A DNA stretch of 64,000 nucleotides from Desulfomonile tiedjei DSM 6799. Lineage in GTDB: Bacteria; Desulfobacterota; Desulfomonilia; Desulfomonilales; Desulfomonilaceae. The stretch covers positions 5,336,001 through 5,400,000 of the forward strand of contig NC_018025.1 in assembly GCF_000266945.1 (NCBI RefSeq), read 5' to 3'. The notes beneath the pieces were generated by a model. It searched no databases and was not told the origin of the DNA. It worked only from the letters and a program-made list of their open reading frames with translations. Numbering within the stretch: the stretch's first letter is position 1; every line of letters starts with the position of its first letter. The position numbers and the translations under genes were made by a program. Below, in pieces: positions 1 through 64,000 of the stretch.

Positions 1-350
1 GACCACAGGTATGCCGCCATGCTCCCCACGGTTTCAACGATAATTCCAAAAAGCAACGGCAGGAGAACCCCACCGCGTACGGGCATTTTTGAGAAAAACT
101 GGGCCGGAGAAAACATACTTGCTTTAATCGTCTGGACCAATGCAGTCCCGAACCCGAGATTCTCCTGGTCTTCCCAGGGACAGTAGCCGCTTTGCTCCTG
201 CTCGAAATCGCTTTCGAAGCGAATGTCCGGTTCATCCGGGCTGTCATCATATCCTGTGTAGGAAGAGTCGCCGAGCGCTCTTCCACAGAACGGACAGAAA
301 CGTTGCTCCGGATCCTGCCCAATTTCTCTCCTGCAATGCGGGCACTCCAC
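1..350 (-). CDS. Zinc-ribbon Yip1-like membrane protein (3' end outside window)
   Basis: The gene starts at a GTG at 350, preceded by AAAGGAGT, and runs off the left edge, so only 116 residues are visible. The N-terminus carries two CxxC pairs (CPHC at residues 3-6 and CPFC near 19-22), a rubredoxin-like zinc ribbon. An acidic linker follows, then a stretch from about residue 70 (TIKASMFSPAQFF, then a hydrophobic GVLLPLLFGIIVE) that resembles the start of a Yip1-type membrane domain. Zinc-ribbon plus Yip1 proteins are common in deltaproteobacteria, but their role is not established. The GTG start and absence of a competing ATG explain why simple ORF calling misses it. Confidence 0.72.
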   Translation of the reverse strand, partial: MECPHCRREIGQDPEQRFCPFCGRALGDSSYTGYDDSPDEPDIRFESDFEQEQSGYCPWEDQENLGFGTALVQTIKASMFSPAQFFSKMPVRGGVLLPLLFGIIVETVGSMAAYLW

Positions 351-389
351 AATCGACTCCTTTCATAAGAGACCCGGGGAAGCGTTCCT

Positions 390-478
390 ATCAATTTGCA
401 TTAAAATCCCCCCATTCCCCCCTTTAATAAAGGGGGGGTAGAGGGGATTTTTGTCTAACTTTGAAAGCAAATTGATAT
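390..478. repeat. Repeat family A, copy 1 (palindromic, MITE-like)
   Basis: An 89-bp palindromic unit begins TATCAATTTGC and ends GCAAATTGATA, so the ends are perfect 11-bp inverted repeats. The core is a C-run/G-run hairpin (CCCCCCTTTAATAAAGGGGGG). The same unit occurs at 18278-18369, 26687-26980 (interrupted) and 46908-46998. It has no coding capacity and lies between two convergent-oriented gene ends or in spacers. Confidence 0.85.
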
Positions 479-518
479 CACAGGTCCTCCAAGGTTCCAT
501 TCTCTGAGGCACATTACA

Positions 519-1559
519 TTAAATCAGGTGCTCGGATAGCCATTCCTCGGAAGGCAATCCCGAGGCTTGTATAATTTCGGTTTCGCACTGCGGCCGTTGT
601 AGAGTGAACATATCACCACGACGGATTGGTTTCGCGTACCGCCTGATCACTCGGCAGACCAGTTCCTTTTCTCCCTCGTCCGGATTGCCCAGCACCAGTA
701 CTGCCGGACCTGGGAAAACGAAAGGCATTATGAAGTTCCTGCTCTGTGCCAATTCTTGCAGTTGATTATTCTCTTCTTCACTTCTTCCCACAACGATTTT
801 CAGACCGGGGCGTACGCGGAAATGTCGCCCGATCCGCAGGGCTGCCAATTCCTCACAGGAAACGTGCTCTGAAGATGTGAGGAGATCTTTCAATCTTCGT
901 GAGAAATTCCGGTCCGTGAGAAGACAACCTCCTGCGGGAGAAGAAAACCCTCTGAGATTGAGGTCGGCAGCCAGATCCAGTTGCATCTTTCTCCCGCGTC
1001 CCGCAACGCCCAGCAGCAGGTCGCGATCGAGGATTCCGGCTTCCTCAGGCCCGGTCGGAGGTAGTACTTTCGCGGAAAGCGGTCTAAGGACTATCCCTCT
1101 GCAGTCAGCCTGTTTTTCGATAAGCCGCAGGGTATGGCGGCGCTGCGACATGGGGCGTTGTCCAACCACTTCGCCGGTAACGAGAAACGATGCTCCGATG
1201 GATTTCATATATTCCCGGGCTTTTACAAGCGTGTAGATGCGGCAGTCGATACAAGGATTGAGATTCTTGCCGTACCCGTATCGGGGATTCCTCAGGAGTT
1301 GAATGAAATCTTCTCCCCGTTGGATAAACTTCACTGGGACGTCAAGTTGCTCGGCAGTCACGCGGACCGAAGAATCCTTCGCCTCCGGATCGTCAATTGA
1401 AAAAAAAGAAGTAAAATGGATCGCTGTGACATCGATTCCCTGCTGTTTGACCAAATGTATGGCCAATGCTGAATCCAATCCTCCGGAGATCAGCGCAACT
1501 GCTTTCTTATTGAAGACGGTCCCGGTTGCTGGTTCAGAAAACGTCAGCCGAAAAGACAT
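519..1559 (-). CDS. PP-loop ATPase domain protein, tRNA thiouridylase-like
   Basis: A 346-residue protein with the PP-loop ATP-pyrophosphatase motif SGGLDSA at about residues 25-31. Further motifs typical of MnmA/ThiI-like thiolases follow: NPCIDCR near 102 and VTGEVVGQRPMSQ near 128. The C-terminal half (GGCLLTD and following) resembles the NFACT-R-like domain found in small MnmA-related proteins of anaerobes. Members of this group are annotated as tRNA 4-thiouridine or 2-thiouridine synthases, but the substrate is not proven. The start overlaps the end of the AMMECR1 gene by 26 bases, so the two are probably translated from one message. The family-level call is firm; the exact RNA modification is not. 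Confidence 0.8.
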   Translation of the reverse strand: MSFRLTFSEPATGTVFNKKAVALISGGLDSALAIHLVKQQGIDVTAIHFTSFFSIDDPEAKDSSVRVTAEQLDVPVKFIQRGEDFIQLLRNPRYGYGKNLNPCIDCRIYTLVKAREYMKSIGASFLVTGEVVGQRPMSQRRHTLRLIEKQADCRGIVLRPLSAKVLPPTGPEEAGILDRDLLLGVAGRGRKMQLDLAADLNLRGFSSPAGGCLLTDRNFSRRLKDLLTSSEHVSCEELAALRIGRHFRVRPGLKIVVGRSEEENNQLQELAQSRNFIMPFVFPGPAVLVLGNPDEGEKELVCRVIRRYAKPIRRGDMFTLQRPQCETEIIQASGLPSEEWLSEHLI

Positions 1560-2103
1560 AAATTTTGGTCTCCTTGTCTTGCCACGCGCTTCTTGATAAG
1601 CCCGCCTTCTTGCACGTTTCCTCCAAGAAAGTGATGGTATCCCAATTCCTGTCGGCGGCTACCTGGGGAAGCAACAGTCCGGAATAATTACCTTTGCGTA
1701 TCATGAGGCCGTGAATGCCAATCTGAATATCTGCCGTATCTTCAATTTCCACGAATGGAGTCAATACGGATATTTCCAGTTCCAAGTGCGGCAATTCCTC
1801 TGTTTGCACAGGCGTGAAACGAGGATCGCGAAAGGCTGCCGCTTCAGCCATTTCTTCCACTGTCCGGTGGAGAGCATCGTCAGCAGTGAGACACCCGATG
1901 CAGCCTCTCAGCATTCCTCTCTTGTGAATGCTCACAAAGGCTCCGAACTTCTCTGCAAGTCTCGGAAAAGCCGGAACGATGCGCGGCACAGGTTTCCCGG
2001 CGGCTCTCGATTCGATCACTGTTCTGGCGATTCTGTGGAGTTCTCTCTTTTCTTCGTCCTGGAGTCCCAGATCGGTTCCCACACTCCTTTTTGCAGATTT
2101 CAT
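1534..2103 (-). CDS. amrA: AMMECR1-domain protein (AmmeMemoRadiSam system protein A)
   Basis: This 189-residue protein is a single AMMECR1 domain. The family signature region GMLRGCIGCL lies at about residues 65-74, followed by AAAFRDPRFTPV and LELEISVLTP. In many anaerobes this domain is found with a Memo-like protein and a radical SAM enzyme; neither partner is in the window. Its chemistry is unknown; redox or RNA modification has been proposed for the system. Here it sits between argC and a PP-loop thiolase, overlapping the latter. Confidence 0.88.
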   Translation of the reverse strand: MKSAKRSVGTDLGLQDEEKRELHRIARTVIESRAAGKPVPRIVPAFPRLAEKFGAFVSIHKRGMLRGCIGCLTADDALHRTVEEMAEAAAFRDPRFTPVQTEELPHLELEISVLTPFVEIEDTADIQIGIHGLMIRKGNYSGLLLPQVAADRNWDTITFLEETCKKAGLSRSAWQDKETKIYVFSADVF

Positions 2104-2142
2104 TTCTCTCGCTCCCTCATTGACAAAAGGTTCCGTCAGGAA

Positions 2143-3180
2143 TCATGGAAACAAGGGCAGTCCGGACAAACCCGAACTTTCCTCCAGTCCGGTCATGAGA
2201 TTCGCATTCTGCACTGCGGCTCCGGAAGCTCCTTTGACCAGATTGTCAATCGCGGACATGACAATAAGCCATCCTGTGCGCTCGTCAACTTCGATTGCCA
2301 GGTGGCACTGATTCGACCCGCGCACGAATGCGGTATCCGGAAATTTTCCTGCAGGCAACACTTTTACGAACGGTTCCGATCGGTAATGCTCAATGTACAG
2401 CTCTCTGATTGACACGGCTGAGAGGGGTTGGATGAGGCGGACGTGTATAGTGCTCACCATCCCTCTGCTCACCGGTATGAGATGCGGAGTAAACCGGACT
2501 TTCACCGGTTTACCTGCAACCTTGGAGAGTTCCTGTTCCATTTCCGGTATGTGCCGGTGACGAATCACTCCATACGGTTTGAAGCTCTCTCCGGCTTCAC
2601 AGAAACTGGTATTGAGCTTCGCCCCTCTTCCGGCTCCGGAGATTCCGGATTTGGAATCCACCACGGGACAGCTTGTATCCACTTCCGAAAGTTTCATCAA
2701 GGGAACCAGGGCAAGAATCACCGAAGTAGGATAACATCCGGGATTTGCCACAAGGTCGGCCTTTCTGATTTCTTCACGATAAAGCTCCGGCAATCCGTAC
2801 ACCGCGCGGGGAATTAACTCAGGATCTTTATGAGGCCCATACCAATCCTGGTATACCTCGGCATCGTTGAGACGCAAATCCGCAGAGAGGTCTACGACTT
2901 TGAGACCCGCCTCCAGGAGCGGACGGATCACCGCCATGGATTCGCCATGTGGAAGAGCCAGGAAAGCTATGTCCGCCTGTGGATCTTCAAGCAAATCTTC
3001 GAGAGTGCGAAGTGGAAAATCCTTTGCGCGATTAACAAATGGGAGCGCTTCCGATGCCCTCTTTCCTGCCCACGTTCGGGAGCTTCCGGCCACTATGAAG
3101 ATCTCCGGGTGTGTCGAAAGTAGGCGGACAAGCTCAAGGCCCGTGTACCCGGTCACGCCGAAAACGAGTGCTCGTATCAT
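2143..3180 (-). CDS. argC: N-acetyl-gamma-glutamyl-phosphate reductase
   Basis: ArgC reduces N-acetylglutamyl phosphate to the semialdehyde in arginine biosynthesis, using NADPH. The start is the ATG at 3180, giving MIRALVFGVTGYTG, the nucleotide-binding glycine motif; GAAGGAT upstream serves as ribosome binding site. The catalytic cysteine motif NPGCYPT is near residue 145, and HRHIPEM and the C-terminal GASGAAVQNAN are conserved. The 345-residue length is normal for the family. An upstream in-frame codon at 3222 would add 14 unlikely residues. It is co-oriented with guaB upstream and amrA downstream. No ArgR box was recognised. Confidence 0.96.
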   Translation of the reverse strand: MIRALVFGVTGYTGLELVRLLSTHPEIFIVAGSSRTWAGKRASEALPFVNRAKDFPLRTLEDLLEDPQADIAFLALPHGESMAVIRPLLEAGLKVVDLSADLRLNDAEVYQDWYGPHKDPELIPRAVYGLPELYREEIRKADLVANPGCYPTSVILALVPLMKLSEVDTSCPVVDSKSGISGAGRGAKLNTSFCEAGESFKPYGVIRHRHIPEMEQELSKVAGKPVKVRFTPHLIPVSRGMVSTIHVRLIQPLSAVSIRELYIEHYRSEPFVKVLPAGKFPDTAFVRGSNQCHLAIEVDERTGWLIVMSAIDNLVKGASGAAVQNANLMTGLEESSGLSGLPLFP

Positions 3181-3431
3181 GATCGTTGTATCCTTCGGAA
3201 GAGCGCAGCGCAGTTGACGCACACTTCCGGATAGTGTCTTTTGCGAATCAAACGCCGAAGTGGGACACCGTCATGCACAAAGGGTCCCATGTTTGTTCTA
3301 TTTCGATGCGAATCGGGATGGGCGGCTGACCTGTGCGACGGCCGCGCCCCTCGAGTACTCACATGGACCTCGGAATCTTCACACAGGAGAGTATTGTCCA
3401 TGTGAAGAATCCGAATGGACGGTTCCATTTG

Positions 3432-4907
<1,476 letters not shown>

Positions 4908-4989
4908 TCAATGTATGGTGATTATTTCACGAGAACCGATATTGTTCTCCGTTTGACGGATTAGTGTTTCCCGTGAATAAAAAAACGGT

Positions 4990-5895
4990 TCATTGAATCG
5001 TCGGTGCTTGTAATGCCCGTGTGCGTTCCACCACCTTTACGACGGCTGAAGCCGCTGATTCCATGAACACGTCCAGGAGGTTATCCCATTTTTTCTTGGG
5101 ATAGACAAGTTCGGGCTCTGTTTTTATCTTACCTAATTTCGCGGCGACTTTCACTGCATCATAGAAGTTGCCGATATCATCGACAAGCCCCCATTCTTTT
5201 GCTTTTTCCCCCGTGAAAAATCTTCCGTCCGCTATCTCTCTGAGCTTCTGTTCTTCTATTTTACCTTTGCGTCCTCGGGCTACATCCGAAATGAACTGTT
5301 CGTGGATTTCAGCCGCGAATCCGTTGAGAATTCCACGTTCCTCTTCAGTAAGCGGTCTGGTGATCGAACCGATGTCTTTGTATTTTCCCGCCTTAATTAT
5401 ATTCACATCCGCTCCGACTCTTTGGATGATCTGGTGAATTTCGGGCAGAATCATTATGACCCCGATGCTGCCGGTTATGGTTCCCTGGGAACACACGATG
5501 GCATCGGCGTTACTTGATATATAATATGCTGCCGAAGCCGCAACGGTTTCCATAGAAACGACAACGGGTTTCTTTTCCCGCAGACGAGCTATTTCCCGGT
5601 ATATTTCCTGAGCCGGCGCTACGCTTCCCCCCGGAGAATTCACTCGCAACAGCACTGCCTTGATCGATGACTTCTTCCGGTATTTTCTCAATTGCTTCAA
5701 GATGTCATCCGAAGACATGATAGTGCCTTCAATAGTTACGATTCCGATTTTGTTACCACCCTCGAGAATGCTGGACCAGGTGCCCGTTTCCTCTTTTTCA
5801 TTGGATAACATAGACAGAGTCATTATCAGGGCGACAAACGCCACTATGAGAAAACCTATAAAAAGGACTGCAACTCCGGTCCTGGACTTCTTCAT
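4990..5895 (-). CDS. sppA: Signal peptide peptidase SppA, short (single-domain) form
   Basis: A 301-residue membrane-bound serine peptidase of family S49 that degrades cleaved signal peptides. One N-terminal transmembrane segment spans about residues 8-30. The ClpP/crotonase-like fold follows, with VNSPGGSV near 87, the nucleophile serine in AASAAYY near 120, GTITGSIGVI, and the lysine base region KAGKYKDIGS near 170. The length fits the 36-kDa type of Gram-positive bacteria and many deltaproteobacteria, not the duplicated E. coli form. The gene is probably monocistronic. Confidence 0.95.
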   Translation of the reverse strand: MKKSRTGVAVLFIGFLIVAFVALIMTLSMLSNEKEETGTWSSILEGGNKIGIVTIEGTIMSSDDILKQLRKYRKKSSIKAVLLRVNSPGGSVAPAQEIYREIARLREKKPVVVSMETVAASAAYYISSNADAIVCSQGTITGSIGVIMILPEIHQIIQRVGADVNIIKAGKYKDIGSITRPLTEEERGILNGFAAEIHEQFISDVARGRKGKIEEQKLREIADGRFFTGEKAKEWGLVDDIGNFYDAVKVAAKLGKIKTEPELVYPKKKWDNLLDVFMESAASAVVKVVERTRALQAPTIQ

Positions 5896-6247
5896 AGAGA
5901 TACTCCCGAGACAGGTACATGGAATTTATGCATACACTGCACATCCAATTCCTTGGATAATATTACAACGTAACAGAATTCCAGTTCCCCCGCAAGGTTG
6001 GCTCCAGCCATTCTGACAAACCGCTCGCACGAGTCGTCCGTTGGAGAATGAGGGAGTCTGTACCTGAATTCCAATGCGACCTTCCTGTGTTCGAACAAGG
6101 ATTTCGAATAATGTACGGCTTTTCCGACCAAAAATCAAAAAGTCATCTCAAAATCGTCTCTCAATTCGGTGATATGTAAGGCATAGGATTAGGCATGGGA
6201 GAAAGAGGTGATCATTCATTCAGCGATATTGAACGACAAAATCTGAT
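5896..6247. other. Intergenic region, no supported gene
   Basis: Two overlapping minus-strand frames (5892-6131 and 5926-6138) are open, but they have no recognisable domain and no good ribosome binding site, and they compete with each other. I see no RNA gene. The region probably carries the sppA promoter. Confidence 0.5.
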
Positions 6248-6280
6248 AATGGGTTGTAGGAAAAGATCCGACAACCCATT
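6248..6280 (-). terminator. Probable terminator of the 63-residue ORF
   Basis: AATGGGTTGT pairs perfectly with ACAACCCATT around a 13-nt loop, just 3' of the minus-strand gene ending at 6287. On the minus strand it is followed by a T-rich ATTATCAGATTTTG. Confidence 0.6.
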
Positions 6281-6286
6281 TGGAAT

Positions 6287-6478
6287 CTACTTTAATTTTC
6301 GTTTCCTAGGTTTCATCTCAAGATCCTTTATACGATCCAATAGCGGGCGCTTCGCCACATGGAACCTAGCTATCTTGCCCTCTGTAGTTCGTACCGCAAT
6401 TGTCACCATATTAGGGCTATCTCCAGCGGAAATGTCTTCTAGCCAGTTTCCGGAATGAAGAGCGCTATAATCTCTCAT
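6287..6478 (-). CDS. Small hypothetical protein, coupled to the disrupted gene upstream
   Basis: This 63-residue protein has no recognised domain. Its start codon overlaps the stop of the preceding reading frame (ATGA at 6475-6478), the usual sign of translational coupling. A terminator-like hairpin follows directly at 6248-6280. The sequence is moderately basic at its C-terminus (MKPRKRKLK), with a central MVTIAVRTTEGKIARFHV that could be a small beta-rich fold. Its expression probably depended on the upstream gene, which a repeat has now split. Confidence 0.5.
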   Translation of the reverse strand: MRDYSALHSGNWLEDISAGDSPNMVTIAVRTTEGKIARFHVAKRPLLDRIKDLEMKPRKRKLK

Positions 6479-7586
6479 AGCGTTTCCTCCTTGTTGATGC
6501 GATCGTCCATTTCCTTCAGCAGGACGTACAGAGTGTCGGCGACGGCCGCTCCGATAGGAAAATCCGAGTCTATCACAAAAACGTGTGGCCGTATACTGTC
6601 AATGCAGAGAAATCCCCACGTGTCGTGGTCTCCTCCCTCCAGGATCTTACGAATAGGCCATACAATGGTGGATCTATAGCTGTTATCGAAAGTCTTGACG
6701 GAATCCAATGCCTGCAATGGGAAGAATCAGTAGCGCCGGCGTCCCTGCCGGCGATAACTTATTGCTTTGTTTGGTGAATTGTTCGCCGGCACGGAGGCCG
6801 GCGCTACCAATTGCTGGGAACTGCTCTTCACAATCCGTGATTACTTTCGAGAATCGGTATATAGTCAAATTTCCCCTCTCTGATTCTTTCAGGAGTCCAG
6901 TGAGAATTCCGGTATCCCTTCTCTCCTAAGAGATTGTTGGAATAGAAATAGTTTCCAGGGGTCTGTCGAAACAGAACAAGGAAGTCAGTATTGTCGGAGA
7001 CATAATCTTGTTCATGGTTAAGTCCTGGATCCGGTGTGCTGGGGAATCGACAGAATGTGGTAACCTGCACTGACCGTGGGTTATGTTCACCAGCCCTCCC
7101 CGTACATGACACCTGCTTAATGCACGCTCGGCATGGTGATCCAGCTAACAGGCTGAAAATATTTGCGAAGCTTGCAAGAGATTCCCTGATATGTTCCATC
7201 ACAGTTGTGGGTGTATCTTGTGTCGCAAGGGAAAAGTAGGCATCTCTTATTTTGTGAAAAGTATTATGAATGCTCAGGCCAGCCGAGGCCAACCGAGCTT
7301 CCCTGCTCTTGAGAAACGCCAAAGCTAGAGCAAAAACCAACAATATGCATAACCATATTGTCAAGAGGATCTGATGAATGTTGCTATTAGGGGCATTCAA
7401 GGAAGCCCACAATATTCCGATAATAGTAATCGTACCGGCGCCGCCCGTGATCAGTTTGTGAATCGACAGCCATCGCGTTATTTGAAAACCAAGATTTATT
7501 AATCGTGGGAATGCCACCGCTGCCAAAACCTCCTGAATCACAAGATGCGCAAACATATCGTCGTTTACTGTAGAAAGCAAATGCAA
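6475..7586 (-). pseudogene. Membrane GAF-like protein gene split by repeat B
   Basis: The 5' part (7586 down to about 6850) encodes two transmembrane segments (about residues 43-64 and 72-95) and the start of a soluble domain ending PILES. The 3' part (6717-6475) resumes in another frame with YRSTIVWPIRK and TWGFLCIDS, a typical end of a GAF-like sensory domain. Between them lies a roughly 130-bp copy of repeat B that introduces stops and shifts the frame. I infer an ancestral gene of about 320-330 codons broken by the repeat. The alternative, that a truncated 252-residue protein is functional, cannot be excluded. The coupled 63-residue gene follows. Confidence 0.6.
6719..6850 (-). repeat. 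Repeat family B, copy inside the GAF-like gene
   Basis: The copy shares with 45565-45715 the sequence blocks GCCGGCGTCCCTGCCGGC-like, GTGCCGGC-ACGGAGGC-like and ACCAATTG, plus a shared tail resembling CGGATTGTGAAGAGC. Partial copies lie near 18450, 34305 and 37795. Confidence 0.75.
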
Positions 7587-7686
7587 TCTTCAAAGAAACA
7601 AAATAGCTAAAGGACCTATTATCCAATAATTATGTGTGCTTGCCCACAATGTAAACGTGTGTTTAGAGAGACTTCGTTGCCATTCT

Positions 7687-8460
7687 TCACCCAATATTTG
7701 CCAGACCCAGACTTCCTTTGAGGCCATCCACTTCGTCATGCCCGGTAAGCTTAAGAAAAGCTTTTTCCAGGTTACCCCCGGAAATTTCAAGCGTACTTTT
7801 TATCCCTTGTGGAGTATCGGACGCAATGAGTTTGCCCTTGTGGATGATAGTGATGAACGAGCATATTTCCTCTGCAACTGCCAGGGTGTGCGTGGAAAGG
7901 AATACGGCCATCCCCCTGGATTTTGCCATTTCGGTAAACAAATTTTTCACCAGTCTCACGCCTCTAGGATCGAGACCGACCATAGGTTCATCTATAATAA
8001 ATACCTTTGGTTTGTGAAGCAGAGCGGAACTGATGATCAGGCGCTGCTTCATTCCATGTGAATAACCTTCTATGAGCTCGTCCTTCCAATCCAGCAACTC
8101 GAACAATTCCAGATAGTACATGCCGAGCCGATCCAGCTCTTTGCCATTCACCCTGTAAAGGCCCGCGCTGAACTGCAGAAACTCCCATCCCGTGAGCTTT
8201 TCGTACAGATACGGTCGATCCGGAACGAATCCCACCATTGCTTTGGCTTTTTCAGGCTCATTTCCAAGATCGACCCCGCCTATCCTGATCGTGCCGGTAT
8301 CAGGCCTCATAAGTCCTGCCAGCATGCGAATCGTCGTTGTCTTGCCGGCTCCGTTGGGCCCGAGAAAACCCATTATCTCGCCTGCCGGAACATCCAAATT
8401 GATGTGATCGACTGCCAGTACTTTGTTAAATTGCTTGGAAAGATTCTCAATGTGAATCAT
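7687..8460 (-). CDS. ABC transporter ATP-binding protein
   Basis: A 257-residue nucleotide-binding subunit. The Walker A motif GPNGAGKTTT is at about residues 35-44. The signature is a variant, YSHGMKQR near 136, typical of ABC-2 type or gliding/antibiotic exporters. Walker B and the D-loop region IDEPMVGLDP are near 158, and the switch histidine is in STHTLA. The stop overlaps the start of nothing downstream; its own start overlaps the end of the transglutaminase gene by 4 bases, so both are translated from one message. No ABC-2 permease follows directly; the next gene is the split GAF-like membrane gene. The substrate is unknown. Confidence 0.92.
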   Translation of the reverse strand: MIHIENLSKQFNKVLAVDHINLDVPAGEIMGFLGPNGAGKTTTIRMLAGLMRPDTGTIRIGGVDLGNEPEKAKAMVGFVPDRPYLYEKLTGWEFLQFSAGLYRVNGKELDRLGMYYLELFELLDWKDELIEGYSHGMKQRLIISSALLHKPKVFIIDEPMVGLDPRGVRLVKNLFTEMAKSRGMAVFLSTHTLAVAEEICSFITIIHKGKLIASDTPQGIKSTLEISGGNLEKAFLKLTGHDEVDGLKGSLGLANIG

Positions 8461-9974
8461 CTGCTTAGAGACACCTCTTTACCCGGCATAACCGTGATAT
8501 CCAGTACCTTTAATTTTAACTCCCCTAAAAACGCCATAACGTTAACGTGCTTGTCCACGTCTCCATGAAGGAGCGCAATGTAAAGAGGAGGAATAGGGGC
8601 TTTATCCATCAATGGATCGGCAGCAAGCCACGAGCTTCCGGTCCAGTATTCCACCCACGCATGGTAGAAGAACCCGCCTTCCGAGTAGATCAGCCCGACA
8701 GCTATCTGAGCAGGCAGACCTATTGCCCGGGCGAATGATGCAGCAAGTACCGCATGTTCGTTGCAATCGCCCTGACCCATCTGCAGCACGCTGAATGCGT
8801 CGGGAACAGCAGGAGTGGGGACTTTCTTGAGATTCTTAAACACCCAGGAATTAACGAGCAATGCAGCCTTGACAGGATCTGTTTCATTTCCGACGATTTC
8901 CTGGGCCTTGCGGATAATTTCCGGTGAATCGCTCCTGATGAATCTGGACGGCATGAGATATCTGCCCATTCTGGGATCTTTATTCGGGAGCGCATAACTT
9001 GATACGGGCAAGTCTTGTCGGGTCAGCTCGATTTCTGTGCCGGAAATCTTCTGTCTCGAATCGGAAGGCAGAGCAACGCCGGTAATTCCTTGTATTTGCA
9101 ATTTAATCCGCTGAAGCTTATCGGGTTCCGGAATTGTGCCCTCCAGAGGAACCGATGTCATTGCGACAAGGTCCGGGAGGTCGCGGGAAGCTCTCAGTTC
9201 ACGCTGAATTTCGTTTTTGTCGGAGCGGACTACCATAATATTGAGCGGCATTCTGCCTTTCAGGAGTCGACCCTGATCGTCGATCCACATAATGACCTCC
9301 ACAGATCTGAAGGTTGCCCGAACTCTCCATGCGGGAATCTTCTTGTCTCCGATTTCCACGTCCGCTTTCTCGAGAACTTTTATAGCAGCATCCCATTTGT
9401 TCCCGTCCAAAGGATCGAAAATCGGCAGTCGTATGTCATCACCCACCTGCAATCCGGTGAGTGGGACAGGCAGTCCGAGGGAACGCGACATTCTGGGGAC
9501 CTCTGCAAGTTTGATCTTCTTTGTGCCCCCACCCTGGAACTTCGGAATATCGATGATGAGATCTCGTCCGGACATGTAGCCTTTTTGATCGAACGATACA
9601 ATTCCCGACGACACTCTGAGACGAAAGGATATCAATCTGAAATCCTGGTCCACTTCAGCTTCGTTGCTTATGCGAACGGGTTTGACCTGACCCTGCAAAT
9701 TGAGAGAGATATTCAAGTCATCGCGTATACGCCATCCTGAATCGCCTTTGAACTGCCTGGACCGACCGAAGCCGCCGAACGCGCCGGCGATCCGTATGAT
9801 GAACCAATCATCTGTTTCTACCGTGGAAAAACGGAAAGAATCCGATACCGTTGCGCTTGCCTCGAGAAACTGGTCTTTCACCAGATATCCAACGAGAATA
9901 AGCCAGCACGCTACGATAATACCGGTAACATATGGATTAAAACGATTGCTGGGCCGCATTGAGAAAAAAGGCAT
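8457..9974 (-). CDS. Membrane-anchored transglutaminase-like cysteine protease domain protein
   Basis: A 505-residue protein with one N-terminal transmembrane segment (about residues 15-34, TGIIVACWLILVGYL) and a large extracytoplasmic part. A transglutaminase core lies near the C-terminus, with the catalytic triad visible as GDCNEH (Cys, near 405), FYHAWVE (His, near 440) and AADPL (Asp, near 455). The middle is beta-rich and unrecognised. Bacterial transglutaminase-like proteins of this layout usually act as peptidases or amide-cleaving enzymes. It overlaps the ABC ATPase gene by 4 bases, suggesting a common export or cell-surface function. Confidence 0.85.
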   Translation of the reverse strand: MPFFSMRPSNRFNPYVTGIIVACWLILVGYLVKDQFLEASATVSDSFRFSTVETDDWFIIRIAGAFGGFGRSRQFKGDSGWRIRDDLNISLNLQGQVKPVRISNEAEVDQDFRLISFRLRVSSGIVSFDQKGYMSGRDLIIDIPKFQGGGTKKIKLAEVPRMSRSLGLPVPLTGLQVGDDIRLPIFDPLDGNKWDAAIKVLEKADVEIGDKKIPAWRVRATFRSVEVIMWIDDQGRLLKGRMPLNIMVVRSDKNEIQRELRASRDLPDLVAMTSVPLEGTIPEPDKLQRIKLQIQGITGVALPSDSRQKISGTEIELTRQDLPVSSYALPNKDPRMGRYLMPSRFIRSDSPEIIRKAQEIVGNETDPVKAALLVNSWVFKNLKKVPTPAVPDAFSVLQMGQGDCNEHAVLAASFARAIGLPAQIAVGLIYSEGGFFYHAWVEYWTGSSWLAADPLMDKAPIPPLYIALLHGDVDKHVNVMAFLGELKLKVLDITVMPGKEVSLSR

Positions 9975-10006
9975 GCGTCACTGATCCATGAAATGAGGTC
10001 GAATCG

Positions 10007-10666
10007 TCACGACAATCTTTGTTTGAGGGTTTCGAGGAACTGTTCGTTATTGTTGAAAGACGCTCCGGCCTGAGCCTCGGTCATACCGGCTCCAATCAAA
10101 ACCTGCATCGCTCTTGCGCGGGTTATCATGTCTCCGGGAGCATGAGCATCCGTGTTGATCACGAGTCGCGCTCCGGAAACCGACGCGATTCTGGCAACAT
10201 GGCCGTTCGTGAGATTATGACCGGATCGGGCGGTTATTTCCAGGAAGACACCGAGTTCCGCTGCCAGTCTCGCCTCATCGGGAGTTATGAATCCGGGATG
10301 CGCGAGGATATCCGCTCCTGATTCTATGCCCGCACGGTTCGTCCCCGGAGCCACAGGTTCAGCCGGGGTTTCTCCATGCACAACCACCAGAACTGCGCCC
10401 AACTTTTTCGCAGCTTGTACCAGCTCGCGTATCTGTCCAGGCGGAGCATGGGTGATTTCCGCACCGGGAATAGTGAGCACTTCTTGAAAGCGGTTTAGTT
10501 CTTTCGCCACCTTTGCGATTCGCGGGACTACATCTTCCAGATTCGAACCGTCCACATGATCCGTAAGTCCTATCGCTCTATAACCAATGTGGGCTGCTCT
10601 CCGTACCTGTTCACTCGGTATGAGTACTCCGTCGCTCAGCAGCGTGTGTGTATGAAAATCGATCAC
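10007..10666 (-). CDS. PHP-domain phosphoesterase, histidinol-phosphatase-like
   Basis: This 219-residue protein begins at a GTG with GGGAGG upstream. Metal-binding motifs of the PHP superfamily appear in order: DFHTHTLLSDG at residues 3-13, LTDHVDG near 34, EITHAPPG near 70, VVHGE near 96, AHPGF near 122 and NTDAHAPGD near 175. These predict a trinuclear metal centre hydrolysing phosphate esters. Length and motif spacing match the archaeal/deltaproteobacterial histidinol phosphatase family protein rather than the fused HisB. The physiological substrate is not known. Confidence 0.85.
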   Translation of the reverse strand: MIDFHTHTLLSDGVLIPSEQVRRAAHIGYRAIGLTDHVDGSNLEDVVPRIAKVAKELNRFQEVLTIPGAEITHAPPGQIRELVQAAKKLGAVLVVVHGETPAEPVAPGTNRAGIESGADILAHPGFITPDEARLAAELGVFLEITARSGHNLTNGHVARIASVSGARLVINTDAHAPGDMITRARAMQVLIGAGMTEAQAGASFNNNEQFLETLKQRLS

Positions 10667-10911
10667 GAGGGCCTCCCATGCATCGGCAGTCCATCAACAT
10701 CTCTGTTTAACATACATATGCTTTCGAAAAAGTCCAAGTGAGGAATTGCTTAAATCGGGTCACAAAAATTGCTTTCCATAATTGGGCGTTTGTTGGTAAC
10801 ATCTGTTTCGGAAAAATTCGAAACTGAGTCGTATTGCGGGATTTCAGATTGTTCTTTGTCGTTTCAGCTATACGACTCCGTTTTGCGCTCTAAGGAACGT
10901 GCGGGAGAATC

Positions 10912-12213
10912 ATGGAAAAAAAAGAGGCCAGAATTAAATGTAGCGGCTGCGGGACCTCCTTCAAATTGAGAATTCCCGTCACGGACAAGCCGGTGAGCTT
11001 CAAGTGCAAGAAATGCGGAAAAGTGCTCAAGATCAAAGTTGTATCAAACGAAGAACCTCCTCCTCCTCCGGAAAAGCTTGAATTCGAAACCTCACAATTG
11101 CCTGAACTTGAAAATTACCATGATACCCCGTCACCACCTACTAATCTCCGTCCGCCCAGCTTAGTGGAAAGCCATTTCTTCGCTCAGGCCGTCGAACATC
11201 CACCGCCATCCGCGGATTCAAAACGCCGTTGGTTGATGCTTGCCGATGAAATGGTCAAAGGTCCGTTCACTGACGAGGAAATCCTCGACATGATCAGGGA
11301 AGGCGAGATAATTGCCGAGACATCTCTGCGTTTGGGCGAACGTCCCTGGGTGAAGGCGATCGAAATTTCCAATTTCAGAGAGTTGTTTCCTCCGAGTCAA
11401 AGAGGATTGCGTCCACCACTGACTGCTATTACACTCCTGGATCAAGAAAAAATCTCCTCCTCCTCGCCCGCGCAGTCCTTTTCCATAGATTTTCAGAAAC
11501 TCCTGGGATATCCCGTGTCTGAGGGAAAATGGCAAGGCATAGTTGTGTTTGCCGGAATTGCATTCGTCCTTGCATCGGTCCTGTCGTTTAATTTTCTGAT
11601 TGGCGTACCACTCAACCTGATCGGTTGGAGTATTTTATTCGGGTACCTTTTTACTGTGATGGAACAAAGCAAAACTGCTCCTACAACTCCTCCGCCTGCA
11701 TGGGATTTCAAAAAAGCCAAAGACCTGATACTCTCGGGTGCGAGAGTATTGGCGGTTTTTGCAGTGTACTCGCTTGTGCCTTTGACAGTGCTCGTTTCTC
11801 TTATGATAGCCTTTTTCCTGAACGATATGGCATTATTCGGTTACCTGTCCTTTGTTGTCCTGGTATTGGTGTATTCAGGAACGCTCCTTATCGTTCCCGC
11901 CGCGCTCCTGGAATTAGGCAACTCGAAACAGTTGGTTACGGCACTGAATCCAATGAAAGCGATAACTCTGATCAAGAAATCCGGAAAGCCATATCAGGCA
12001 ATTGCTCTCGTCTCTTTGGCTGCGGGTCTGGCATGCATGATTGCGTCTCTGGCTGCAGTATTTTTGACGGATGTTCCTGTAGCAGGTTTTCTTGTAGCAG
12101 GTCTCATTATGGCAGCGGTTTTCTCATACGGTCATTTCATATGGTTTCATATGCTTGGGCGTTTTCTCAATGAGAATTCCAAAATGCTTGTCAGTACGCC
12201 TGCTTCTGCATAG
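10912..12213 (+). CDS. Zinc-ribbon and GYF-domain multi-pass membrane protein
   Basis: The 433 residues start with an MJ0042-type zinc ribbon (CSGCGTSF and CKKCGKVL, residues 10-40). A proline-rich linker follows, then a GYF_2 domain at about 103-155 (WLMLADEMVKGPFTDEEI, then WVKAIEI). The C-terminal half is a block of five or six hydrophobic segments from about residue 205. GYF_2 domains bind proline-rich peptides and often precede membrane regions in deltaproteobacteria, where their function is unknown. The next gene begins 26 bases downstream and encodes an exported protein. The architecture is clear; the function is not. Confidence 0.8.
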   Translation: MEKKEARIKCSGCGTSFKLRIPVTDKPVSFKCKKCGKVLKIKVVSNEEPPPPPEKLEFETSQLPELENYHDTPSPPTNLRPPSLVESHFFAQAVEHPPPSADSKRRWLMLADEMVKGPFTDEEILDMIREGEIIAETSLRLGERPWVKAIEISNFRELFPPSQRGLRPPLTAITLLDQEKISSSSPAQSFSIDFQKLLGYPVSEGKWQGIVVFAGIAFVLASVLSFNFLIGVPLNLIGWSILFGYLFTVMEQSKTAPTTPPPAWDFKKAKDLILSGARVLAVFAVYSLVPLTVLVSLMIAFFLNDMALFGYLSFVVLVLVYSGTLLIVPAALLELGNSKQLVTALNPMKAITLIKKSGKPYQAIALVSLAAGLACMIASLAAVFLTDVPVAGFLVAGLIMAAVFSYGHFIWFHMLGRFLNENSKMLVSTPASA

Positions 12214-12239
12214 CGCATTTCAAAGAATCGGTTGGATTA

Positions 12240-13211
12240 ATGAGGTTCTCCTGCAGATATAGATTATTGGTTACTCCCGTTTTCTTGTGCTCGATTTTCC
12301 TTTTCGGACTGGCTGTCCACTGCCGTGCCGAAGGATTTGAGGTATTCGATCTCGTAACCGGCGTGATCGATTCGCCCCACTTCAAAGGCAAAGACCCATT
12401 GACAAAATTACGATTGGCAGCAGATCTGCTCCGCAATAAAAAATTGAGACATTCGGATATGACGTTCCTGGTCCTGGACTGGGGCGATCGATATCTTCGA
12501 GAGCCCTCCGATCCCATGGAGCGGCTGAGACGGTGGGCGGAGCTCAACAGTGACGACCAGTTGAGTCACCTTCGTATCCCGAGAGACGTGCTCAACCGCA
12601 TTCTTCTGGCGGAATATCTGGTGGGCCAACCGCAATATATGAATGGCGGTCCGCTTCAGAGACTGGAGATCCTGAAGCAGTTGTCTGAAAGCAATCTGGT
12701 GGATTGGTCCGTTTCCCTCGCGTACGCGCGTTTGTACGCCGGAGGTCTCATCAGTGGTGGAAAAACGTACCAGCCCGTCACGCCTCTGGAAGGGCTCACG
12801 GCTTTGAAGCAACTCAAAGATAACGGCCTGGTGGGATGGCATTACAAAGTGCCGACCGAGGCAATCCTCGTGGCCGAAGCATTGGCTATGGATAAGGGTT
12901 TTCAACAAGCCTCTCCTTACGATCAGCTTTTGAAACTGCGGGATCTCGAACGTAAAGGGCTCATAACCATGCTGACGAAGAAGGAGTTGGAGAAGCTTCC
13001 CGCATGGCGAATGTTAATTTCCGAAACGCAATTTCTCAAATCCGATCCAGCAGTGAAAAAGACACGTTTGTCCGAGCTGAAATCTGAAGGGCTCCTTTCT
13101 GCATCGACATGGTCCGACCTCGCCACCATTTTTCGACCTGTTCCCCTTGCTACCAACAACGAACATCGGCCAATGCCCCTCCCGGAAAAAACACAGATTC
13201 CCGCGAATTAA
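12240..13211 (+). CDS. Exported protein of six tandem SHOCT-like helical repeats
   Basis: A signal peptide occupies residues 1-30 (hydrophobic LLVTPVFLCSIFLFGLAV, cleavage after HCRA). The remainder consists of about six repeats of 40-48 residues. Each carries the pattern P-L/x-x-L-x-x-L-x-x-L-x-x-x-x-L followed by a second helix: DPLTKLRLAADLL, DPMERLRRWAELN, GPLQRLEILKQLS, TPLEGLTALKQLK, SPYDQLLKLRDLE and a last ELKSEGLLSASTW. This resembles the SHOCT motif, which is normally a single short C-terminal unit. I do not recognise the family. It is probably cotranscribed with the GYF membrane protein upstream. A periplasmic scaffold role would be a guess. Confidence 0.7.
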   Translation: MRFSCRYRLLVTPVFLCSIFLFGLAVHCRAEGFEVFDLVTGVIDSPHFKGKDPLTKLRLAADLLRNKKLRHSDMTFLVLDWGDRYLREPSDPMERLRRWAELNSDDQLSHLRIPRDVLNRILLAEYLVGQPQYMNGGPLQRLEILKQLSESNLVDWSVSLAYARLYAGGLISGGKTYQPVTPLEGLTALKQLKDNGLVGWHYKVPTEAILVAEALAMDKGFQQASPYDQLLKLRDLERKGLITMLTKKELEKLPAWRMLISETQFLKSDPAVKKTRLSELKSEGLLSASTWSDLATIFRPVPLATNNEHRPMPLPEKTQIPAN

Positions 13212-13402
13212 TACTGCACACACTTCCGAACTCAGAGTATAAAGCTGGCGGGCCCACGAAACGGGGACTTGCACTATTCTCTGAATTGAACCTCAGAGCG
13301 GAGTTGCTATTTTTGGTCAAACTCGCCAGAATGAAAGAACTCCGTTGGTTTGCAAGCGGGCTCTTAATTATGAGAAAAGGATTATGAGAAAGGAGTCTGA
13401 AA

Positions 13403-16400
13403 GTGTGCGGAATTGCCGGATTTGTCAGTAATCATGAATGGCAGCAGCCGTCAGATTCGTCGTGGCTCGATTCCATTTCACGAGAAATTGAACAATCAGT
13501 AGCAGCTCAAAATTGGGAAAACTTTTCTAAGCCGTTGAAGCATATGCTCGATCGATTCGATCAATTGATGTCTTTCGGAATTCATATGCAACTCGTCGAG
13601 CAATCACCCGCTCTGCAAAAATGCCGACAGTTGGCCGAAACCCTCGAAAAGGCCTTAAAGGGTATTGAGAGTGTAATGGAACTGAGCGGTCGCTCGGATT
13701 TCCTGGAACAAAGGGCAGAAGAAACAAGAGATCTGCTGTGGCAAATTAAGCACGAATTGCTGAACAATGTGGAACGTACTGTCAATTTGCTTCCGGACGA
13801 TGTGCGATCTTCGGCTCCCCAACGCGCGACTCACTTTGTAGCCTGGGCGATAGAACAGGTCATGGAAAACCTTGACCGTTTGGAAGTCCGGGGCAGGGAT
13901 TCGGCTGGAATCTCCATACAATGCACTGTGCTCACAGACACGGTCTTGCCTTTTGTTTCCGGACCGTACGCGGGCGACCAGAATAAGGTGAAGAGAACCG
14001 TTGAATCCATGTTTTCAGGGGACGGGCGCTTCGTATGCACGTTCATCTACAAAGTTGCAAATTTGGTCGGCAGACTCGGAGACAATACTGCAGGACTGAG
14101 AGACGCTATCCGCAACGACACGGATCTCTGGAATATCGCTTCCTTAACCGATCAGGTGAACATCATAGCTCACACCCGATGGGCGTCAAATGGGATCATC
14201 AGCATTTCCAACTGTCATCCCGCTGATGGGGTGCTGTGCGGAAAGGAACACCAGGCAACAGTCCGCGACGCGGCGGCTCAATTCGTTCTGAACGGAGACG
14301 TAGACAATTACAAAACTCTCGTGGAACAGGTAGTCACTTGCAGAGGATACCAAATAGAGTCTTCAATAACGACAGATGCAAAAATTCTCCCGGTTCTGTA
14401 CAGACTCGGTACGGATTGGCGTCAAGAGCCTGATAGCCGGTTCGCAGAGGTGATCAACACGTGTGACGGATCGCTCGCCATTGCCATGCAACACCCCCTT
14501 CACCCGGAAAATTTGTTCCTGGCACAAAAAGGCAGCGGTCAAAGCCTGTTTCTCGGTAAAGTTGAGGATGGATTGATCCTGGCTTCCGAAGTGTACGGCC
14601 TCGCTGCTCGAACAAGACAATCCTATGCGCTTTCCGGAACGGAGAGAGGGGGAACTCTCGTTACCGTCTCTGTCGAAAACCGAGACAACGGAATCGGAGC
14701 AGGACGTTTTCTCGATGACGGCAGTCCTTTTATGCTTTCTGCCGAACCCATCTATATTCACAGTAGAGACATATTCCGTGGTTCCTTCAACCACTATTTT
14801 GAAAAAGAGATTCATGATGCGCCTTCCAGTGTTCGTAAGACGATCAAGGACAAATACCGAAAAACAGCCAATCGGATAGATTTTGAAATGGACGGTCGAG
14901 GAAGCTTCAACCGGCTCCTTTCAAGACTGCGGGACCCGGGTCTTCCTTTGATACGCAGAATTCAGGTTATCGGACAGGGTACTGCTTCTGTTGCAGCCAA
15001 AGGCGTGGCATATCTCATCGAACGCGCTCTGGCAAAAACGAGAGTAACCGTCGGCTCGTGCAAGGCCTCGGAAATGTCGGGGTTTCTCTCGGAAGAGCCT
15101 CTTGCGGACATGCTGCTGATCGCCATTTCCCAGAGCGGCACAACGACCGATACCAACCGGACCGTTGATGTCGCCGGCGCTCAAGGCGCGTGGATTCATG
15201 CGATCGTCAACAGGAGAAACTCTCCACTGGTCTCGAAATCCAACAGCCATCTGTATACGAGCGACGGACGCGATGTGGAAATGGCTGTGGCATCCACAAA
15301 AGCATTCTATTCTCAAATTGCCGCGGGGAAACTCACCGCTCTGCTATTGGCTCAGGAATTCGGGAGCATGCCTGAAGAGGACATCTTTCAGGAAATACTC
15401 GAACTCGAGAGACTTCCGTTGGAAATCGAATGGGTGCTCAAACAAACGGATTTCATCCGAGACTGCGCCGAAAAATATGGTCCCAGCAGCCGGAACTGGG
15501 CACTCGTGGGGAATGGACCGAATAAGATCGCGGCTGATGAGATTCGTATAAAGCTGAGCGAACTCTGCTACAAATCCATACCCTGCGACTACACAGAAGA
15601 TAAAAAACATATCGATCTCTCGACAGAACCACTCACCCTGGTGGTCGCCAACGATTTGCCGGACCGACTGGTCCAGGATACTGCGAAAGAAGTGGCTATT
15701 TTCAAGGCACACAACGGTAAACCCATCGTGCTTGCCGCAAAGGGTGAGGGACGATTCAACTCCTATGCAGAGAGGGTCATTGAAGTTCCCACAATGGATG
15801 CAGGTCTGGCCTTCGTCCCCGCAACGGTTGCGGGCCATCTCTGGGGATTCCACGCAGCCCGGGCGATCGATTCCAGAGCCGACGAACTCAGACAGGTGCG
15901 CTCTTTGCTCACGGAATTTCTGGAGCAACCGGAATCGTGGAATCTGGCTTCGCTCCGTTCCAGGATGAATAAAATATTGGCACTTATCGCATCCGAGGAG
16001 ATGAATGCTGCACTGCCGGCTTCATCTGTCGCTGGTCTGGCTGCATACATGGCCAGGTTGGATCCGCTGACCCAGTCCGGTGAATATGTGCGGGAAGAAA
16101 TCGAAAACGGTATCCTCATCCTCAACAAAGCTATAGAAGAATTAACCCGGCCTGTTGACACTATTCGGCATCAGGCAAAAACGGTTACTGTTGGTATTTC
16201 AAGACCATTGGAATTGCTGCCGAGATTGATAACCAAAGCTTTGGACAAACTGGCTGCATTGCCGGATCAAATTCGTGAGCAGGATCGTCGGATTTTACGC
16301 CTCGTATCCCCCATGATTTCCCAGATTATCGGGGGAATGCATTACAAAATCGTAAAGACGATCGATGGCGCGCCGGTGGGGCTGGCAGGGAGTGCTCCGT

Positions 16401-16825
16401 GGATTCAGGCAATGGAAAAATTCGGTTTTTGCAGTGGAAGATCTTCCAGGTACGATACTCCCCGCGCTATCGGTGGTAGCAAGAGAACCACCCTGCGAAT
16501 GGAGCGTTTGATCTGGAACTCGGGCTCCGACGGTCAGGAGAATCTTCTGCTCTTGCCCTTGTTCAATGAAGAACTCGGGGATTGCACAGGGATTCTGCTG
16601 TTCCATCTGGATTTTGTGCCTCAGGCTTCTGTGAAGCAAAAGCTTGCCGTTCTTCAGGGCATGGGAAATCGATATCACGACTTTATCGAACGCTTGGAAG
16701 AATTGTCTTCGCCTGCAGATCTGGAAGACGTGCTTGAAAAGATTTCTCCTCGAGACCTGATACTTGCACCCGTTGAAAAGGTGCTCGGTCCTATGACGAT
16801 TCCTCATGTGAAAGTTTTGACCTGA
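13403..16825 (+). CDS. Large GlmS-like protein (class II amidotransferase plus two SIS domains)
   Basis: Starts at a GTG after AGGAGT, giving MCGIAGF with the N-terminal nucleophile Cys2 of class II glutamine amidotransferases. A helical insert of about 150 residues separates this from the remainder of the domain: RGRDSAGIS at 163, HTRWAS near 257 and LNGDVDN near 296. SIS domain 1 follows (IGQGTASVA near 517, SQSGTTTDT near 575) and SIS domain 2 from about 695. An unrecognised C-terminal extension runs from about 870. At 1140 residues it is nearly twice the size of GlmS (about 610). Aminotransfer or deamination of a sugar phosphate is expected, but the exact substrate is open. Confidence 0.82.
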   Translation: MCGIAGFVSNHEWQQPSDSSWLDSISREIEQSVAAQNWENFSKPLKHMLDRFDQLMSFGIHMQLVEQSPALQKCRQLAETLEKALKGIESVMELSGRSDFLEQRAEETRDLLWQIKHELLNNVERTVNLLPDDVRSSAPQRATHFVAWAIEQVMENLDRLEVRGRDSAGISIQCTVLTDTVLPFVSGPYAGDQNKVKRTVESMFSGDGRFVCTFIYKVANLVGRLGDNTAGLRDAIRNDTDLWNIASLTDQVNIIAHTRWASNGIISISNCHPADGVLCGKEHQATVRDAAAQFVLNGDVDNYKTLVEQVVTCRGYQIESSITTDAKILPVLYRLGTDWRQEPDSRFAEVINTCDGSLAIAMQHPLHPENLFLAQKGSGQSLFLGKVEDGLILASEVYGLAARTRQSYALSGTERGGTLVTVSVENRDNGIGAGRFLDDGSPFMLSAEPIYIHSRDIFRGSFNHYFEKEIHDAPSSVRKTIKDKYRKTANRIDFEMDGRGSFNRLLSRLRDPGLPLIRRIQVIGQGTASVAAKGVAYLIERALAKTRVTVGSCKASEMSGFLSEEPLADMLLIAISQSGTTTDTNRTVDVAGAQGAWIHAIVNRRNSPLVSKSNSHLYTSDGRDVEMAVASTKAFYSQIAAGKLTALLLAQEFGSMPEEDIFQEILELERLPLEIEWVLKQTDFIRDCAEKYGPSSRNWALVGNGPNKIAADEIRIKLSELCYKSIPCDYTEDKKHIDLSTEPLTLVVANDLPDRLVQDTAKEVAIFKAHNGKPIVLAAKGEGRFNSYAERVIEVPTMDAGLAFVPATVAGHLWGFHAARAIDSRADELRQVRSLLTEFLEQPESWNLASLRSRMNKILALIASEEMNAALPASSVAGLAAYMARLDPLTQSGEYVREEIENGILILNKAIEELTRPVDTIRHQAKTVTVGISRPLELLPRLITKALDKLAALPDQIREQDRRILRLVSPMISQIIGGMHYKIVKTIDGAPVGLAGSAPWIQAMEKFGFCSGRSSRYDTPRAIGGSKRTTLRMERLIWNSGSDGQENLLLLPLFNEELGDCTGILLFHLDFVPQASVKQKLAVLQGMGNRYHDFIERLEELSSPADLEDVLEKISPRDLILAPVEKVLGPMTIPHVKVLT

Positions 16826-16848
16826 TACAAGGTAATCAGAGAATAAAA

Positions 16849-16884
16849 TCGGGGATGAATTTCTTGTACGAAGTTCGTCCCCGA
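16849..16884. repeat. Repeat family C, hairpin copy downstream of the GlmS-like gene
   Basis: A near-perfect hairpin (TCGGGGATGAATTTCTTG against its complement) belongs to the family at 28788, 49440, 59357 and 61218. It is the main content of the 16826-17150 spacer and may act in termination. Confidence 0.7.
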
Positions 16885-17073
16885 ACCCATCTGCAGAACT
16901 TTTCTCACTCGCCTGAACCCAATTACCGCATAATTGGCCAACTAGTACAAATGCACAATTCCTCCGTAAAGAAGTAGTCCCGTCCAATCCTGAGCTTTGA
17001 AAGCGCATTCCTACGAATTGATTTCTTCCTTCTTGTCTTTGCTTTATGGGGTTGATGTCTGCGGGTAAAACGC

Positions 17074-17102
17074 TTGACAATTTTATGAAAAAAATATATA
17101 AG
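17074..17102 (+). promoter_or_regulatory. Sigma-70 type promoter for the LysM gene
   Basis: TTGACA at 17074-17079 and TATAAG at 17097-17102 are 17 bases apart, ending 63 bases before the chosen ATG. Confidence 0.7.
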
Positions 17103-17165
17103 AAACTAGTAGCTTAATGAACAACCTTCAACCATTTTATAGAAAATAGGTTGCGGAGGCCGTTG

Positions 17166-18254
17166 ATGCTGAATAAATTCAGATTCCTGACACTGTCGGC
17201 CGTCGTCGCGCTCTCACTTACCCTGGGATACAGCGCTCAGGCTTTCGAGATCTTTCCGCGGCCAGAAGATCAATATACTGTCCAAAGAGGCGATACTCTT
17301 TACGGACTGGCCGAAGGCTTCTACGGAAATTCGGCATTGTGGCCCTTCCTGTGGAATCAAAATCCGGCAATCCACATACGGGAAGGCAGCGCCGCGCCTG
17401 AGAATCAGGCCCTGGTCCCGGGAACAAAGGTGAATCTTTTCCACAAGAGATATCCCTACGGAGCCATGAATCAAACGTATAATCCACCAACCGGTGTGCC
17501 GGAAGAAGTGAGATTTGTCATCCGAAAAGTACCACTGGAAGGTATTCCGTACGACAAGAAGTATTTTCGGTACAAGCTCAGCCCTCGGCCCATCCAGTTA
17601 TGGGGATATATTGTCACATCTCCGGACGAAAACAAAACCTGGTACCTGGAGCGAGATCTTGTTTACATCCGTTTCCGTCCCAGCAAGAAGCAGGCTATTC
17701 TCGTAGGAGATAGGTTCGGGGTGTATCGTGATACAGGGCCCATAACTCATCCCATCAACACGGAGCGGAACATCGGGTGGCTAACCCAGTTGGTGGGCGA
17801 GGTCGAAGTCATCAGCACGGGCCATGATCTTGTCACTGCGATCATTCTCGAGAGCTATATGGAACTCGCCAAGGGAGACAAGATTTGTCTGTTCACCCCT
17901 CGTGACCGCCAGATCGTACCCTCAAAAACTCACCGGTTGCTAACGGGAACCATTCTAACTCTCGCAAGGCACGAAACCTGTTCGCTTATGGTACCCGGCG
18001 GATTGGAAAACGATGTGGTGTTCATCGATCGAGGCGAATGCGACGGAATGAAAGAAGGCATGCTTTTAAGCATTTATCGTCCAGCATTGCCGGTTCCAGA
18101 TCCCTATTTTCCCAATCGGCGTGTCACTACTCCGGACGCATTTGTCGGAGAGGGAATGGTCCTCAAAGCTTTCGAGAAGAACTCCACTGTTCTGATTACC
18201 CGTTCGAGAGAAGAAATCTGGCCGGGACAAATCATCAAAACTGTTTCAGACTGA
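17166..18254 (+). CDS. Exported LysM-domain protein
   Basis: The chosen start is the ATG at 17166, preceded by GCGGAGG, giving 362 residues; an in-frame TTG at 17151 is less likely. A signal peptide covers about residues 1-26 (ending YSAQA). A LysM domain follows at about 34-85 (YTVQRGDTLYGLAEGFYGN, then the WNQNP turn), which binds peptidoglycan. The rest (about 270 residues) is a beta-rich region without a recognised family. Its VGDRFGVYRD and KGDKICLF motifs resemble those seen in LysM proteins of deltaproteobacteria. A sigma-70 promoter lies at 17074-17102 and a terminator at 18375-18419. Confidence 0.87.
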   Translation: MLNKFRFLTLSAVVALSLTLGYSAQAFEIFPRPEDQYTVQRGDTLYGLAEGFYGNSALWPFLWNQNPAIHIREGSAAPENQALVPGTKVNLFHKRYPYGAMNQTYNPPTGVPEEVRFVIRKVPLEGIPYDKKYFRYKLSPRPIQLWGYIVTSPDENKTWYLERDLVYIRFRPSKKQAILVGDRFGVYRDTGPITHPINTERNIGWLTQLVGEVEVISTGHDLVTAIILESYMELAKGDKICLFTPRDRQIVPSKTHRLLTGTILTLARHETCSLMVPGGLENDVVFIDRGECDGMKEGMLLSIYRPALPVPDPYFPNRRVTTPDAFVGEGMVLKAFEKNSTVLITRSREEIWPGQIIKTVSD

Positions 18255-18277
18255 AAAATCCCTCGAATCTCGTCTAA

Positions 18278-18369
18278 TACCGATTTGGTTTCAAAGTTAG
18301 ACAAAAATCCCCTCTAACCCCCCTTTAATAAAGGGGGGAATGGGGGGATTTTGAATGCAAATTGATATA
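18278..18369. repeat. Repeat family A, copy 2 (inverted relative to copy 1)
   Basis: The unit carries the TTTCAAAGTTAGACAAAAAT and GGGGGGATTTTGAATGCAAA blocks and the G/C-run hairpin core. The left end has diverged (ACCGATTTGG), while the right end GCAAATTGATA is intact. Confidence 0.82.
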
Positions 18370-18374
18370 ACATC

Positions 18375-18419
18375 AGGATTCCTGAGACCCATGAGGGTTT
18401 GAGGAATCCTTTTGTTTTT
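18375..18419 (+). terminator. Rho-independent terminator after the LysM gene
   Basis: AGGATTCCT pairs with AGGAATCCT around a loop containing an inner ACCC/GGGT stem, followed by TTTTGTTTTTA. Confidence 0.8.
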
Positions 18420-18449
18420 AATGCCGGATCGAGTAGGGGTCCCGCGACA

Positions 18450-18512
18450 CGCGGGATGGGTGCCTCGTAGCGACCGGCCTCCGTGCCGGTGATTCCGGGC
18501 GAGCTACAATTT
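18450..18512. repeat. Repeat B-like hairpin fragment
   Basis: Contains GACCGGCCTCCGTGCCGGT, the same hairpin as in repeat B, after a GGGTCCCGCG..CGCGGGAT hairpin. It lies between convergent genes. Confidence 0.55.
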
Positions 18513-18531
18513 AATCCTAGTTCTCACGGTT

Positions 18532-20196
18532 TTACCTCTTTATTTGAGGCAAGAGGGCTTTTTCATATACTCTGTAAAGCTTTGTCTTGGAGATTCCGTG
18601 GTCGACCGTGTCCCACGGGAAAATCTCGCCCGATTCGCGTTCTCTGAATGCAAGAAAGTCCAGTTCCGTGCCACGTCCGATGTTTTTCATGACCGGTCTT
18701 TCCGATGACTCTGCCAACAGCATATCAGCAATACGCCTATCTCCTCTGGAAAGGATAGCCTGAATACGGGCATCACGGACAGATTCCTGCCGCAGCACCA
18801 CATTGGGCACTTTCGCAAGGGCTTTCCGGAGGCTGTCGATTCGTTTCTTGAGCACCGATACTGGAGCCATTGCCGCCCATTGAAATGGAGTCCAGGGTTT
18901 GGGCACGAATGGATTCACTTGTACCGCGATGGTACCGATCCTTTTGAGAGGTTTGGAAGCCTCGACGAACACTTTTCGGCATTCAAGCACAAAATCGGAA
19001 ATGAAATCAACATCTTCATCAGTTTCCGTCGGCAATCCGATCATAAAATAAAACCGGATATTGGGAATACCGGCCGATACCAAAAGCTCTACCAGCTCCA
19101 GAAAACGTTCGGACGGGATTTCTTTACCTATTACGCTCTTTAGTCTCGGAGAAGCCGTCTCGGGTGCAAGTGTCGCTGTCTTTTGTCCGGTACGGGCCAT
19201 AAGTTCCGCTATTTCACGTGAAACACCCTCAGGTCGTATGGAAGATAAAGAAAATCTGCCGCCGGCATCCACTATGGTTCGCAGCATGTGTTTCAGCCTC
19301 GGATGGCCGGCCAAATCCGATCCGACAAGGCCGATTCCTTTCCCTGTCGCAAGGGCTTCATCAATTTGATTTTTCAATGGGGTAAGTTCTGCATAGCGGA
19401 CAGGAAGATGAATCCATCCGGACGCGCAGAACCGGCATCCTCTTCCGCACCCTCGGTTAGTTTCAATCAACAGATCGTTTCCAAATTCCGCTTCAGGCGA
19501 GAATAGCACCGACACCGGCACAGAGGATTCTTTGCCTCTACGCTTCACGGCTGCAACTCGTTCGGGAAATCCGGATTCGACCACGATTTCTTCTATCGAT
19601 CCGTCGTTGCGAAAGCGATAGTGATAAGCCTCCGGCACATAAGCTCCCGGAACAGTGCGAAATACCTCACGAAATTCCCGTGCGTCGGGAATACCATTGG
19701 TGAAGAGATCTGCTATTGCGGATGCCAAGCCATTTTCCTGTACGGTCTCGTCCGGTATCTCACCTATGAAGGCCATATCCAGGAACTCTGCCAACGGCTC
19801 CGGATTCATGGACACTGACACTCCGCCGGCAATCACAAGAGGATCGCCTCGAGTTCGATCTTTGCGCAACGGTGGAATCCCGGAAGCACGCAGCATATAC
19901 GGAACATATGGATAATCGTTTTCAAACGGCACACTAAACGCTATCAAGGGATAATCCCTCAGAGGTCTGCCGGTTTCTTCAGATAGGATGCGAGACTCGG
20001 GCTTTCTGCTGTCCGGCGGATCAGGGACAAAGAAGCGCTCCGCAGCAATCAGCGGGTGCGCATTCATCACGTGATATACATGCTGAAACCCGAGATTACC
20101 CATGCCCACCCGGTATGAATTCGGATACACGAGCGCAACAGGGATTGCCTTCCCTCTCGGTTTGCGTACGGCTCCTCGTTCTTGTGATCTGGTCAT
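18532..20196 (-). CDS. B12-binding-type radical SAM protein
   Basis: Starting at the ATG at 20196 the protein has 554 residues; a TTG six codons upstream is possible. The N-terminal part (VALVYPNSYRVGMGNLG) resembles the cobalamin-binding-like region of TIGR03960-type proteins. The radical SAM cluster motif is RGCGRGCRFC, a C-x3-C-x2-C near residue 255, followed by ASGWIHLPVR. Further conserved features are LAPETASPRLK near 345 and the IRFYFMIGLPTE segment near 385. The family is widespread in anaerobes, and its reaction is not established. The 3' end converges on the LysM gene. Confidence 0.88.
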   Translation of the reverse strand: MTRSQERGAVRKPRGKAIPVALVYPNSYRVGMGNLGFQHVYHVMNAHPLIAAERFFVPDPPDSRKPESRILSEETGRPLRDYPLIAFSVPFENDYPYVPYMLRASGIPPLRKDRTRGDPLVIAGGVSVSMNPEPLAEFLDMAFIGEIPDETVQENGLASAIADLFTNGIPDAREFREVFRTVPGAYVPEAYHYRFRNDGSIEEIVVESGFPERVAAVKRRGKESSVPVSVLFSPEAEFGNDLLIETNRGCGRGCRFCASGWIHLPVRYAELTPLKNQIDEALATGKGIGLVGSDLAGHPRLKHMLRTIVDAGGRFSLSSIRPEGVSREIAELMARTGQKTATLAPETASPRLKSVIGKEIPSERFLELVELLVSAGIPNIRFYFMIGLPTETDEDVDFISDFVLECRKVFVEASKPLKRIGTIAVQVNPFVPKPWTPFQWAAMAPVSVLKKRIDSLRKALAKVPNVVLRQESVRDARIQAILSRGDRRIADMLLAESSERPVMKNIGRGTELDFLAFRERESGEIFPWDTVDHGISKTKLYRVYEKALLPQIKR

Positions 20197-20534
20197 GCTT
20201 GAAGTGTAAACCAAACAGTTAGCGTGTTAAAGCTCAAGAGATGGTCTAAAGTCTACCTGGCTCAAGATATCACGGGAACCATGCAATCTGTTTGCCGATC
20301 AGCTTGTTTTTGGTCGGCATGCAAAAGAGTGAAAAACCGGAAAGTTAAGAAGAAGATATTGTAACACAGACCTTCGTGGCACGGTATTGACAAGAGCGCG
20401 CGGTATGATAAACTGTAACAAAAGAGGGAAAGCTTGACAGTAGGCGTCTTAATTGAGATAATTTTCATTTTCTATGTCCAAAAAATCCTGCATTTTTGAA
20501 ATTCCATCAGCGGGTACTCTAAAAGGTTTGAATT
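20197..20534. other. Intergenic region with promoter-like sequence
   Basis: It holds a hairpin (TGCCGA / TCGGCA near 20300-20325) and the promoter candidate at 20387-20414. No gene is supported. Confidence 0.5.
20387..20414 (+). promoter_or_regulatory. Candidate promoter of the three-gene cassette
   Basis: TTGACA (20387-20392), a 16-base spacer and TAAACT (20409-20414), 120 bases upstream of the GTG start at 20535. Confidence 0.45.
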
Positions 20535-21170
20535 GTGCACCCAGTAATAGAGAATTGGAGCATTGTTGTCGCGGGTGTCTGGAACACAGCCATCTTCTCT
20601 CCTCCGTGGATGGGGGGGAAACTCAAAGAACTGTTTGGGTACACACACGTCAGCTTGGAGTTCATGACAGACCAGCGTGGCACACAGGTGAATTTTTCAA
20701 CTGACCATTTTATTGTGAATCCACAGCCATCTGCTCTTATAGTTGCCATGAAACAGATCGACGACAAGAGTCTGTTGTGGGCGGAGCAACTGGTGGAAGA
20801 CCTTCTGCGGACGCTACCCCACACACCCGTGAGCGCCTTTGGTCTTAATTTTGCCTTCACGGATGAAGCACTCAACTCGGAGTTGATTTCCCTTTTTCGA
20901 CTCAGTGATGCTGATCGATTGGCAGAGAATAACTACAGGACCACAAGTCTTTCCATTCAACGTTCATTACAACTGGATGACGCAAAACTGAATGCAATGC
21001 TAACTATGACTGAGGACGATTCATTGTCCGTTCGCCTGAATTTTCATCATGACGTGGCGAATGCAGAAGAAGCGTGGACGCGCTTAACTGGTCGTACGCT
21101 TCTGTACAAAGCTGACGGTTTGAATTTTCTTCAGAATGTCTATGGATTGAGAGTAAAGGGAACGCTATGA
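20535..21170 (+). CDS. Hypothetical protein, first gene of an unrecognised cassette
   Basis: A 211-residue protein from a GTG start with AAAGG ten bases upstream. No family is recognised. There is no signal peptide or membrane segment. The sequence alternates beta-like and helical parts; an LLRTLPHTPVSAFGLNFAF segment near 92-112 looks like a conserved core. The stop overlaps the next start (ATGA), so the two genes are coupled. The cassette lies between a radical SAM gene and mutS with no clear link to either, which suggests acquisition. It is soluble and probably cytoplasmic. Confidence 0.7.
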   Translation: MHPVIENWSIVVAGVWNTAIFSPPWMGGKLKELFGYTHVSLEFMTDQRGTQVNFSTDHFIVNPQPSALIVAMKQIDDKSLLWAEQLVEDLLRTLPHTPVSAFGLNFAFTDEALNSELISLFRLSDADRLAENNYRTTSLSIQRSLQLDDAKLNAMLTMTEDDSLSVRLNFHHDVANAEEAWTRLTGRTLLYKADGLNFLQNVYGLRVKGTL

Positions 21171-21493
21171 CTACTATACCAGAAAGACACACAACCGGTA
21201 CTCTGCAGGAAAATCCGCGAAAGAGCGTGAGTTGTTCCAAGACTATTGATCTTGAAATATTCCAAAAGCCAAGCCTTCTGAGTTCCTGTACTACGCGAAC
21301 AGTCGGAGTTAATGACAAAGCAGTAGCGTTCACCGTAACTACTCGGAAAGATCGAATTGCTGTTCCGTTGGATGTGAATTGGGAGATTCAACGTGCAAAA
21401 AATCTCATAGCAAATAATGTGCATCTGGCCGTTGAGACCACCCACGAAGAGAACGTTTCGACAGAAGCAATCTGTCAGTATCCGATAGAATAA
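21167..21493 (+). CDS. Small hypothetical protein, second gene of the cassette
   Basis: This 108-residue protein overlaps the end of the preceding gene by 4 bases (ATGA). It is polar, with no cysteine motif, signal or membrane segment. The N-terminal 35 residues look disordered. The middle (VGVNDKAVAFTVTTRKDRIAVPL written as two beta-like halves) could form a small beta sheet, and the C-terminus is helical. I do not recognise the family. The size and position would suit an antitoxin, immunity or adaptor subunit, but nothing in the sequence proves this. Confidence 0.6.
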   Translation: MTTIPERHTTGTLQENPRKSVSCSKTIDLEIFQKPSLLSSCTTRTVGVNDKAVAFTVTTRKDRIAVPLDVNWEIQRAKNLIANNVHLAVETTHEENVSTEAICQYPIE

Positions 21494-21518
21494 TCCTCTG
21501 TTAAAATTCTTGAATCCA

Positions 21519-22691
21519 ATGATAGAGCAACTCGAAGGAAAGGCAAAACGTCACTGGACATACCGTGAACTTGCTTCACATGACGATTTGGGCCAAGGTG
21601 ACATTGTGCCTAAGACTTCGAAGTTGGCATCAATATTAGGCCAAAAATGTTCTGAGCAATTAGGAGAAGAGATTACGCATGTGCTAGTGCTGACGCAATC
21701 TTGCGATCTTGTGCGCCGGAAATCTAAATCCTGCAAGGCGCCAGTCATCCTTGTCGCACCGGTCCGTCCTCTTTGGAGTGTTATAATTGATCAAATAGCG
21801 ACTTATCAATCTGATATGGAAGCTTATGCTGGGATATGCCGACAGAGTGCCAAAGCTGAACTTAGGGCATTTTTGGAGAGTCTTATCAATAACAACAAAG
21901 AAGACTATTTTTACCTTCACCCTGACGCAGATGTGGGCATAGCCGACCACTCTTGTGCATATCTTCGTTTGTGTTTCGGGCTTAACGCTGACGAGTATTA
22001 TGACCATCTGAAAGAAAACAGGACGGTGAGTCTGACCGAACCTTTCGCAAATAAGCTTGGATGGCACATGGGATGGCTTTATGCGCGTGTAGGTACAGAA
22101 GACCGGGTGCCTGATCACTCCACCAAGAACGAGTTCGGAAAAATAATCAGCACCTTGCTCCCGAGTGCGTATCCTTGGGTCGATGATGCTAAGCTTAATG
22201 AAGCGATAGAGATGATATCTAATGCGTGCATTAGTGAATGTGGCCTGCCCTCCGCTCCAGAAGAGTTGCTTCAACTGATAGAGATTATGCCAGGGAAGTC
22301 ATCGAAAGACAAGGTGCTCGACAGCATCCGGGCAGTTCTGATGCGCTCTCCAGCCTTCAATGACAACGCGATCATCCAGTTAATTTCTAATACGTTGAAG
22401 AAAGACTCACGAGTAAAACAACTTGCTAATTCCGAGGAACTTTGTCGGAGCATAACTGATCACCTTACACAAAACCGTGTTTTCTCCAATGACATTATTA
22501 TTGAACGGATCAGTAGTCTCCTTAACGCTCACGACCAGTTTGCAACCCTTTCCATTAAGGATGCTTTACTAGAAAAAATATTGTCACAACTCAGAAATAC
22601 TCGCTTCTTGGATAACGATGTTTTTGCTAACAAGCTCTGTAACTTAGTATCTGGGGACCCTCAGTTCAGAAGAGCTATGAAGGAATCATAA
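21519..22691 (+). CDS. Hypothetical protein with TQSCDL motif and three C-terminal helical repeats
   Basis: The ATG at 21519 gives 390 residues; a TTG three codons upstream is equally possible, and neither has a strong ribosome binding site. The N-terminal part has VLVLTQSCDLV at about residue 55, a motif I associate with uncharacterised proteins often near defence genes. The C-terminus (about 265-390) is three repeats of about 42 residues with the pattern F-x-D/N-N-x-I/V-I/F, ending in L-x-x-D-x-x-x-x-x-L: AFNDNAII, VFSNDIII and RFLDNDVF. The first two genes of the cassette are directly upstream, with a 25-base gap. No enzymatic motif is visible. Confidence 0.7.
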   Translation: MIEQLEGKAKRHWTYRELASHDDLGQGDIVPKTSKLASILGQKCSEQLGEEITHVLVLTQSCDLVRRKSKSCKAPVILVAPVRPLWSVIIDQIATYQSDMEAYAGICRQSAKAELRAFLESLINNNKEDYFYLHPDADVGIADHSCAYLRLCFGLNADEYYDHLKENRTVSLTEPFANKLGWHMGWLYARVGTEDRVPDHSTKNEFGKIISTLLPSAYPWVDDAKLNEAIEMISNACISECGLPSAPEELLQLIEIMPGKSSKDKVLDSIRAVLMRSPAFNDNAIIQLISNTLKKDSRVKQLANSEELCRSITDHLTQNRVFSNDIIIERISSLLNAHDQFATLSIKDALLEKILSQLRNTRFLDNDVFANKLCNLVSGDPQFRRAMKES

Positions 22692-22864
22692 CTGCGGATC
22701 TGCCAGTCCCGCATATACATGATCCGCCGTTTCCCATTCCAATTACTCTCTGTGGTTTTATGTATCTCGAGGAACCTACTGAATCAGCCGAGTTTTCGAT
22801 TCGCTGTGGACAGACCGGCTATGACCGGCTATTCTAGCGTGCATCTTTCATTCGGCAGGTCGCG

Positions 22865-25477
22865 GTGATCGAAAGCAATCTGACCCCCATGATGCGGCAG
22901 TACAGGGAGAACAAAGAGCGTCATCCTGACGCGATTCTGCTGTTCCGCATGGGAGACTTCTATGAGATGTTTTTCGATGATGCGATCAAAGCGTCCAAGA
23001 TCCTGGAGATAGCACTCACCTCGAGAGACAAGAACAAAGAGGAAAGCGTCCCTATGTGTGGCTTTCCTCATCACGCTGCGAGTGGTTACATTTCTCGATT
23101 ATTGGCTTCCGGAGAGAGAGTCGCTGTATGCGACCAGATGGAAGACCCAAGAAAAGCGAAAGGCATTGTCCGTCGGGAAGTCACCAGAGTTCTGACTCCC
23201 GGTCTTCACGAAGAATCCGAGATACTCAAAGCGGATGAACATCATTTCGTCGTTGCTCTGGCTTTTCAGGGAAAGGACCTCGCTCTTGCCGCGTTCGATC
23301 TTTCAACAGGTGACCTCCTGGTCACTGAACCTCCTGGAACGGCTCTCGCGTTGCAGGAATTGCAGCGACTGGACCCCAAGGAAGTTCTCGTAGCAGAGCG
23401 TCAGGCGGAAACACTTCAAGCATTCCTGGACAGCTCCCAGTTCTATGTCCATTTCGTTGAGGAATGGATGACTGAACCTCGCTCCTGCAGCGATGTCCTG
23501 AGGCAGCAATACGAAGTGCAGAATCTCGAGGGATTCGGGTTTTCAGATGACTCTGCACCGGCAGTGGCAGCAGGAACGATAATCAACTATGTCAGGCAAA
23601 CGCGATACGAAGCGCCGATCCATCTGAAACCGCCTCGAGTTTATCATCTCGGAAATTACATGGTGCTGGACCGATCGACGACACGAAACCTTGAGATTTT
23701 CACCAATCTCAAAGATGGCGGCACTTCCGGAACATTGCTCAAGCTTCTCGACAGAACTCTTACCGCTATGGGGGCACGTACCATCCGTTCCTGGACTGCC
23801 TATCCGCTGCTCGACCTGAGAGAAATTCATCGGCGGATCGACGCAGTTTCAGCATTTGTGGATTCCACCATAACCAGAGGTGAACTCAGGGACGCTTTGA
23901 AAGGTATTGGCGACCTTGAGCGCATTGCCGGAAAAATAAGCCTGAGAAGCGCAAATCCACGAGATCTCGTATACTTGAGGAATTCCTGTGAAAAAATCCC
24001 GGTAGTACTCAAACTCTTATCGGGAGTAGAATCGGAACTGGTTGGTGAGCTGCGTAATGCAGACGACTTGAGCTACGTAGCCCACGCAATTGCTTCGGTT
24101 TTGGTGGACGCTCCACCGGTATCGCTGAAGGACGGGGGACTGATTAGAGACGGGTACAATCAGGAATTGGACGAATTGCGCAGCATCAGTCACAAGGGGA
24201 AAGAGTGGATCGCTGCCATAGAGGCGAGAGAAAAGGAAGAAACGGGAATTCCCAATCTGAAGGTGGGATACAATCGCGTGTTCGGGTATTACATAGAGGT
24301 AACCAAAAGCTATCAGAGCAAAGTGCCCGCCTCTTATATCCGAAAACAAACCCTGGCCAATGCCGAACGCTACATTACGGACGATTTGAAAGAATACGAA
24401 AACAAGGTGTTGAATGCGCAAGAACGAATAGTCGAAATTGAAGAAGAAATCTTCAACCTGCTCAGGACACGCCTCCTCGAAGTAATTGGAAGAATTCAGG
24501 CAACCGCTTCGGCAATCGGTACTCTGGACGCTATCCTTTCCCTTGCGGAAACTGCAGCAGTGCGAGGGTACGTTCGACCTACCGTTCATGAAGGCGATGA
24601 GATCAAAATTCTGGATGGAAGGCATCCGGTAGTGGAAACCTTCGATTCCCGCGAGACCTATGTTCCGAACGACGTCATTCTGAACCGGACCTCAGACCAA
24701 ATATTGATTATTACAGGTCCCAATATGGCGGGTAAATCGACGTACATGCGGCAAACGGCGCTCATAGTGATCATGGGCCAAATGGGAGGATTCGTCCCGG
24801 CATCCGAGGCTCAGATCGGGCTTGTGGATCGCATCTTCACCAGGATTGGCGCTGCCGATTACCTGGCATACGGTCAGTCCACATTCATGGTGGAAATGAA
24901 TGAAACCGCGGATATACTTCACAATGCTTCAGTCCGTTCCTTGGTGCTGCTGGACGAAGTAGGGCGAGGAACCAGCACCTTTGACGGACTATCCATCGCC
25001 TGGGCGGTTACCGAGTATCTTCACGATCGCGCGGACGGTGGACCCAGGACACTGTTCGCGACGCATTACCACGAACTCGTAGATATTCCTCTGGTAAAAG
25101 AACGGGTCCGCAATTTCAATATTGCTGTAAAAGAATGGAAAGATCGCATAGTGTTCCTCAGGAAAATCGTCCCCGGAGGCTGCAGCAGATCGTATGGGAT
25201 TCAAGTAGCCAAACTGGCAGGGATACCCGATGCAGTAGTCGGTCGGGCTCAAGAAATATTGTCGAACCTGGAAAAGGAAGAATTGGATCCCGGGGGACGA
25301 CCGAGAATTTCTCGAAAACGTGAACCCAAGAAAAAGGCGAATGGACCGCGCCAGGGCGAGCTGTTCGGGTACGCCGGAGACGATTTGATACGAGAGCTTG
25401 AAAAGTTGGACCCGAATACTTTGACCCCTCTGCAAGCCCTTACTCTCCTTTCGGATTGGAAGTCTCGGTACTCATAA
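22865..25477 (+). CDS. mutS: DNA mismatch repair protein MutS
   Basis: A GTG start gives 870 residues, the standard MutS length. Domain I carries the mismatch-contact motif GDFYEMF at about residues 36-42. The connector, lever and clamp domains follow. The ATPase has Walker A GPNMAGKSTYM near 618, LLDEVGRGTSTFDG (Walker B and signature) near 695, and ATHYHEL near 735. A C-terminal tail with a basic KRKREPKKK-like patch and a final dimerisation helix is present. MutS recognises base mismatches and recruits MutL; mutL is not in this window. Confidence 0.98.
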   Translation: MIESNLTPMMRQYRENKERHPDAILLFRMGDFYEMFFDDAIKASKILEIALTSRDKNKEESVPMCGFPHHAASGYISRLLASGERVAVCDQMEDPRKAKGIVRREVTRVLTPGLHEESEILKADEHHFVVALAFQGKDLALAAFDLSTGDLLVTEPPGTALALQELQRLDPKEVLVAERQAETLQAFLDSSQFYVHFVEEWMTEPRSCSDVLRQQYEVQNLEGFGFSDDSAPAVAAGTIINYVRQTRYEAPIHLKPPRVYHLGNYMVLDRSTTRNLEIFTNLKDGGTSGTLLKLLDRTLTAMGARTIRSWTAYPLLDLREIHRRIDAVSAFVDSTITRGELRDALKGIGDLERIAGKISLRSANPRDLVYLRNSCEKIPVVLKLLSGVESELVGELRNADDLSYVAHAIASVLVDAPPVSLKDGGLIRDGYNQELDELRSISHKGKEWIAAIEAREKEETGIPNLKVGYNRVFGYYIEVTKSYQSKVPASYIRKQTLANAERYITDDLKEYENKVLNAQERIVEIEEEIFNLLRTRLLEVIGRIQATASAIGTLDAILSLAETAAVRGYVRPTVHEGDEIKILDGRHPVVETFDSRETYVPNDVILNRTSDQILIITGPNMAGKSTYMRQTALIVIMGQMGGFVPASEAQIGLVDRIFTRIGAADYLAYGQSTFMVEMNETADILHNASVRSLVLLDEVGRGTSTFDGLSIAWAVTEYLHDRADGGPRTLFATHYHELVDIPLVKERVRNFNIAVKEWKDRIVFLRKIVPGGCSRSYGIQVAKLAGIPDAVVGRAQEILSNLEKEELDPGGRPRISRKREPKKKANGPRQGELFGYAGDDLIRELEKLDPNTLTPLQALTLLSDWKSRYS

Positions 25478-25533
25478 AATTGTCTGTCTTGTATAAAGCT
25501 TCACGTTAAATATCTATTAGTTATATTCTTATC

Positions 25534-25562
25534 TTGACCAAATACTTTCACTATGCTATTCT
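25534..25562 (+). promoter_or_regulatory. Sigma-70 type promoter upstream of the TGA-containing gene
   Basis: TTGACC and TATTCT separated by 17 bases, 62 bases upstream of the ATG at 25624, which has its own AAGGAG. Confidence 0.55.
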
Positions 25563-25623
25563 TGCGCAGAATATTAGGCGTAAACCCGGCATAAGCTAGC
25601 GGTTTTCATCAAGGAGACATGTT

Positions 25624-26619
25624 ATGCGATATCAATCATCAAAGTTCGCTATGTGGCTCATTTTGCTCATGCTCATGCTCCCGGTGAGATCCGTGCTTGG
25701 AATATGAGGAGGAACGAATGCTGGCGGGCTCCAGCAGAGCTATCATAATTCCGAAGCATTCGCTCAAGCGCTTACAGGGGATCTGGTTAAACTGCTCCCC
25801 AGAGCTATGGGCACGTATATTTATCAGAATCGGTATGATTACTTCCGAGGGATAACGTTCACGTTGCGGAATATTATGGAAAATCCTGGAAAACAGAAGG
25901 ATTTGGAAGAAGTTCGCAATCAGGCGTACGCGAGACTCATGCGAGACATTCCTTTCTGTATCGAAGCGCTCAAAGGCGGGGAACTCAAACTGGATACTAC
26001 TCCGGGAAACGTTGCGGGTAGACTCGGTCTTATTGCGTACAACACGATTCTGGTTTCCATGCCGGCTTTTCCGGATCTCAAATATCTGGAAGGTTTCGGA
26101 ACCGCGTTGGCAGCAGCAATAAACGATAGTCAGATTGATATATGGATGTACTACGACGGGTACGGGAATTTCAATTCTCTCGGAGAGTTGATGGAACGGC
26201 TACGCGTCCGGGACATGCCGACCTTCATTCGCACTCGCAACGAGACTTTCGCAACCTCCCTTAAAGAAGACATTTTTTCAGTCTTTCGGGCACCCAACCG
26301 TTTTGAAAAACAAATTATCATGTCCGATGTTGACATGAATAACGTGTACAGTACTGCGGTGAACAATCTGCTGGACGTTTACATGTACATCTGGAAATGC
26401 TCCGGAATGGACATGTCACACCCTTCCTATAGCGCTCCACCGGGAACCGTGATTGCCAGGCCAAGCAGGCGAAGGATTCTTGTAGGCGGCGGTGGATCCA
26501 GGATTTCGGCTCCAGCGGCGGCACAGGTAGCGGAAACAGTGTCTCAATCAATAGAGGTATCGCCTGCCGAAGCGGCACCAGTAGCGCCTCCACCACCTCC
26601 ACCACCTTTACAGCCCTAA
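25624..26619 (+). CDS. Exported protein with in-frame TGA at codon 28 (candidate Sec, or Trp nonsense codon)
   Basis: An ATG at 25624, preceded by AAGGAG at 7 bases, opens a signal peptide (hydrophobic MWLILLMLMLP) that runs into TGA at 25705. The same frame then continues without a stop to 26619, giving 331 codons. The mature part has no known fold to me; it begins GGTNAGG and ends in a polyproline tail. TGA is followed after 11 bases by a 6-bp stem (TGCTGG/CCAGCA) with a CGGGCT loop, acceptable for a bacterial SECIS. Alternatively the codon is a TGG-to-TGA change, since a Trp after the signal peptide is typical of zinc phospholipase C-like proteins. Internal initiation at 25807 would lose the export signal. 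Confidence 0.55.
25719..25736 (+). promoter_or_regulatory. SECIS-like hairpin after TGA 25705
   Basis: Six-pair stem with a six-base loop; the loop starts 17 bases after the TGA and has G at its second position. An AGGAGG element overlaps the spacer, which complicates the reading. Confidence 0.35.
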
Positions 26620-26637
26620 TAAGGGAAGCCACTTAAG

Positions 26638-26676
26638 GAAAAAACGCGGTCCCGGATTCAAAGGGCCGCGTTTTTT
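26638..26676. terminator. Bidirectional Rho-independent terminator
   Basis: AAAAAACGCGG..CCGCGTTTTTT flanks a TCCC/GGG inner stem, directly after the gene ending at 26619. Confidence 0.88.
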
Positions 26677-26686
26677 CGTTCTCATG

Positions 26687-26980
26687 CCAATTTGCTTTCA
26701 AAGTTTGACGAAAATCCCTTCTAACTCCATCGGTGCTAACTTATAGCGCTTTTGCTCGTTTGTTCCAGAGGAACAACTGACAATAGGCCGGCGATTCATC
26801 GCCGGATAAGGAAAAACCTGATGATTTTAGAGTCCCGGAGGGACGGCTGATACACAAAATCCCGGCAATGAATTACCGGGCTATTTTCTTCAGTCGCTGC
26901 GGGACAAAGAATGCAGAGAAGTTAGCGCCGATGCCCTCCTTTATAAGGAGGAATGGGGGGATTTTGAATGCAATTGGTGT
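26687..26980. repeat. Repeat family A, copy 3, interrupted by a hairpin array
   Basis: The two ends of a repeat A unit (CAATTTGCTTTCAAAG and GGATTTTGAATGCAATTGG) are separated by about 200 bases. The insert is bounded by the inverted pair CATCGGTGCTAACTT / AAGTTAGCGCCGATG and contains hairpins such as GGCGATTCATCGCC and CCCGGCAATG..TACCGGG. A related array is at 63185-63300. Confidence 0.7.
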
Positions 26981-26987
26981 TAATTTC

Positions 26988-27899
26988 TTAACCCCGAGGA
27001 TGACAGTCGGTGTGCAATTGCTTTAGTCTGTGCCGTGCGACATGGGTATAGATCTCGGTGGTAGAAATGTCAGCATGACCGAGCATGACCTGAACCCACC
27101 TGAGGTCTGCATTGTTTTGGACCAGGTGCGTTGCGAACGAATGTCGAAGGGTATGGGGAGAGATTTCTTTTGTTATCCCTGCCTTTAGAGCATTCTTCTT
27201 TACTATTTTCCAAAAACTCTGTCGGGTCATGGGCTTTCCTCGTCGAGTAACAAACAGAGCGTTGTGTCGCCTGGGCCCCAGCAGACGCGGTCTGACGTGA
27301 TCCAGGTAATTGACGAGCGCCTTCAGGGCAGGAATTCCCATGGGAACGATTCGCTCTCTGGAACCTTTTCCCATAACAGTAACGCAGCCGATTTCCAGAT
27401 CGATACGATGTAGTTCCAGCAAAACCAATTCCGAGACGCGAAGACCACATGCGTAGAGAAGTTCGAACATGGCTCGATCGCGGGATGTTTCAGGGGTGCC
27501 GGTGTCTACCACTGCAAGCAGGGCATCCACTTCATGTATTTCGAGATACTCGGGAATCCTCTTTGGCAGTCGCGGGGTATCCAGATGAAGGGTAGGATCT
27601 TCTTTGAGCAAGCCTCTTTCCGCACAATACTTGAAAAAGGATTTGACGCAGGAGATTTTTCTGGCGCGCGTACGCGGACTGTAGCCTCGTGCAGCCATCA
27701 TAGCCAAAAAGGTGAGGATATTCTCGCGACCGATATCCTTGGGATCGGCTACATTCTTTCTGGTGAGAAAGTCCGCAAATCCTTTCAGATCGGAGCTATA
27801 GGATTCAACGGTCAACTGTGCAAGCCCCACGTCAACGATTAAATGATCCAAAAAACCTGCTATTATGGTATGAAGCACGGATGTGTCTTTAAATCTCAT
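26988..27899 (-). CDS. xerD: XerC/XerD-type tyrosine recombinase
   Basis: The 303 residues contain an N-terminal SAM-like core-binding domain (about 10-95) and a C-terminal catalytic domain. The catalytic residues are visible: Arg in ACGLRVSEL near 150, HTLRHSFATHL (His-x-x-Arg) near 246, GHADIST near 273, and the nucleophile Tyr in EIYTHV near 281. Length and motif spacing are those of XerD, which resolves chromosome dimers at dif. A role as a phage or integron integrase is less likely because no attachment site or phage gene is nearby. No dif-like site was identified in the window. Confidence 0.88.
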   Translation of the reverse strand: MRFKDTSVLHTIIAGFLDHLIVDVGLAQLTVESYSSDLKGFADFLTRKNVADPKDIGRENILTFLAMMAARGYSPRTRARKISCVKSFFKYCAERGLLKEDPTLHLDTPRLPKRIPEYLEIHEVDALLAVVDTGTPETSRDRAMFELLYACGLRVSELVLLELHRIDLEIGCVTVMGKGSRERIVPMGIPALKALVNYLDHVRPRLLGPRRHNALFVTRRGKPMTRQSFWKIVKKNALKAGITKEISPHTLRHSFATHLVQNNADLRWVQVMLGHADISTTEIYTHVARHRLKQLHTDCHPRG

Positions 27900-28032
27900 T
27901 GTTTGCCCCGGGAGATCTTACTTGAATAGCTATGCTCTCCTTTCCGAACCCAAGAAGATAGAGCGAAGGGAATCTACCTCAAGCAGACCTGATGTCAATC
28001 TTTCTGTTCAGGCCTGCGAAATGATACCATTT

Positions 28033-28158
28033 CGCAATTATGCATATAAGATGTCGAAGGCTGAGGTGTTCTGAGCGGAGTGATTAGACGGCCTTCCGTC
28101 GTCCGGAGCGAAGGATACCTCAGCCTCCCAGATTATAAAAACAAAGGCGAATCGGTAT
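28033..28158. repeat. Repeat D, copy 1
   Basis: A 126-bp segment recurs in opposite orientation at 34130-34256 at close to 90 percent identity by eye. Both contain GAGGTGTTCTGAGCGGAGTG and GGAGCGAAGGATACCTCA. Confidence 0.82.
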
Positions 28159-28170
28159 GAGGATGTTATC

Positions 28171-28764
28171 TTGTTGAAGCAGATGCGGTTATCACATCTT
28201 GTCCTGGGGCTATGTGCGCTTGTTCTGCTCTTTTCTGAGACGCTTTTGCCTGCAAGAGTCGAAAATCACTACAAGATCGTAATATGGAAGGCAGATCGAA
28301 AGCTCGAATTGTACGAGGGAAATCAGTTAGCAAAGACCTACAGGATTTGCCTTGGATGGAATCCTATGGGGGCGAAGCAGATGACTCAGGATGGTAAGAC
28401 TCCTGAAGGAGATTATTTTATCTGTTACAAAACCGAGGCCAGCAAGTTCTACCGATTTCTCGGAATCAGCTATCCCGGAGCAGATGATGCAGCTCGGGCA
28501 TTCGAAACCGGTATGATCTCACGAGCAGTCAAGAATGTCATCGATGGATTCAGGATGGGAAACAATCCTCCGTGGGATACCGCGCTCGGTGGGTGGGTCG
28601 GCATACACGGATACCCTACAAAGTCGTATGACAAAATGTGGACAGTGCTCCTCTACCCCAAACCTCATGATTGGACAAATGGCTGTATCGCACTGTGGGA
28701 TTTCGAGATAGAAGAACTCTTCTCAAAAGTCACTGTCGGGACTCCGATATCTATTCTCCCTTGA
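28171..28764 (+). CDS. Exported L,D-transpeptidase (YkuD-like)
   Basis: The start could be TTG at 28171, which has GAGG eight bases upstream, or ATG at 28183; the protein is 193-197 residues. A signal peptide or anchor (HLVLGLCALVLLFSE) precedes the catalytic domain. The YkuD domain shows YKIVIWKADRKLELYE near 33, IHGYPTK near 150 and the catalytic segment TNGCIALWD near 175, a variant of the usual SHGC(I/V)R motif. These enzymes make 3-3 peptidoglycan cross-links or attach proteins to the wall. It is monocistronic and is followed by a large copy of repeat C. Confidence 0.87.
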   Translation: MLKQMRLSHLVLGLCALVLLFSETLLPARVENHYKIVIWKADRKLELYEGNQLAKTYRICLGWNPMGAKQMTQDGKTPEGDYFICYKTEASKFYRFLGISYPGADDAARAFETGMISRAVKNVIDGFRMGNNPPWDTALGGWVGIHGYPTKSYDKMWTVLLYPKPHDWTNGCIALWDFEIEELFSKVTVGTPISILP

Positions 28765-28765
28765 A

Positions 28766-28976
28766 TCGCTTTCAAAGCAATAAAATCGGGGAAACCCTTC
28801 TTGTAAGAAGTGTTTCCCCAAGCCCCTTCCCAAGAACTTCTAATATTCGCCTAACTCATGGGTTTTTCAAAAGAAAAACTCCAGGAGTTAGGCGAGTGTT
28901 AAAAGTTTTTTGGAGGGTCTCGGGAACCTTTTTTACAAAAAAGGTTCCCAGGTCTTACTGCTTTGAAAGCGAATTG
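28766..28976. repeat. Repeat family C, long copy
   Basis: A compound palindrome: an outer hairpin (GGGGAAACCCTTCTTG and its complement at 28788-28819), a middle stem TCGCCTAACTC / GAGTTAGGCGA, and a third hairpin GGGAACCTTTTTTACAAAA and complement near 28929-28949. Confidence 0.8.
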
Positions 28977-28979
28977 AAG

Positions 28980-29582
28980 TTATTTGGGGCGTGATGTTTT
29001 GGCTAGATCTTTTTCGTTCTGTTCGAGGTATTTTTCTGCTTGTTTGATCAGATTCTTGAGATCCGGCACCGACATGGAATGCAGGTAATCGATTTCACCC
29101 TGAATTTCTTTCAGAATATTCGCAAGTTTTGCCTGACGTTCCTCTACTACCACGAGGGTGGCAGCCACTTCCTGGGAGAGACCTGACAATCCCAGAAGCC
29201 GCTTCTTGCTGATAAGCCAGATGGTCAAGGGAAAGATGATTGCTATGGCAATGAGCACTCCCACGGTGATACGTACGTATCCGACCAATTCCCGTGCAAG
29301 CATTTTAGTGTAGTAGCTGCGGTCTTCCGCTTTTTCACCGGTATCCTTGATTTGCCGGAGCATTTGTTCTATTTGCTCGATGCGTTGTTCGGTTGTGAAA
29401 ACACTGGCCGATGTCTGGACCTGGGTGACAGCTACAGGATTTTCGGAAGTCACAGGATTTTCAGAAGTAAGAGGATTTTCGGCAAAGCCCTGAGTGACCC
29501 AGGCTGCGACCGTCAACAGTGTGCAAAAGATAATGGCAATAAAGGCCAATTTCCTACCGGAAGTATTTCGAGAGAAAAACAT
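28980..29582 (-). CDS. Hypothetical membrane protein with coiled coils
   Basis: A 200-residue protein. It has a signal peptide or first transmembrane segment (residues 12-34), a short run of a repeated SENP(L/V) unit (three copies near 38-52), a helical segment (EQRIEQIEQMLRQI), a second transmembrane segment at about 103-124 and a C-terminal coiled coil. No enzyme motif or family is recognised. The topology would place the middle part in the periplasm and the C-terminal coiled coil in the cytoplasm. It lies 21 bases downstream of the PLP enzyme gene and is probably cotranscribed with it. GGAG precedes the ATG. Confidence 0.65.
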   Translation of the reverse strand: MFFSRNTSGRKLAFIAIIFCTLLTVAAWVTQGFAENPLTSENPVTSENPVAVTQVQTSASVFTTEQRIEQIEQMLRQIKDTGEKAEDRSYYTKMLARELVGYVRITVGVLIAIAIIFPLTIWLISKKRLLGLSGLSQEVAATLVVVEERQAKLANILKEIQGEIDYLHSMSVPDLKNLIKQAEKYLEQNEKDLAKTSRPK

Positions 29583-29603
29583 ATCTCAAATCTCCGTGCG
29601 TGT

Positions 29604-30788
29604 TTATATGATTCCGATTTCTTTACCAACGCGAGTGCATATTTCGACTACTCTTTCGAGATCTTCCATCGTGTGAGTAGCCATTAGGCACATGCGAATT
29701 CGTTGCTGACCGTCGGGGACTCCTGGTGCCAGTACACAGTTTGTGAATATTCCCTCATCAAAAAGTCGTTTCCAGAAGAATAACGTGCGAAAATCGTCGC
29801 CTACGATCATGGGCACGATTGGACTTTCTGTAGGTCCTGTCTCGAATCCGGCTGCGACGATATTTTCCCTCAAGAAATGAGTATTCCTCCACAGCGTCTC
29901 ACGGATCTCCGGTTCCGTTTCGATGACTTCCAGAGCGGCTTGAACTGTGGCAATTGCGGAAGGCGGCATTGCAGCCGAAAAGATGAGCGCCCTCGAATGA
30001 TGTTTTATGTACGAGATTACCCGTTCGTCTCCTGCTATGAATCCGCCCAATGAAGCCAGAGATTTGCTGAACGTACCCATCACCAGGTCTACTTCGTCAG
30101 TCACGCCGAAGTGTTCCAGGGTTCCCCTCCCGGATTTTCCCAGTACGCCCAGACCGTGCGCGTCATCCACCATGATACGCGCATTGAATTCCTTTGACGT
30201 TGCCACAATTTCAGGAAGCGGGGCCAGATCGCCTTCCATGCTGTAGACCCCGTCAACCACCACAAGAATCCCCTGGGAGTCTGCGCTCGCTTCCAGATTC
30301 TTCCGCAAGGATTCAATATCATTGTGGCGAAATCGTCGAACTTTACCGAATGAAAGACGGACTCCCTCCACGATACTCGCATGGACGAGCCTATCGATAA
30401 CAACGGTATCCGATCTGGAGAGGAGTGGAGCAATGACCCCCTGGTTGGTCTGAAAACCGGTAGAAAAAACCTGGGCTGCATCTTTTCCGACAAATCGTGC
30501 GAGAGTGGCTTCCAGTTGTTCGTGAAGGTCAATAGTACCGTTTGCGAAACGGGAACCCGAACAGCTCGTGCCGTATTCTCTGAGCGCCTCCATTGCAGCT
30601 TGTCTGACTTTCGGATGAGTCGTGAGCCCAAGATAATTGTTGGATCCCACCATGATCAGGTCCCGGCCGTCAACCGTAACGTGAGGGCCGTCCAGGCGGG
30701 AGATGGCCTTAAAAAAAGGATAGAAACCGGCTTCTATGGCTTCTTTGTCACGAGTGAATGCGTAGCATTTGCTGAAAAGATCTGACAT
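29604..30788 (-). CDS. Alpha-oxoamine synthase family PLP enzyme (KBL/BioF/SPT-like)
   Basis: From the ATG at 30788 the protein has 394 residues; an upstream in-frame codon at 30818 is unlikely. It shows the fold-type I hallmarks GSNNYLGL near 42, GSRFANG near 82, the VDDAHGLGVLG aspartate segment near 210 and the PLP-lysine region TFSKSLASLGG near 240. The family condenses an amino acid with an acyl-CoA: 8-amino-7-oxononanoate synthase, glycine C-acetyltransferase or serine palmitoyltransferase. The start region (SKCYAFT..EAGFYPFF) looks closest to the SPT-like group, so a sphingolipid-type or long-chain base product is possible. No biotin genes are nearby. Confidence 0.85.
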   Translation of the reverse strand: MSDLFSKCYAFTRDKEAIEAGFYPFFKAISRLDGPHVTVDGRDLIMVGSNNYLGLTTHPKVRQAAMEALREYGTSCSGSRFANGTIDLHEQLEATLARFVGKDAAQVFSTGFQTNQGVIAPLLSRSDTVVIDRLVHASIVEGVRLSFGKVRRFRHNDIESLRKNLEASADSQGILVVVDGVYSMEGDLAPLPEIVATSKEFNARIMVDDAHGLGVLGKSGRGTLEHFGVTDEVDLVMGTFSKSLASLGGFIAGDERVISYIKHHSRALIFSAAMPPSAIATVQAALEVIETEPEIRETLWRNTHFLRENIVAAGFETGPTESPIVPMIVGDDFRTLFFWKRLFDEGIFTNCVLAPGVPDGQQRIRMCLMATHTMEDLERVVEICTRVGKEIGII

Positions 30789-31262
30789 GATGGAAAAAGT
30801 ACCGTCCAGGCGCTGCACATGCGCCTAATCTTGACTTTAATAGAAGGCTGAGAGATTCCTCCAGCTCCAAAATGAGTTTGGCTATTTCGAAAAAGAATCC
30901 CAACCGCGAACAGTATTCTTGCCAAAAGAGGATTGTGCGTCAAGGGGCATGCACCAAGTCCTTTGTGCAAGCGTGCAAAAAGCCCGATTACCAAATAGTG
31001 GCGACCGGGCTTGACCTGCTATCGAGAAATACTCTCACGGATACATGGTCCGAAACGGCGCTTTCGAGCCACAACTGAGATTAGCATTCATTTTCGCACA
31101 TCGTAGCCATTGATGTCAAAAAATACCTTCATAAGCACTGTGTTCTTCTGTGAATCTCCTGCGATTTTGTAATCTAAAGCAAAAATATGGAAGAACAATT
31201 TGCAGGTAGCTACACCGCGAGCCTACTCAGGAATTTTCAAATACTGCTCGATGAAGTGGGTA
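30789..31262. other. Intergenic region without supported gene
   Basis: It holds a hairpin AAGCCCG..CGGGCTT at 30980-31012 without a T-run. A 68-residue plus frame (30872-31078) has no ribosome binding site or family. Confidence 0.5.
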
Positions 31263-31982
31263 TCATAAATCGATTTCCAGCCCGTCCCACGCGATACTGG
31301 CTTGCACATTCCGTTCTTCTCCAAGTGCTGCAACACGCGCTAGAGATTCAGCGGGGTCGGACGACACAATTTCCGTTCCGCAATGAGTAAAAATCGCCTG
31401 AGGTACGGCCTCTTTTTCGCACCATCCTATTTGCGTCCGGATAGGAGTGTGCCCTATCACGTATTCACCGCTTCGCCGCACAAGCGAACGTTCGATAGTA
31501 GCTCCATCACCTATGTACAGTTGCACCTGTGATAGAGCTGCAGATCTGTCTACAATGGCAACGATATCCGGAGCGTAGAAAAAGGATTTTTTCCCTGCAG
31601 TGACTCGAAATCCAACTGCAGGGCACCGTATGGAATGCTCGACAGCAAATGCTTCAACGGAAAATCCGGCGATGCGGAACGCACGACCCGGTTGCATGAT
31701 GTGCCGGTCGCGAATCTCAAATTCCGAGATAACCTTCCATGTCGCCTCTGTGGCGTACACAGGACATGGAGCTCCGCGCTTGAGGCCCCACGCGTGATCG
31801 GGATGTCCATGAGTGAGCACGATTGCATCAACGTGAAGATCTGCTGCATGTGGTAACCAATCTTCACCAAAGTCTATCAACAATCGTTTGCCTCGAAACC
31901 TTACTTCAAGCGAAGTATGCATAAAATGCAGCTCTGTTCGAATCTTTATATTTCCGCGGGTTCCTTTGAATGTCAGCTTCAT
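31263..31982 (-). CDS. Metallo-beta-lactamase-fold hydrolase
   Basis: The 239-residue protein carries the metal-binding motif LTHGHPDHAWG at about residues 56-66, further ligands AVEHSIRCP near 115 and the YAPDI aspartate near 137, and a late histidine in FTHCGTE near 198. It resembles the RNase Z-like or ElaC-like small hydrolases, but the flexible arm is missing, so tRNA processing is not implied. Substrate unknown. The gene is transcribed alone on the minus strand. Confidence 0.85.
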   Translation of the reverse strand: MKLTFKGTRGNIKIRTELHFMHTSLEVRFRGKRLLIDFGEDWLPHAADLHVDAIVLTHGHPDHAWGLKRGAPCPVYATEATWKVISEFEIRDRHIMQPGRAFRIAGFSVEAFAVEHSIRCPAVGFRVTAGKKSFFYAPDIVAIVDRSAALSQVQLYIGDGATIERSLVRRSGEYVIGHTPIRTQIGWCEKEAVPQAIFTHCGTEIVSSDPAESLARVAALGEERNVQASIAWDGLEIDL

Positions 31983-32211
31983 GCGCTTACTTTCGGAGTA
32001 GATCGGTTCACGAAATCACGGTAGACATTGACGTCCTCCTGTTCAGCGTCATTATAGCCAACAAAGACTGAAACCGCGATTTCTTGTTGGGCTTTACGTT
32101 TTTCTATGCAAGAAAAGCTGACAGCACAATCATGTTCCGTGACGGAGGACGAATCAGCAGATGGGGCAGTGACTCTCCAAGACTAATCGATTATGTCAGT
32201 TCGTATCTGGA

Positions 32212-32742
32212 TCACTTCGACTTCTTAATTGAGTCTTTAAGAGACTTGGATGCTCTGAACCGAGGTGCTTTCGTAGGTAATATCTTTATCTTAATTCCAG
32301 TCCTGAAATCAACAATCGTTCGTCCGGTCCTTTGAACAACCGAGAAAGTTCCCAACTCGGGAATCCTTATCTCTCTGTTTTCTTCAAGGGTGCGGCGTAT
32401 GGTTCCAACCAAAGATTTCAAAACCTGATCGACTGCTTTCTTGGAAACCTTCGTTTTATTCGAAATCTGCGATATTAGTTCCGCCCTTGTGAGATTCCGC
32501 GTCTCGTAGGATTTTGATTGCGCTTCGATCCAATCGGTGCAAACATCAATGCCATTAGGCCACTGAACTCCTCCGAACTTTCGATCGATCTCAACCTGAC
32601 TAAATAAAGCTTTATCCATGAGCGGCTGAAAACTCTTCCGCTTCATAAGAGGCTTCATATCTACGATGGTTCTTTCGCCGTCACCGAATCCGATCTCCAG
32701 TCGGTAATCGTCTATGGGTACGACCTCAATTATCTCTCTCAT
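32212..32742 (-). CDS. DUF2442 domain fused to an HU/IHF-type DNA-binding domain
   Basis: A 176-residue protein from the ATG at 32742. Residues 1-75 are a DUF2442 domain (IIEVVPIDDYRLEIGFGDGE, then WPNGIDVCTDW). After a 12-residue linker, residues 85-176 are a complete HU/IHF-type domain (LTRAELISQI, RIPELGTFSVV, ending PRFRASKSLKD). The HU part closely resembles the stand-alone HU encoded at 63497. The partner DUF4160 gene is immediately upstream with an 11-base spacer. DUF4160 and DUF2442 proteins usually occur as separate neighbours of unknown, possibly toxin-antitoxin-like, function. The fusion suggests DNA binding or autoregulation; this is inference. Confidence 0.85.
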   Translation of the reverse strand: MREIIEVVPIDDYRLEIGFGDGERTIVDMKPLMKRKSFQPLMDKALFSQVEIDRKFGGVQWPNGIDVCTDWIEAQSKSYETRNLTRAELISQISNKTKVSKKAVDQVLKSLVGTIRRTLEENREIRIPELGTFSVVQRTGRTIVDFRTGIKIKILPTKAPRFRASKSLKDSIKKSK

Positions 32743-32765
32743 AATCTGCACCACATTTCAGTAAA

Positions 32766-33002
32766 TTACGGTGAATTAGTGATTGCATCCCACTGCCTCA
32801 GCAGGTGCTCTCTGTTATCTCGGATCCATTTTCTTAGTTTCTTCATCTGATTCGGAGGAAGTCCGCCACTCTCGATGCCTAAAGTTTTAATGAAGACTTT
32901 CACTTTTTGACCCTGGTACCAGGCATGGATATGCGGATTACCATGCTCGGATAGCTTAATGCTGATCTCTATCCCTTCGACCTCAGCTATCGTAGGACTC
33001 AT
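32766..33002 (-). CDS. DUF4160 protein
   Basis: This 78-residue protein matches the DUF4160 pattern: SPTIAEVEGIEISI at the start, the central HGNPHIHAWYQ with its conserved histidines near 20-28, and a helical C-terminus LRKWIRDNREHLLRQW. AAAGG precedes the ATG. It is the first gene of a two-gene minus-strand unit with the DUF2442-HU fusion. The family's biochemistry is not known; small size and pairing are the basis for toxin-antitoxin proposals. Confidence 0.88.
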   Translation of the reverse strand: MSPTIAEVEGIEISIKLSEHGNPHIHAWYQGQKVKVFIKTLGIESGGLPPNQMKKLRKWIRDNREHLLRQWDAITNSP

Positions 33003-33253
33003 ATTACCTTTGTTTTAGACACTTTTGGACACTATTCGGTTCGACAAATCTAAACTACGTTGCAAGAGGATACATGGGAGTCTCGAAGAGAGTCACGAAA
33101 AATCTTCTGCCAAGTTACAGAAAGATGCAGTTTGCACCATAGAACTCATTACATTGCATAAATAAATCGGCTGTGCTGCGGCTGTTCGCGCTTGCGAGTT
33201 TCTTGTGGATAACGTAAGATTAAAGAATAATTGACATAAAGGAGCAGCGAATC

Positions 33254-33655
33254 ATGCAGGAATTTGTGATATTAGGTCTATCGCTGGTTATAAGTGTAGG
33301 GGCGGTACTTGCAGCAGTGGCCCAAGACGGGGTGCCGAGGATTTCTAAAGAAGAATTGAGGGCCATGCAGGGAAGCCCGGAGTTGATCATCATCGACGTG
33401 AGGAGCCCAAGGGACTGGGAATCCTCTGACATGAAGATCAGAGGAGCGGTTCGAGAGGATCCAATGAACATTCCGAACTGGATCAGGAAATACCCACCGG
33501 AGAAAATACTCGTTTTTTACTGTGCCTGACCGGAAGAAGCTACAAGCGCTCGTGCAGCGCGAACTTTCATTGAAAACGGTTACGGCAAAGTATACGCTCT
33601 AAGAGGTGGGTGGAACGAATGGGAGGAGACAAAGTATCCCATTGAAAAAAAATGA
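33254..33655 (+). CDS. Exported rhodanese-like selenoprotein (Sec at residue 92)
   Basis: The ATG at 33254 has AAAGGAG at 11 bases. The frame gives an N-terminal export signal (VILGLSLVISVGAVLA, ending VAQ) and a rhodanese domain with IIDVRSPRDWE. It then reads TTT TAC TGT GCC TGA CCG GAA GAA GCT ACA, that is FYCA-U-PEEAT, and continues ARAARTFIENGYGKV..LRGGWNEW to a stop at 33653. The CAUP sequence replaces the CxCP of exported rhodanese-like proteins, and the part after TGA is exactly the conserved rhodanese C-terminus. A hairpin fit for SECIS follows. Total 133 residues with the UGA read as selenocysteine. It probably handles sulfane sulfur or selenium in the periplasm. Selenocysteine genes are not in the window. 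Confidence 0.85.
33546..33560 (+). promoter_or_regulatory. SECIS-like hairpin of the rhodanese gene
   Basis: GCGCT / AGCGC stem with loop CGTGC. The loop begins 21 bases after TGA 33527 and has G at its second position followed by U, as bacterial SECIS elements require. Confidence 0.65.
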
Positions 33656-33673
33656 TCCATGCTCCAGAGGAAA

Positions 33674-33699
33674 TCCTCGCCGAACCGGGTCGGCGAGGA
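33674..33699. terminator. Hairpin between convergent genes
   Basis: TCCTCGCCGA pairs perfectly with TCGGCGAGGA around a 6-base loop, between the selenoprotein gene and the next gene. No long T-run follows, so it may be a barrier or part of a bidirectional terminator. Confidence 0.55.
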
Positions 33700-33704
33700 G
33701 CAAC

Positions 33705-34040
33705 TTATGGATTGCGATGTCCCAGCATGATCATTTTTGATTCAATTGCATCTTCAAGCTTCTGCTCCCACTCTTTCCATTGCAGCCGCAGGTCCTCCAA
33801 CTCGGTTGAAAGTTGTGTGAATTCCGGGAATACTTCGTGAGACGATTCTCCTACTGTGTTTTGCAATGCCTTCATTTTCAAAACCAGCGGTCGAACCTGA
33901 TCTTTGAGTTCACGCATTTTTGCTAAGATGGCTTCTTCCTGACCGGTAACGACCTGGGCCAACCCACAGCCACAGCACTCTTCACCTTCAGCAAAAATAA
34001 ACGTTCCATCCGATTGTTCACCGGGAACTTGTAAACCCAT
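33705..34040 (-). CDS. Hypothetical Cys-containing helical protein
   Basis: The second of two adjacent ATGs (34040) sits 6 bases after GGAGG and is chosen; this gives 111 residues. An N-terminal cysteine cluster (EECCGCG near 21-27) is followed by three amphipathic helices rich in Glu, Lys and Leu. The CCGCG cluster could bind a metal or thiol partner. No family is recognised. It is convergent with the selenoprotein gene, from which a 10-bp stem hairpin separates it. Confidence 0.65.
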   Translation of the reverse strand: MGLQVPGEQSDGTFIFAEGEECCGCGLAQVVTGQEEAILAKMRELKDQVRPLVLKMKALQNTVGESSHEVFPEFTQLSTELEDLRLQWKEWEQKLEDAIESKMIMLGHRNP

Positions 34041-34129
34041 CATGCACCTCCATAAGACGGCAATCGTATTCAATAAGTAATCACGCTGCGCACGAAGTCA
34101 AACCGACATACTTCGGAAAAGTATATATT

Positions 34130-34256
34130 ATACCGATTCGCTTTTGTTTTTGTAATCTGGCAGGCTTGAGGTATCCTTCGCTCCAGACGACGCAAGGCCG
34201 TCTAATCACTCCGCTCAGAACACCTCAGTCTTCGCCCTCTTATACGCATAATTGCG
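34130..34256. repeat. Repeat D, copy 2 (inverted relative to copy 1)
   Basis: See 28033-28158. The two copies bracket about 6 kb that contains eight genes. The rest of the 34041-34465 spacer contains a fragment of repeat B near 34305-34345. Confidence 0.82.
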
Positions 34257-34465
34257 AGATGATATTAGAGCGATTACCAAGAATTCTGAGGTCTATCCCA
34301 CGCTTCAATCAGGATATTGGTGGGTGCCGGCGTCCCTGCCAAAGAATGTTCGGACGGTTCTTGCAATTTGAAGAGATTTCGCTCAGACTTGCATTCAGCG
34401 CAAGGTAACGGATATTGTCTGGAGCCTGTGCGGAATGGAATGACTTGAAATGCGAGGAGATTCTC

Positions 34466-34915
34466 TTGAAGTATCTGACTCTTGCAGCCCGCCTGTTTAT
34501 AGGTGCGCTGTTCGTATACGCGAGCATTTACAAGCTGACAAACCCGGCTGAATTTGCCGTGTCTATCCGGAACTATTTGATTGTTCCTCCCGAATGGAGC
34601 AATTTCATTGCCTTGACCCTGCCGTGGGTTGAAATCGCTGCAGGTGTGTTTCTCATTCTTGGGGTGCAAACCAAGCCTTCAGCTCTGTTAACTACGTGTA
34701 TGTTGGGGATCTTTCTGGCTGCCCTCGTGTATGCGTTTTCCATTGGGCTTGATATTGACTGCGGTTGTTTCAGTTCGGGGGGGGCGTCGTCAGGGAAGAT
34801 CGGTCTCTATCATCTCACGCGGGACAGTGCTCTGTTTCTGACGTCGTTGTTCATTCTCTTGGCAGACAAAGGCGATTTCAGCTTACCAAGGTTGACTTCC
34901 GCTCGATCCGCGTGA
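34466..34915 (+). CDS. MauE/DoxX-family redox-associated membrane protein
   Basis: A TTG start at 34466, five bases after GAGGAGA, gives 149 residues; an ORF from 34415 would be longer but lacks a binding site. Four hydrophobic segments are present. A paired cysteine motif DCGCF near residue 97, in the MauE region, marks these proteins as partners of thiol-disulfide exchange. MauE/DoxX proteins help assemble or reduce exported redox proteins. A link to the exported rhodanese 1.2 kb away is only suggestive. Confidence 0.78.
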   Translation: MKYLTLAARLFIGALFVYASIYKLTNPAEFAVSIRNYLIVPPEWSNFIALTLPWVEIAAGVFLILGVQTKPSALLTTCMLGIFLAALVYAFSIGLDIDCGCFSSGGASSGKIGLYHLTRDSALFLTSLFILLADKGDFSLPRLTSARSA

Positions 34916-34922
34916 GTCGGAT

Positions 34923-35621
34923 TTACTCCCCACCATTATCTTCACGAACGGGAGGTTGGACTTCACTGACTTTCCTTTCGTGATCCCATGCATTCATGAT
35001 TCCGAGTGTTATTCTTCTGGCCAGAGAAGCTATCACAGCAGTATTGTTCAAGCTCGCATATCGATCGGGATCGTGACTTCCCAGACAAAGAACCCCGATG
35101 CTCCGGCCTTCATAGATGAGATCCGCAATTGCTGCGGAAACAACCAGCTCGGACACATCTCCAAAGAACAGGCAGCGCTCTTTCTCATGCGAGAGGGTCA
35201 AAATACGTACTTGTTGTGGAGAAACGCAATGTTCGGGTGAAATTACTCCTCCACCTTGCGGAGCACTCTCGAACAAGAACGCCGGTTCCTGATTTTCAGC
35301 AATCAAGACCCGCACGGTGATCAGATCGAGAGTATCCTCCAAGTACCTGGTCACGGATTTCAGCAAGGATTGCACAGACCTGGATCGCAACATCATGCAA
35401 TCCACATTTTCCAGATTCAGCCTGATCTGCTCGAACCTGCTCTGGGCTCTCAGGATTCTGGCAAGCAGTTCAGTTGTTCGGTCCAGTTGCGATTTCTCAT
35501 CCGAATCATCGCAATCATCCGGTGCATAGTCATGGAGAGTTTGATAGATGGGGTTCCTTGGGTTCGGAGAATCGCCTGAGTTCATTGCTGCCGATTCAGT
35601 AAAATCATTCGGAATATTCAT
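34923..35621 (-). CDS. DUF484/GAF-like protein
   Basis: A 232-residue soluble protein. The C-terminal 150 residues fit the DUF484 (GAF-like) pattern: a helical linker (LLARILRAQSRFEQI), then RVLIAENQEPAFLF and IADLIYEGRSIGVLCLGS near 182-200, ending in helices. The N-terminal 45 residues are acidic and probably disordered. DUF484 proteins often lie beside xerC in gammaproteobacteria, but here there is no xerC neighbour. A good AAGGGGG precedes the ATG. Function is unknown; small-molecule sensing is likely from the fold. Confidence 0.68.
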   Translation of the reverse strand: MNIPNDFTESAAMNSGDSPNPRNPIYQTLHDYAPDDCDDSDEKSQLDRTTELLARILRAQSRFEQIRLNLENVDCMMLRSRSVQSLLKSVTRYLEDTLDLITVRVLIAENQEPAFLFESAPQGGGVISPEHCVSPQQVRILTLSHEKERCLFFGDVSELVVSAAIADLIYEGRSIGVLCLGSHDPDRYASLNNTAVIASLARRITLGIMNAWDHERKVSEVQPPVREDNGGE

Positions 35622-35823
35622 AGGGACCCCCTTCCGTTCAGCTCAATTTCCGGAAGGGCTATATCATCGCTGGAAAAAGAAGCAAGACAATTTTAAAAGC
35701 CGCTTAAAAAATTGTAGATGTCGCGTTCGAGAATGCGCTGACGGAAGCTTGAATGCGATCTCATACGAATACCCGTATAATCTGCGTTGCGCCGTGACCT
35801 GCCATTCCCGGCGTAGGTTGAAA

Positions 35824-37359
35824 TCAAATCCGCGTCTCTCTTCCAGCCCAATACGGTTCCCGCATGACACGCTTCAACGTCTTTCCTGCTGTGCTTCTGG
35901 GAAAATCATCCATAATAACAACGGAGGATACTCGTTGATAACGAGCTTCTATGCGCTCGTTTATCCAATCCTTCAAATCTTCTTCGGCCACTGACGCTCT
36001 TTCGTTCAGGATTACCGCACACAAAGGCGTTTCTCCCCATTTTTCGTGGGGGATTCCAAAAACAGCTACCTCGCGGACCGCGGGATGCTGAACGGCTATT
36101 TCTTCTATATCCCTTGGATACACATTTATGCCTCCGGAAATTATGAGGTCCTTTTTCCGGTCCACGAGATAGAGAAATCCGTCTGCATCCATGTATCCCA
36201 TGTCTCCACTATGGAGCCATCCATCAACAATAGCCTGAGCAGTCAGATCCGGTCGCTTGTAATAGCCGGGCATGAGAATAGGGCCTCGGCCTACGATTTC
36301 ACCGACCTCGCCTGTGGGAACTGTCTGACCCTGTTCATTGACAATTTTCATCTCGAAAAAAGGAGGTGGAGTCCCAACAGATGCGGGTTTGTTCGGAAAG
36401 TCATACTTGTCGAGAATCGTCACGAAGCCTTCTGTAAGGCCGTAAAGTTCGTACAGCCGACCCGGGAGATGCCGATTCAGCTCGTCCTTGTGCTCCTTAT
36501 GCAAAGGAGCCCCCAAGGAAAGGATCATTTCCAGCGAATCCAAGGCCTCAGCCGAAAAATTCTTTGCATGGAGCATCCCCACAACCTGGGAAGGCACCAT
36601 CATGGTATGAGTCACCCGTTCCCGGCGAATAGCTTCAATGAACGTTTCCGGACTGAACATGGGCTGAAGGACGTACGTCGCCCCCAGATAGAAGCATGGC
36701 ATCAACGTTACAAAAGCGCCGTTGAACACAATGGCTCCAGCATGAAGCACCACGCTTTCCGGAGTCATGCGATATGCAGATGCCATGTGGGTGCAATACA
36801 TGCTCCGTACATAATGTGTATGCACTATTCCCTTGGGATCTCCAGTGGTTCCGCTCGTATACATGATGTTGAATACGTCGGAATCGTCGATTTCTATCCC
36901 TGTAGGATCGGTATCGGATTCAGCAGCGGTAACTGAGGCATAGTCTCGATAGCCCTCCATAGGATGGCCGCCGGTGACGAGATATCGGTCTTCCGGAATG
37001 TTCAAATCGCCTCTCACCGCATTGAGATGGCCCGTAAACCCCGGCTCGGTTATCACACAGACGGAATCGGAATTCGTGAGCATTGCGACGAGTCCCCTGC
37101 CGCGCGTCAAGGAACTGAGCGGTACCACAGCGGCTCCGATCTTCGCGACCGCCCAGTACGTCTCCAGCAGTTCCACTGAATTGGGAAGGATCGTGGCAAT
37201 CTTCTCACCCTTGGATATGCCCATACTCAGGAAAGCACGTGCAAGTCTGTTGACGCGTTTGTTGAATTCGGTCCAGGTGAGACGCTGCTCTTCAAAAATC
37301 AGGGCGAGATGATTCGGACGACATTTGGCATGGCGAGTCGGCAGGGTTCCCAGATTCAC
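35824..37359 (-). CDS. Acyl-CoA synthetase, AMP-binding family
   Basis: A GTG start after GAGGAGGG gives 511 residues. Motifs of the ANL superfamily appear in order: YTSGTTGDPKGIVHTH near 167-182, the YGLTE segment near 299, GWLHSGDMGY near 388, and the C-terminal SGGINVYPRDIEE with the catalytic lysine in STAGKTLKR near 494. It activates a carboxylic acid to its CoA thioester; the chain length or aromatic specificity cannot be read by eye. A strong sigma-54 promoter lies at 37429-37446. It lies 605 bases downstream of the sigma-54 activator gene on the same strand. Confidence 0.93.
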   Translation of the reverse strand: MNLGTLPTRHAKCRPNHLALIFEEQRLTWTEFNKRVNRLARAFLSMGISKGEKIATILPNSVELLETYWAVAKIGAAVVPLSSLTRGRGLVAMLTNSDSVCVITEPGFTGHLNAVRGDLNIPEDRYLVTGGHPMEGYRDYASVTAAESDTDPTGIEIDDSDVFNIMYTSGTTGDPKGIVHTHYVRSMYCTHMASAYRMTPESVVLHAGAIVFNGAFVTLMPCFYLGATYVLQPMFSPETFIEAIRRERVTHTMMVPSQVVGMLHAKNFSAEALDSLEMILSLGAPLHKEHKDELNRHLPGRLYELYGLTEGFVTILDKYDFPNKPASVGTPPPFFEMKIVNEQGQTVPTGEVGEIVGRGPILMPGYYKRPDLTAQAIVDGWLHSGDMGYMDADGFLYLVDRKKDLIISGGINVYPRDIEEIAVQHPAVREVAVFGIPHEKWGETPLCAVILNERASVAEEDLKDWINERIEARYQRVSSVVIMDDFPRSTAGKTLKRVMREPYWAGRETRI

Positions 37360-37428
37360 GATTTCCCTCCTCTTTGGTCAAAAGATGACACAGATAGATC
37401 ACACCTTCGGGATTGACTGTGGAGTGGG

Positions 37429-37446
37429 AGCAAATGCTGTGCCAAG
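37429..37446 (-). promoter_or_regulatory. Sigma-54 (-24/-12) promoter of the acyl-CoA ligase gene
   Basis: On the minus strand the sequence is TTGGCAC-AGCAT-TTGCT, a nearly perfect match to TGGCAC-N5-TTGC. The -12 element is about 70 bases upstream of the GTG at 37359. Confidence 0.85.
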
Positions 37447-37604
37447 CCTGTGAATTGAATTCGATGACGGTGCTGCTTCGCTGAGAAAAAACCATAAGTG
37501 TAGCAATTGCAAAAAATTCTGACGTTTATTCCATGCTCCAATACAAAGATACTAGTGGAGACCGGCGTCCTGAGGCTGTCTCGAAGGTCGAAATTCATTC
37601 CAGA

Positions 37605-37858
37605 TCGTGGCACGAAGTTCTCATCATCCTCACGGCCTGATTGTAGGGGCGCCCCTCGTGGGTGCCCAAATAAAGGGTAAACACAAGGCCTACCCCTACA
37701 AAGATATCGAATCGTGGCACGATTTGTTGTGCATTCGAGAATATTGAGACAGTCTCTTCCCGCGGGCCCATTTTTTTGATATCATTGATTATATTGAACA
37801 TGTGCCGGCACGGAGGCACGGCACCCACCAATATCCCTAATCTTCAATCGGACACTAA
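37605..37858. repeat. Palindromic repeat cluster including a repeat B fragment
   Basis: It contains a TTGTAGGGGC..GCCTACCCCTACAA hairpin (near 37640-37700), two ATCGTGGCACGA copies (near 37604 and 37715) and a repeat B end (GTGCCGGCACGGAGGCACGG, 37801-37820). This fills most of the 605-base gap between the ligase and the sigma-54 activator. Confidence 0.6.
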
Positions 37859-37934
37859 TTCTAGCAATTGCCATAATCGCGCCTCGACACTTCGATTGCC
37901 TCGACAATAGCATTTTCCCGCACCCCACTCCACG

Positions 37935-37952
37935 TGTAGCTAAAAGGCTACA
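37935..37952. promoter_or_regulatory. TGTAG-N8-CTACA site 1 (candidate activator binding site)
   Basis: A palindromic 18-bp site that matches the one at 39436-39453 in 15 of 18 positions. It lies about 490 bases upstream of the ligase's sigma-54 promoter. Confidence 0.55.
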
Positions 37953-37964
37953 TTCTCCCTGAGC

Positions 37965-39404
37965 CTACTCTTGCGGTAGATGATGTTTTTTCATTTTCTT
38001 GTAGAGCTGTGTCCTGTGAATTCCGAGAAGCCGCGCAGCTCGAGCCTTGTTATTTTTTGCCAGAGTCAGTGCCGAACGAAGAATATCTTCTTCGGCACGC
38101 AGGAGTGCCTCACGCAAATTAAGGTCTTTCGAAGCCGAAGTCACTTTTGGAAAGTTGGACAGGCGGAAGGGAAGATGTCGCGGTTCTATGGTATCCCCAT
38201 CCAGGGAAGAAACGATCCGTTCCAGCACATTTGAGAGCTCCCGTACGTTTCCCGGCCAATCATGGTTTTGAAGCATAGTTTCGCTCCGTGCGTCGATTTT
38301 GATGTAGAGGCCGGGAGCATCGCCCAGGATTTGATCGAGCACATGACGCGCAAGAAGAATAATGTCCTCTCTGCGCTCTCGCAGAGCAGGCACGCGTAAT
38401 GGAATAACGTTGAGCCTGTAGAACAAATCTCTCCTGAAACGCCGGTCATCGACCATTTGCTCAAGATTCTGATTTGTCGCGGCTATGAGCCGGAAATCCA
38501 CGGGAATAACGGAATTTCCGCCGACGCGCTCAAATTCTTTTTCTTCCAACACCCGCAGGAGTTTTGGCTGCATGTCCAACGGGAGGTCTCCGATTTCATC
38601 GAGAAATACCGTTCCGTGATGCGCAAGCTCGAATTTACCAGGTTTGCCTTTCGATAAAGCACCAGTAAACGCTCCTTGTTCGTACCCGAACAGCTCGGAT
38701 TCCATGAGATCTCGCGGTATGGCTGCGCAGTTGATCCGTACAAAGGGATGGAGTCGTCGAGCGCTGGCATGATGAATCGCCTGAGCGAACAACTCTTTGC
38801 CCGTACCGGATTCTCCCGTGATCAGGACAGGCAAATGCGTTGCTGCAGCTTTGAGAGCCTCTCTCTTCAATTCCCGCATGGGATCGCTCATGCCGATAAT
38901 ACTGTCCATGGTATAACGGGCGGACCTCAGGACCATGAGCTCGTGCTCGTACAGTTCCACTTTCGATTCCAGCATGGTGAGCTTTTTGGCGAGCTTGCTT
39001 ACCTCCCGAACGTCCTTGAACATGACCTGACCGAATACAGCGATGACTTTTCCATCCCTTTTGATGGGGATACGCTGCACAACCATGTCATGACCTTTGA
39101 TCCTGTGCGGATAGTTGATCTCAGGTCGTCCGGATTGGGCCACGAGATGCATACGCGAATTTTCGACAACCGCAGTACAGTGCTTGCCCAACTGATCGGC
39201 AGGTTCGACTCCGAGAAACTGCCCGTACGGCTTGTTGAAGTGGGTTACGAACCCTTCACTGTCCGTAACCATGATACCGTGGTAAATGTTGTCGATAATG
39301 AGTCTGAGCAGATCTATCTCACTCTGACGTCCCGCGTTCCCGGATAACGCGGACCGGTTTTCTGCAGTACGGGGTCTTCCGGTTCTTGGCCGTGGGGTCT
39401 GCAT
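37965..39404 (-). CDS. Sigma-54-dependent activator with N-terminal PAS domain
   Basis: The 479 residues have a PAS-type sensor at about 28-140 ([22 protein letters not shown]) and the AAA+ sigma-54 activation domain from about 168. Walker A is [10 protein letters not shown], the sigma-54 contact GAFTGA is near 240, and Walker [10 protein letters not shown] is near 258. The C-terminus is a Fis-type helix-turn-helix ([18 protein letters not shown]). AGGAGG precedes the ATG. The PAS sensor with no receiver domain points to direct ligand sensing. Both flanking genes have sigma-54 promoters, which makes them its natural targets. Confidence 0.94.
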
Positions 39405-39425
39405 GGCGGCCTCCTGTATCCGATA

Positions 39426-39453
39426 GGCTACACGATGTAGGCAAATGGCTACA
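39426..39453. promoter_or_regulatory. TGTAG-N8-CTACA site 2 with an extra half-site
   Basis: CTACA-CGA-TGTAG-GCAAATGG-CTACA gives three half-sites, 130 bases upstream of the dehydrogenase's -24 element, a typical enhancer distance. It lies just upstream of the activator gene, so it may also autoregulate it. Confidence 0.6.
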
Positions 39454-39581
39454 GTAACTCTATCGCCGTTTCAAATATTATGCAACGTGTACATTTGAAT
39501 TGGGGGCACTGCTGAGGACAACCCCTCGGAACTCATCATAATCCTCCATGGCTTATGACTTGAAAGCGCAAACGTTCCCGC

Positions 39582-39598
39582 TTGGTATCGAACTTGCT
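39582..39598 (+). promoter_or_regulatory. Sigma-54 promoter of the short-chain dehydrogenase gene
   Basis: TTGGTAT-CGAAC-TTGCT has the invariant GG (39584-39585) and GC (39596-39597) at the required 10-base spacing, 36 bases upstream of the ATG at 39634. Confidence 0.7.
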
Positions 39599-39633
39599 TA
39601 CACTGGAGATAATCCTGCCGAGGAGTTTTCTCT

Positions 39634-40503
39634 ATGAAGATCGATCTTTCACAGCCGACCAGGGGCGGAATTACCGAGCCAAAAATAAAGTCAGAAGAGA
39701 TCCTGATCTTACTCGATGACGATTTCAACAGCTCGAACGTGTGTATCGTTACCGGTGCAGCCAGTGGCATCGGAAGGGCAACTGCAGTTGCAGCCGCGGC
39801 AAACAACCTGACCACGGTGGGGCTGGACCTGAACGAGGAAGAAGGAAAACGGACTCAGCAGATGGCCAAGGAGAAAGGCGGCCGCATGGTCTTCCTCAAG
39901 ACCGATCTCACCCGTGACGATGAAATTGAAGGAGCCGTCCAGGAAGCAGCCAAGCTTGGCTATATCAAGTTTCTCGTCAATATTGCTGGCTTTCAACATA
40001 TCGATTCGATTGAAAATTTCCCTATGGAAAAATACGATCTCATGCAACGAATTATGCTAAGGGCGCCTTTCTTCCTGTCAAAGCTCTGCATCCCTCACAT
40101 GAAGAAAGGCCCTTCCGGAACCGGCGTAATCGGAAACATGGCAAGCATTCATGCACATATCTGCACTGTGAACAAGCCGGTGTACAACATCACCAAATTT
40201 GGTCTCAGGGCATTATCGCAATCAATCTCTGCTGAGGGAAACGGCAAGATCAGATCGTTCACGGTAAGTACCGGATTCGTAAAGACGCCTTTAGTACTCA
40301 ACCAGATTCCGTCTCAGGCCGAGCAACGGAGCATCTCACAGGAAGAGGTCGTGCACGACATCATGATGGGGAAATCGAGAGTAAAAGACATGATGGCTCC
40401 CATTGAAACAGCGAACCTCTTTATGTTCGGTTTTTCTCGATACGCACGGTATCTCGTGGGGGGGGATTTACTTTTTGATGGCGGCATAGTGCTCACTTAC
40501 TAG
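39634..40503 (+). CDS. Short-chain dehydrogenase/reductase, 3-hydroxybutyrate dehydrogenase-like
   Basis: The 289-residue protein has a 33-residue N-terminal extension and then the SDR core: the cofactor motif VTGAASGIGRA near 40-50, NIAGFQ near 120 in place of NNAG, and the catalytic YNITK near 187. Its sequence, including SISAEGNGKIRSFTVSTGFVKTP, resembles D-beta-hydroxybutyrate dehydrogenase-type SDRs. GAGGAG precedes the ATG. With its own sigma-54 promoter and the ligase regulated alike, it likely takes part in oxidising a short hydroxy acid or an acyl-CoA-derived intermediate. The Liv operon follows in the same direction after a 140-base spacer. Confidence 0.85.
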   Translation: MKIDLSQPTRGGITEPKIKSEEILILLDDDFNSSNVCIVTGAASGIGRATAVAAAANNLTTVGLDLNEEEGKRTQQMAKEKGGRMVFLKTDLTRDDEIEGAVQEAAKLGYIKFLVNIAGFQHIDSIENFPMEKYDLMQRIMLRAPFFLSKLCIPHMKKGPSGTGVIGNMASIHAHICTVNKPVYNITKFGLRALSQSISAEGNGKIRSFTVSTGFVKTPLVLNQIPSQAEQRSISQEEVVHDIMMGKSRVKDMMAPIETANLFMFGFSRYARYLVGGDLLFDGGIVLTY

Positions 40504-40643
40504 TGTTACGTTCCCTGAAGTAAGAGCTTTTTTCGAAGAAATCAGTTGTTCGGAAGTATCAAGCGCTTTGTTTCGGGAACATGACACTAACCCATTTCCG
40601 ACGATTAGCGGCGCAGGCTGCACAACGATCCAGGGAGGGTGTT

Positions 40644-41873
40644 ATGAAGTGGAAAACCTTGGCTGCGGGCACAATGATTCTCTTCTTTTGCTTGGTAGGC
40701 GGAGTAATCACGGGTGAAAAGGCAACGGCCCAGGAGACGATTCGTCTGGGTTTTGTGGCTGACGTATCGGGAGTCGGTGCGACTTTCTACAAAGGCCAAA
40801 AGGCTGCCGTCGATCTCTTTATTGAAGAGATAAACGCTGCAGGCGGCGTGATGGGCAAAAAGCTGGAAGTAGTGGTGCGTGATGCTCAGCTTAAACCGGA
40901 TATCGGGGCCAATATGGCTCGGGAACTCATCCTGAGCGAAAAATGTGACTTTCTCATCGGGCCTACGAGCAGCGCGGTTGCTCTTGCAGTTACAAAGGTA
41001 GCCAAAGAATTCAAGAAGATTGTGTACTTCCACACCTCTAATGCCGAGGCCCTCACCACGACGGATTTTCAGCCCTACATGTTTCAAGTAGTGCCGAATA
41101 CCGGTATTGAAGGACGAGGAATAGCCAATTACATGGCGCAAAAGCCGTACAAAAAATACGGGTACATAGGGCCGGACTATGCGTATGGACACGATCAATT
41201 CAACGCATTCAAGGGTGAACTGGCCAAGCTGAAACCCGATGCGGAGATTGTTGAAGTGGTCTGGGTGAAGTTGGGCGAGACTAATTATTCTCCGTACATT
41301 CCCACGCTGATGGCAAAAAATCCGGAGGCCATTTTTAGCAGCCTGTGGGGCGGCGGCTTGAGCACGTTCATCAAGCAGGCAAAACCGTACGGTATATTTG
41401 GTAAAGCCGCTCTGTGCTCATTGTTCGACCTGGATATGCTTCGGGTTACCGGTCAGGACATGCCCGAAGGTTTGCTCGGATATGCGCGATGCCCCTTCTA
41501 TGCGGTAGATAACCCTGAGATGAAGGCTTTCGTGAAGAAATATTACGACAAGAACCAGGAATGGCCTGCAGACTGGGCCATTATGGCGTATGACGGTCTC
41601 ATCGCTCTCACCGAGGCCATTAAGAAAGCCAACAGCACCGATTCCGACAAGGTGGTGAAAGCTCTGGAGGGCATGAAGTTCAAATCCCTTCGAGGAGAAC
41701 GCTACATCAGAGCTGAAGATCATATGGCGAACGTAGGGATTTACGTAGGGGTCACAACCAAGAGTCCTGACTACAAAGGCTTTCTCATCATGAAAGACGT
41801 CGTGGAAGTCCCTGCAGAAAAGATCTGGCTTCCCGTGGAACAGGTCAAGAAACTCCAGGAAGGCAAGAAGTAG
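40644..41873 (+). CDS. ABC transporter substrate-binding protein (Liv family)
   Basis: The ATG at 40644 (GGGAGGG upstream) gives 409 residues with a signal peptide ending near TATAQE; the earlier frame at 40581 is not needed. The periplasmic binding fold type I is shown by IRLGFVADVSGVGATFYKGQ, FIEEINAAGGVMGKKLEVVVRD, and DFLIGPTSS. This family binds branched-chain amino acids, amides, or aromatic and fatty acid-like ligands. The proximity of an acyl-CoA ligase suggests a carboxylate ligand. It heads a five-gene uptake operon. Confidence 0.92.
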   Translation: MKWKTLAAGTMILFFCLVGGVITGEKATAQETIRLGFVADVSGVGATFYKGQKAAVDLFIEEINAAGGVMGKKLEVVVRDAQLKPDIGANMARELILSEKCDFLIGPTSSAVALAVTKVAKEFKKIVYFHTSNAEALTTTDFQPYMFQVVPNTGIEGRGIANYMAQKPYKKYGYIGPDYAYGHDQFNAFKGELAKLKPDAEIVEVVWVKLGETNYSPYIPTLMAKNPEAIFSSLWGGGLSTFIKQAKPYGIFGKAALCSLFDLDMLRVTGQDMPEGLLGYARCPFYAVDNPEMKAFVKKYYDKNQEWPADWAIMAYDGLIALTEAIKKANSTDSDKVVKALEGMKFKSLRGERYIRAEDHMANVGIYVGVTTKSPDYKGFLIMKDVVEVPAEKIWLPVEQVKKLQEGKK

Positions 41874-42164
41874 CAGCCTGCAGGAAGTCTCATTGACTTT
41901 CCTGTGCGTTGTGCCAGTGCTCTCGGCAGGTCGGTGGGCGAGAGCAAGAAGGTCCGAACTTGATGCTGCAAAGCAGTCAAGCTGAAAGCGAATCGGCTTT
42001 TCCGAAGTCGCCGGGGGCTTCCATGATTCGGACCTTCGTTCCTCTTAAACGGAGATAGTCAATCCTTAGAAAAGGCTTTGCGGGAATATGCGTCTCGCGT
42101 GGGCGCCAATTTGCCACATCCTTATTTAAAACCACTCGTTTAAATTCCGGCCGGAAAAAACCTT
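41874..42164. other. Spacer between binding-protein and permease genes
   Basis: It contains a hairpin AGGAAGTC..GACTTTCCT near 41883-41901 that may attenuate transcription into the permease genes, keeping the binding protein in excess. Confidence 0.45.
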
Positions 42165-43049
42165 ATGAGCGCTCAATATTATCTGTTCATGCTGGTCAAT
42201 GGGTTAACCCAGGGAATGCTCCTGTTCATCATCGCTTCAGGTCTTTCCCTGGTGTTCGGCGTGCTGAGGGTCATCAACTTCGCTCATGGATCGCTGTACA
42301 TGATTGGGGCCTTTGTTGCGTATTCTCTGTCCACATTGCTGGCAGGGACGACCATGCTGAACTTTCTGTTGTTGCTCCTTATCGTTCCACCGGCCATAGC
42401 GCTCCTGGGCCTTCTCCTTGAGGTCTCCATGTTCCGGCGGGTCTACGGTGAGGAACATTTACTCCAGCTCCTGCTCACGTATGCATTGGTCCTGATTCTC
42501 GACAATGTTGTCCGGCTGATTTGGGGAGGCGACCCCCGAAACGTTTCGCGTCCGGATTTTCTCGCGGGATCGGTGGATTTCCTGGGAATGGCTTTGCCTA
42601 GCTATAATGTTTTTATCCTGATCGTCGGACCTGTAATTGCACTCGGTCTCTGGCTGCTGTTGTATCGAACCCGGGCGGGAAACGTCATTCGGGCAGCGGT
42701 TTCGTATCCCGATACGCTTGGGGCGCTTGGGGTCAATGTCTCATGGGTAATGACCGCGACCTTTATGTTGGGGTGCTGGTTGGCGGGCCTGGGAGGCGTT
42801 CTCATGGCCGCTCTGGCGAACATCGATCTCGGGATCGGCATGGAAAAGATCATCGAATGTTTCGCTGTGGTGGTCATTGGCGGCTTGGGCAGCGTTGGGG
42901 GGGCACTCCTCGGATCTCTTATCATTGGAGTTGGCGTCACCTTTTTCCAATTGCCACTTGGTCGGTGGGCTCTTGTATTTCCGTATTTCATGATGGCGCT
43001 CGTTTTGATCGTCAGGCCCTGGGGCCTGTTCGGAAGACCGGAACGGTAG
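42165..43049 (+). CDS. livH: Branched-chain amino-acid type ABC permease LivH
   Basis: A 294-residue integral membrane subunit with about eight hydrophobic segments. The N-terminal motif GLSLVFGVLRVINFAHGSLYMIGAF, shown here in two halves around VLRVI, is typical of LivH. The EAA-like loop is in the segment GALGVNVSW. Conserved GGLGSVGGALLGSLIIG near 250 matches the family. It is followed after 9 bases by LivM. Confidence 0.95.
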   Translation: MSAQYYLFMLVNGLTQGMLLFIIASGLSLVFGVLRVINFAHGSLYMIGAFVAYSLSTLLAGTTMLNFLLLLLIVPPAIALLGLLLEVSMFRRVYGEEHLLQLLLTYALVLILDNVVRLIWGGDPRNVSRPDFLAGSVDFLGMALPSYNVFILIVGPVIALGLWLLLYRTRAGNVIRAAVSYPDTLGALGVNVSWVMTATFMLGCWLAGLGGVLMAALANIDLGIGMEKIIECFAVVVIGGLGSVGGALLGSLIIGVGVTFFQLPLGRWALVFPYFMMALVLIVRPWGLFGRPER

Positions 43050-43058
43050 CGGGGAACC

Positions 43059-44036
43059 ATGAAAAACCAGGCTGCTCAAGCTTCATTCAAGACCGGCAAC
43101 TGGATTGCCGGAGGAATTGTGACGGCGCTTCTTTTTGCACTCCCTTTCGTACTGGCGCAACTCGGTCGCACGGGTGAGTACTGGATCTGGGTTACCACTG
43201 AGATGATCATCAGTGCGCTGTTTGCCATGAGTCTCAACCTGATACTCGGGTACGGAGGCATGGTGAGCTTCGGGCACGCAGCATTTTTTGGTGTCGGGGC
43301 TTACACGGTGGCTCTCTTGATGAAGAAAGCGGGGGCGCCGCTATACCTTGCACTCTTGGCTGCACCGCTCGTATCGGCTTTTGCCGCGGCAATCATTGGC
43401 TGGTTCTGTGTCAGACTCATAGGGCTCTACTTTGCCATTCTCACTCTCGCTTTCGGTCAGCTTCTGTACATGGTGGCTTTTCAGTGGTACACGTTCACGG
43501 GCGGTGATGACGGCATCCACGGTGTTCCGCGACCCGAATTTCTCGGACCTGTAAACTATTATCTGTTGTGCCTGATACTTTTTCTCGTCTGTTTACTCAT
43601 CATGCGAATGATTATCAACTCGTCCTTCGGTCTCAGCATTCGATCTATCCGGGAGAATATGGATCGAGCGAATTTCATCGGGATCAATGTCAAGAAATAC
43701 CAGTGGATTAACTTCATCATAGCCGGAGCGTTTGCAGGACTGGCTGGCGGACTTCTCGCAGAGCTGAATCGTTTCGCACAAACAGAGTTTCTCCATTGGA
43801 GCAAATCCGCGGAACCGATTCTTGCGAGCCTTGTGGGAGGGATGTACTCCATACTTGGCCCGGCCATCGGCTCGACGGTTCTGATCTTCCTCAAAATTGT
43901 TCTCCAGCAGCTACACAAGAGTATGGTGGACCTGTGGGCAATAATTCTCGGAGGAATATTGCTTCTCGTGGTGCTTTTCGCTCCTGGGGGACTGGTCGGA
44001 ATCTACCAAAGAATTTTCGGCAGAAGCGAATCTTGA
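43059..44036 (+). CDS. livM: Branched-chain amino-acid type ABC permease LivM
   Basis: The 325-residue second permease has an N-terminal basic extension and then the LivM pattern, with MSLNLILGYGGMVSFGHAA near 60-75 and GLSIRSIRENMDRANFIG near 198. The late segment GGMYSILGPAIGS is conserved. It forms a heterodimer with LivH. The next gene begins 25 bases downstream. Confidence 0.95.
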   Translation: MKNQAAQASFKTGNWIAGGIVTALLFALPFVLAQLGRTGEYWIWVTTEMIISALFAMSLNLILGYGGMVSFGHAAFFGVGAYTVALLMKKAGAPLYLALLAAPLVSAFAAAIIGWFCVRLIGLYFAILTLAFGQLLYMVAFQWYTFTGGDDGIHGVPRPEFLGPVNYYLLCLILFLVCLLIMRMIINSSFGLSIRSIRENMDRANFIGINVKKYQWINFIIAGAFAGLAGGLLAELNRFAQTEFLHWSKSAEPILASLVGGMYSILGPAIGSTVLIFLKIVLQQLHKSMVDLWAIILGGILLLVVLFAPGGLVGIYQRIFGRSES

Positions 44037-44061
44037 GAAAGCGCAGCGGGTGAACTCGACC

Positions 44062-44817
44062 ATGACCGATTACGTACTTCGGATTGAGCACTTGTCCAAG
44101 TCGTTTGAAGGAAGTCAGGTCTTCAACGATGTAAATTTTGCAGTGGAACAAGGCGAGCTGAGTTCCATAATCGGCCCGAATGGTGCAGGAAAGACCACGC
44201 TTTTTAATTTGATCACAGGGTATCATGTGCCGGATGCAGGGCAGGTGGTCTTTCGAGGTCAAAATCTTGTGGGTTTGCAGCCGTACGATATTGTTCGCCT
44301 CGGCATGGCACGGGCTTTCCAAAGAACAAACATCTTTCCTCGCATGACGGTTCTGGAAAACGTCGTGGCATCGGTGATCAGTCGTAACCAGGGTAATCTG
44401 GACATGGTCAAACCGGTGGATAGTCTGAGATCCGTGCATAAGAGAGCATTCGAAATTCTCGACAGCGTAGAGCTCGCTGACATGGCTCACCGGCAGAGCG
44501 GCATCCTTGCACACGGTAACCAGAAAAGGCTCGATATTGCTGTTGCTCTTGCTCTTGAGCCTGCGCTTCTCCTTCTGGACGAACCGACTCAGGGGATGAG
44601 TCCTGACGAACGATGGCAGACCGTAAACCTGGTGAAGCAATTGTGGGAAGATTTGAAGATAACTATGGTCTTTATCGAGCACGATATGGACATTGTCTTC
44701 GGTATTTCCCAGAAAGTGCGGGTGCTCTGTTACAAGTCACTTCTCGCGGAAGGAACCCCAAGCGAAATATCGGCCAATCGTCAGGTTATTGAGGCCTATT
44801 TGGGGGAAGAGGTCTAA
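44062..44817 (+). CDS. livG: Liv-type ABC transporter ATP-binding protein LivG
   Basis: From the ATG at 44062 the protein has 251 residues; a GTG four codons upstream is an alternative. Walker A is GPNGAGKTTLFN near 38. The signature is unusual: the expected LSGG-like segment reads LAHGNQKRLD near 151, and Walker B LLLLDEPTQGMSP near 172. Its stop is 2 bases before the LivF start, so translation is coupled. It energises uptake via LivH and LivM. Confidence 0.94.
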   Translation: MTDYVLRIEHLSKSFEGSQVFNDVNFAVEQGELSSIIGPNGAGKTTLFNLITGYHVPDAGQVVFRGQNLVGLQPYDIVRLGMARAFQRTNIFPRMTVLENVVASVISRNQGNLDMVKPVDSLRSVHKRAFEILDSVELADMAHRQSGILAHGNQKRLDIAVALALEPALLLLDEPTQGMSPDERWQTVNLVKQLWEDLKITMVFIEHDMDIVFGISQKVRVLCYKSLLAEGTPSEISANRQVIEAYLGEEV

Positions 44818-44819
44818 CC

Positions 44820-45524
44820 ATGCTGCTTCAGGTCAAAGGAATCAACACGTATTACGGGTTAAGCCACATCCTTTTCGATGTGTCGCTGGAAGTGGACCGA
44901 GGTGAAGTGGTGGTCCTGCTCGGCAGGAACGGAGCGGGAAAAACTACGACCATGCGCAGTATCATGGGGTTGACTGCACCGAAGAACGGCACTGTCACGT
45001 ACCACGACCAAGACATAACAGGGTTGTCTCCGTACAAAGTAGCGCGACTCGGCATGGGGTTTGTTCCCGAGGATCGCCGCATTTTTCCCGACCTAACAGT
45101 ACGGGCAAATCTTGAAGTAGGATTGAAGAAATCCAGGAACAACGACAACAAGTGGACATTCGAAAGAGTTTTCGATCTGTTCCCGCGGCTGAAAGAACTC
45201 TCAAGGCGACGTGGAGGAACTCTGAGTGGCGGCGAACAGCAGATGCTTACCATTGCTCGGACACTCATGGGAAACCCCGATCTGCTGCTTCTGGATGAAC
45301 CATCCGAAGGGCTGGCTCCTATTATCGTCAAATCGCTCGGTGAATTTATCGATCGCATCAAACAGGAAGGAATGACCGTGCTGCTGTCTGAACAGAACGT
45401 CAAGTTTTCCCTCAAACATTCCGACAGGGCGTACATCGTCGACAGCGGTCACATAAAGTATCAGGGGTCCATAAAAGACCTGGAAAAAGATGAAGACGTG
45501 AAGAAACGCTATCTGGCGGTATGA
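44820..45524 (+). CDS. livF: Liv-type ABC transporter ATP-binding protein LivF
   Basis: 234 residues with Walker A GRNGAGKTTTMRS near 36, the Q-loop area FVPEDRRIFP near 82, signature LSGGEQQML near 137 and Walker B LLLLDEPSEGLAP near 158. Together with LivG it forms the ATPase pair. It is the last gene of the five-gene operon; the following spacer carries repeat B. Confidence 0.95.
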   Translation: MLLQVKGINTYYGLSHILFDVSLEVDRGEVVVLLGRNGAGKTTTMRSIMGLTAPKNGTVTYHDQDITGLSPYKVARLGMGFVPEDRRIFPDLTVRANLEVGLKKSRNNDNKWTFERVFDLFPRLKELSRRRGGTLSGGEQQMLTIARTLMGNPDLLLLDEPSEGLAPIIVKSLGEFIDRIKQEGMTVLLSEQNVKFSLKHSDRAYIVDSGHIKYQGSIKDLEKDEDVKKRYLAV

Positions 45525-45564
45525 TGTGCAGATTGGTAGTAGCAGTTGACATGATTTCTGAACA

Positions 45565-45715
45565 TTGTTCTTTAAGAAAACGGTGGGGGTCGGCGTCCCT
45601 GCCGACCCGAACCAATTGATTTGTATTGAAAAACGTGCCGGCACGGAGGCACGGCACCCACCAATTGTCGAGAAGCGTTTTTCGCAATCGGACACTATTC
45701 TATAATTCGCTATAA
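45565..45715. repeat. Repeat family B, full copy after livF
   Basis: It shows two stems, GGTCGGCGTCCCTGCCGACC and the GTGCCGGCACGGAGGCACGG block, then CACCAATTG and a tail with CGCAATCGGACACTA. The same tail appears at the ends of the copies near 6850 and 37858. It fills most of the 305-base spacer. Confidence 0.75.
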
Positions 45716-45829
45716 CTTGACCGGCCGAGCGGCTCGAAATCGACACCCACAGGTATGCATTCAGTTATTCGTGGGGAAAATTCCCCTTGCCCCTTACCCC
45801 CTTTATGAAACAATCTTGTGAACTTACTT

Positions 45830-46840
45830 CTATGTATCAGCGTCCGGCTTGACGAGTTCACCTGATCGCGAAATGGAAAGTGCCACGAGGTCCAGCGCCT
45901 GCATTGCCCACAACGCACGTTCTCCGTGGACAACAGGACATGAGGAACACTGCACGGCATTGAAAAAATCCTCTAACTCGCTCCGAAGCGGCTCGAGACG
46001 AGGCACTGAAATCTCTTCAGATCGTATGTCCCCCATGAGGCAAATACCCGACTCCATAGCAGGAAGCCGATCCGCTACATGCATGTGTAGTGTGTTGGCA
46101 ATGGTATCGGCCACAAGGTACCGCCTGGGGGTAGTGACAGTTATGGTCCGCACTTTTTTCGGAGAACATTTTCCTGTCCAGAATGCTGCGGTGGCTCCAT
46201 TACGAAACAGCATTCTCGCATTCGCCACATCGGTTTTGTCGGAAAAAACCGGTCTACCCGATGCGGTAATACTCTCAATGGGTGAATCTGCAATTTCAAG
46301 AGCCAAGTCAACATCGTGAATCATGAGATCGAAGAGCACGTCTGCATCGATGCAACGAGTCCCGTCAAAGGGAGCAAGTCTGCGACAATCGATGGAGATT
46401 ATTTCTTCGCGTGCTTCGGCCAGTGTGCTCATCATTGCGATGACAGCCGGGTTGTATCGTTCCACATGTCCGACCATGAGAATGACGTCGGCTTTTCGGG
46501 CGATTTCGACGAGCTGCGATGCTGAAGCCGCATCATGGGCCAATGGTTTTTCCATCAAGACGTGCAGCCCGTGTTCCAGGCACACGGTTCCAAGCTCAAG
46601 ATGGGTAACGGTGGGAGCAGCAATGCATACCGCGTCACTCTCTTTGAGAAGGTCGTTCAGATCGGTAAAACAGACGCATCCGTGGCGTGAGCTTATTTCC
46701 GCAGCTCTTGCAGGATCGGGATCGTAAATTCCGGCCAATGTAATTCTGGATGTCTGGGAAACGATTCTCGCATGATGTTGCCCCATGGTGCCCACGCCGA
46801 TGACGCCGATTCTCAGATTGGCCCGGTTTTTGTCAGTCAT
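45830..46840 (-). CDS. Gfo/Idh/MocA family oxidoreductase
   Basis: The 336-residue protein (ATG at 46840; a GTG three codons earlier is possible) has a Rossmann domain with IGVIGVGTMGQHHARI at the N-terminus and the EKPLA motif (MEKPLAHD near 95) that carries the catalytic lysine in this family. The C-terminal Gfo/Idh domain shows FDLMIHDVDLALEI near 168. Such NAD(P)-dependent enzymes act on sugars or inositols, and some make UDP-sugar intermediates. No sugar-related neighbour identifies the substrate. Confidence 0.9.
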   Translation of the reverse strand: MTDKNRANLRIGVIGVGTMGQHHARIVSQTSRITLAGIYDPDPARAAEISSRHGCVCFTDLNDLLKESDAVCIAAPTVTHLELGTVCLEHGLHVLMEKPLAHDAASASQLVEIARKADVILMVGHVERYNPAVIAMMSTLAEAREEIISIDCRRLAPFDGTRCIDADVLFDLMIHDVDLALEIADSPIESITASGRPVFSDKTDVANARMLFRNGATAAFWTGKCSPKKVRTITVTTPRRYLVADTIANTLHMHVADRLPAMESGICLMGDIRSEEISVPRLEPLRSELEDFFNAVQCSSCPVVHGERALWAMQALDLVALSISRSGELVKPDADT

Positions 46841-46907
46841 TGATTCCACTCGTCGTTATGGTATGCTCAAGGCGTTCATTGTAGCGAATTTCTGAAACTC
46901 TTCTCAG

Positions 46908-46998
46908 ACCAATTTGCATTCAAAATCCCCCCCATTCCCCCCTTTATAAAGGGGGGGTAGAGGGGATTTTCGTCCAACTTTGAAAGCAAATTGGTATC
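46908..46998. repeat. Repeat family A, copy 4
   Basis: Same organisation as copy 1, with ends ACCAATTTGC and GCAAATTGGT and the G/C-run core. It lies in the 362-base gap between the oxidoreductase and the second binding-protein gene. Confidence 0.85.
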
Positions 46999-47202
46999 GG
47001 TCTGTGGAGCCGAACATACACCTCAGAAAATGTTTCGTCAAAGGATAAGCGTTTACTTTCCATTCGGGTTTTGTTTATATGATGACGCTTTGCGCGGACT
47101 TGCCGTTCGCGACTTGACATACCGCACATAGTGACTTTCGTCAGACCAATCTCCGGCCTGTTCTAAGAAGCCAGAGACAAAACTCTTTTACACGAGGTGA
47201 GC

Positions 47203-48321
47203 ATGGGAAGGATACTGTTTGCGATTATGGCGCTTCTTATCGCTGCAGCTCCAGCAATTGCCGCGGATCCGATTGTTCTGGGCGCGTACTTGTCCATGAC
47301 GGGAAATGTTGCCGCGTACGGAGGAATGGGCTGGGACGGCATTACCATTGCAAAAAAGATGGAGCCTGAAGTCCTGGGACGGCCGGTGGAAGTCAAACTT
47401 GTGGACACCAAGTCCGATAAAGTCGAGTCTGCAAATGCCGTATCCAGGCTCATAGAGAAAGAAAAAGTGGTTGCCATTATCGGAGAAATGATCTCCGGGA
47501 ATACCCTCGCGGGCGCGGATCATGCCGAACGACGGAAAGTGCCCATGGTGAGCCCAACTGCTACGAATCCGCTGGTAACTCAGAATCGCAAGTACATCTT
47601 TCGGGTGTGCTTCATCGATACCGAACAGGGTGATGTTGGAGCCAAGGTAGCTGTCGACCAGTTCAAAGCCAAGACTGCGGCGCTGATCTACGACATTCAG
47701 CAAGACTATTCCGTCGGACTGGCCACCTTCTTTAAGAGAGAGTTCACGAAGGCCGGAGGAAAGATCGTTTCCGAAACGAGATTCAAGAGCGGCGACAGGG
47801 ACTTCACTCCGCAATTGAGTAGCATTCAGGCCTCAAATCCGGACGTTATCTATGCCCCCATTTACTACACGGAAGCAGCGCTTCTCGCGAAGCAGGCCAG
47901 GGAAATGGGACTGAAGGCTCCGATTCTTGCAGGGGATGGAGTTCAAGCTCCAGAATTGATTGAACTGGGAGGACCCGCTGTAGAAGGGATCTATTTCACA
48001 ACGCACTACCATAAGGATATGGTTGACAATCCGCGGGGAAAGAAGTGGCTTGAATTGTTCAAGCAGGAATACGGGAAGGAAGCCGACGCATTCACTGCAA
48101 TGGGCGCTGATGCCTACTTCATTGTGCTCGACGCGATCAAAAGAGCAGGTTCCACCGATCCGCAGAAAATACGTGATGCTCTGGTGGAAACAAAAGATTT
48201 CGAAGGAGTGAGCGGCAAGATTACCATGAAGCCGAACGGCGATCCTATAAAAGCAATGGTGCTCAACAAAGTTCAGGATGGTAAATTTGTCTTCGTGAGA
48301 ACAATACCTCCCCAGCAGTAG
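47203..48321 (+). CDS. Second Liv-family substrate-binding protein
   Basis: The ATG at 47203 follows GAGG at 5 bases; 372 residues. The signal peptide ends at APAIAA. The mature protein has the type I binding fold: DPIVLGAYLSMTGNVAAYGG, KLVDTKSDKVESAN, VAIIGEMISGNT and SPTATNPLVT. It is distinct from the one at 40644. The ligand is unknown. It is followed 79 bases later by a permease gene. Confidence 0.92.
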   Translation: MGRILFAIMALLIAAAPAIAADPIVLGAYLSMTGNVAAYGGMGWDGITIAKKMEPEVLGRPVEVKLVDTKSDKVESANAVSRLIEKEKVVAIIGEMISGNTLAGADHAERRKVPMVSPTATNPLVTQNRKYIFRVCFIDTEQGDVGAKVAVDQFKAKTAALIYDIQQDYSVGLATFFKREFTKAGGKIVSETRFKSGDRDFTPQLSSIQASNPDVIYAPIYYTEAALLAKQAREMGLKAPILAGDGVQAPELIELGGPAVEGIYFTTHYHKDMVDNPRGKKWLELFKQEYGKEADAFTAMGADAYFIVLDAIKRAGSTDPQKIRDALVETKDFEGVSGKITMKPNGDPIKAMVLNKVQDGKFVFVRTIPPQQ

Positions 48322-48399
48322 CACTCATATATCCGCTGATTCTCCGGGGAGCCTGGAATCGCAGCTCTCCCTGGAGATCGGTATTCGACAGGCAATCTC

Positions 48400-49287
48400 G
48401 TGGACGCCGGTTTCTTTGTACAACAAATGGTTTTCGGACTTACGCTGGGGTGCTTTTACGGGCTTCTGGCCATAGGATACACTATGGTGTACGGAGTCCT
48501 CCGCCTCATCAATTTCGCCCATGGCGATTTGCTCATGGTCTCGGCGTATATCGCTTACTTCGGCATCGTGGTTTTCTGCATTCCTTGGCCAGTGGGATTC
48601 GGTATTTCAGTGGTGCTGACAGCTCTTTTGGGTATCCTCATAGATCGTGGCGCTTACAGACCTCTTCGTCGCAGTCCGAAAATAAGCGCATTGATCACTG
48701 CCATAGGAATATCTTTTCTGCTGGAAAACCTCGCGCTCGTAATCATCGGAGGCCGTCCCAAAACCTTTCCCACGCCTTCCTGGTTCGAGGGAGCGATCTC
48801 ATTTGCGGGTCTCTCTATTCCGCGGCTCTCCATCTGGGTGGTGTTGGTGACCGCAGCGCTGCTCATGATGTTGATGTGGATACTCCGGTATACAAGAATC
48901 GGCATGGCCATGAGAGCGCTTTCCAGGGACGTGGAAACCGTTCGGCTCATGGGGGTGGATGCGGACCGGGTGATCGCGTTTACCTTCGCACTGGGATCAG
49001 CCCTTGCGGCAGCCGGCGGGATCATGTGGTGCATGAAATATCCTGCGCTTGAGCCGTTCATGGGTGTCATTCCGGGCCTGAAAGCCTTTGTCGCTGCAGT
49101 CCTGGGAGGCATAGGCAATGTCATGGGGGCAGCTCTGGGAGGTCTGATCCTGGGGCTGGGAGAAATACTCATCGTGGCGATTTGGCCCGACTGGTCAGGT
49201 TACCGGGACGCTACCGCCTTTTCCATACTCATTATTATTCTTCTCACCCGCCCTACCGGCATAATGGGCGAAGATCTTCCTGACTGA
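48400..49287 (+). CDS. livH: Second LivH-type ABC permease, orphan
   Basis: A GTG start gives 295 residues with eight or so hydrophobic segments. LivH motifs include GYTMVYGVLRLINFAHGD near 28-45 and GGIGNVMGAALGG near 252. The usual livM, livG and livF do not follow; the next gene is convergent. It could pair with the livM, livG and livF products of the operon at 43-45 kb, or the rest of its operon has been lost. Confidence 0.92.
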   Translation: MDAGFFVQQMVFGLTLGCFYGLLAIGYTMVYGVLRLINFAHGDLLMVSAYIAYFGIVVFCIPWPVGFGISVVLTALLGILIDRGAYRPLRRSPKISALITAIGISFLLENLALVIIGGRPKTFPTPSWFEGAISFAGLSIPRLSIWVVLVTAALLMMLMWILRYTRIGMAMRALSRDVETVRLMGVDADRVIAFTFALGSALAAAGGIMWCMKYPALEPFMGVIPGLKAFVAAVLGGIGNVMGAALGGLILGLGEILIVAIWPDWSGYRDATAFSILIIILLTRPTGIMGEDLPD

Positions 49288-49291
49288 TCCC

Positions 49292-49492
49292 AATTTGCCA
49301 TTAAGAAATACTGAAGGGACCTTCTTTGTAAAGGATATTTCCCCCCAAACCTTCCAGGAACTTTCTCTTTCGCTGGAATGCAATTTCCTGTAGGGAAATT
49401 GCATTCCAGCGAGTATTAAAAGTTCTTGAAGTGGGGTTCGGGGAGGAACTTCTTGCAAGAAGTTCCTCCCCGATTTCTTTGCTTTTAAGCCA
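49292..49492. repeat. Repeat family C, long copy
   Basis: A middle stem of 18 paired bases (CGCTGGAATGCAATTTCC) with loop TGTA, and a perfect 32-base palindrome at 49440-49471 with half GGGGAGGAACTTCTTG. Confidence 0.83.
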
Positions 49493-51041
49493 CTTTCTCG
49501 TGGGGTGATGAATGTGACATTTCCTTGTCCAGGTCCAGATGAAATCTCACCGGCCCGCGCTGTCCGTTTTGAAATCGTTTGTGCAAAGCGTACTCGGATT
49601 TCGGATCTGACCACGAGGTGAACATCGCGGCATGGCCTTTGGGAAATTCCGTCTTTTCTCCCGGAATGTAATCCAGAGGCGCCAATGCTGAAGGCGGTTC
49701 CACGAGCTTATCGTCTCTGCCGTAACAGATGAGCAGTTTTATGTTCTTCTCCGTGAGAGAATGCAAATTGAGCTTTTGTCCGAACAGCTCAAACGGCAAA
49801 TCTCCCGATCGGGAAATGGGTTTGGAGTAAGAAATCTTACTCAATTCTGTTATCGCCAGCGGTAAATCTGTTCGATCGTATAATAGCCAATGACCGACTG
49901 CAGCCGTGGTCTTCGAAATCAGCTTGATCCCTTTCCGAATCTTCTCTTGAAACGTATCCAAATCCCGATAAAAAGAGACCAGCGGAAACTCGGACTCGAT
50001 ACTCTTCAGCTTATACACCCAGCTCATCACTTGCCCGTCAACGACCTTATTTCCGTTGGGCAACGTCTTCAACGAATAGCCGAGAGTACGGAAATCCCTG
50101 GGAATCTCATTCAGGAAACCCTTGAGGCCCGGGCTCCTGGTCCCATCGGCAGGGGATGCTGCAGTAATCAGAGCATCAACCAATCCGTCCAGCCGACCGG
50201 TTAAAATATCAGCGAGGAATATGAAACCGGCCTGACACACGCCATTCAGGGTCACCGGCTTTCCGTGGCGCTTCACGAGGATGCGAGCGAAATAACGAGT
50301 GTCCAGCGCATCATCCTCGCCAGTCATGGTCTGCACTGCAGGGTTTTCGTCTATATTCTTTATGATTCTCACATATGTCGGGATACCCTGGTTCGCAAAA
50401 CTGTGGACATAGCTCTTTCCTTCTCCCGGCAGAAAAGCAAGGATATTTGGTCCCAGTACGTAAGGGTGAGCGATCATAACCGGTTTCATTGAGGGATCGA
50501 CCTTTACTCCTCGAGCATTAGGTAGCACCTGGTACAGCTCCATACGTTCGGTTTCTGCTACTTTGACATATGCATCACTCTCGAGATGAAAGCCGTATTC
50601 TCTTCTGATATCTTTCACGGCTGCGGGCATGTCGATTACTTCCGTTCTCAGGGCCTGCATCAATTCACTGTAATAGGCGTTCACTGCATTGCCGTTGCCG
50701 TTAATTCCAAGACTCAAAGAAAGATAACGAAATAATTCCTTCGTGTGATAAGCCCACGCTTTTTCCATTACGGCTTCCCACGCAGCCATAGCACGATCTG
50801 TGCTCATTTTCACGAGTGAAGCGTAGCTCGCCGGATTACTCACTCGACCCGAGTTGAGCTTTTCCATTTCTTCTCGAAGAAAATAGCTATATGCAGTTAA
50901 CCACGGATTTACAAAATCGCGGTTGGAATCAAGAACGCCTCTCCAGTATAAAGAGGCTGCATTTATACTGTTCAGAAAAGCCTCCCAATTCCGTATGGTT
51001 AGTTCGAGTGGTTTAAACAACAGACTAGTTAAAGGATACAT
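49485..51041 (-). CDS. PhaC-like alpha/beta hydrolase (polyhydroxyalkanoate synthase-related)
   Basis: A 518-residue protein with no membrane segment. The lipase-box is GVCQAG near 268, with cysteine as nucleophile, which is the PHA synthase form. The other triad members are Asp in CYGRDDKLV near 440 and His in PKGHAAMF near 472. The N-terminal 150 residues are helical, as in class I and II synthases. The length is slightly below class I (about 590). A PHA synthase or a related hydrolase acting on thioesters is likely. A hydroxybutyrate-dehydrogenase-like gene elsewhere in the window is consistent with this but not linked. No phaA or phaB is nearby. Confidence 0.78.
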   Translation of the reverse strand: MYPLTSLLFKPLELTIRNWEAFLNSINAASLYWRGVLDSNRDFVNPWLTAYSYFLREEMEKLNSGRVSNPASYASLVKMSTDRAMAAWEAVMEKAWAYHTKELFRYLSLSLGINGNGNAVNAYYSELMQALRTEVIDMPAAVKDIRREYGFHLESDAYVKVAETERMELYQVLPNARGVKVDPSMKPVMIAHPYVLGPNILAFLPGEGKSYVHSFANQGIPTYVRIIKNIDENPAVQTMTGEDDALDTRYFARILVKRHGKPVTLNGVCQAGFIFLADILTGRLDGLVDALITAASPADGTRSPGLKGFLNEIPRDFRTLGYSLKTLPNGNKVVDGQVMSWVYKLKSIESEFPLVSFYRDLDTFQEKIRKGIKLISKTTAAVGHWLLYDRTDLPLAITELSKISYSKPISRSGDLPFELFGQKLNLHSLTEKNIKLLICYGRDDKLVEPPSALAPLDYIPGEKTEFPKGHAAMFTSWSDPKSEYALHKRFQNGQRGPVRFHLDLDKEMSHSSPHEKVA

Positions 51042-51405
51042 CCTCCGTCTCCATCTCTGGGTGAAAACGCACCAATCCTAACGACTTACGTCGGATCAGC
51101 CCTGCGTTTTCAAATACATCAAGGTTGATTATACGATGTGCATCGAATCCCCGAAAAGGAAGATTAACAGCTCCCTTTCCTGTTTATATTAGACAATTAG
51201 TTCATGTTGGAGTTCGTACGAATACGGCTTCATCATGAACAAACGCAATCAAAATGCATTGAGATCCAAAGAAGAGAATGGCTTACTGAGCGTACGTACG
51301 GTGGAGTGCAGAAATCAAATCGCTTTGTACTCACAAAAATGCTGCTATAGTTGAAATTCGGAACTAAATTGTATCCGGTGCGAACAGACACTACGGGGCA
51401 CACAC
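51042..51405. other. Intergenic region, no supported gene
   Basis: Divergent promoters for the PhaC-like and flavin-reductase genes are expected here. I see no convincing hairpin, repeat or small ORF. Confidence 0.5.
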
Positions 51406-52008
51406 ATGAATCCAAACATACTGGCTATTCACGGCAGTCCAAGAAGACAAGGAAATACTTCGACGTTGCTGAAACGAGCAGTTGAAGGTGCAATGTCCAT
51501 GGGAGCCAATGTTGAAGAAATAACCCTACGCGATCTCAAGATGTCTCCATGTCTTGAGATATACGGGTGTAAAGAACAGGGCAGGTGCGTCATACGGGAC
51601 GATTTTCAGATGGTGTACGATAAGCTCATAAAATGCGACGGCCTGATGCTCGCGTCTCCTATCTTCTTCTACACTGTGTCCGCGCATACCAAAATATTCA
51701 TGGACAGATGCCAGTCTCTCTGGGTGAAGAAATATTGGCTGGCTTCCGAAACAGCAGCAGCACCCAACTTTGAAAACAATCCCAAGAAAGCACTATTTAT
51801 TTCAGTGGGAGCGACTCGCGGGAAAAAGCTCTTCGAAGGTACGCTGCTCACGGTCCGGTACTTTCTGGATACGCTCGACATGCAATTGTGGCGGAGTCTT
51901 CTATATCGTGGGCTCGATGGAGCTGGCGAGGTCCTCGGCTTTCCGGAATATTTGGATGAAGCCTACAATTCCGGAGCAGACCTGTGCCGGGCCTTAAAGC
52001 AGAAGTGA
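51406..52008 (+). CDS. NADPH-dependent FMN reductase / flavodoxin-fold protein
   Basis: 200 residues of the flavodoxin-like fold with the typical opening ILAIHGSPRRQGNTSTLL, the FMN phosphate-binding loop. The segment near 75-110 (CDGLMLASPIFFYTVSAHTKIF) is characteristic. Cysteines near 47-61 (SPCLEIYGCKEQGRC) resemble those of iron-sulfur flavoproteins, whose compact Cys motif binds a 4Fe-4S cluster. Such proteins are common in anaerobes. Transcribed alone; the ribosome binding site is weak. Confidence 0.87.
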   Translation: MNPNILAIHGSPRRQGNTSTLLKRAVEGAMSMGANVEEITLRDLKMSPCLEIYGCKEQGRCVIRDDFQMVYDKLIKCDGLMLASPIFFYTVSAHTKIFMDRCQSLWVKKYWLASETAAAPNFENNPKKALFISVGATRGKKLFEGTLLTVRYFLDTLDMQLWRSLLYRGLDGAGEVLGFPEYLDEAYNSGADLCRALKQK

Positions 52009-52030
52009 ACCTCAGGATTGGAAGAAAACA

Positions 52031-52426
52031 TCATTTCGTCTGAAACACCAGGAGATAAGGAATAGCCGGTTTTCCGTCAGTATCTTTGAAATTCGTGAGT
52101 TTTCCCGTGTTAATCCATACAACGTATGTTTTTCCAGGCTCGAGTTCCACGTCGACAACACAAGTTTTGGGATCGATATAACGTGGTTGTCCGATGATTT
52201 TCGGAAACGAATCAGCCGAAACCTGTCCCCAGGACCAACTTCGATCAAGCATATCCTTGCTGAACGTTACCGAAATCTGCTTAGTCGCTGCTGCATCGAC
52301 ACCAATTTCACCGCACTGAGGACTTGTCTTTACCACTGACGGAGGAAATTCCCGAACAGACTGTCCCTGAGCGAACGAGAAAATAGGTAAAAGAAGGAAA
52401 ACACAGACGAATACAGCCCTCTTCAT
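52031..52426 (-). CDS. Exported protein with a Big_5-like Ig domain
   Basis: The ATG at 52426 follows GAGGAG and gives 131 residues; an upstream in-frame codon at 52462 is unlikely. A signal peptide ends at FAQGQS. The remainder is one bacterial Ig-like (Big_5) domain: VVKTSPQCGEIGVDAA, KQISVTFSKDM and PGKTYVVWI near 105. Such domains occur in surface or periplasmic proteins. No catalytic motif is present. It is followed by the Pro/Cys-rich gene on the same strand. Confidence 0.75.
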   Translation of the reverse strand: MKRAVFVCVFLLLPIFSFAQGQSVREFPPSVVKTSPQCGEIGVDAAATKQISVTFSKDMLDRSWSWGQVSADSFPKIIGQPRYIDPKTCVVDVELEPGKTYVVWINTGKLTNFKDTDGKPAIPYLLVFQTK

Positions 52427-52496
52427 TGAAACGATCTCCTCATCGGATTGAAGCACCCACACAATGGAGCAAGCGCGAATTCCGGTCGATTATAAC

Positions 52497-52847
52497 CTAT
52501 CGGCAAACAGCCGGTCCGCAAGGCGCAGGAGCACACGCGGGCGGCGGGGGACACGGCGCAGGGGGAGTGCACCTATAATCAGCGGCGGTTGGAGCAAACC
52601 AACTGCACACCACTATAGCACACGGCGGCGGTCCGACCATTTTCCTCGGGTAGCATTTCACCGGAGGGGGGCAAGGACCGCAGTGTGGTGGGGGAGGTGG
52701 AGCAGCGCATATAGGCGGCGGAGGAGGCGCATAGGATATGGGGGTGAGCTCGCACGGTCCAAGTGACGTAGAATAAGCGGAACTGTTCAACGGAAAAGCG
52801 AAAATGACCATACCCAAAGCAATAAGCATTACAGCATAACGCCGCAT
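52497..52847 (-). CDS. Exported proline- and cysteine-rich small protein
   Basis: From the ATG at 52847 (GGGAG upstream) 116 residues. A signal peptide (LIALGMVIFAFPL, ending SSA) is followed by a low-complexity chain of PPPP and C-x-P units with about twelve cysteines (CELTP, CAAPPPPPHCGPCPPP). The mature part has almost no hydrophobic core and may be cross-linked through disulfides or bind metal. It is unrelated to any family I know. Confidence 0.6.
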   Translation of the reverse strand: MRRYAVMLIALGMVIFAFPLNSSAYSTSLGPCELTPISYAPPPPPICAAPPPPPHCGPCPPPVKCYPRKMVGPPPCAIVVCSWFAPTAADYRCTPPAPCPPPPACAPAPCGPAVCR

Positions 52848-53087
52848 ATTCAACTCCCGTGACCCGATGGGCCAGGTTTTCTTCCAAAATCTTTAGACAG
52901 ACGAATACCATGACAATACTAAATGACTAGCCTGCGGTCAAGCATTTTCATTATCCGGCAAGCAAATAGTGAGAATATGCTTAAAAGAGTTACGTTAACA
53001 TACTGGTTTAATATGTGATGTTCCGTCATGCATACTGGATAGTTTTTTGCGAATGGATTATATCATCAGCTCAACTATTGGCGCTCG

Positions 53088-53297
53088 TGTGGCAGAGACG
53101 TGCCGGCTGGAGCCCCAACGGGGCGATACAAATGGTAGCCATGGGTGCAACCCATGGAGAGAATTATAGCCAAAACCGAGCAGTGAGGACCCTGGCGGGG
53201 TCGACCACCGTTCAACTTGAACTCAGATGGGCGCAATCGTGGACCCCTTTCAGGGTCCAAGCCTTTATAATGTGGCGCCGCTGCCCCACGGGTTTGC
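53088..53297. repeat. Array of short hairpins, left of the IS1182 element
   Basis: Successive hairpins: AGCCCCAACGGGGC, CCATGGGTGCAACCCATGG, ACCCTGGCGGGGTC, GGACCCCTTTCAGGGTCC, and the half-palindrome CCACGGGTTTGC cut by the insertion. The array continues beyond the element (54979-55030). Confidence 0.75.
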
Positions 53298-54978
53298 GAA
53301 ACTGTCTCAAAACTCCATTTTGGGCTCGCGATTTGCCAAGAGATGTACTAGAAAGGAGAGGAATTCAACAACCACGAGGCTGTCATGGGCAAACAGATCC
53401 GGGCCGATTACGAACAGATCTTGATGTTTCCGCCGTCAGTGGAAGACTGGGTGGCTAAGGATCACCCGGCGCGCTTTATCCGAGATTTCGTGGATTCCTT
53501 GGATCTGTCCGAGTTGGGAATCGAGGTTCCCGACAGCGATACAGGACGTCCTCCGTATGCGCCAGATCTTCTGTTGAAGGTGTGGCTTTTCGGATACTTC
53601 AATCGGATCAGGAGTACCCGTAAGCTTGAGAAGGGTTGCCTTGAGAATATGGGGCTGATTTGGCTGACGGGGATGAATGCTCCGGATCATAATTCCTTAT
53701 GGCGATTCTTCAAGGCGAACAAGAAATCATTGAGGCATCTGTTCAGACAGTCGATTCGTGTTGCTCTGAAGGCCGATCTGATCGGTCTAGCTCTTCATGC
53801 CGTGGACGGGACCAAGATCCAAGCCGTCTCATCCAACGACAAGGCTCGGGGTCGTGAGCACCTGGAGAGGTTTCTGGAAAGTGTTTCGGAGAGATTGGAC
53901 CGCACGATTGCCGATGCGATGACTGAGATAGAGAGAGCCGAGCGGGAAGAGACCGGTGAGTATCGCCTTCCGCAGTCCATGCAAGACGGATTGAAACGGA
54001 AACAGCGGATACAAGAGGCTCTGAAGGAGTTGGATGAATCGGACAAGAAGTCAGTTCACCCTTCGGAACCGGAAGCTCGCTTTATGAAGAATCGCCGGAC
54101 CAAAGACTTGTCGTACAACGCTCAGGCGGTTGCCGACCAAAAGAGCGGCCTTATCGTGGCCGCAGATGTGGTCACGGATGGGGCCGACAACGGGCAATTG
54201 GTCCCCATGCTCGACAAGGTGAAAGAGAATCTGGGCGCTGTGGCAGAGGAAAATGTGGCGGACGGGGGATATTTTTCCTCAGGGCAGATAGGTCTGGCCC
54301 ATGAGCGAGAATACGGCATTCTTATCGGGAAATCGTCAGGGGAAATTGTTTCCGAGAGAGGTGCGGATGAGGATCTCTATCACCGATCCCGGTTCGTCTT
54401 TGATCAGGAGCGTGATTGCTTCATATGCCCTGAAGGGCGCTTGTTGCCTTTTCATCAGCGGAAAATTAACGGCAAGAACCACAATGAGGTTCGCAGGTAT
54501 CACTGCAAGGATTTTCTAACGTGTCCCAATCGCTGGAAATGCTCCAAGAGCAAGAACGGACGCCTCATAGACCTCAGCGTTTACGAGGCGGCCCTAGAAC
54601 GACACCGCAGCAAGAGGGAAAAACCAGAGAACAAAGAGCGCCTGAAGACTCGAAAGAAGATTATCGAGCCACCGTTTGCCTGGATCAAGAGCGCATTAAG
54701 CTTTCGGCGATGGACCGTGGCCGGAATCGACAACGTAAAGGCCCAGTGGGACCTTATTTGCACGACCATAAATCTCAGGAAGCTCTACCACCATTGGGTA
54801 TCCGGCGAGGTGGCATTCACGTAAGCAGCCGGAGGGAGACCATGACCTTATAACGGACAGTACACTCGGATCGAACCTCGCCTGATCTTCACTTGACGGG
54901 ACTGCTTTTTTCCCAGAAGCAGGTCCTCCCGTCCGGCTTGCGTGATTCGCCGCAGTGCGCAGGTTTTGAGACGCTTTC
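53298..54978 (+). mobile_element. IS1182-type insertion sequence, 1681 bp
   Basis: The ends are imperfect inverted repeats GAAACTGTCTCAAAAC and GTTTTGAGACGCTTTC. The flanks carry a 4-bp duplication TTGC. Removing the element restores CCACGGGT-TTGC-ACCCGTGG, a perfect 8-bp stem with a TTGC loop. Confidence 0.85.
53385..54824 (+). CDS. IS1182-family transposase
   Basis: A 479-residue DDE transposase. The first catalytic Asp is in HAVDGTKI near 145, the second in VADGGYFS near 285, and the glutamate in KKIIEPPFAWI near 426. A cysteine cluster (CPEGR, CPNRWKCSK) near 345-385 is usual for the IS1182 family. The gene is full length, and element boundaries show no decay. It starts at ATG 53385. Probably active or recently active. 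Confidence 0.92.
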   Translation: MGKQIRADYEQILMFPPSVEDWVAKDHPARFIRDFVDSLDLSELGIEVPDSDTGRPPYAPDLLLKVWLFGYFNRIRSTRKLEKGCLENMGLIWLTGMNAPDHNSLWRFFKANKKSLRHLFRQSIRVALKADLIGLALHAVDGTKIQAVSSNDKARGREHLERFLESVSERLDRTIADAMTEIERAEREETGEYRLPQSMQDGLKRKQRIQEALKELDESDKKSVHPSEPEARFMKNRRTKDLSYNAQAVADQKSGLIVAADVVTDGADNGQLVPMLDKVKENLGAVAEENVADGGYFSSGQIGLAHEREYGILIGKSSGEIVSERGADEDLYHRSRFVFDQERDCFICPEGRLLPFHQRKINGKNHNEVRRYHCKDFLTCPNRWKCSKSKNGRLIDLSVYEAALERHRSKREKPENKERLKTRKKIIEPPFAWIKSALSFRRWTVAGIDNVKAQWDLICTTINLRKLYHHWVSGEVAFT

Positions 54979-55043
54979 TTGCACCCGTGGCTACACATGG
55001 TTCGTCCCTTCGGGACTTTCGAGCCTTGAGCCGAGTGGCGCCT

Positions 55044-55811
55044 TTACGAAAAGCATGCTGCAGCAAGATCGTTGAGACCTGTTTCTATGCAATCCCGCAT
55101 AGCCGGGGAATCAAAGCTCTCCCTGTATGCAAATTCCAAACTGCCGAGTATGCGTTCTACGGGAGATTTCGATTCTATGCAGCTATCCCGCTTTATGTAA
55201 TAGGCGCTCCTGCGAACATGAGAACAAGGTGCTCCTTGCCAGTGTTGTTTCCACAAAAGAACTCTGCGAAAAGCCGATAGCGCTTTATTATTGAGCACTT
55301 CTGAATCCCATGAGTCCGTACCTGCCACAACATCCAGGAAGTCGAAAATGGCTCTGACGAAATGTACATCAGTTGCAACCAAACCATACAGATGCCAATC
55401 CTCAACGGCACTGCAAATCACTTTTGTCATTCTGGACGGTAGCTCTTTCCATGCAGGGCAGTAGAACGCTTTGCATGCCATACTGCCGTAATGGCACATG
55501 CCTCTCAAATCAACATTCCGGTTATCGGGAGCTGACGGATGAAGCATGCATCCCACAAGACTGTGCTCTGTATCCAGAAATCCTGCGAACTCGCACACAT
55601 GAATTATGGAATCCAAAGGCTGAACCGACTCCGCTCTTCGCACCGCATGTTGAAAGCTCTCGAGACTGTCGGCTGTTCGCTCGGTAGTCGCAAATAAGAT
55701 TGTCCGCTCGGCAAGATTGCGTTCCAGATGTTGCCGCGTACCATTTGTCACGTTGTACAGGCCGCAACATGCTGCACAGGATTTTTTGGAATCGGGGACA
55801 CAGAGGTTCAT
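55044..55811 (-). CDS. Cysteine-rich protein, possible metal-binding domain
   Basis: 255 residues. The N-terminus has C-x7-CAACCGLYN near residues 4-19, like the opening of YkgJ-type zinc/iron-chelating domains. Further cysteines are in GMCHYGSMACKAFYCPAW near 104-121. There is no signal peptide or membrane segment. The middle has a helical region WDSEVLNNKALSAF. I do not recognise a family. The ribosome binding site is weak, so the start is uncertain. Confidence 0.65.
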   Translation of the reverse strand: MNLCVPDSKKSCAACCGLYNVTNGTRQHLERNLAERTILFATTERTADSLESFQHAVRRAESVQPLDSIIHVCEFAGFLDTEHSLVGCMLHPSAPDNRNVDLRGMCHYGSMACKAFYCPAWKELPSRMTKVICSAVEDWHLYGLVATDVHFVRAIFDFLDVVAGTDSWDSEVLNNKALSAFRRVLLWKQHWQGAPCSHVRRSAYYIKRDSCIESKSPVERILGSLEFAYRESFDSPAMRDCIETGLNDLAAACFS

Positions 55812-56275
55812 GAATCAACTAAATTCGATTTTTGTATCTACAGAATGTATAGCATGTCCCTCGGGCAACGTCCATGTAAAGCGGTTCTCGTGAGAATGCC
55901 TCATTGACAGGGTTTGCAGTCAAGATAGTTAACACGGACCTGCCATGTAGGTCCGTGGCACCCAAAGATTGACATTTAGGCACGGATATAGGGGTGCCAC
56001 TGACCTGCAGAGCAAGGTCAGTGTAGTTAGCACATTGAATGCAAAATGGTACGAGGTCCTGGAGCTCATTTCCAGCCGGAAAATTTAACTCCGGAGAATG
56101 GCAATCTTCCTTGAGCGTATGGACAGCACTCCGCAATTCGATCCGAGCGCACGCACTCCTTCTGAACCCAAAAAAGGTATTGAACCGTGACACGGAATGT
56201 AGAAATATGCATTGTCAAAAGTGCAGGCACTCTCCTTCTTACAACTCCTTCTAACCCCATCGGGAGCACACAATA
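55812..56275. other. Spacer with hairpin repeats, no supported gene
   Basis: A large palindromic pair occupies about 55925-56025: AACACGGACCT/AGGTCCGTGG and GGTGCCACTGACCT/AGGTCAGTG. A minus frame of 124 codons runs through it and is rejected. Confidence 0.6.
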
Positions 56276-57307
56276 ATGGAACACAGCCAACCCAAGATCA
56301 CTGTCGTAGGCGCAGGAGCCATAGGTGGCGTTACCGCGGCCTTCTTGAGCCGAGCCGGGTGGAACGTGGAAATTATCTGCAAACGCCAGGAAATAGCGAA
56401 ACAATGCTCAGATCCCGGGCTTCTCATAACGGGTCTTCGAGGAGAAAGCCGTACGCCGCTGCATGCGGTTGCGTCGATTAAAGAGCTTTCAGGGCCGCTT
56501 CAAGTGGTGTTACTTGCTACCAAAGCAACCGATTGTGTGTCAGCCGCGCGAGAGCTGTTGCCCATGCTCTCCGATGACGGCTTTGTGGTGTCGCTCCAGA
56601 ACGGTATCTGCGAAGAAGCGCTCGCGGAAGTGCTGGGACGAGAGCGTCTCATAGGCTGCGTAGTTGCCTGGGGTGCCACAATGCTGGGGCCGGGCCGGCT
56701 GGAGGTTACTTCTCCCGGGGAGTTCGTTATCGGAAATCTCGACGGCAAAGTGGACCCTCGCCTCGATTTGCTGAAAGAGGCTCTCTCAAGCGTGGCTCCC
56801 ACGAGAATATCCGAGAATATTATGGGGGAATTGTATTCCAAGCTGATTGTCAACTCGTGTATCAATACACTGGGCGCTTTGACCGGCATGACTCTGGGGA
56901 AGCTCCTGGCAAGTGCACAGGTAAGGAACATTTTCATGGGCCTTATGACGGAAGCAGTTGCCGTAGCGAATGCGATGAACATCAGAATTGAGCCTGGAGG
57001 CGGCGGAAAACTGGACTACTACAAATTTCTTTCAGGCGATGGATTTTGGTCCAGGCTGAGAAAGCATGCAACAGTTCGAGTGATCGGATTCAAATATCGG
57101 AGGATAAAATCTTCCAGCCTGCAATCGCTGGAACGGGGAAGACCGACGGAAATAGATTACCTGAACGGGTACATCTGCAACAAAGGGAGAGAATTCAGCG
57201 TCCCCACTCCTTTGAACGATGCGGTAACCGGAATGGTAAAGGAGATTGAATCGGGACAAAGAATGATATCCCCGGAGAATGTGACAGATCCCCGGTTGAG
57301 ATTGTAG
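56276..57307 (+). CDS. Ketopantoate reductase family (2-dehydropantoate 2-reductase-like)
   Basis: 343 residues starting with the Rossmann motif ITVVGAGAIGGVTAAFL and containing the catalytic-lysine region KLIVNSCINTLGALTG near 186 and the GRPTEIDYLNGY motif with the conserved glutamate near 285. The family makes pantoate for coenzyme A. Length is a little above PanE (about 300). Since no other pantothenate gene is here, a paralogue reducing another 2-oxo acid is possible. The neighbours downstream (ThiF-like, nucleotidyltransferase) are on the same strand. Confidence 0.88.
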   Translation: MEHSQPKITVVGAGAIGGVTAAFLSRAGWNVEIICKRQEIAKQCSDPGLLITGLRGESRTPLHAVASIKELSGPLQVVLLATKATDCVSAARELLPMLSDDGFVVSLQNGICEEALAEVLGRERLIGCVVAWGATMLGPGRLEVTSPGEFVIGNLDGKVDPRLDLLKEALSSVAPTRISENIMGELYSKLIVNSCINTLGALTGMTLGKLLASAQVRNIFMGLMTEAVAVANAMNIRIEPGGGGKLDYYKFLSGDGFWSRLRKHATVRVIGFKYRRIKSSSLQSLERGRPTEIDYLNGYICNKGREFSVPTPLNDAVTGMVKEIESGQRMISPENVTDPRLRL

Positions 57308-57481
57308 ATCTTCTTCTAATACTGATTGCATAAAGAGATAAGATTTGGTAAACCCTTCTTGTAAAAGTGTTTCCCAGACTCTTCCCAACTGCTTTGACAG
57401 GCCCGAATCTCATTGCCGAAAGGTGACTTGGCATCCAAAGCAAGCTACCTTCCCGTTATCATCTACAGCCTCGAGTTTCAC

Positions 57482-58243
57482 ATGGACCCGATTCCACGAT
57501 ACAGCAGACACATGCTCTTGCGAGTGATCGGAGAAGACGGCCAGCGCAGGATCGAGCAGTCTCGCATTCTTGTCGCCGGTCTGGGCGCACTGGGTTCTGT
57601 TGCCGCTCTGTTGCTTGCCCGAGCGGGAGTAGGATTCATGCGGATTGTGGACCAGGATGCTCCGGAACTCCATAACCTCCAGCGACAAGTGCTGTACGAC
57701 GAGGCGGACGTGCACAGGGGTTTGTCAAAGGCGGAAGCTGCCTTTGCTCATTTGAAGGCAGCGAATTCCTCAATTAAGATCGAGCCCGTGAACGCTGAAA
57801 TCGGACCGGATAATGTGGATGCACTCGTCGGGGGCGTGGATCTGGTGGTGGACGCTCTGGATAATACCAGAACCCGATACCTTGTGAACGACGCCATACT
57901 GACCCGGGGGATTCCGTACGTGTTTGGCGGAGCAGTGGAAACCGTCGGGAACATCATGACGATTATTCCTGGCAAAACCCCGTGCTTGAGGTGTTTGTGG
58001 CCGAACCCCGAAGCAGTGGAGAATCACGCCCGTGCGTCCACGGTGGGAGTCCTCTCTTCCGGGGCTGCGACCGTTGCTTCTCTACAGGTAACCGAAGCGC
58101 TCAAGATTCTGTCGGGTCATGAAGATCAGGTTCTTTCGGGTTTGCTGGTGCTGGACGTATGGCGTGGCTGTTTCCATGTCGCGCCTGTCCGGAGAAATCC
58201 TCAATGTGTGTGCCGGAAATTCGAATATGCAACCGAAGCCTAG
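57482..58243 (+). CDS. ThiF/MoeB/HesA family adenylating enzyme
   Basis: The ATG at 57482 gives 253 residues; an earlier frame start at 57413 is unlikely. The opening RYSRHMLLRVIGEDGQRRI is the MoeB/ThiF N-terminus. The ATP-binding glycine motif is VAGLGALGS near 35. Two zinc-binding cysteine pairs (CLRCLWP near 170 and CVCRKF near the end) are present. These enzymes adenylate the C-terminal glycine of a sulfur-carrier protein such as MoaD or ThiS; no carrier is encoded next to it. Its stop overlaps the next gene start by 17 bases. Confidence 0.9.
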   Translation: MDPIPRYSRHMLLRVIGEDGQRRIEQSRILVAGLGALGSVAALLLARAGVGFMRIVDQDAPELHNLQRQVLYDEADVHRGLSKAEAAFAHLKAANSSIKIEPVNAEIGPDNVDALVGGVDLVVDALDNTRTRYLVNDAILTRGIPYVFGGAVETVGNIMTIIPGKTPCLRCLWPNPEAVENHARASTVGVLSSGAATVASLQVTEALKILSGHEDQVLSGLLVLDVWRGCFHVAPVRRNPQCVCRKFEYATEA

Positions 58244-58961
58244 CGATCTCCCCATTTCGGCATTCATCCTGGCAGGCGGCCTTGGACTTCGGCTCCGGGA
58301 GGTCGTCTCCGACCGCCCCAAACCCATGGCTGACATAGGGCAGACTCCTTTCCTGCACCTGCTCATTGAACTGTTGAGCGGCAAAGGAATCCGTGAGTTT
58401 GTCCTCTTGACCGGGTTCATGGGAGAAGTTGTCGAAGAATACTTCCATGCGCAGAGATTCCCCGGCGTAAGCATTCGTTTCTCCAAAGAGCCTAATCCTC
58501 TCGGCACAGGAGGTGCGGTTAAATTCGCGGAACGCTTCGCCGCTGAAACCACGTTGCTCGTCAATGGCGACACCTTTTTCGATGCCGACGTGGAAGCGCT
58601 CTATCGGTTTCACCGGAAAAACAACGCTGATGTTACGCTTTCGCTCTATGAGGTTGAAGACGTGAGCCGCTATGGATCCGTCCAGGTGGACTCTGCCGGA
58701 AAAGTAACCGGATTCACGGAGAAGAACCGTGTCGGAGGTATCGGACTTGTCAACGCAGGGTGCTCTCTGCTGAGCGCGGATTTTATCCGGCAGCTTCCGG
58801 AGGGCGCATATTCCATGGAAGAAAGAATATTTCCGGAACTGGTCCGGATTGGAACCCTGTACGGACTGGTCCAATCAAAACCGTTCTTCGATATCGGCAC
58901 ACCGGAGAGCTACGAAGAATTCCGGAGTTTTTATGGAAGCTGCAATCTGAAATCTCGGTAA
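58227..58961 (+). CDS. NDP-sugar nucleotidyltransferase (HddC-like)
   Basis: From the ATG at 58227 the protein has 244 residues. The nucleotide-binding signature AFILAGGLGLRLRE is at about 14-27, followed by RPKPMADIGQTPFL. The metal-binding Asp is in LVNGDTFFDAD near 113. The end (FFDIGTPESYEE) is typical of GDP-mannose or D-glycero-D-manno-heptose phosphate nucleotidyltransferases. It supplies an activated sugar for surface polysaccharide. It overlaps the ThiF-like gene. Confidence 0.87.
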   Translation: MQPKPSDLPISAFILAGGLGLRLREVVSDRPKPMADIGQTPFLHLLIELLSGKGIREFVLLTGFMGEVVEEYFHAQRFPGVSIRFSKEPNPLGTGGAVKFAERFAAETTLLVNGDTFFDADVEALYRFHRKNNADVTLSLYEVEDVSRYGSVQVDSAGKVTGFTEKNRVGGIGLVNAGCSLLSADFIRQLPEGAYSMEERIFPELVRIGTLYGLVQSKPFFDIGTPESYEEFRSFYGSCNLKSR

Positions 58962-59033
58962 ACGGATCGTAGCCTGGACAGAATCGGTCACCTGCATTAA
59001 CCTAGACAAAATAGCTGCCAGTGTGAGGTATCC

Positions 59034-59339
59034 ATGTGTGTTGACGGTGTGAGTCATCTGGTCATGAATGATGAGACAATTCAAGCGCTCATGGCGAACC
59101 CCATTCTCGACTTAGTCCACAAGCAGGTGGTCATGAGCCTGTATGCAATGGACTCGAATCATGAGTTAAGCACGTACAAGGAGATGCTGCCCCTGTATCT
59201 CGGCACTGACTGGGAGTCATGTGAAGCAATACTGAAAGCTATCGAAAAAGCCGGTCTCCTGACTCGAACCCCCGATGGAATCGCTCTTGTGCATCCTGTG
59301 AAACAGGACGTGTCTGCAAGTTGCGGCTGCGCAATGTGA
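59034..59339 (+). CDS. Small winged-helix-like protein with C-terminal CGC
   Basis: 101 residues (ATG after GTGAGG). The predicted pattern is three helices and a short hairpin (ILKAIEKAGLLTRTPDGIALV), which resembles a winged helix-turn-helix. The C-terminus is SASCGCAM, which could bind a metal or thiol. No family is recognised. It is followed by repeat C. Confidence 0.6.
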   Translation: MCVDGVSHLVMNDETIQALMANPILDLVHKQVVMSLYAMDSNHELSTYKEMLPLYLGTDWESCEAILKAIEKAGLLTRTPDGIALVHPVKQDVSASCGCAM

Positions 59340-59698
59340 AGAATGTGAAAAATATCGGGGAGGAACTTCTTGTAAGAAGTTCCTCCCCAAACCCCTCCTC
59401 AAGAACTTTTGGAAGGACATTCTTTACAAGCAAGGTCCCATGAAATTGCTCAGTCGCTCTCTTCCTGTGCAATGCTCCTGAAAAAGAATGCCTATAGCTG
59501 GATCAGTCATCTCAGTCTGGAGATTGCCACGGGCTTCGCCCTCGCAATGACAACCATCAAAATCTACTCCGTGATACGAGAACGTCAGTCTTCCCGAAAC
59601 ATGGATGCGAATAATCTCGCGGCAATCGAGTTTCAGACGATTCGTCTCGTTTACTTGTATGGTTATAATATTAAGAGTTTTTGGGGAGGGGGCCGGGG
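59340..59698. repeat. Repeat C copy and hairpins up to the IS4 element
   Basis: Hairpin GGGGAGGAACTTCTTG and complement at 59357-59388, then a REP-like GAGATTGCCACGGGCTTCGC. The last segment (from about 59670) is the left half of another repeat C copy that was cut by the IS4 insertion; the right half begins at 61213. Confidence 0.7.
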
Positions 59699-59770
59699 CA
59701 ATGCTGTTGAATTAAGGAAAGGGTTCTTGATTTTTCACGTTTAACCTCCGAGAATTCAGAAGGAATTGTG

Positions 59771-59799
59771 TTGACATGCGGGTAGTTACGCGCGATAAA
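59771..59799 (+). promoter_or_regulatory. Promoter of the IS4 transposase
   Basis: TTGACA and GATAAA separated by 17 bases, within the element. Confidence 0.6.
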
Positions 59800-59993
59800 T
59801 TCTTTCAAAACAAGCTGCTGAAAGGATTTTATTATGGCACGCATTATGCTTTGAAGAACCATGCCAACTTAGCGCGTACGCTGAAAAATTTCTTCACATT
59901 ATTCCCGGACAAATCGACCCTTCCAAGAAACGCTCGCCTCAGGACTTTACTCGAAACAGAAAACTCGCCTTTGGAAAGCTTATCACCTTCATC

Positions 59994-61199
59994 TTGTCCA
60001 TTGCCGCCAGTGGAAAGGGTAAAGGAGTGGACATGAAATCCGGTGAATTCTTTCGACATGCCAGAATTCTTGGCCTTTGGCCTGACGCCGAGGCGATCCA
60101 TCGAAGCGCGCTCACCAAGGCGCGCAAAAAGGTGGATTGGAGGATCTTTCGGCAAATACTCGATGATGCGGTTGGTCTGGCTTATGAGTGTTGGCCTAAG
60201 AGCCCGAAGGACGAGTGGCATGGTATGTCCACTCATGCGATAGATGGCTCCGACTATACGCTTCCAGCCGCCGATGAGCTCAGGGCCGAGTTTGATCCTG
60301 AGAGCGGACTTGGGCAAGCGGGCAAAGGACATTATCCTCAGTGTCTTGTATGCACGCTCTATGACGTCTTCAGACGTCTGCCCATCGCAAGAACTGTGGT
60401 CCCGGTGAATTCTTCGGAGCGGGACCAAGCCAAACATCTCCTGCCCCTCGTGCCTGAGGGAAGTGTCTTGCTCCTGGATCGAGGTTACCCAGGATATGAA
60501 TTTCTCAGCTACCTTTTGGACAAGTTCAAAGGCTATTTCGTGATACGTTGCCCCGCAACGTCCACCTTCGCCACAGTAAAGGAATTCATTCGGAGCGGGA
60601 AGAGCGAAGCCGAAATCGTGATTCCTCCGACATCGAACTATCTCAGCCAGGTGACGGCTGAACAACGAAAGGCCGCCAAGCCCATCAGAGTGAGAGTCAT
60701 CAGACTGTCCAATCCTGACGGAACCCTCTCGGTTCTCCTGACGAATCTTTACGACAAGGTGGAGTTTCCGAGACAGGAGATCACTGACCTCTATTTCAGG
60801 CGATGGGAAATCGAGAGCTATTTCCGGGATGAAAAGATTGGGCTCGAAATCGAAAAATTTCATGGCAAAACCTGCAACAGCGTCCTGCAAGAACTCTTTG
60901 CAGCTGCGATCATGGCTGTGATCTCAAGAACTCTCATGGCCATTTCCACCCAGTTACTCGGTGGAGAGCTCGGAGAACCTCAGTTCAAGAATGCGGTCAT
61001 GACGCTCGCGTCTGAAGCCGCCGTGCTCGCCGCAGACGATCCTGAAAGAGCCATCGAAATCTTTCAGGATATTCTCAAAGAAATCTATCGTGTCAAATAC
61101 TATCGACCAAACAGTCAGCGACCACCCCAACCAAGGGTGAACAAGCAAAGCAAAAACAAATGGCTTTACCGCAGGTACAAAAATGTCCCCGCAGCTTAA
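59994..61199 (+). CDS. IS4-family transposase, start unclear
   Basis: 401 residues from a TTG; the frame is open back to about 59799 without a standard start, and the conserved N-terminal part DFTRNRKLAFGK precedes the TTG. A likely start at ATG 59834, with GAAAGG upstream, is out of frame, so an indel or frameshift is implied. DDE residues include the first Asp in HAIDGSDY near 83 and LLDRGYPG near 160. The Y-(2)-R-(3)-E-(6)-K motif is visible in YFRRWEIESYFRDEK near 267-281. Element ends are intact. Confidence 0.85.
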   Translation: MSIAASGKGKGVDMKSGEFFRHARILGLWPDAEAIHRSALTKARKKVDWRIFRQILDDAVGLAYECWPKSPKDEWHGMSTHAIDGSDYTLPAADELRAEFDPESGLGQAGKGHYPQCLVCTLYDVFRRLPIARTVVPVNSSERDQAKHLLPLVPEGSVLLLDRGYPGYEFLSYLLDKFKGYFVIRCPATSTFATVKEFIRSGKSEAEIVIPPTSNYLSQVTAEQRKAAKPIRVRVIRLSNPDGTLSVLLTNLYDKVEFPRQEITDLYFRRWEIESYFRDEKIGLEIEKFHGKTCNSVLQELFAAAIMAVISRTLMAISTQLLGGELGEPQFKNAVMTLASEAAVLAADDPERAIEIFQDILKEIYRVKYYRPNSQRPPQPRVNKQSKNKWLYRRYKNVPAA

Positions 61200-61212
61200 G
61201 TCAACAGCATTG

Positions 61213-61278
61213 GGGGGCCGGGGAACCCTTTTTTGCAAAAAAGGGTTCCCCGGAAAACTCTTCCAAATCGCTTTCTTC
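61213..61278. repeat. Right half of the interrupted repeat C copy
   Basis: Contains the perfect 36-base palindrome at 61218-61253 with half CCGGGGAACCCTTTTTTG. Confidence 0.8.
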
Positions 61279-61545
61279 TTAATTGACCTGTTCTTCGATA
61301 ATCTTTCTGACTGCAGGCGGGATGAATATTCCTTCAAGGTTGACCCGGTTCAGGGACCTGGCGAGTATAGTAACTTTGCGTCTGGGTGAATCCTTGCGGT
61401 TGATGAGAATCATGTCCTTGCCCGCGAGCCGGCAGTAGCCGCCTTCACTGCGAATTCCACTCATCCCGAGATTCTCGTATCTCAATTCTATCCCCAGACG
61501 CTGGGCTATGGTTTCAAGATGTTCCAAAAGCGTCAAGTCGTTCAT
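61279..61545 (-). CDS. Small conserved hypothetical protein
   Basis: 88 residues (ATG at 61545, GGAGG upstream at 10 bases). An N-terminal helix (LLEHLETIAQRLGIELRYE), a CRLAGKDMILINRKDSPRRK basic segment, and a final helical IPPAVRKIIEEQ. The layout suggests a small nucleic-acid or ligand-binding domain, but no family is recognised. It lies between the IS4 and IS66 elements. Confidence 0.6.
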   Translation of the reverse strand: MNDLTLLEHLETIAQRLGIELRYENLGMSGIRSEGGYCRLAGKDMILINRKDSPRRKVTILARSLNRVNLEGIFIPPAVRKIIEEQVN

Positions 61546-61623
61546 GAGCGATACGCCTCCGTACTACCGTCCGCCCCCATAGTCTGTTCGCAGCGCGTTG
61601 TCAAGAGTAAAAATTCCTAAATC

Positions 61624-63168
61624 GTAAAGCTTCAGTTTCGAGCGGTAGTTTGAGAAGAATTTTATTTTTGGGGTTAAATGGTTCTCGCGTTCGGGTTTGA
61701 GATGGGGTATAGGCTTGGTGGGTGAAACGCTTGTTCAGGTGATGATGGGATGGGCATAAACGGTTGTCCGGTTTGTTTGGAAAAACAGCGTTGCATTGAC
61801 GAGTTAAAAGAAAGATCCAGAGCCTGGAGGCTAAACTGCGCTATCAAGAGCGCAAGGCTCAAGAAGGATACTTCGGCTCTTCCACTCCCTCATCCAAAAT
61901 ACCAATCAAGAGGAACAGTGAACAGAAGGAGAAAAAGCCCAAAGGTGCGCGGCAGGGACACAAAGGTTCCGGTCGCAAGAGCCACGAGTGCGAGTTTGAT
62001 TATGCGGTAGAAGTGGAGGCTCCAGATATCTGTCCCGAATGCGGGGGTATTCTTGAAAAGAAAGGGGTGGAAGAGAGGAGTGTCCTGGATACGCCTTCTC
62101 AAAAACCCGAACGAATAGTATTTCGCTTACCCAAAAGGTATTGTTATCGTTGTGAACGCACGTTTACTCCCCAGACTCCCGGGGTGCTTCCCAAGAGTCT
62201 TTACGGAAATCAACTCATTGCCAATGCCATGACGATGTATTACTTCTATGGTCTTCCCATGGGACGAATCTGTGAACAGACTGGAGTAAGCGAAGGAAGC
62301 CTGATGGAGGTATATCATCGAATGGGGCGACTTTTTGAAAGAGTTCCCCAGAAGCTCATTGAAGAATATCGACAAGCTCCTGTGAAACACGCAGATGAGA
62401 CGAGCTGGCGCACTGACGGCAAGAACGGATACGTTTGGCTCTTCGCCACTCCCGATTTGAGCATTTTCCAATTTGGCAAGAGTCGCTCGTCCCAAGTAGC
62501 TCATGCAGTCCTCGGCAAAGATCGGCTACCGGGCGTTTTGGTTGTGGATCGTTACCGCGGCTACAAGAAAGCTCCATGTGAGATTCAATATTGTTACGCT
62601 CACCTTCTGCGAGATGTCCAGGATTTGGAAAAAGAGTTTCCCGAAGAAGCAGAGGTCTCAACTTTTGTGGCTGTTGTGGCTCCTTTACTTGCACTCGCTC
62701 AGGGACTTCGCAGCCAACCGATTACGGATAAGCAATTCTATCGTCGAGCGGCTAAGCTTCGGACTGAAATTAAGGCCGCAATGGAACGACCGGCCCGCCA
62801 TATGGGCATTCGCCGGATCCAAGGTATCTTCCGTGAAAATGAAGAGAGGCTCTATCACTGGGCTCGAGACCGAACGATTCCGGCAGAAAACAATTTAGCC
62901 GAAAGAGATCTGAGACCCACTGTTGTGGCAAGGAAGGTCAGCTATGGATCTATTTCTGATAACGGAGCCAAGACGCGCAGTATTCTCACAACCGTCCTCA
63001 CCACCCTCAAGAAACGAGGTAACGACCCTGCAGAACAGATGAAGAAAACTCTCGATCAATTAGCAACGAATCTTAAGCTGGACCCCTATGAACTCCTCTT
63101 TCAAAGAAACGGCCCTCAAGAATAGCTATATCCATCACAATTGCTCCCGCGAATAACTGAAGCTTTAC
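61624..63168 (+). mobile_element. IS66-type insertion sequence, 1545 bp
   Basis: The ends are GTAAAGCTTCAGTT and its inverted copy AACTGAAGCTTTAC. The flanking 8-bp direct repeats are identical (CCTAAATC at 61616-61623 and 63169-63176), as usual for IS66. Only the large transposase is carried; the accessory tnpA and tnpB of classic IS66 are missing. Confidence 0.94.
61750..63125 (+). pseudogene. IS66-family transposase (tnpC type), frameshifted near 61815
   Basis: The N-terminus reads GCPVCLEKQRCIDELK in one frame. From about 61815 the conserved QSLEAKLRYQERKAQEGYFG continues in another frame to 63125, so one base is lost near 61808-61816, or a -1 shift occurs there. The body has a zinc ribbon (CPECGG) and the DDE residues in HADETSW, VVDRYRGY and NNLAERDLRP. 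Boundaries of the element are intact. The frame break could be an inactivating indel or programmed frameshifting; the TTAAAAG run is an imperfect slippery site. Confidence 0.8.
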
Positions 63169-63184
63169 CCTAAATCTAATCCAT

Positions 63185-63300
63185 TTAGTTATCCGTCGGG
63201 AATTCGCTCCTGCTCTTTGTCCCAAAGGGCCGAAGGAGAATAGGCGGGTAATTCATTGCCGGGAATGTGTGTATCAGCCGTCTTTCATCGAAGTCGGGGG
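63185..63300. repeat. Hairpin array related to 26729-26932
   Basis: In reverse orientation it shares GACGGCTGATACACA and CCCGGCAATGAATTAC and GGGACAAAGA with the array inside repeat A copy 3. Confidence 0.65.
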
Positions 63301-63395
63301 GATTCAGACAGCAAAAAGTGGCACGATCGCTCGATGAATGCATGCCTGATCTCTTTTTCTTATTGAGACGCGTGCATCAATCAGGATTGTTGATC

Positions 63396-63437
63396 TTGTC
63401 AATTTGTCTTGACAAATCACCAGAGTAGAACTAACAT
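63396..63437 (+). promoter_or_regulatory. HU gene promoter with overlapping palindrome
   Basis: TTGACA (63409-63414), 17-base spacer, TAACAT (63432-63437). TTGTCAA-TTTGTC-TTGACAA overlaps the -35 box, a possible operator. Confidence 0.6.
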
Positions 63438-63496
63438 TCTGCATCTTTACATCTTTTTTGGTTTTTCATGCATTTTTCCCGTGTTAGGAGGGTACC

Positions 63497-63781
63497 ATGA
63501 CCAAGGCTGAAGTTGTTAACCGCATGGCCGAACAGGCCGGCATTTCAAAAAAAGCCGCGGCCACAGCGCTAAACGCTCTTGTTGGAGCCATTCACGAGTC
63601 GCTCAAGAAGAAGGAAGGCAAGATCCGGATCGCCGATCTCGGCACTTTTCGCGTCCTCAAGAGGAAGGCTCGTAATGGAGTAAATCCCCAGACCCGAGAG
63701 AAGATTAAAATCGCTGCAGCCAAAGTTCCTCGGTTTGCTCCGTCCAAAAGCCTGAGAGACCTAGTCAGAAAGGCCAAGTAA
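63497..63781 (+). CDS. HU-family DNA-binding protein
   Basis: 94 residues with the complete HU/IHF fold. The N-terminal helix pair is TKAEVVNRMAEQAGISKKAA. The core is RIADLGTFRVLKR near 48-60. The DNA-binding arm is NGVNPQTREKIKI, and the end KVPRFAPSKSLRDLV is conserved. AGGAGG precedes the ATG. A second HU gene follows 18 bases downstream. It is closely similar to the HU domain of the DUF2442 fusion at 32212. Confidence 0.95.
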   Translation: MTKAEVVNRMAEQAGISKKAAATALNALVGAIHESLKKKEGKIRIADLGTFRVLKRKARNGVNPQTREKIKIAAAKVPRFAPSKSLRDLVRKAK

Positions 63782-63799
63782 GTGAAAAAGGAAGATGCC

Positions 63800-64000
63800 A
63801 TGAACAAGTCAGATCTTATTGCGGCCTTGGCCAAGGAAACGGACCTTCCCTTGAGAAAATCGGAAGAAATCGTCAATCTCGTCTTCGACACTATGTCGGT
63901 GGCACTCGTGGAGGGTAACCGGATCGAAATACGAGGATTCGGCTCCTTTATGGTAAAAGAGTATCAGGGCTACACAGGGCGGAATCCGAAAACCGGTGAT
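63800..64000 (+). CDS. Second HU/IHF-family protein (3' end outside window)
   Basis: 67 residues are visible from ATG 63800, ending in the arm motif NPKTGD. Helices 1 and 2 (LIAALAKETDLPLRKSEEIV) and the IEIRGFGSFMV core are clear. It lies 18 bases downstream of the first HU gene and is read in the same operon. The two differ enough to form a heterodimer, like HupA/HupB or IHF alpha/beta; this is inference. Confidence 0.92.
   Translation, partial: MNKSDLIAALAKETDLPLRKSEEIVNLVFDTMSVALVEGNRIEIRGFGSFMVKEYQGYTGRNPKTGD

Follow-up and report, generated by a model that had tools for sequence, protein, structure and literature searches.

A probable selenocysteine rhodanese of the NF041203 family in Desulfomonile tiedjei DSM 6799

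The window, a stretch of 64,000 nucleotides from the genome of D. tiedjei DSM 6799, contains a gene whose reading frame runs through an internal TGA (Table 1). The gene stands alone, with no recognisable operon around it. From the start ATG at 33254 the translated product reads MQEFVILG...ILVFYCA-U-PEEATSARAARTF...YPIEKK, with the motif FYCAUPEEAT around the TGA. An earlier interpretation made from the letters alone (the sequence-only reading) held that the frame passes the TGA at 33527 and ends at the stop at 33653, and that the conserved rhodanese part continues past the TGA. Translation bears out the former; the latter is confirmed by a Pfam Rhodanese match (PF00581, E 6.4e-14) to residues 32-125. 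Because this match spans the TGA on both sides, the two flanks belong to a single domain. Standard ORF calling was said to cut the protein to 91 residues, and calling here gave the same result. The protein is likely to be exported, judging by eye from its hydrophobic N-terminus and an AxA-like site, and it begins MQEF, without the customary Lys/Arg found there in many relatives. Of 47 loci from relatives, 11 (L056, L057, L058, L060, L061, L062, L065, L068 and others) have a permease-like gene just 5' in the same orientation; the single example scanned matched PF13520.

Table 1. Features at the rhodanese locus (positions in the window)
Feature	Position	Strand	Remarks
Upstream neighbours: DUF2442/HU protein, MBL-fold protein		-	
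AAGGAG, probable ribosome-binding site	33239..33244	+	9 nt 5' of ATG; sequence inspection
Selenocysteine rhodanese gene	33254..33655	+	133 residues including Sec92, plus stop
Probable N-terminal hydrophobic export signal, residues 1-~25, with AVAQDG	33254..33328	+	by eye; extent inferred; low-confidence model region
TGT, Cys90	33521..33523	+	after strand 85-89; Cys/Sec in nearly all related domains
TGA, selenocysteine 92 (codon 92)	33527..33529	+	translation, family alignment
SECIS hairpin, very likely	33546..33560	+	stem 33546-33550/33556-33560, loop CGUGC 33551-33555; comparison
Terminating TGA	33653..33655	+	translation; most relatives end here or within few residues
Downstream neighbour: gene without assignment		-	
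Downstream neighbour: MauE/DoxX membrane protein	34415-34912		3' of rhodanese gene

Compared with the NCBIfam profiles, the protein scores 172.2 bits against NF041203 (rhodanese_LYCAU, titled "rhodanese-related (seleno)protein"), well over the curated cut-off of 115 bits, and aligns with profile positions 4-126 of 126. The score, the near full-length match and the Y-C-x-U motif with its TGA-encoded Sec are all as expected for a member of this family, which exceeds the cut-off in 61 of the 395 genomes of the phylum. Our search of 198 genomes (its own and those of relatives) gave some 40 relatives. Their identity is about 35-55%, and the majority contain one or two in-frame TGA codons.

To see what occupies the position of the TGA, we aligned 102 distinct related domains from the phylum. 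Among the 102 are some that score under the NF041203 cut-off and were picked partly for having no TGA. In all, 80 of the 102 have TGA in this column; the remainder mostly carry Cys, Ser or Ala. By motif, the domains divide into C-x-U (69), U-x-U (11), C-x-S (8), C-x-C (6) and a few others. The proposal that the TGA corresponds to the second Cys of a CxCP motif agrees with the alignment, which has Cys in that column in the six C-x-C domains. Apart from the first U of U-x-U, none of the 80 Sec domains has a further in-frame TGA inside the aligned domain, and one of the 80 has another kind of stop. On a tree in which few forks are firmly resolved, there are approximately eight changes at the Sec column and seven at the first Cys column. 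The related-locus search gave no viral relatives and a single distant betaproteobacterial Cys homologue, with the motif YCACPEEA (L026). In one further locus a Sec rhodanese domain ends an apparent membrane protein (L054:1501-1875), and the betaproteobacterial homologue is arranged similarly.

Insertion of selenocysteine in bacteria requires a hairpin soon after the UGA, with a small loop and a G near the start of that loop; the sequence GCGCT-CGTGC-AGCGC has this form. A SECIS-type hairpin with its loop 21 bases past the TGA had been claimed, and the position is exact. A search of 33000-34000 against Rfam yielded no RNA family, even with E allowed up to 1, and for this reason the hairpin was tested by a custom comparison. 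Free-energy z-scores of the single sequence were uninformative as a SECIS test: the fold of the window hairpin alone does not surpass that of shuffles (z 0.53), and 7% of synonymous recodings match it. The relatives are a different matter. Measured against synonymous recodings, the hairpins of 80 Sec sequences are the stronger, with a mean z of -1.49 (s.e.m. 0.10); the mean z of 20 non-Sec sequences is -0.04 +/- 0.18. The hairpin starts at the same place in nearly all Sec sequences, its loop 21 or 22 nt past the UGA; most relatives that lack the TGA also lack the hairpin.

Covariation was assessed in 75 different TGA-containing relatives (positions 0-based from the base after the UGA). Pair 17:29 is T-A in 43 and C-G in 29 of them, and links the third positions of a Ser codon and an Ala codon. 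It is paired in 99% of sequences compared to 77% in shuffles, and none of 1000 shuffles is as high, although the 75 sequences share descent and such counts are consequently not probabilities. Pair 20:26, again two third codon positions, is T-A in the window gene and C-G in 73 sequences. All 75 have a G at loop position 22. Given the common descent of the sequences, the argument rests on the contrast with non-Sec relatives and on the location of the changes at synonymous sites. Since TGA-containing relatives keep the place of the hairpin, its compensatory synonymous changes and an invariant loop G, and most TGA-less relatives have no hairpin, 33546-33560 is very likely a real bacterial SECIS. 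The comparison thus adds covariation evidence for the SECIS of a gene that ordinary ORF calling shortens, and confirms the gene itself.

These data bear directly on the possibility that the locus is a pseudogene, or contains a sequencing error, the TGA being either a genuine nonsense codon or a Cys codon that was misread. That ORF callers stop at the TGA is the one point in its favor. Since 80 related domains from many genera share this TGA, with a conserved domain 3' of it and a covarying hairpin, we consider this explanation exceedingly improbable.

The genome (6.53 Mb, two contigs, 99.99% complete) encodes the full set of selenocysteine genes: profile searches found selA (599 bits), selD (367.6 bits) and two copies of selB over the cut-off (404 and 291 bits), and a tRNA-Sec with anticodon UCA scores 69.5 bits. 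Absence of all such genes, which the sequence-only reading had named as refuting it, can accordingly be dismissed. The selD gene (L018, genome 3873142-3874065) has an in-frame TGA of its own at the usual Sec/Cys position, in the motif SGUASKIGPG. Across the phylum, selA is present in 59 of the 61 genomes with an NF041203 match over the cut-off (table count); this says little about NF041203 proteins, because selA is also present in 355 of the 395 genomes overall.

Directly 5' of the second selB (L011:1501-1592 and L002, genome 3562734-3564838) lies a Sec-like tRNA with the Cys anticodon GCA, an arrangement that resembles the selC*/selB* pair of Syntrophobacterales (PMC7609411). It raises the question of whether a second Sec-like system, a selC*-type tRNA-Cys plus the second selB, inserts cysteine at the UGA, the more so as some Desulfobacterales have selC*-type tRNAs with a UCA anticodon (PMC7609411). 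The Sec-like tRNA here, however, has the anticodon GCA, which reads UGC/UGU, and the genome has a canonical tRNA-Sec(UCA), selA and selD; cysteine insertion is accordingly very unlikely. The presence of TGA in 80 domains and of Cys in several, a covarying SECIS and complete Sec machinery together provide strong support for selenocysteine in the active-site loop. We put the probability that the protein is a selenoprotein and a member of NF041203 at about 0.95.

The part played by Sec92 is less certain. An AlphaFold model shows, with confidence, a rhodanese domain (mean pLDDT 89.6, the N-terminal 25 residues being low), which Foldseek matches to 135 PDB entries at E <= 0.001, rhodaneses. In the model, Tyr89 is the last residue of a strand; after it comes Cys90, and the following helix starts at 96. 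One reading has Sec92, and not Cys90, as the rhodanese nucleophile: the loop would be an ordinary one of six residues, U-P-E-E-A-T, with Cys90 at the strand end, and the enzyme a selenium-boosted sulfurtransferase. HMMER places Sec92 on the catalytic Cys of 6mxv without a gap, and, counted by eye, the later GY and GG motifs stand as far from Sec92 as they do from the catalytic Cys of GlpE and of 6mxv. Against this, the model strand ends right before Cys90, and hhalign pairs Cys90 with Cys65 of GlpE, leaving a two-residue insertion. Moreover, only one of the 102 domains has a residue other than Cys or Sec in column 90, some domains have Ser, Ala or another residue in column 92, and nearly all Sec-less relatives keep C90 (C-x-S, C-x-A); in L022, a paralogue with a long loop from the same genome (YCYGPECD), the Cys likewise stands where C90 does. 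A nucleophilic Sec92 is thus the less probable arrangement, and its adoption would leave the identity of the residue as Sec unaffected. We regard it as more likely that Cys90 is the canonical nucleophile and Sec92 its redox partner. Sec92 lies two residues past Cys90, and the loop probably has two extra residues, which suggests a C-x-U redox pair. The claim that Sec occupies the active site therefore stands as regards the loop, but the more conserved C90 is probably the nucleophile.

On this basis a mechanism may be proposed. The UGA at codon 92 would be decoded by tRNA-Sec(UCA), with SelB held by the SECIS just 3' in the coding sequence, as the conserved sequence and the machinery imply. The product would be a small single-domain rhodanese, probably exported, with Cys90 right after the central strand, at the nucleophile place of ordinary rhodaneses, and Sec92 in the probably longer loop. 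One residue of the pair would accept a disulfide or sulfane sulfur, the latter from polysulfide, thiosulfate or a persulfide; its partner would then resolve this to a selenenylsulfide, to be re-reduced by a periplasmic thiol system. We give this C-x-U redox mechanism an even chance. As far as we can infer, the protein most likely serves redox chemistry of sulfane sulfur or disulfides in the periplasm.

In eleven relatives the motif is U-x-U (L040, L047, L063, L067, L071, L085, L091, L100, L102, L108, L123); in these Y-U-x-U relatives the two Sec codons are six bases apart, with apparently one hairpin for both. Tentatively, the Cys/Sec pair may have become double-Sec several times, and the protein may accordingly work by a selenenylsulfide/diselenide redox cycle and not as a sulfurtransferase. 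Such variants are suited to asking what selenium adds to the rhodanese fold.

The sequence-only reading had described a less common class of selenoprotein. That description is reasonable, but the family itself is not new to the catalogues: a 2026 review (PMC13188914), citing the 2005 bSECISearch paper, has rhodanese-like form 3 as NF041203, CxU, with TKB26178.1 as example. The window protein agrees with NF041203 in its near full-length match, C-x-U motif and size, with no notable difference. It is one more member of a known family, ordinary for a selenium-using bacterium, and the gene's own record may be annotated as such. The U-x-U form shown by some relatives in the phylum has no entry that we found in the part of the review's table available (PMC13188914), and within that scope is the only aspect for which we found no description. 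NF041203 appears to be a widespread, probably exported selenoenzyme family in the phylum, and our literature search found no description of its biochemistry. Among other known rhodaneses, the single-domain GlpE type (E. coli, PDB 1gmx) shares the fold but, unlike the window protein, has a six-residue loop, one Cys and no Sec. The ChrE rhodanese (NF033833) is the second best NCBIfam match; at 43.6 bits, far under the cut-off of 120, membership was rejected. TsoB (NF045694, UxxxxU) is likewise a long-loop rhodanese domain with Sec. The same genome encodes one, a rhodanese/DsbD fusion (L024:1381-3371; FYUAGLTU, two TGA, 1011 bits to NF045694), and of the 22 genomes whose TsoB match exceeds the cut-off, 9 have NF041203 as well, compared to 61 of 395 overall (a table count, shared ancestry uncontrolled). 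TsoB differs from the window protein in being fused to a DsbD-like membrane part and a thioredoxin part, and in having two Sec residues five residues apart.
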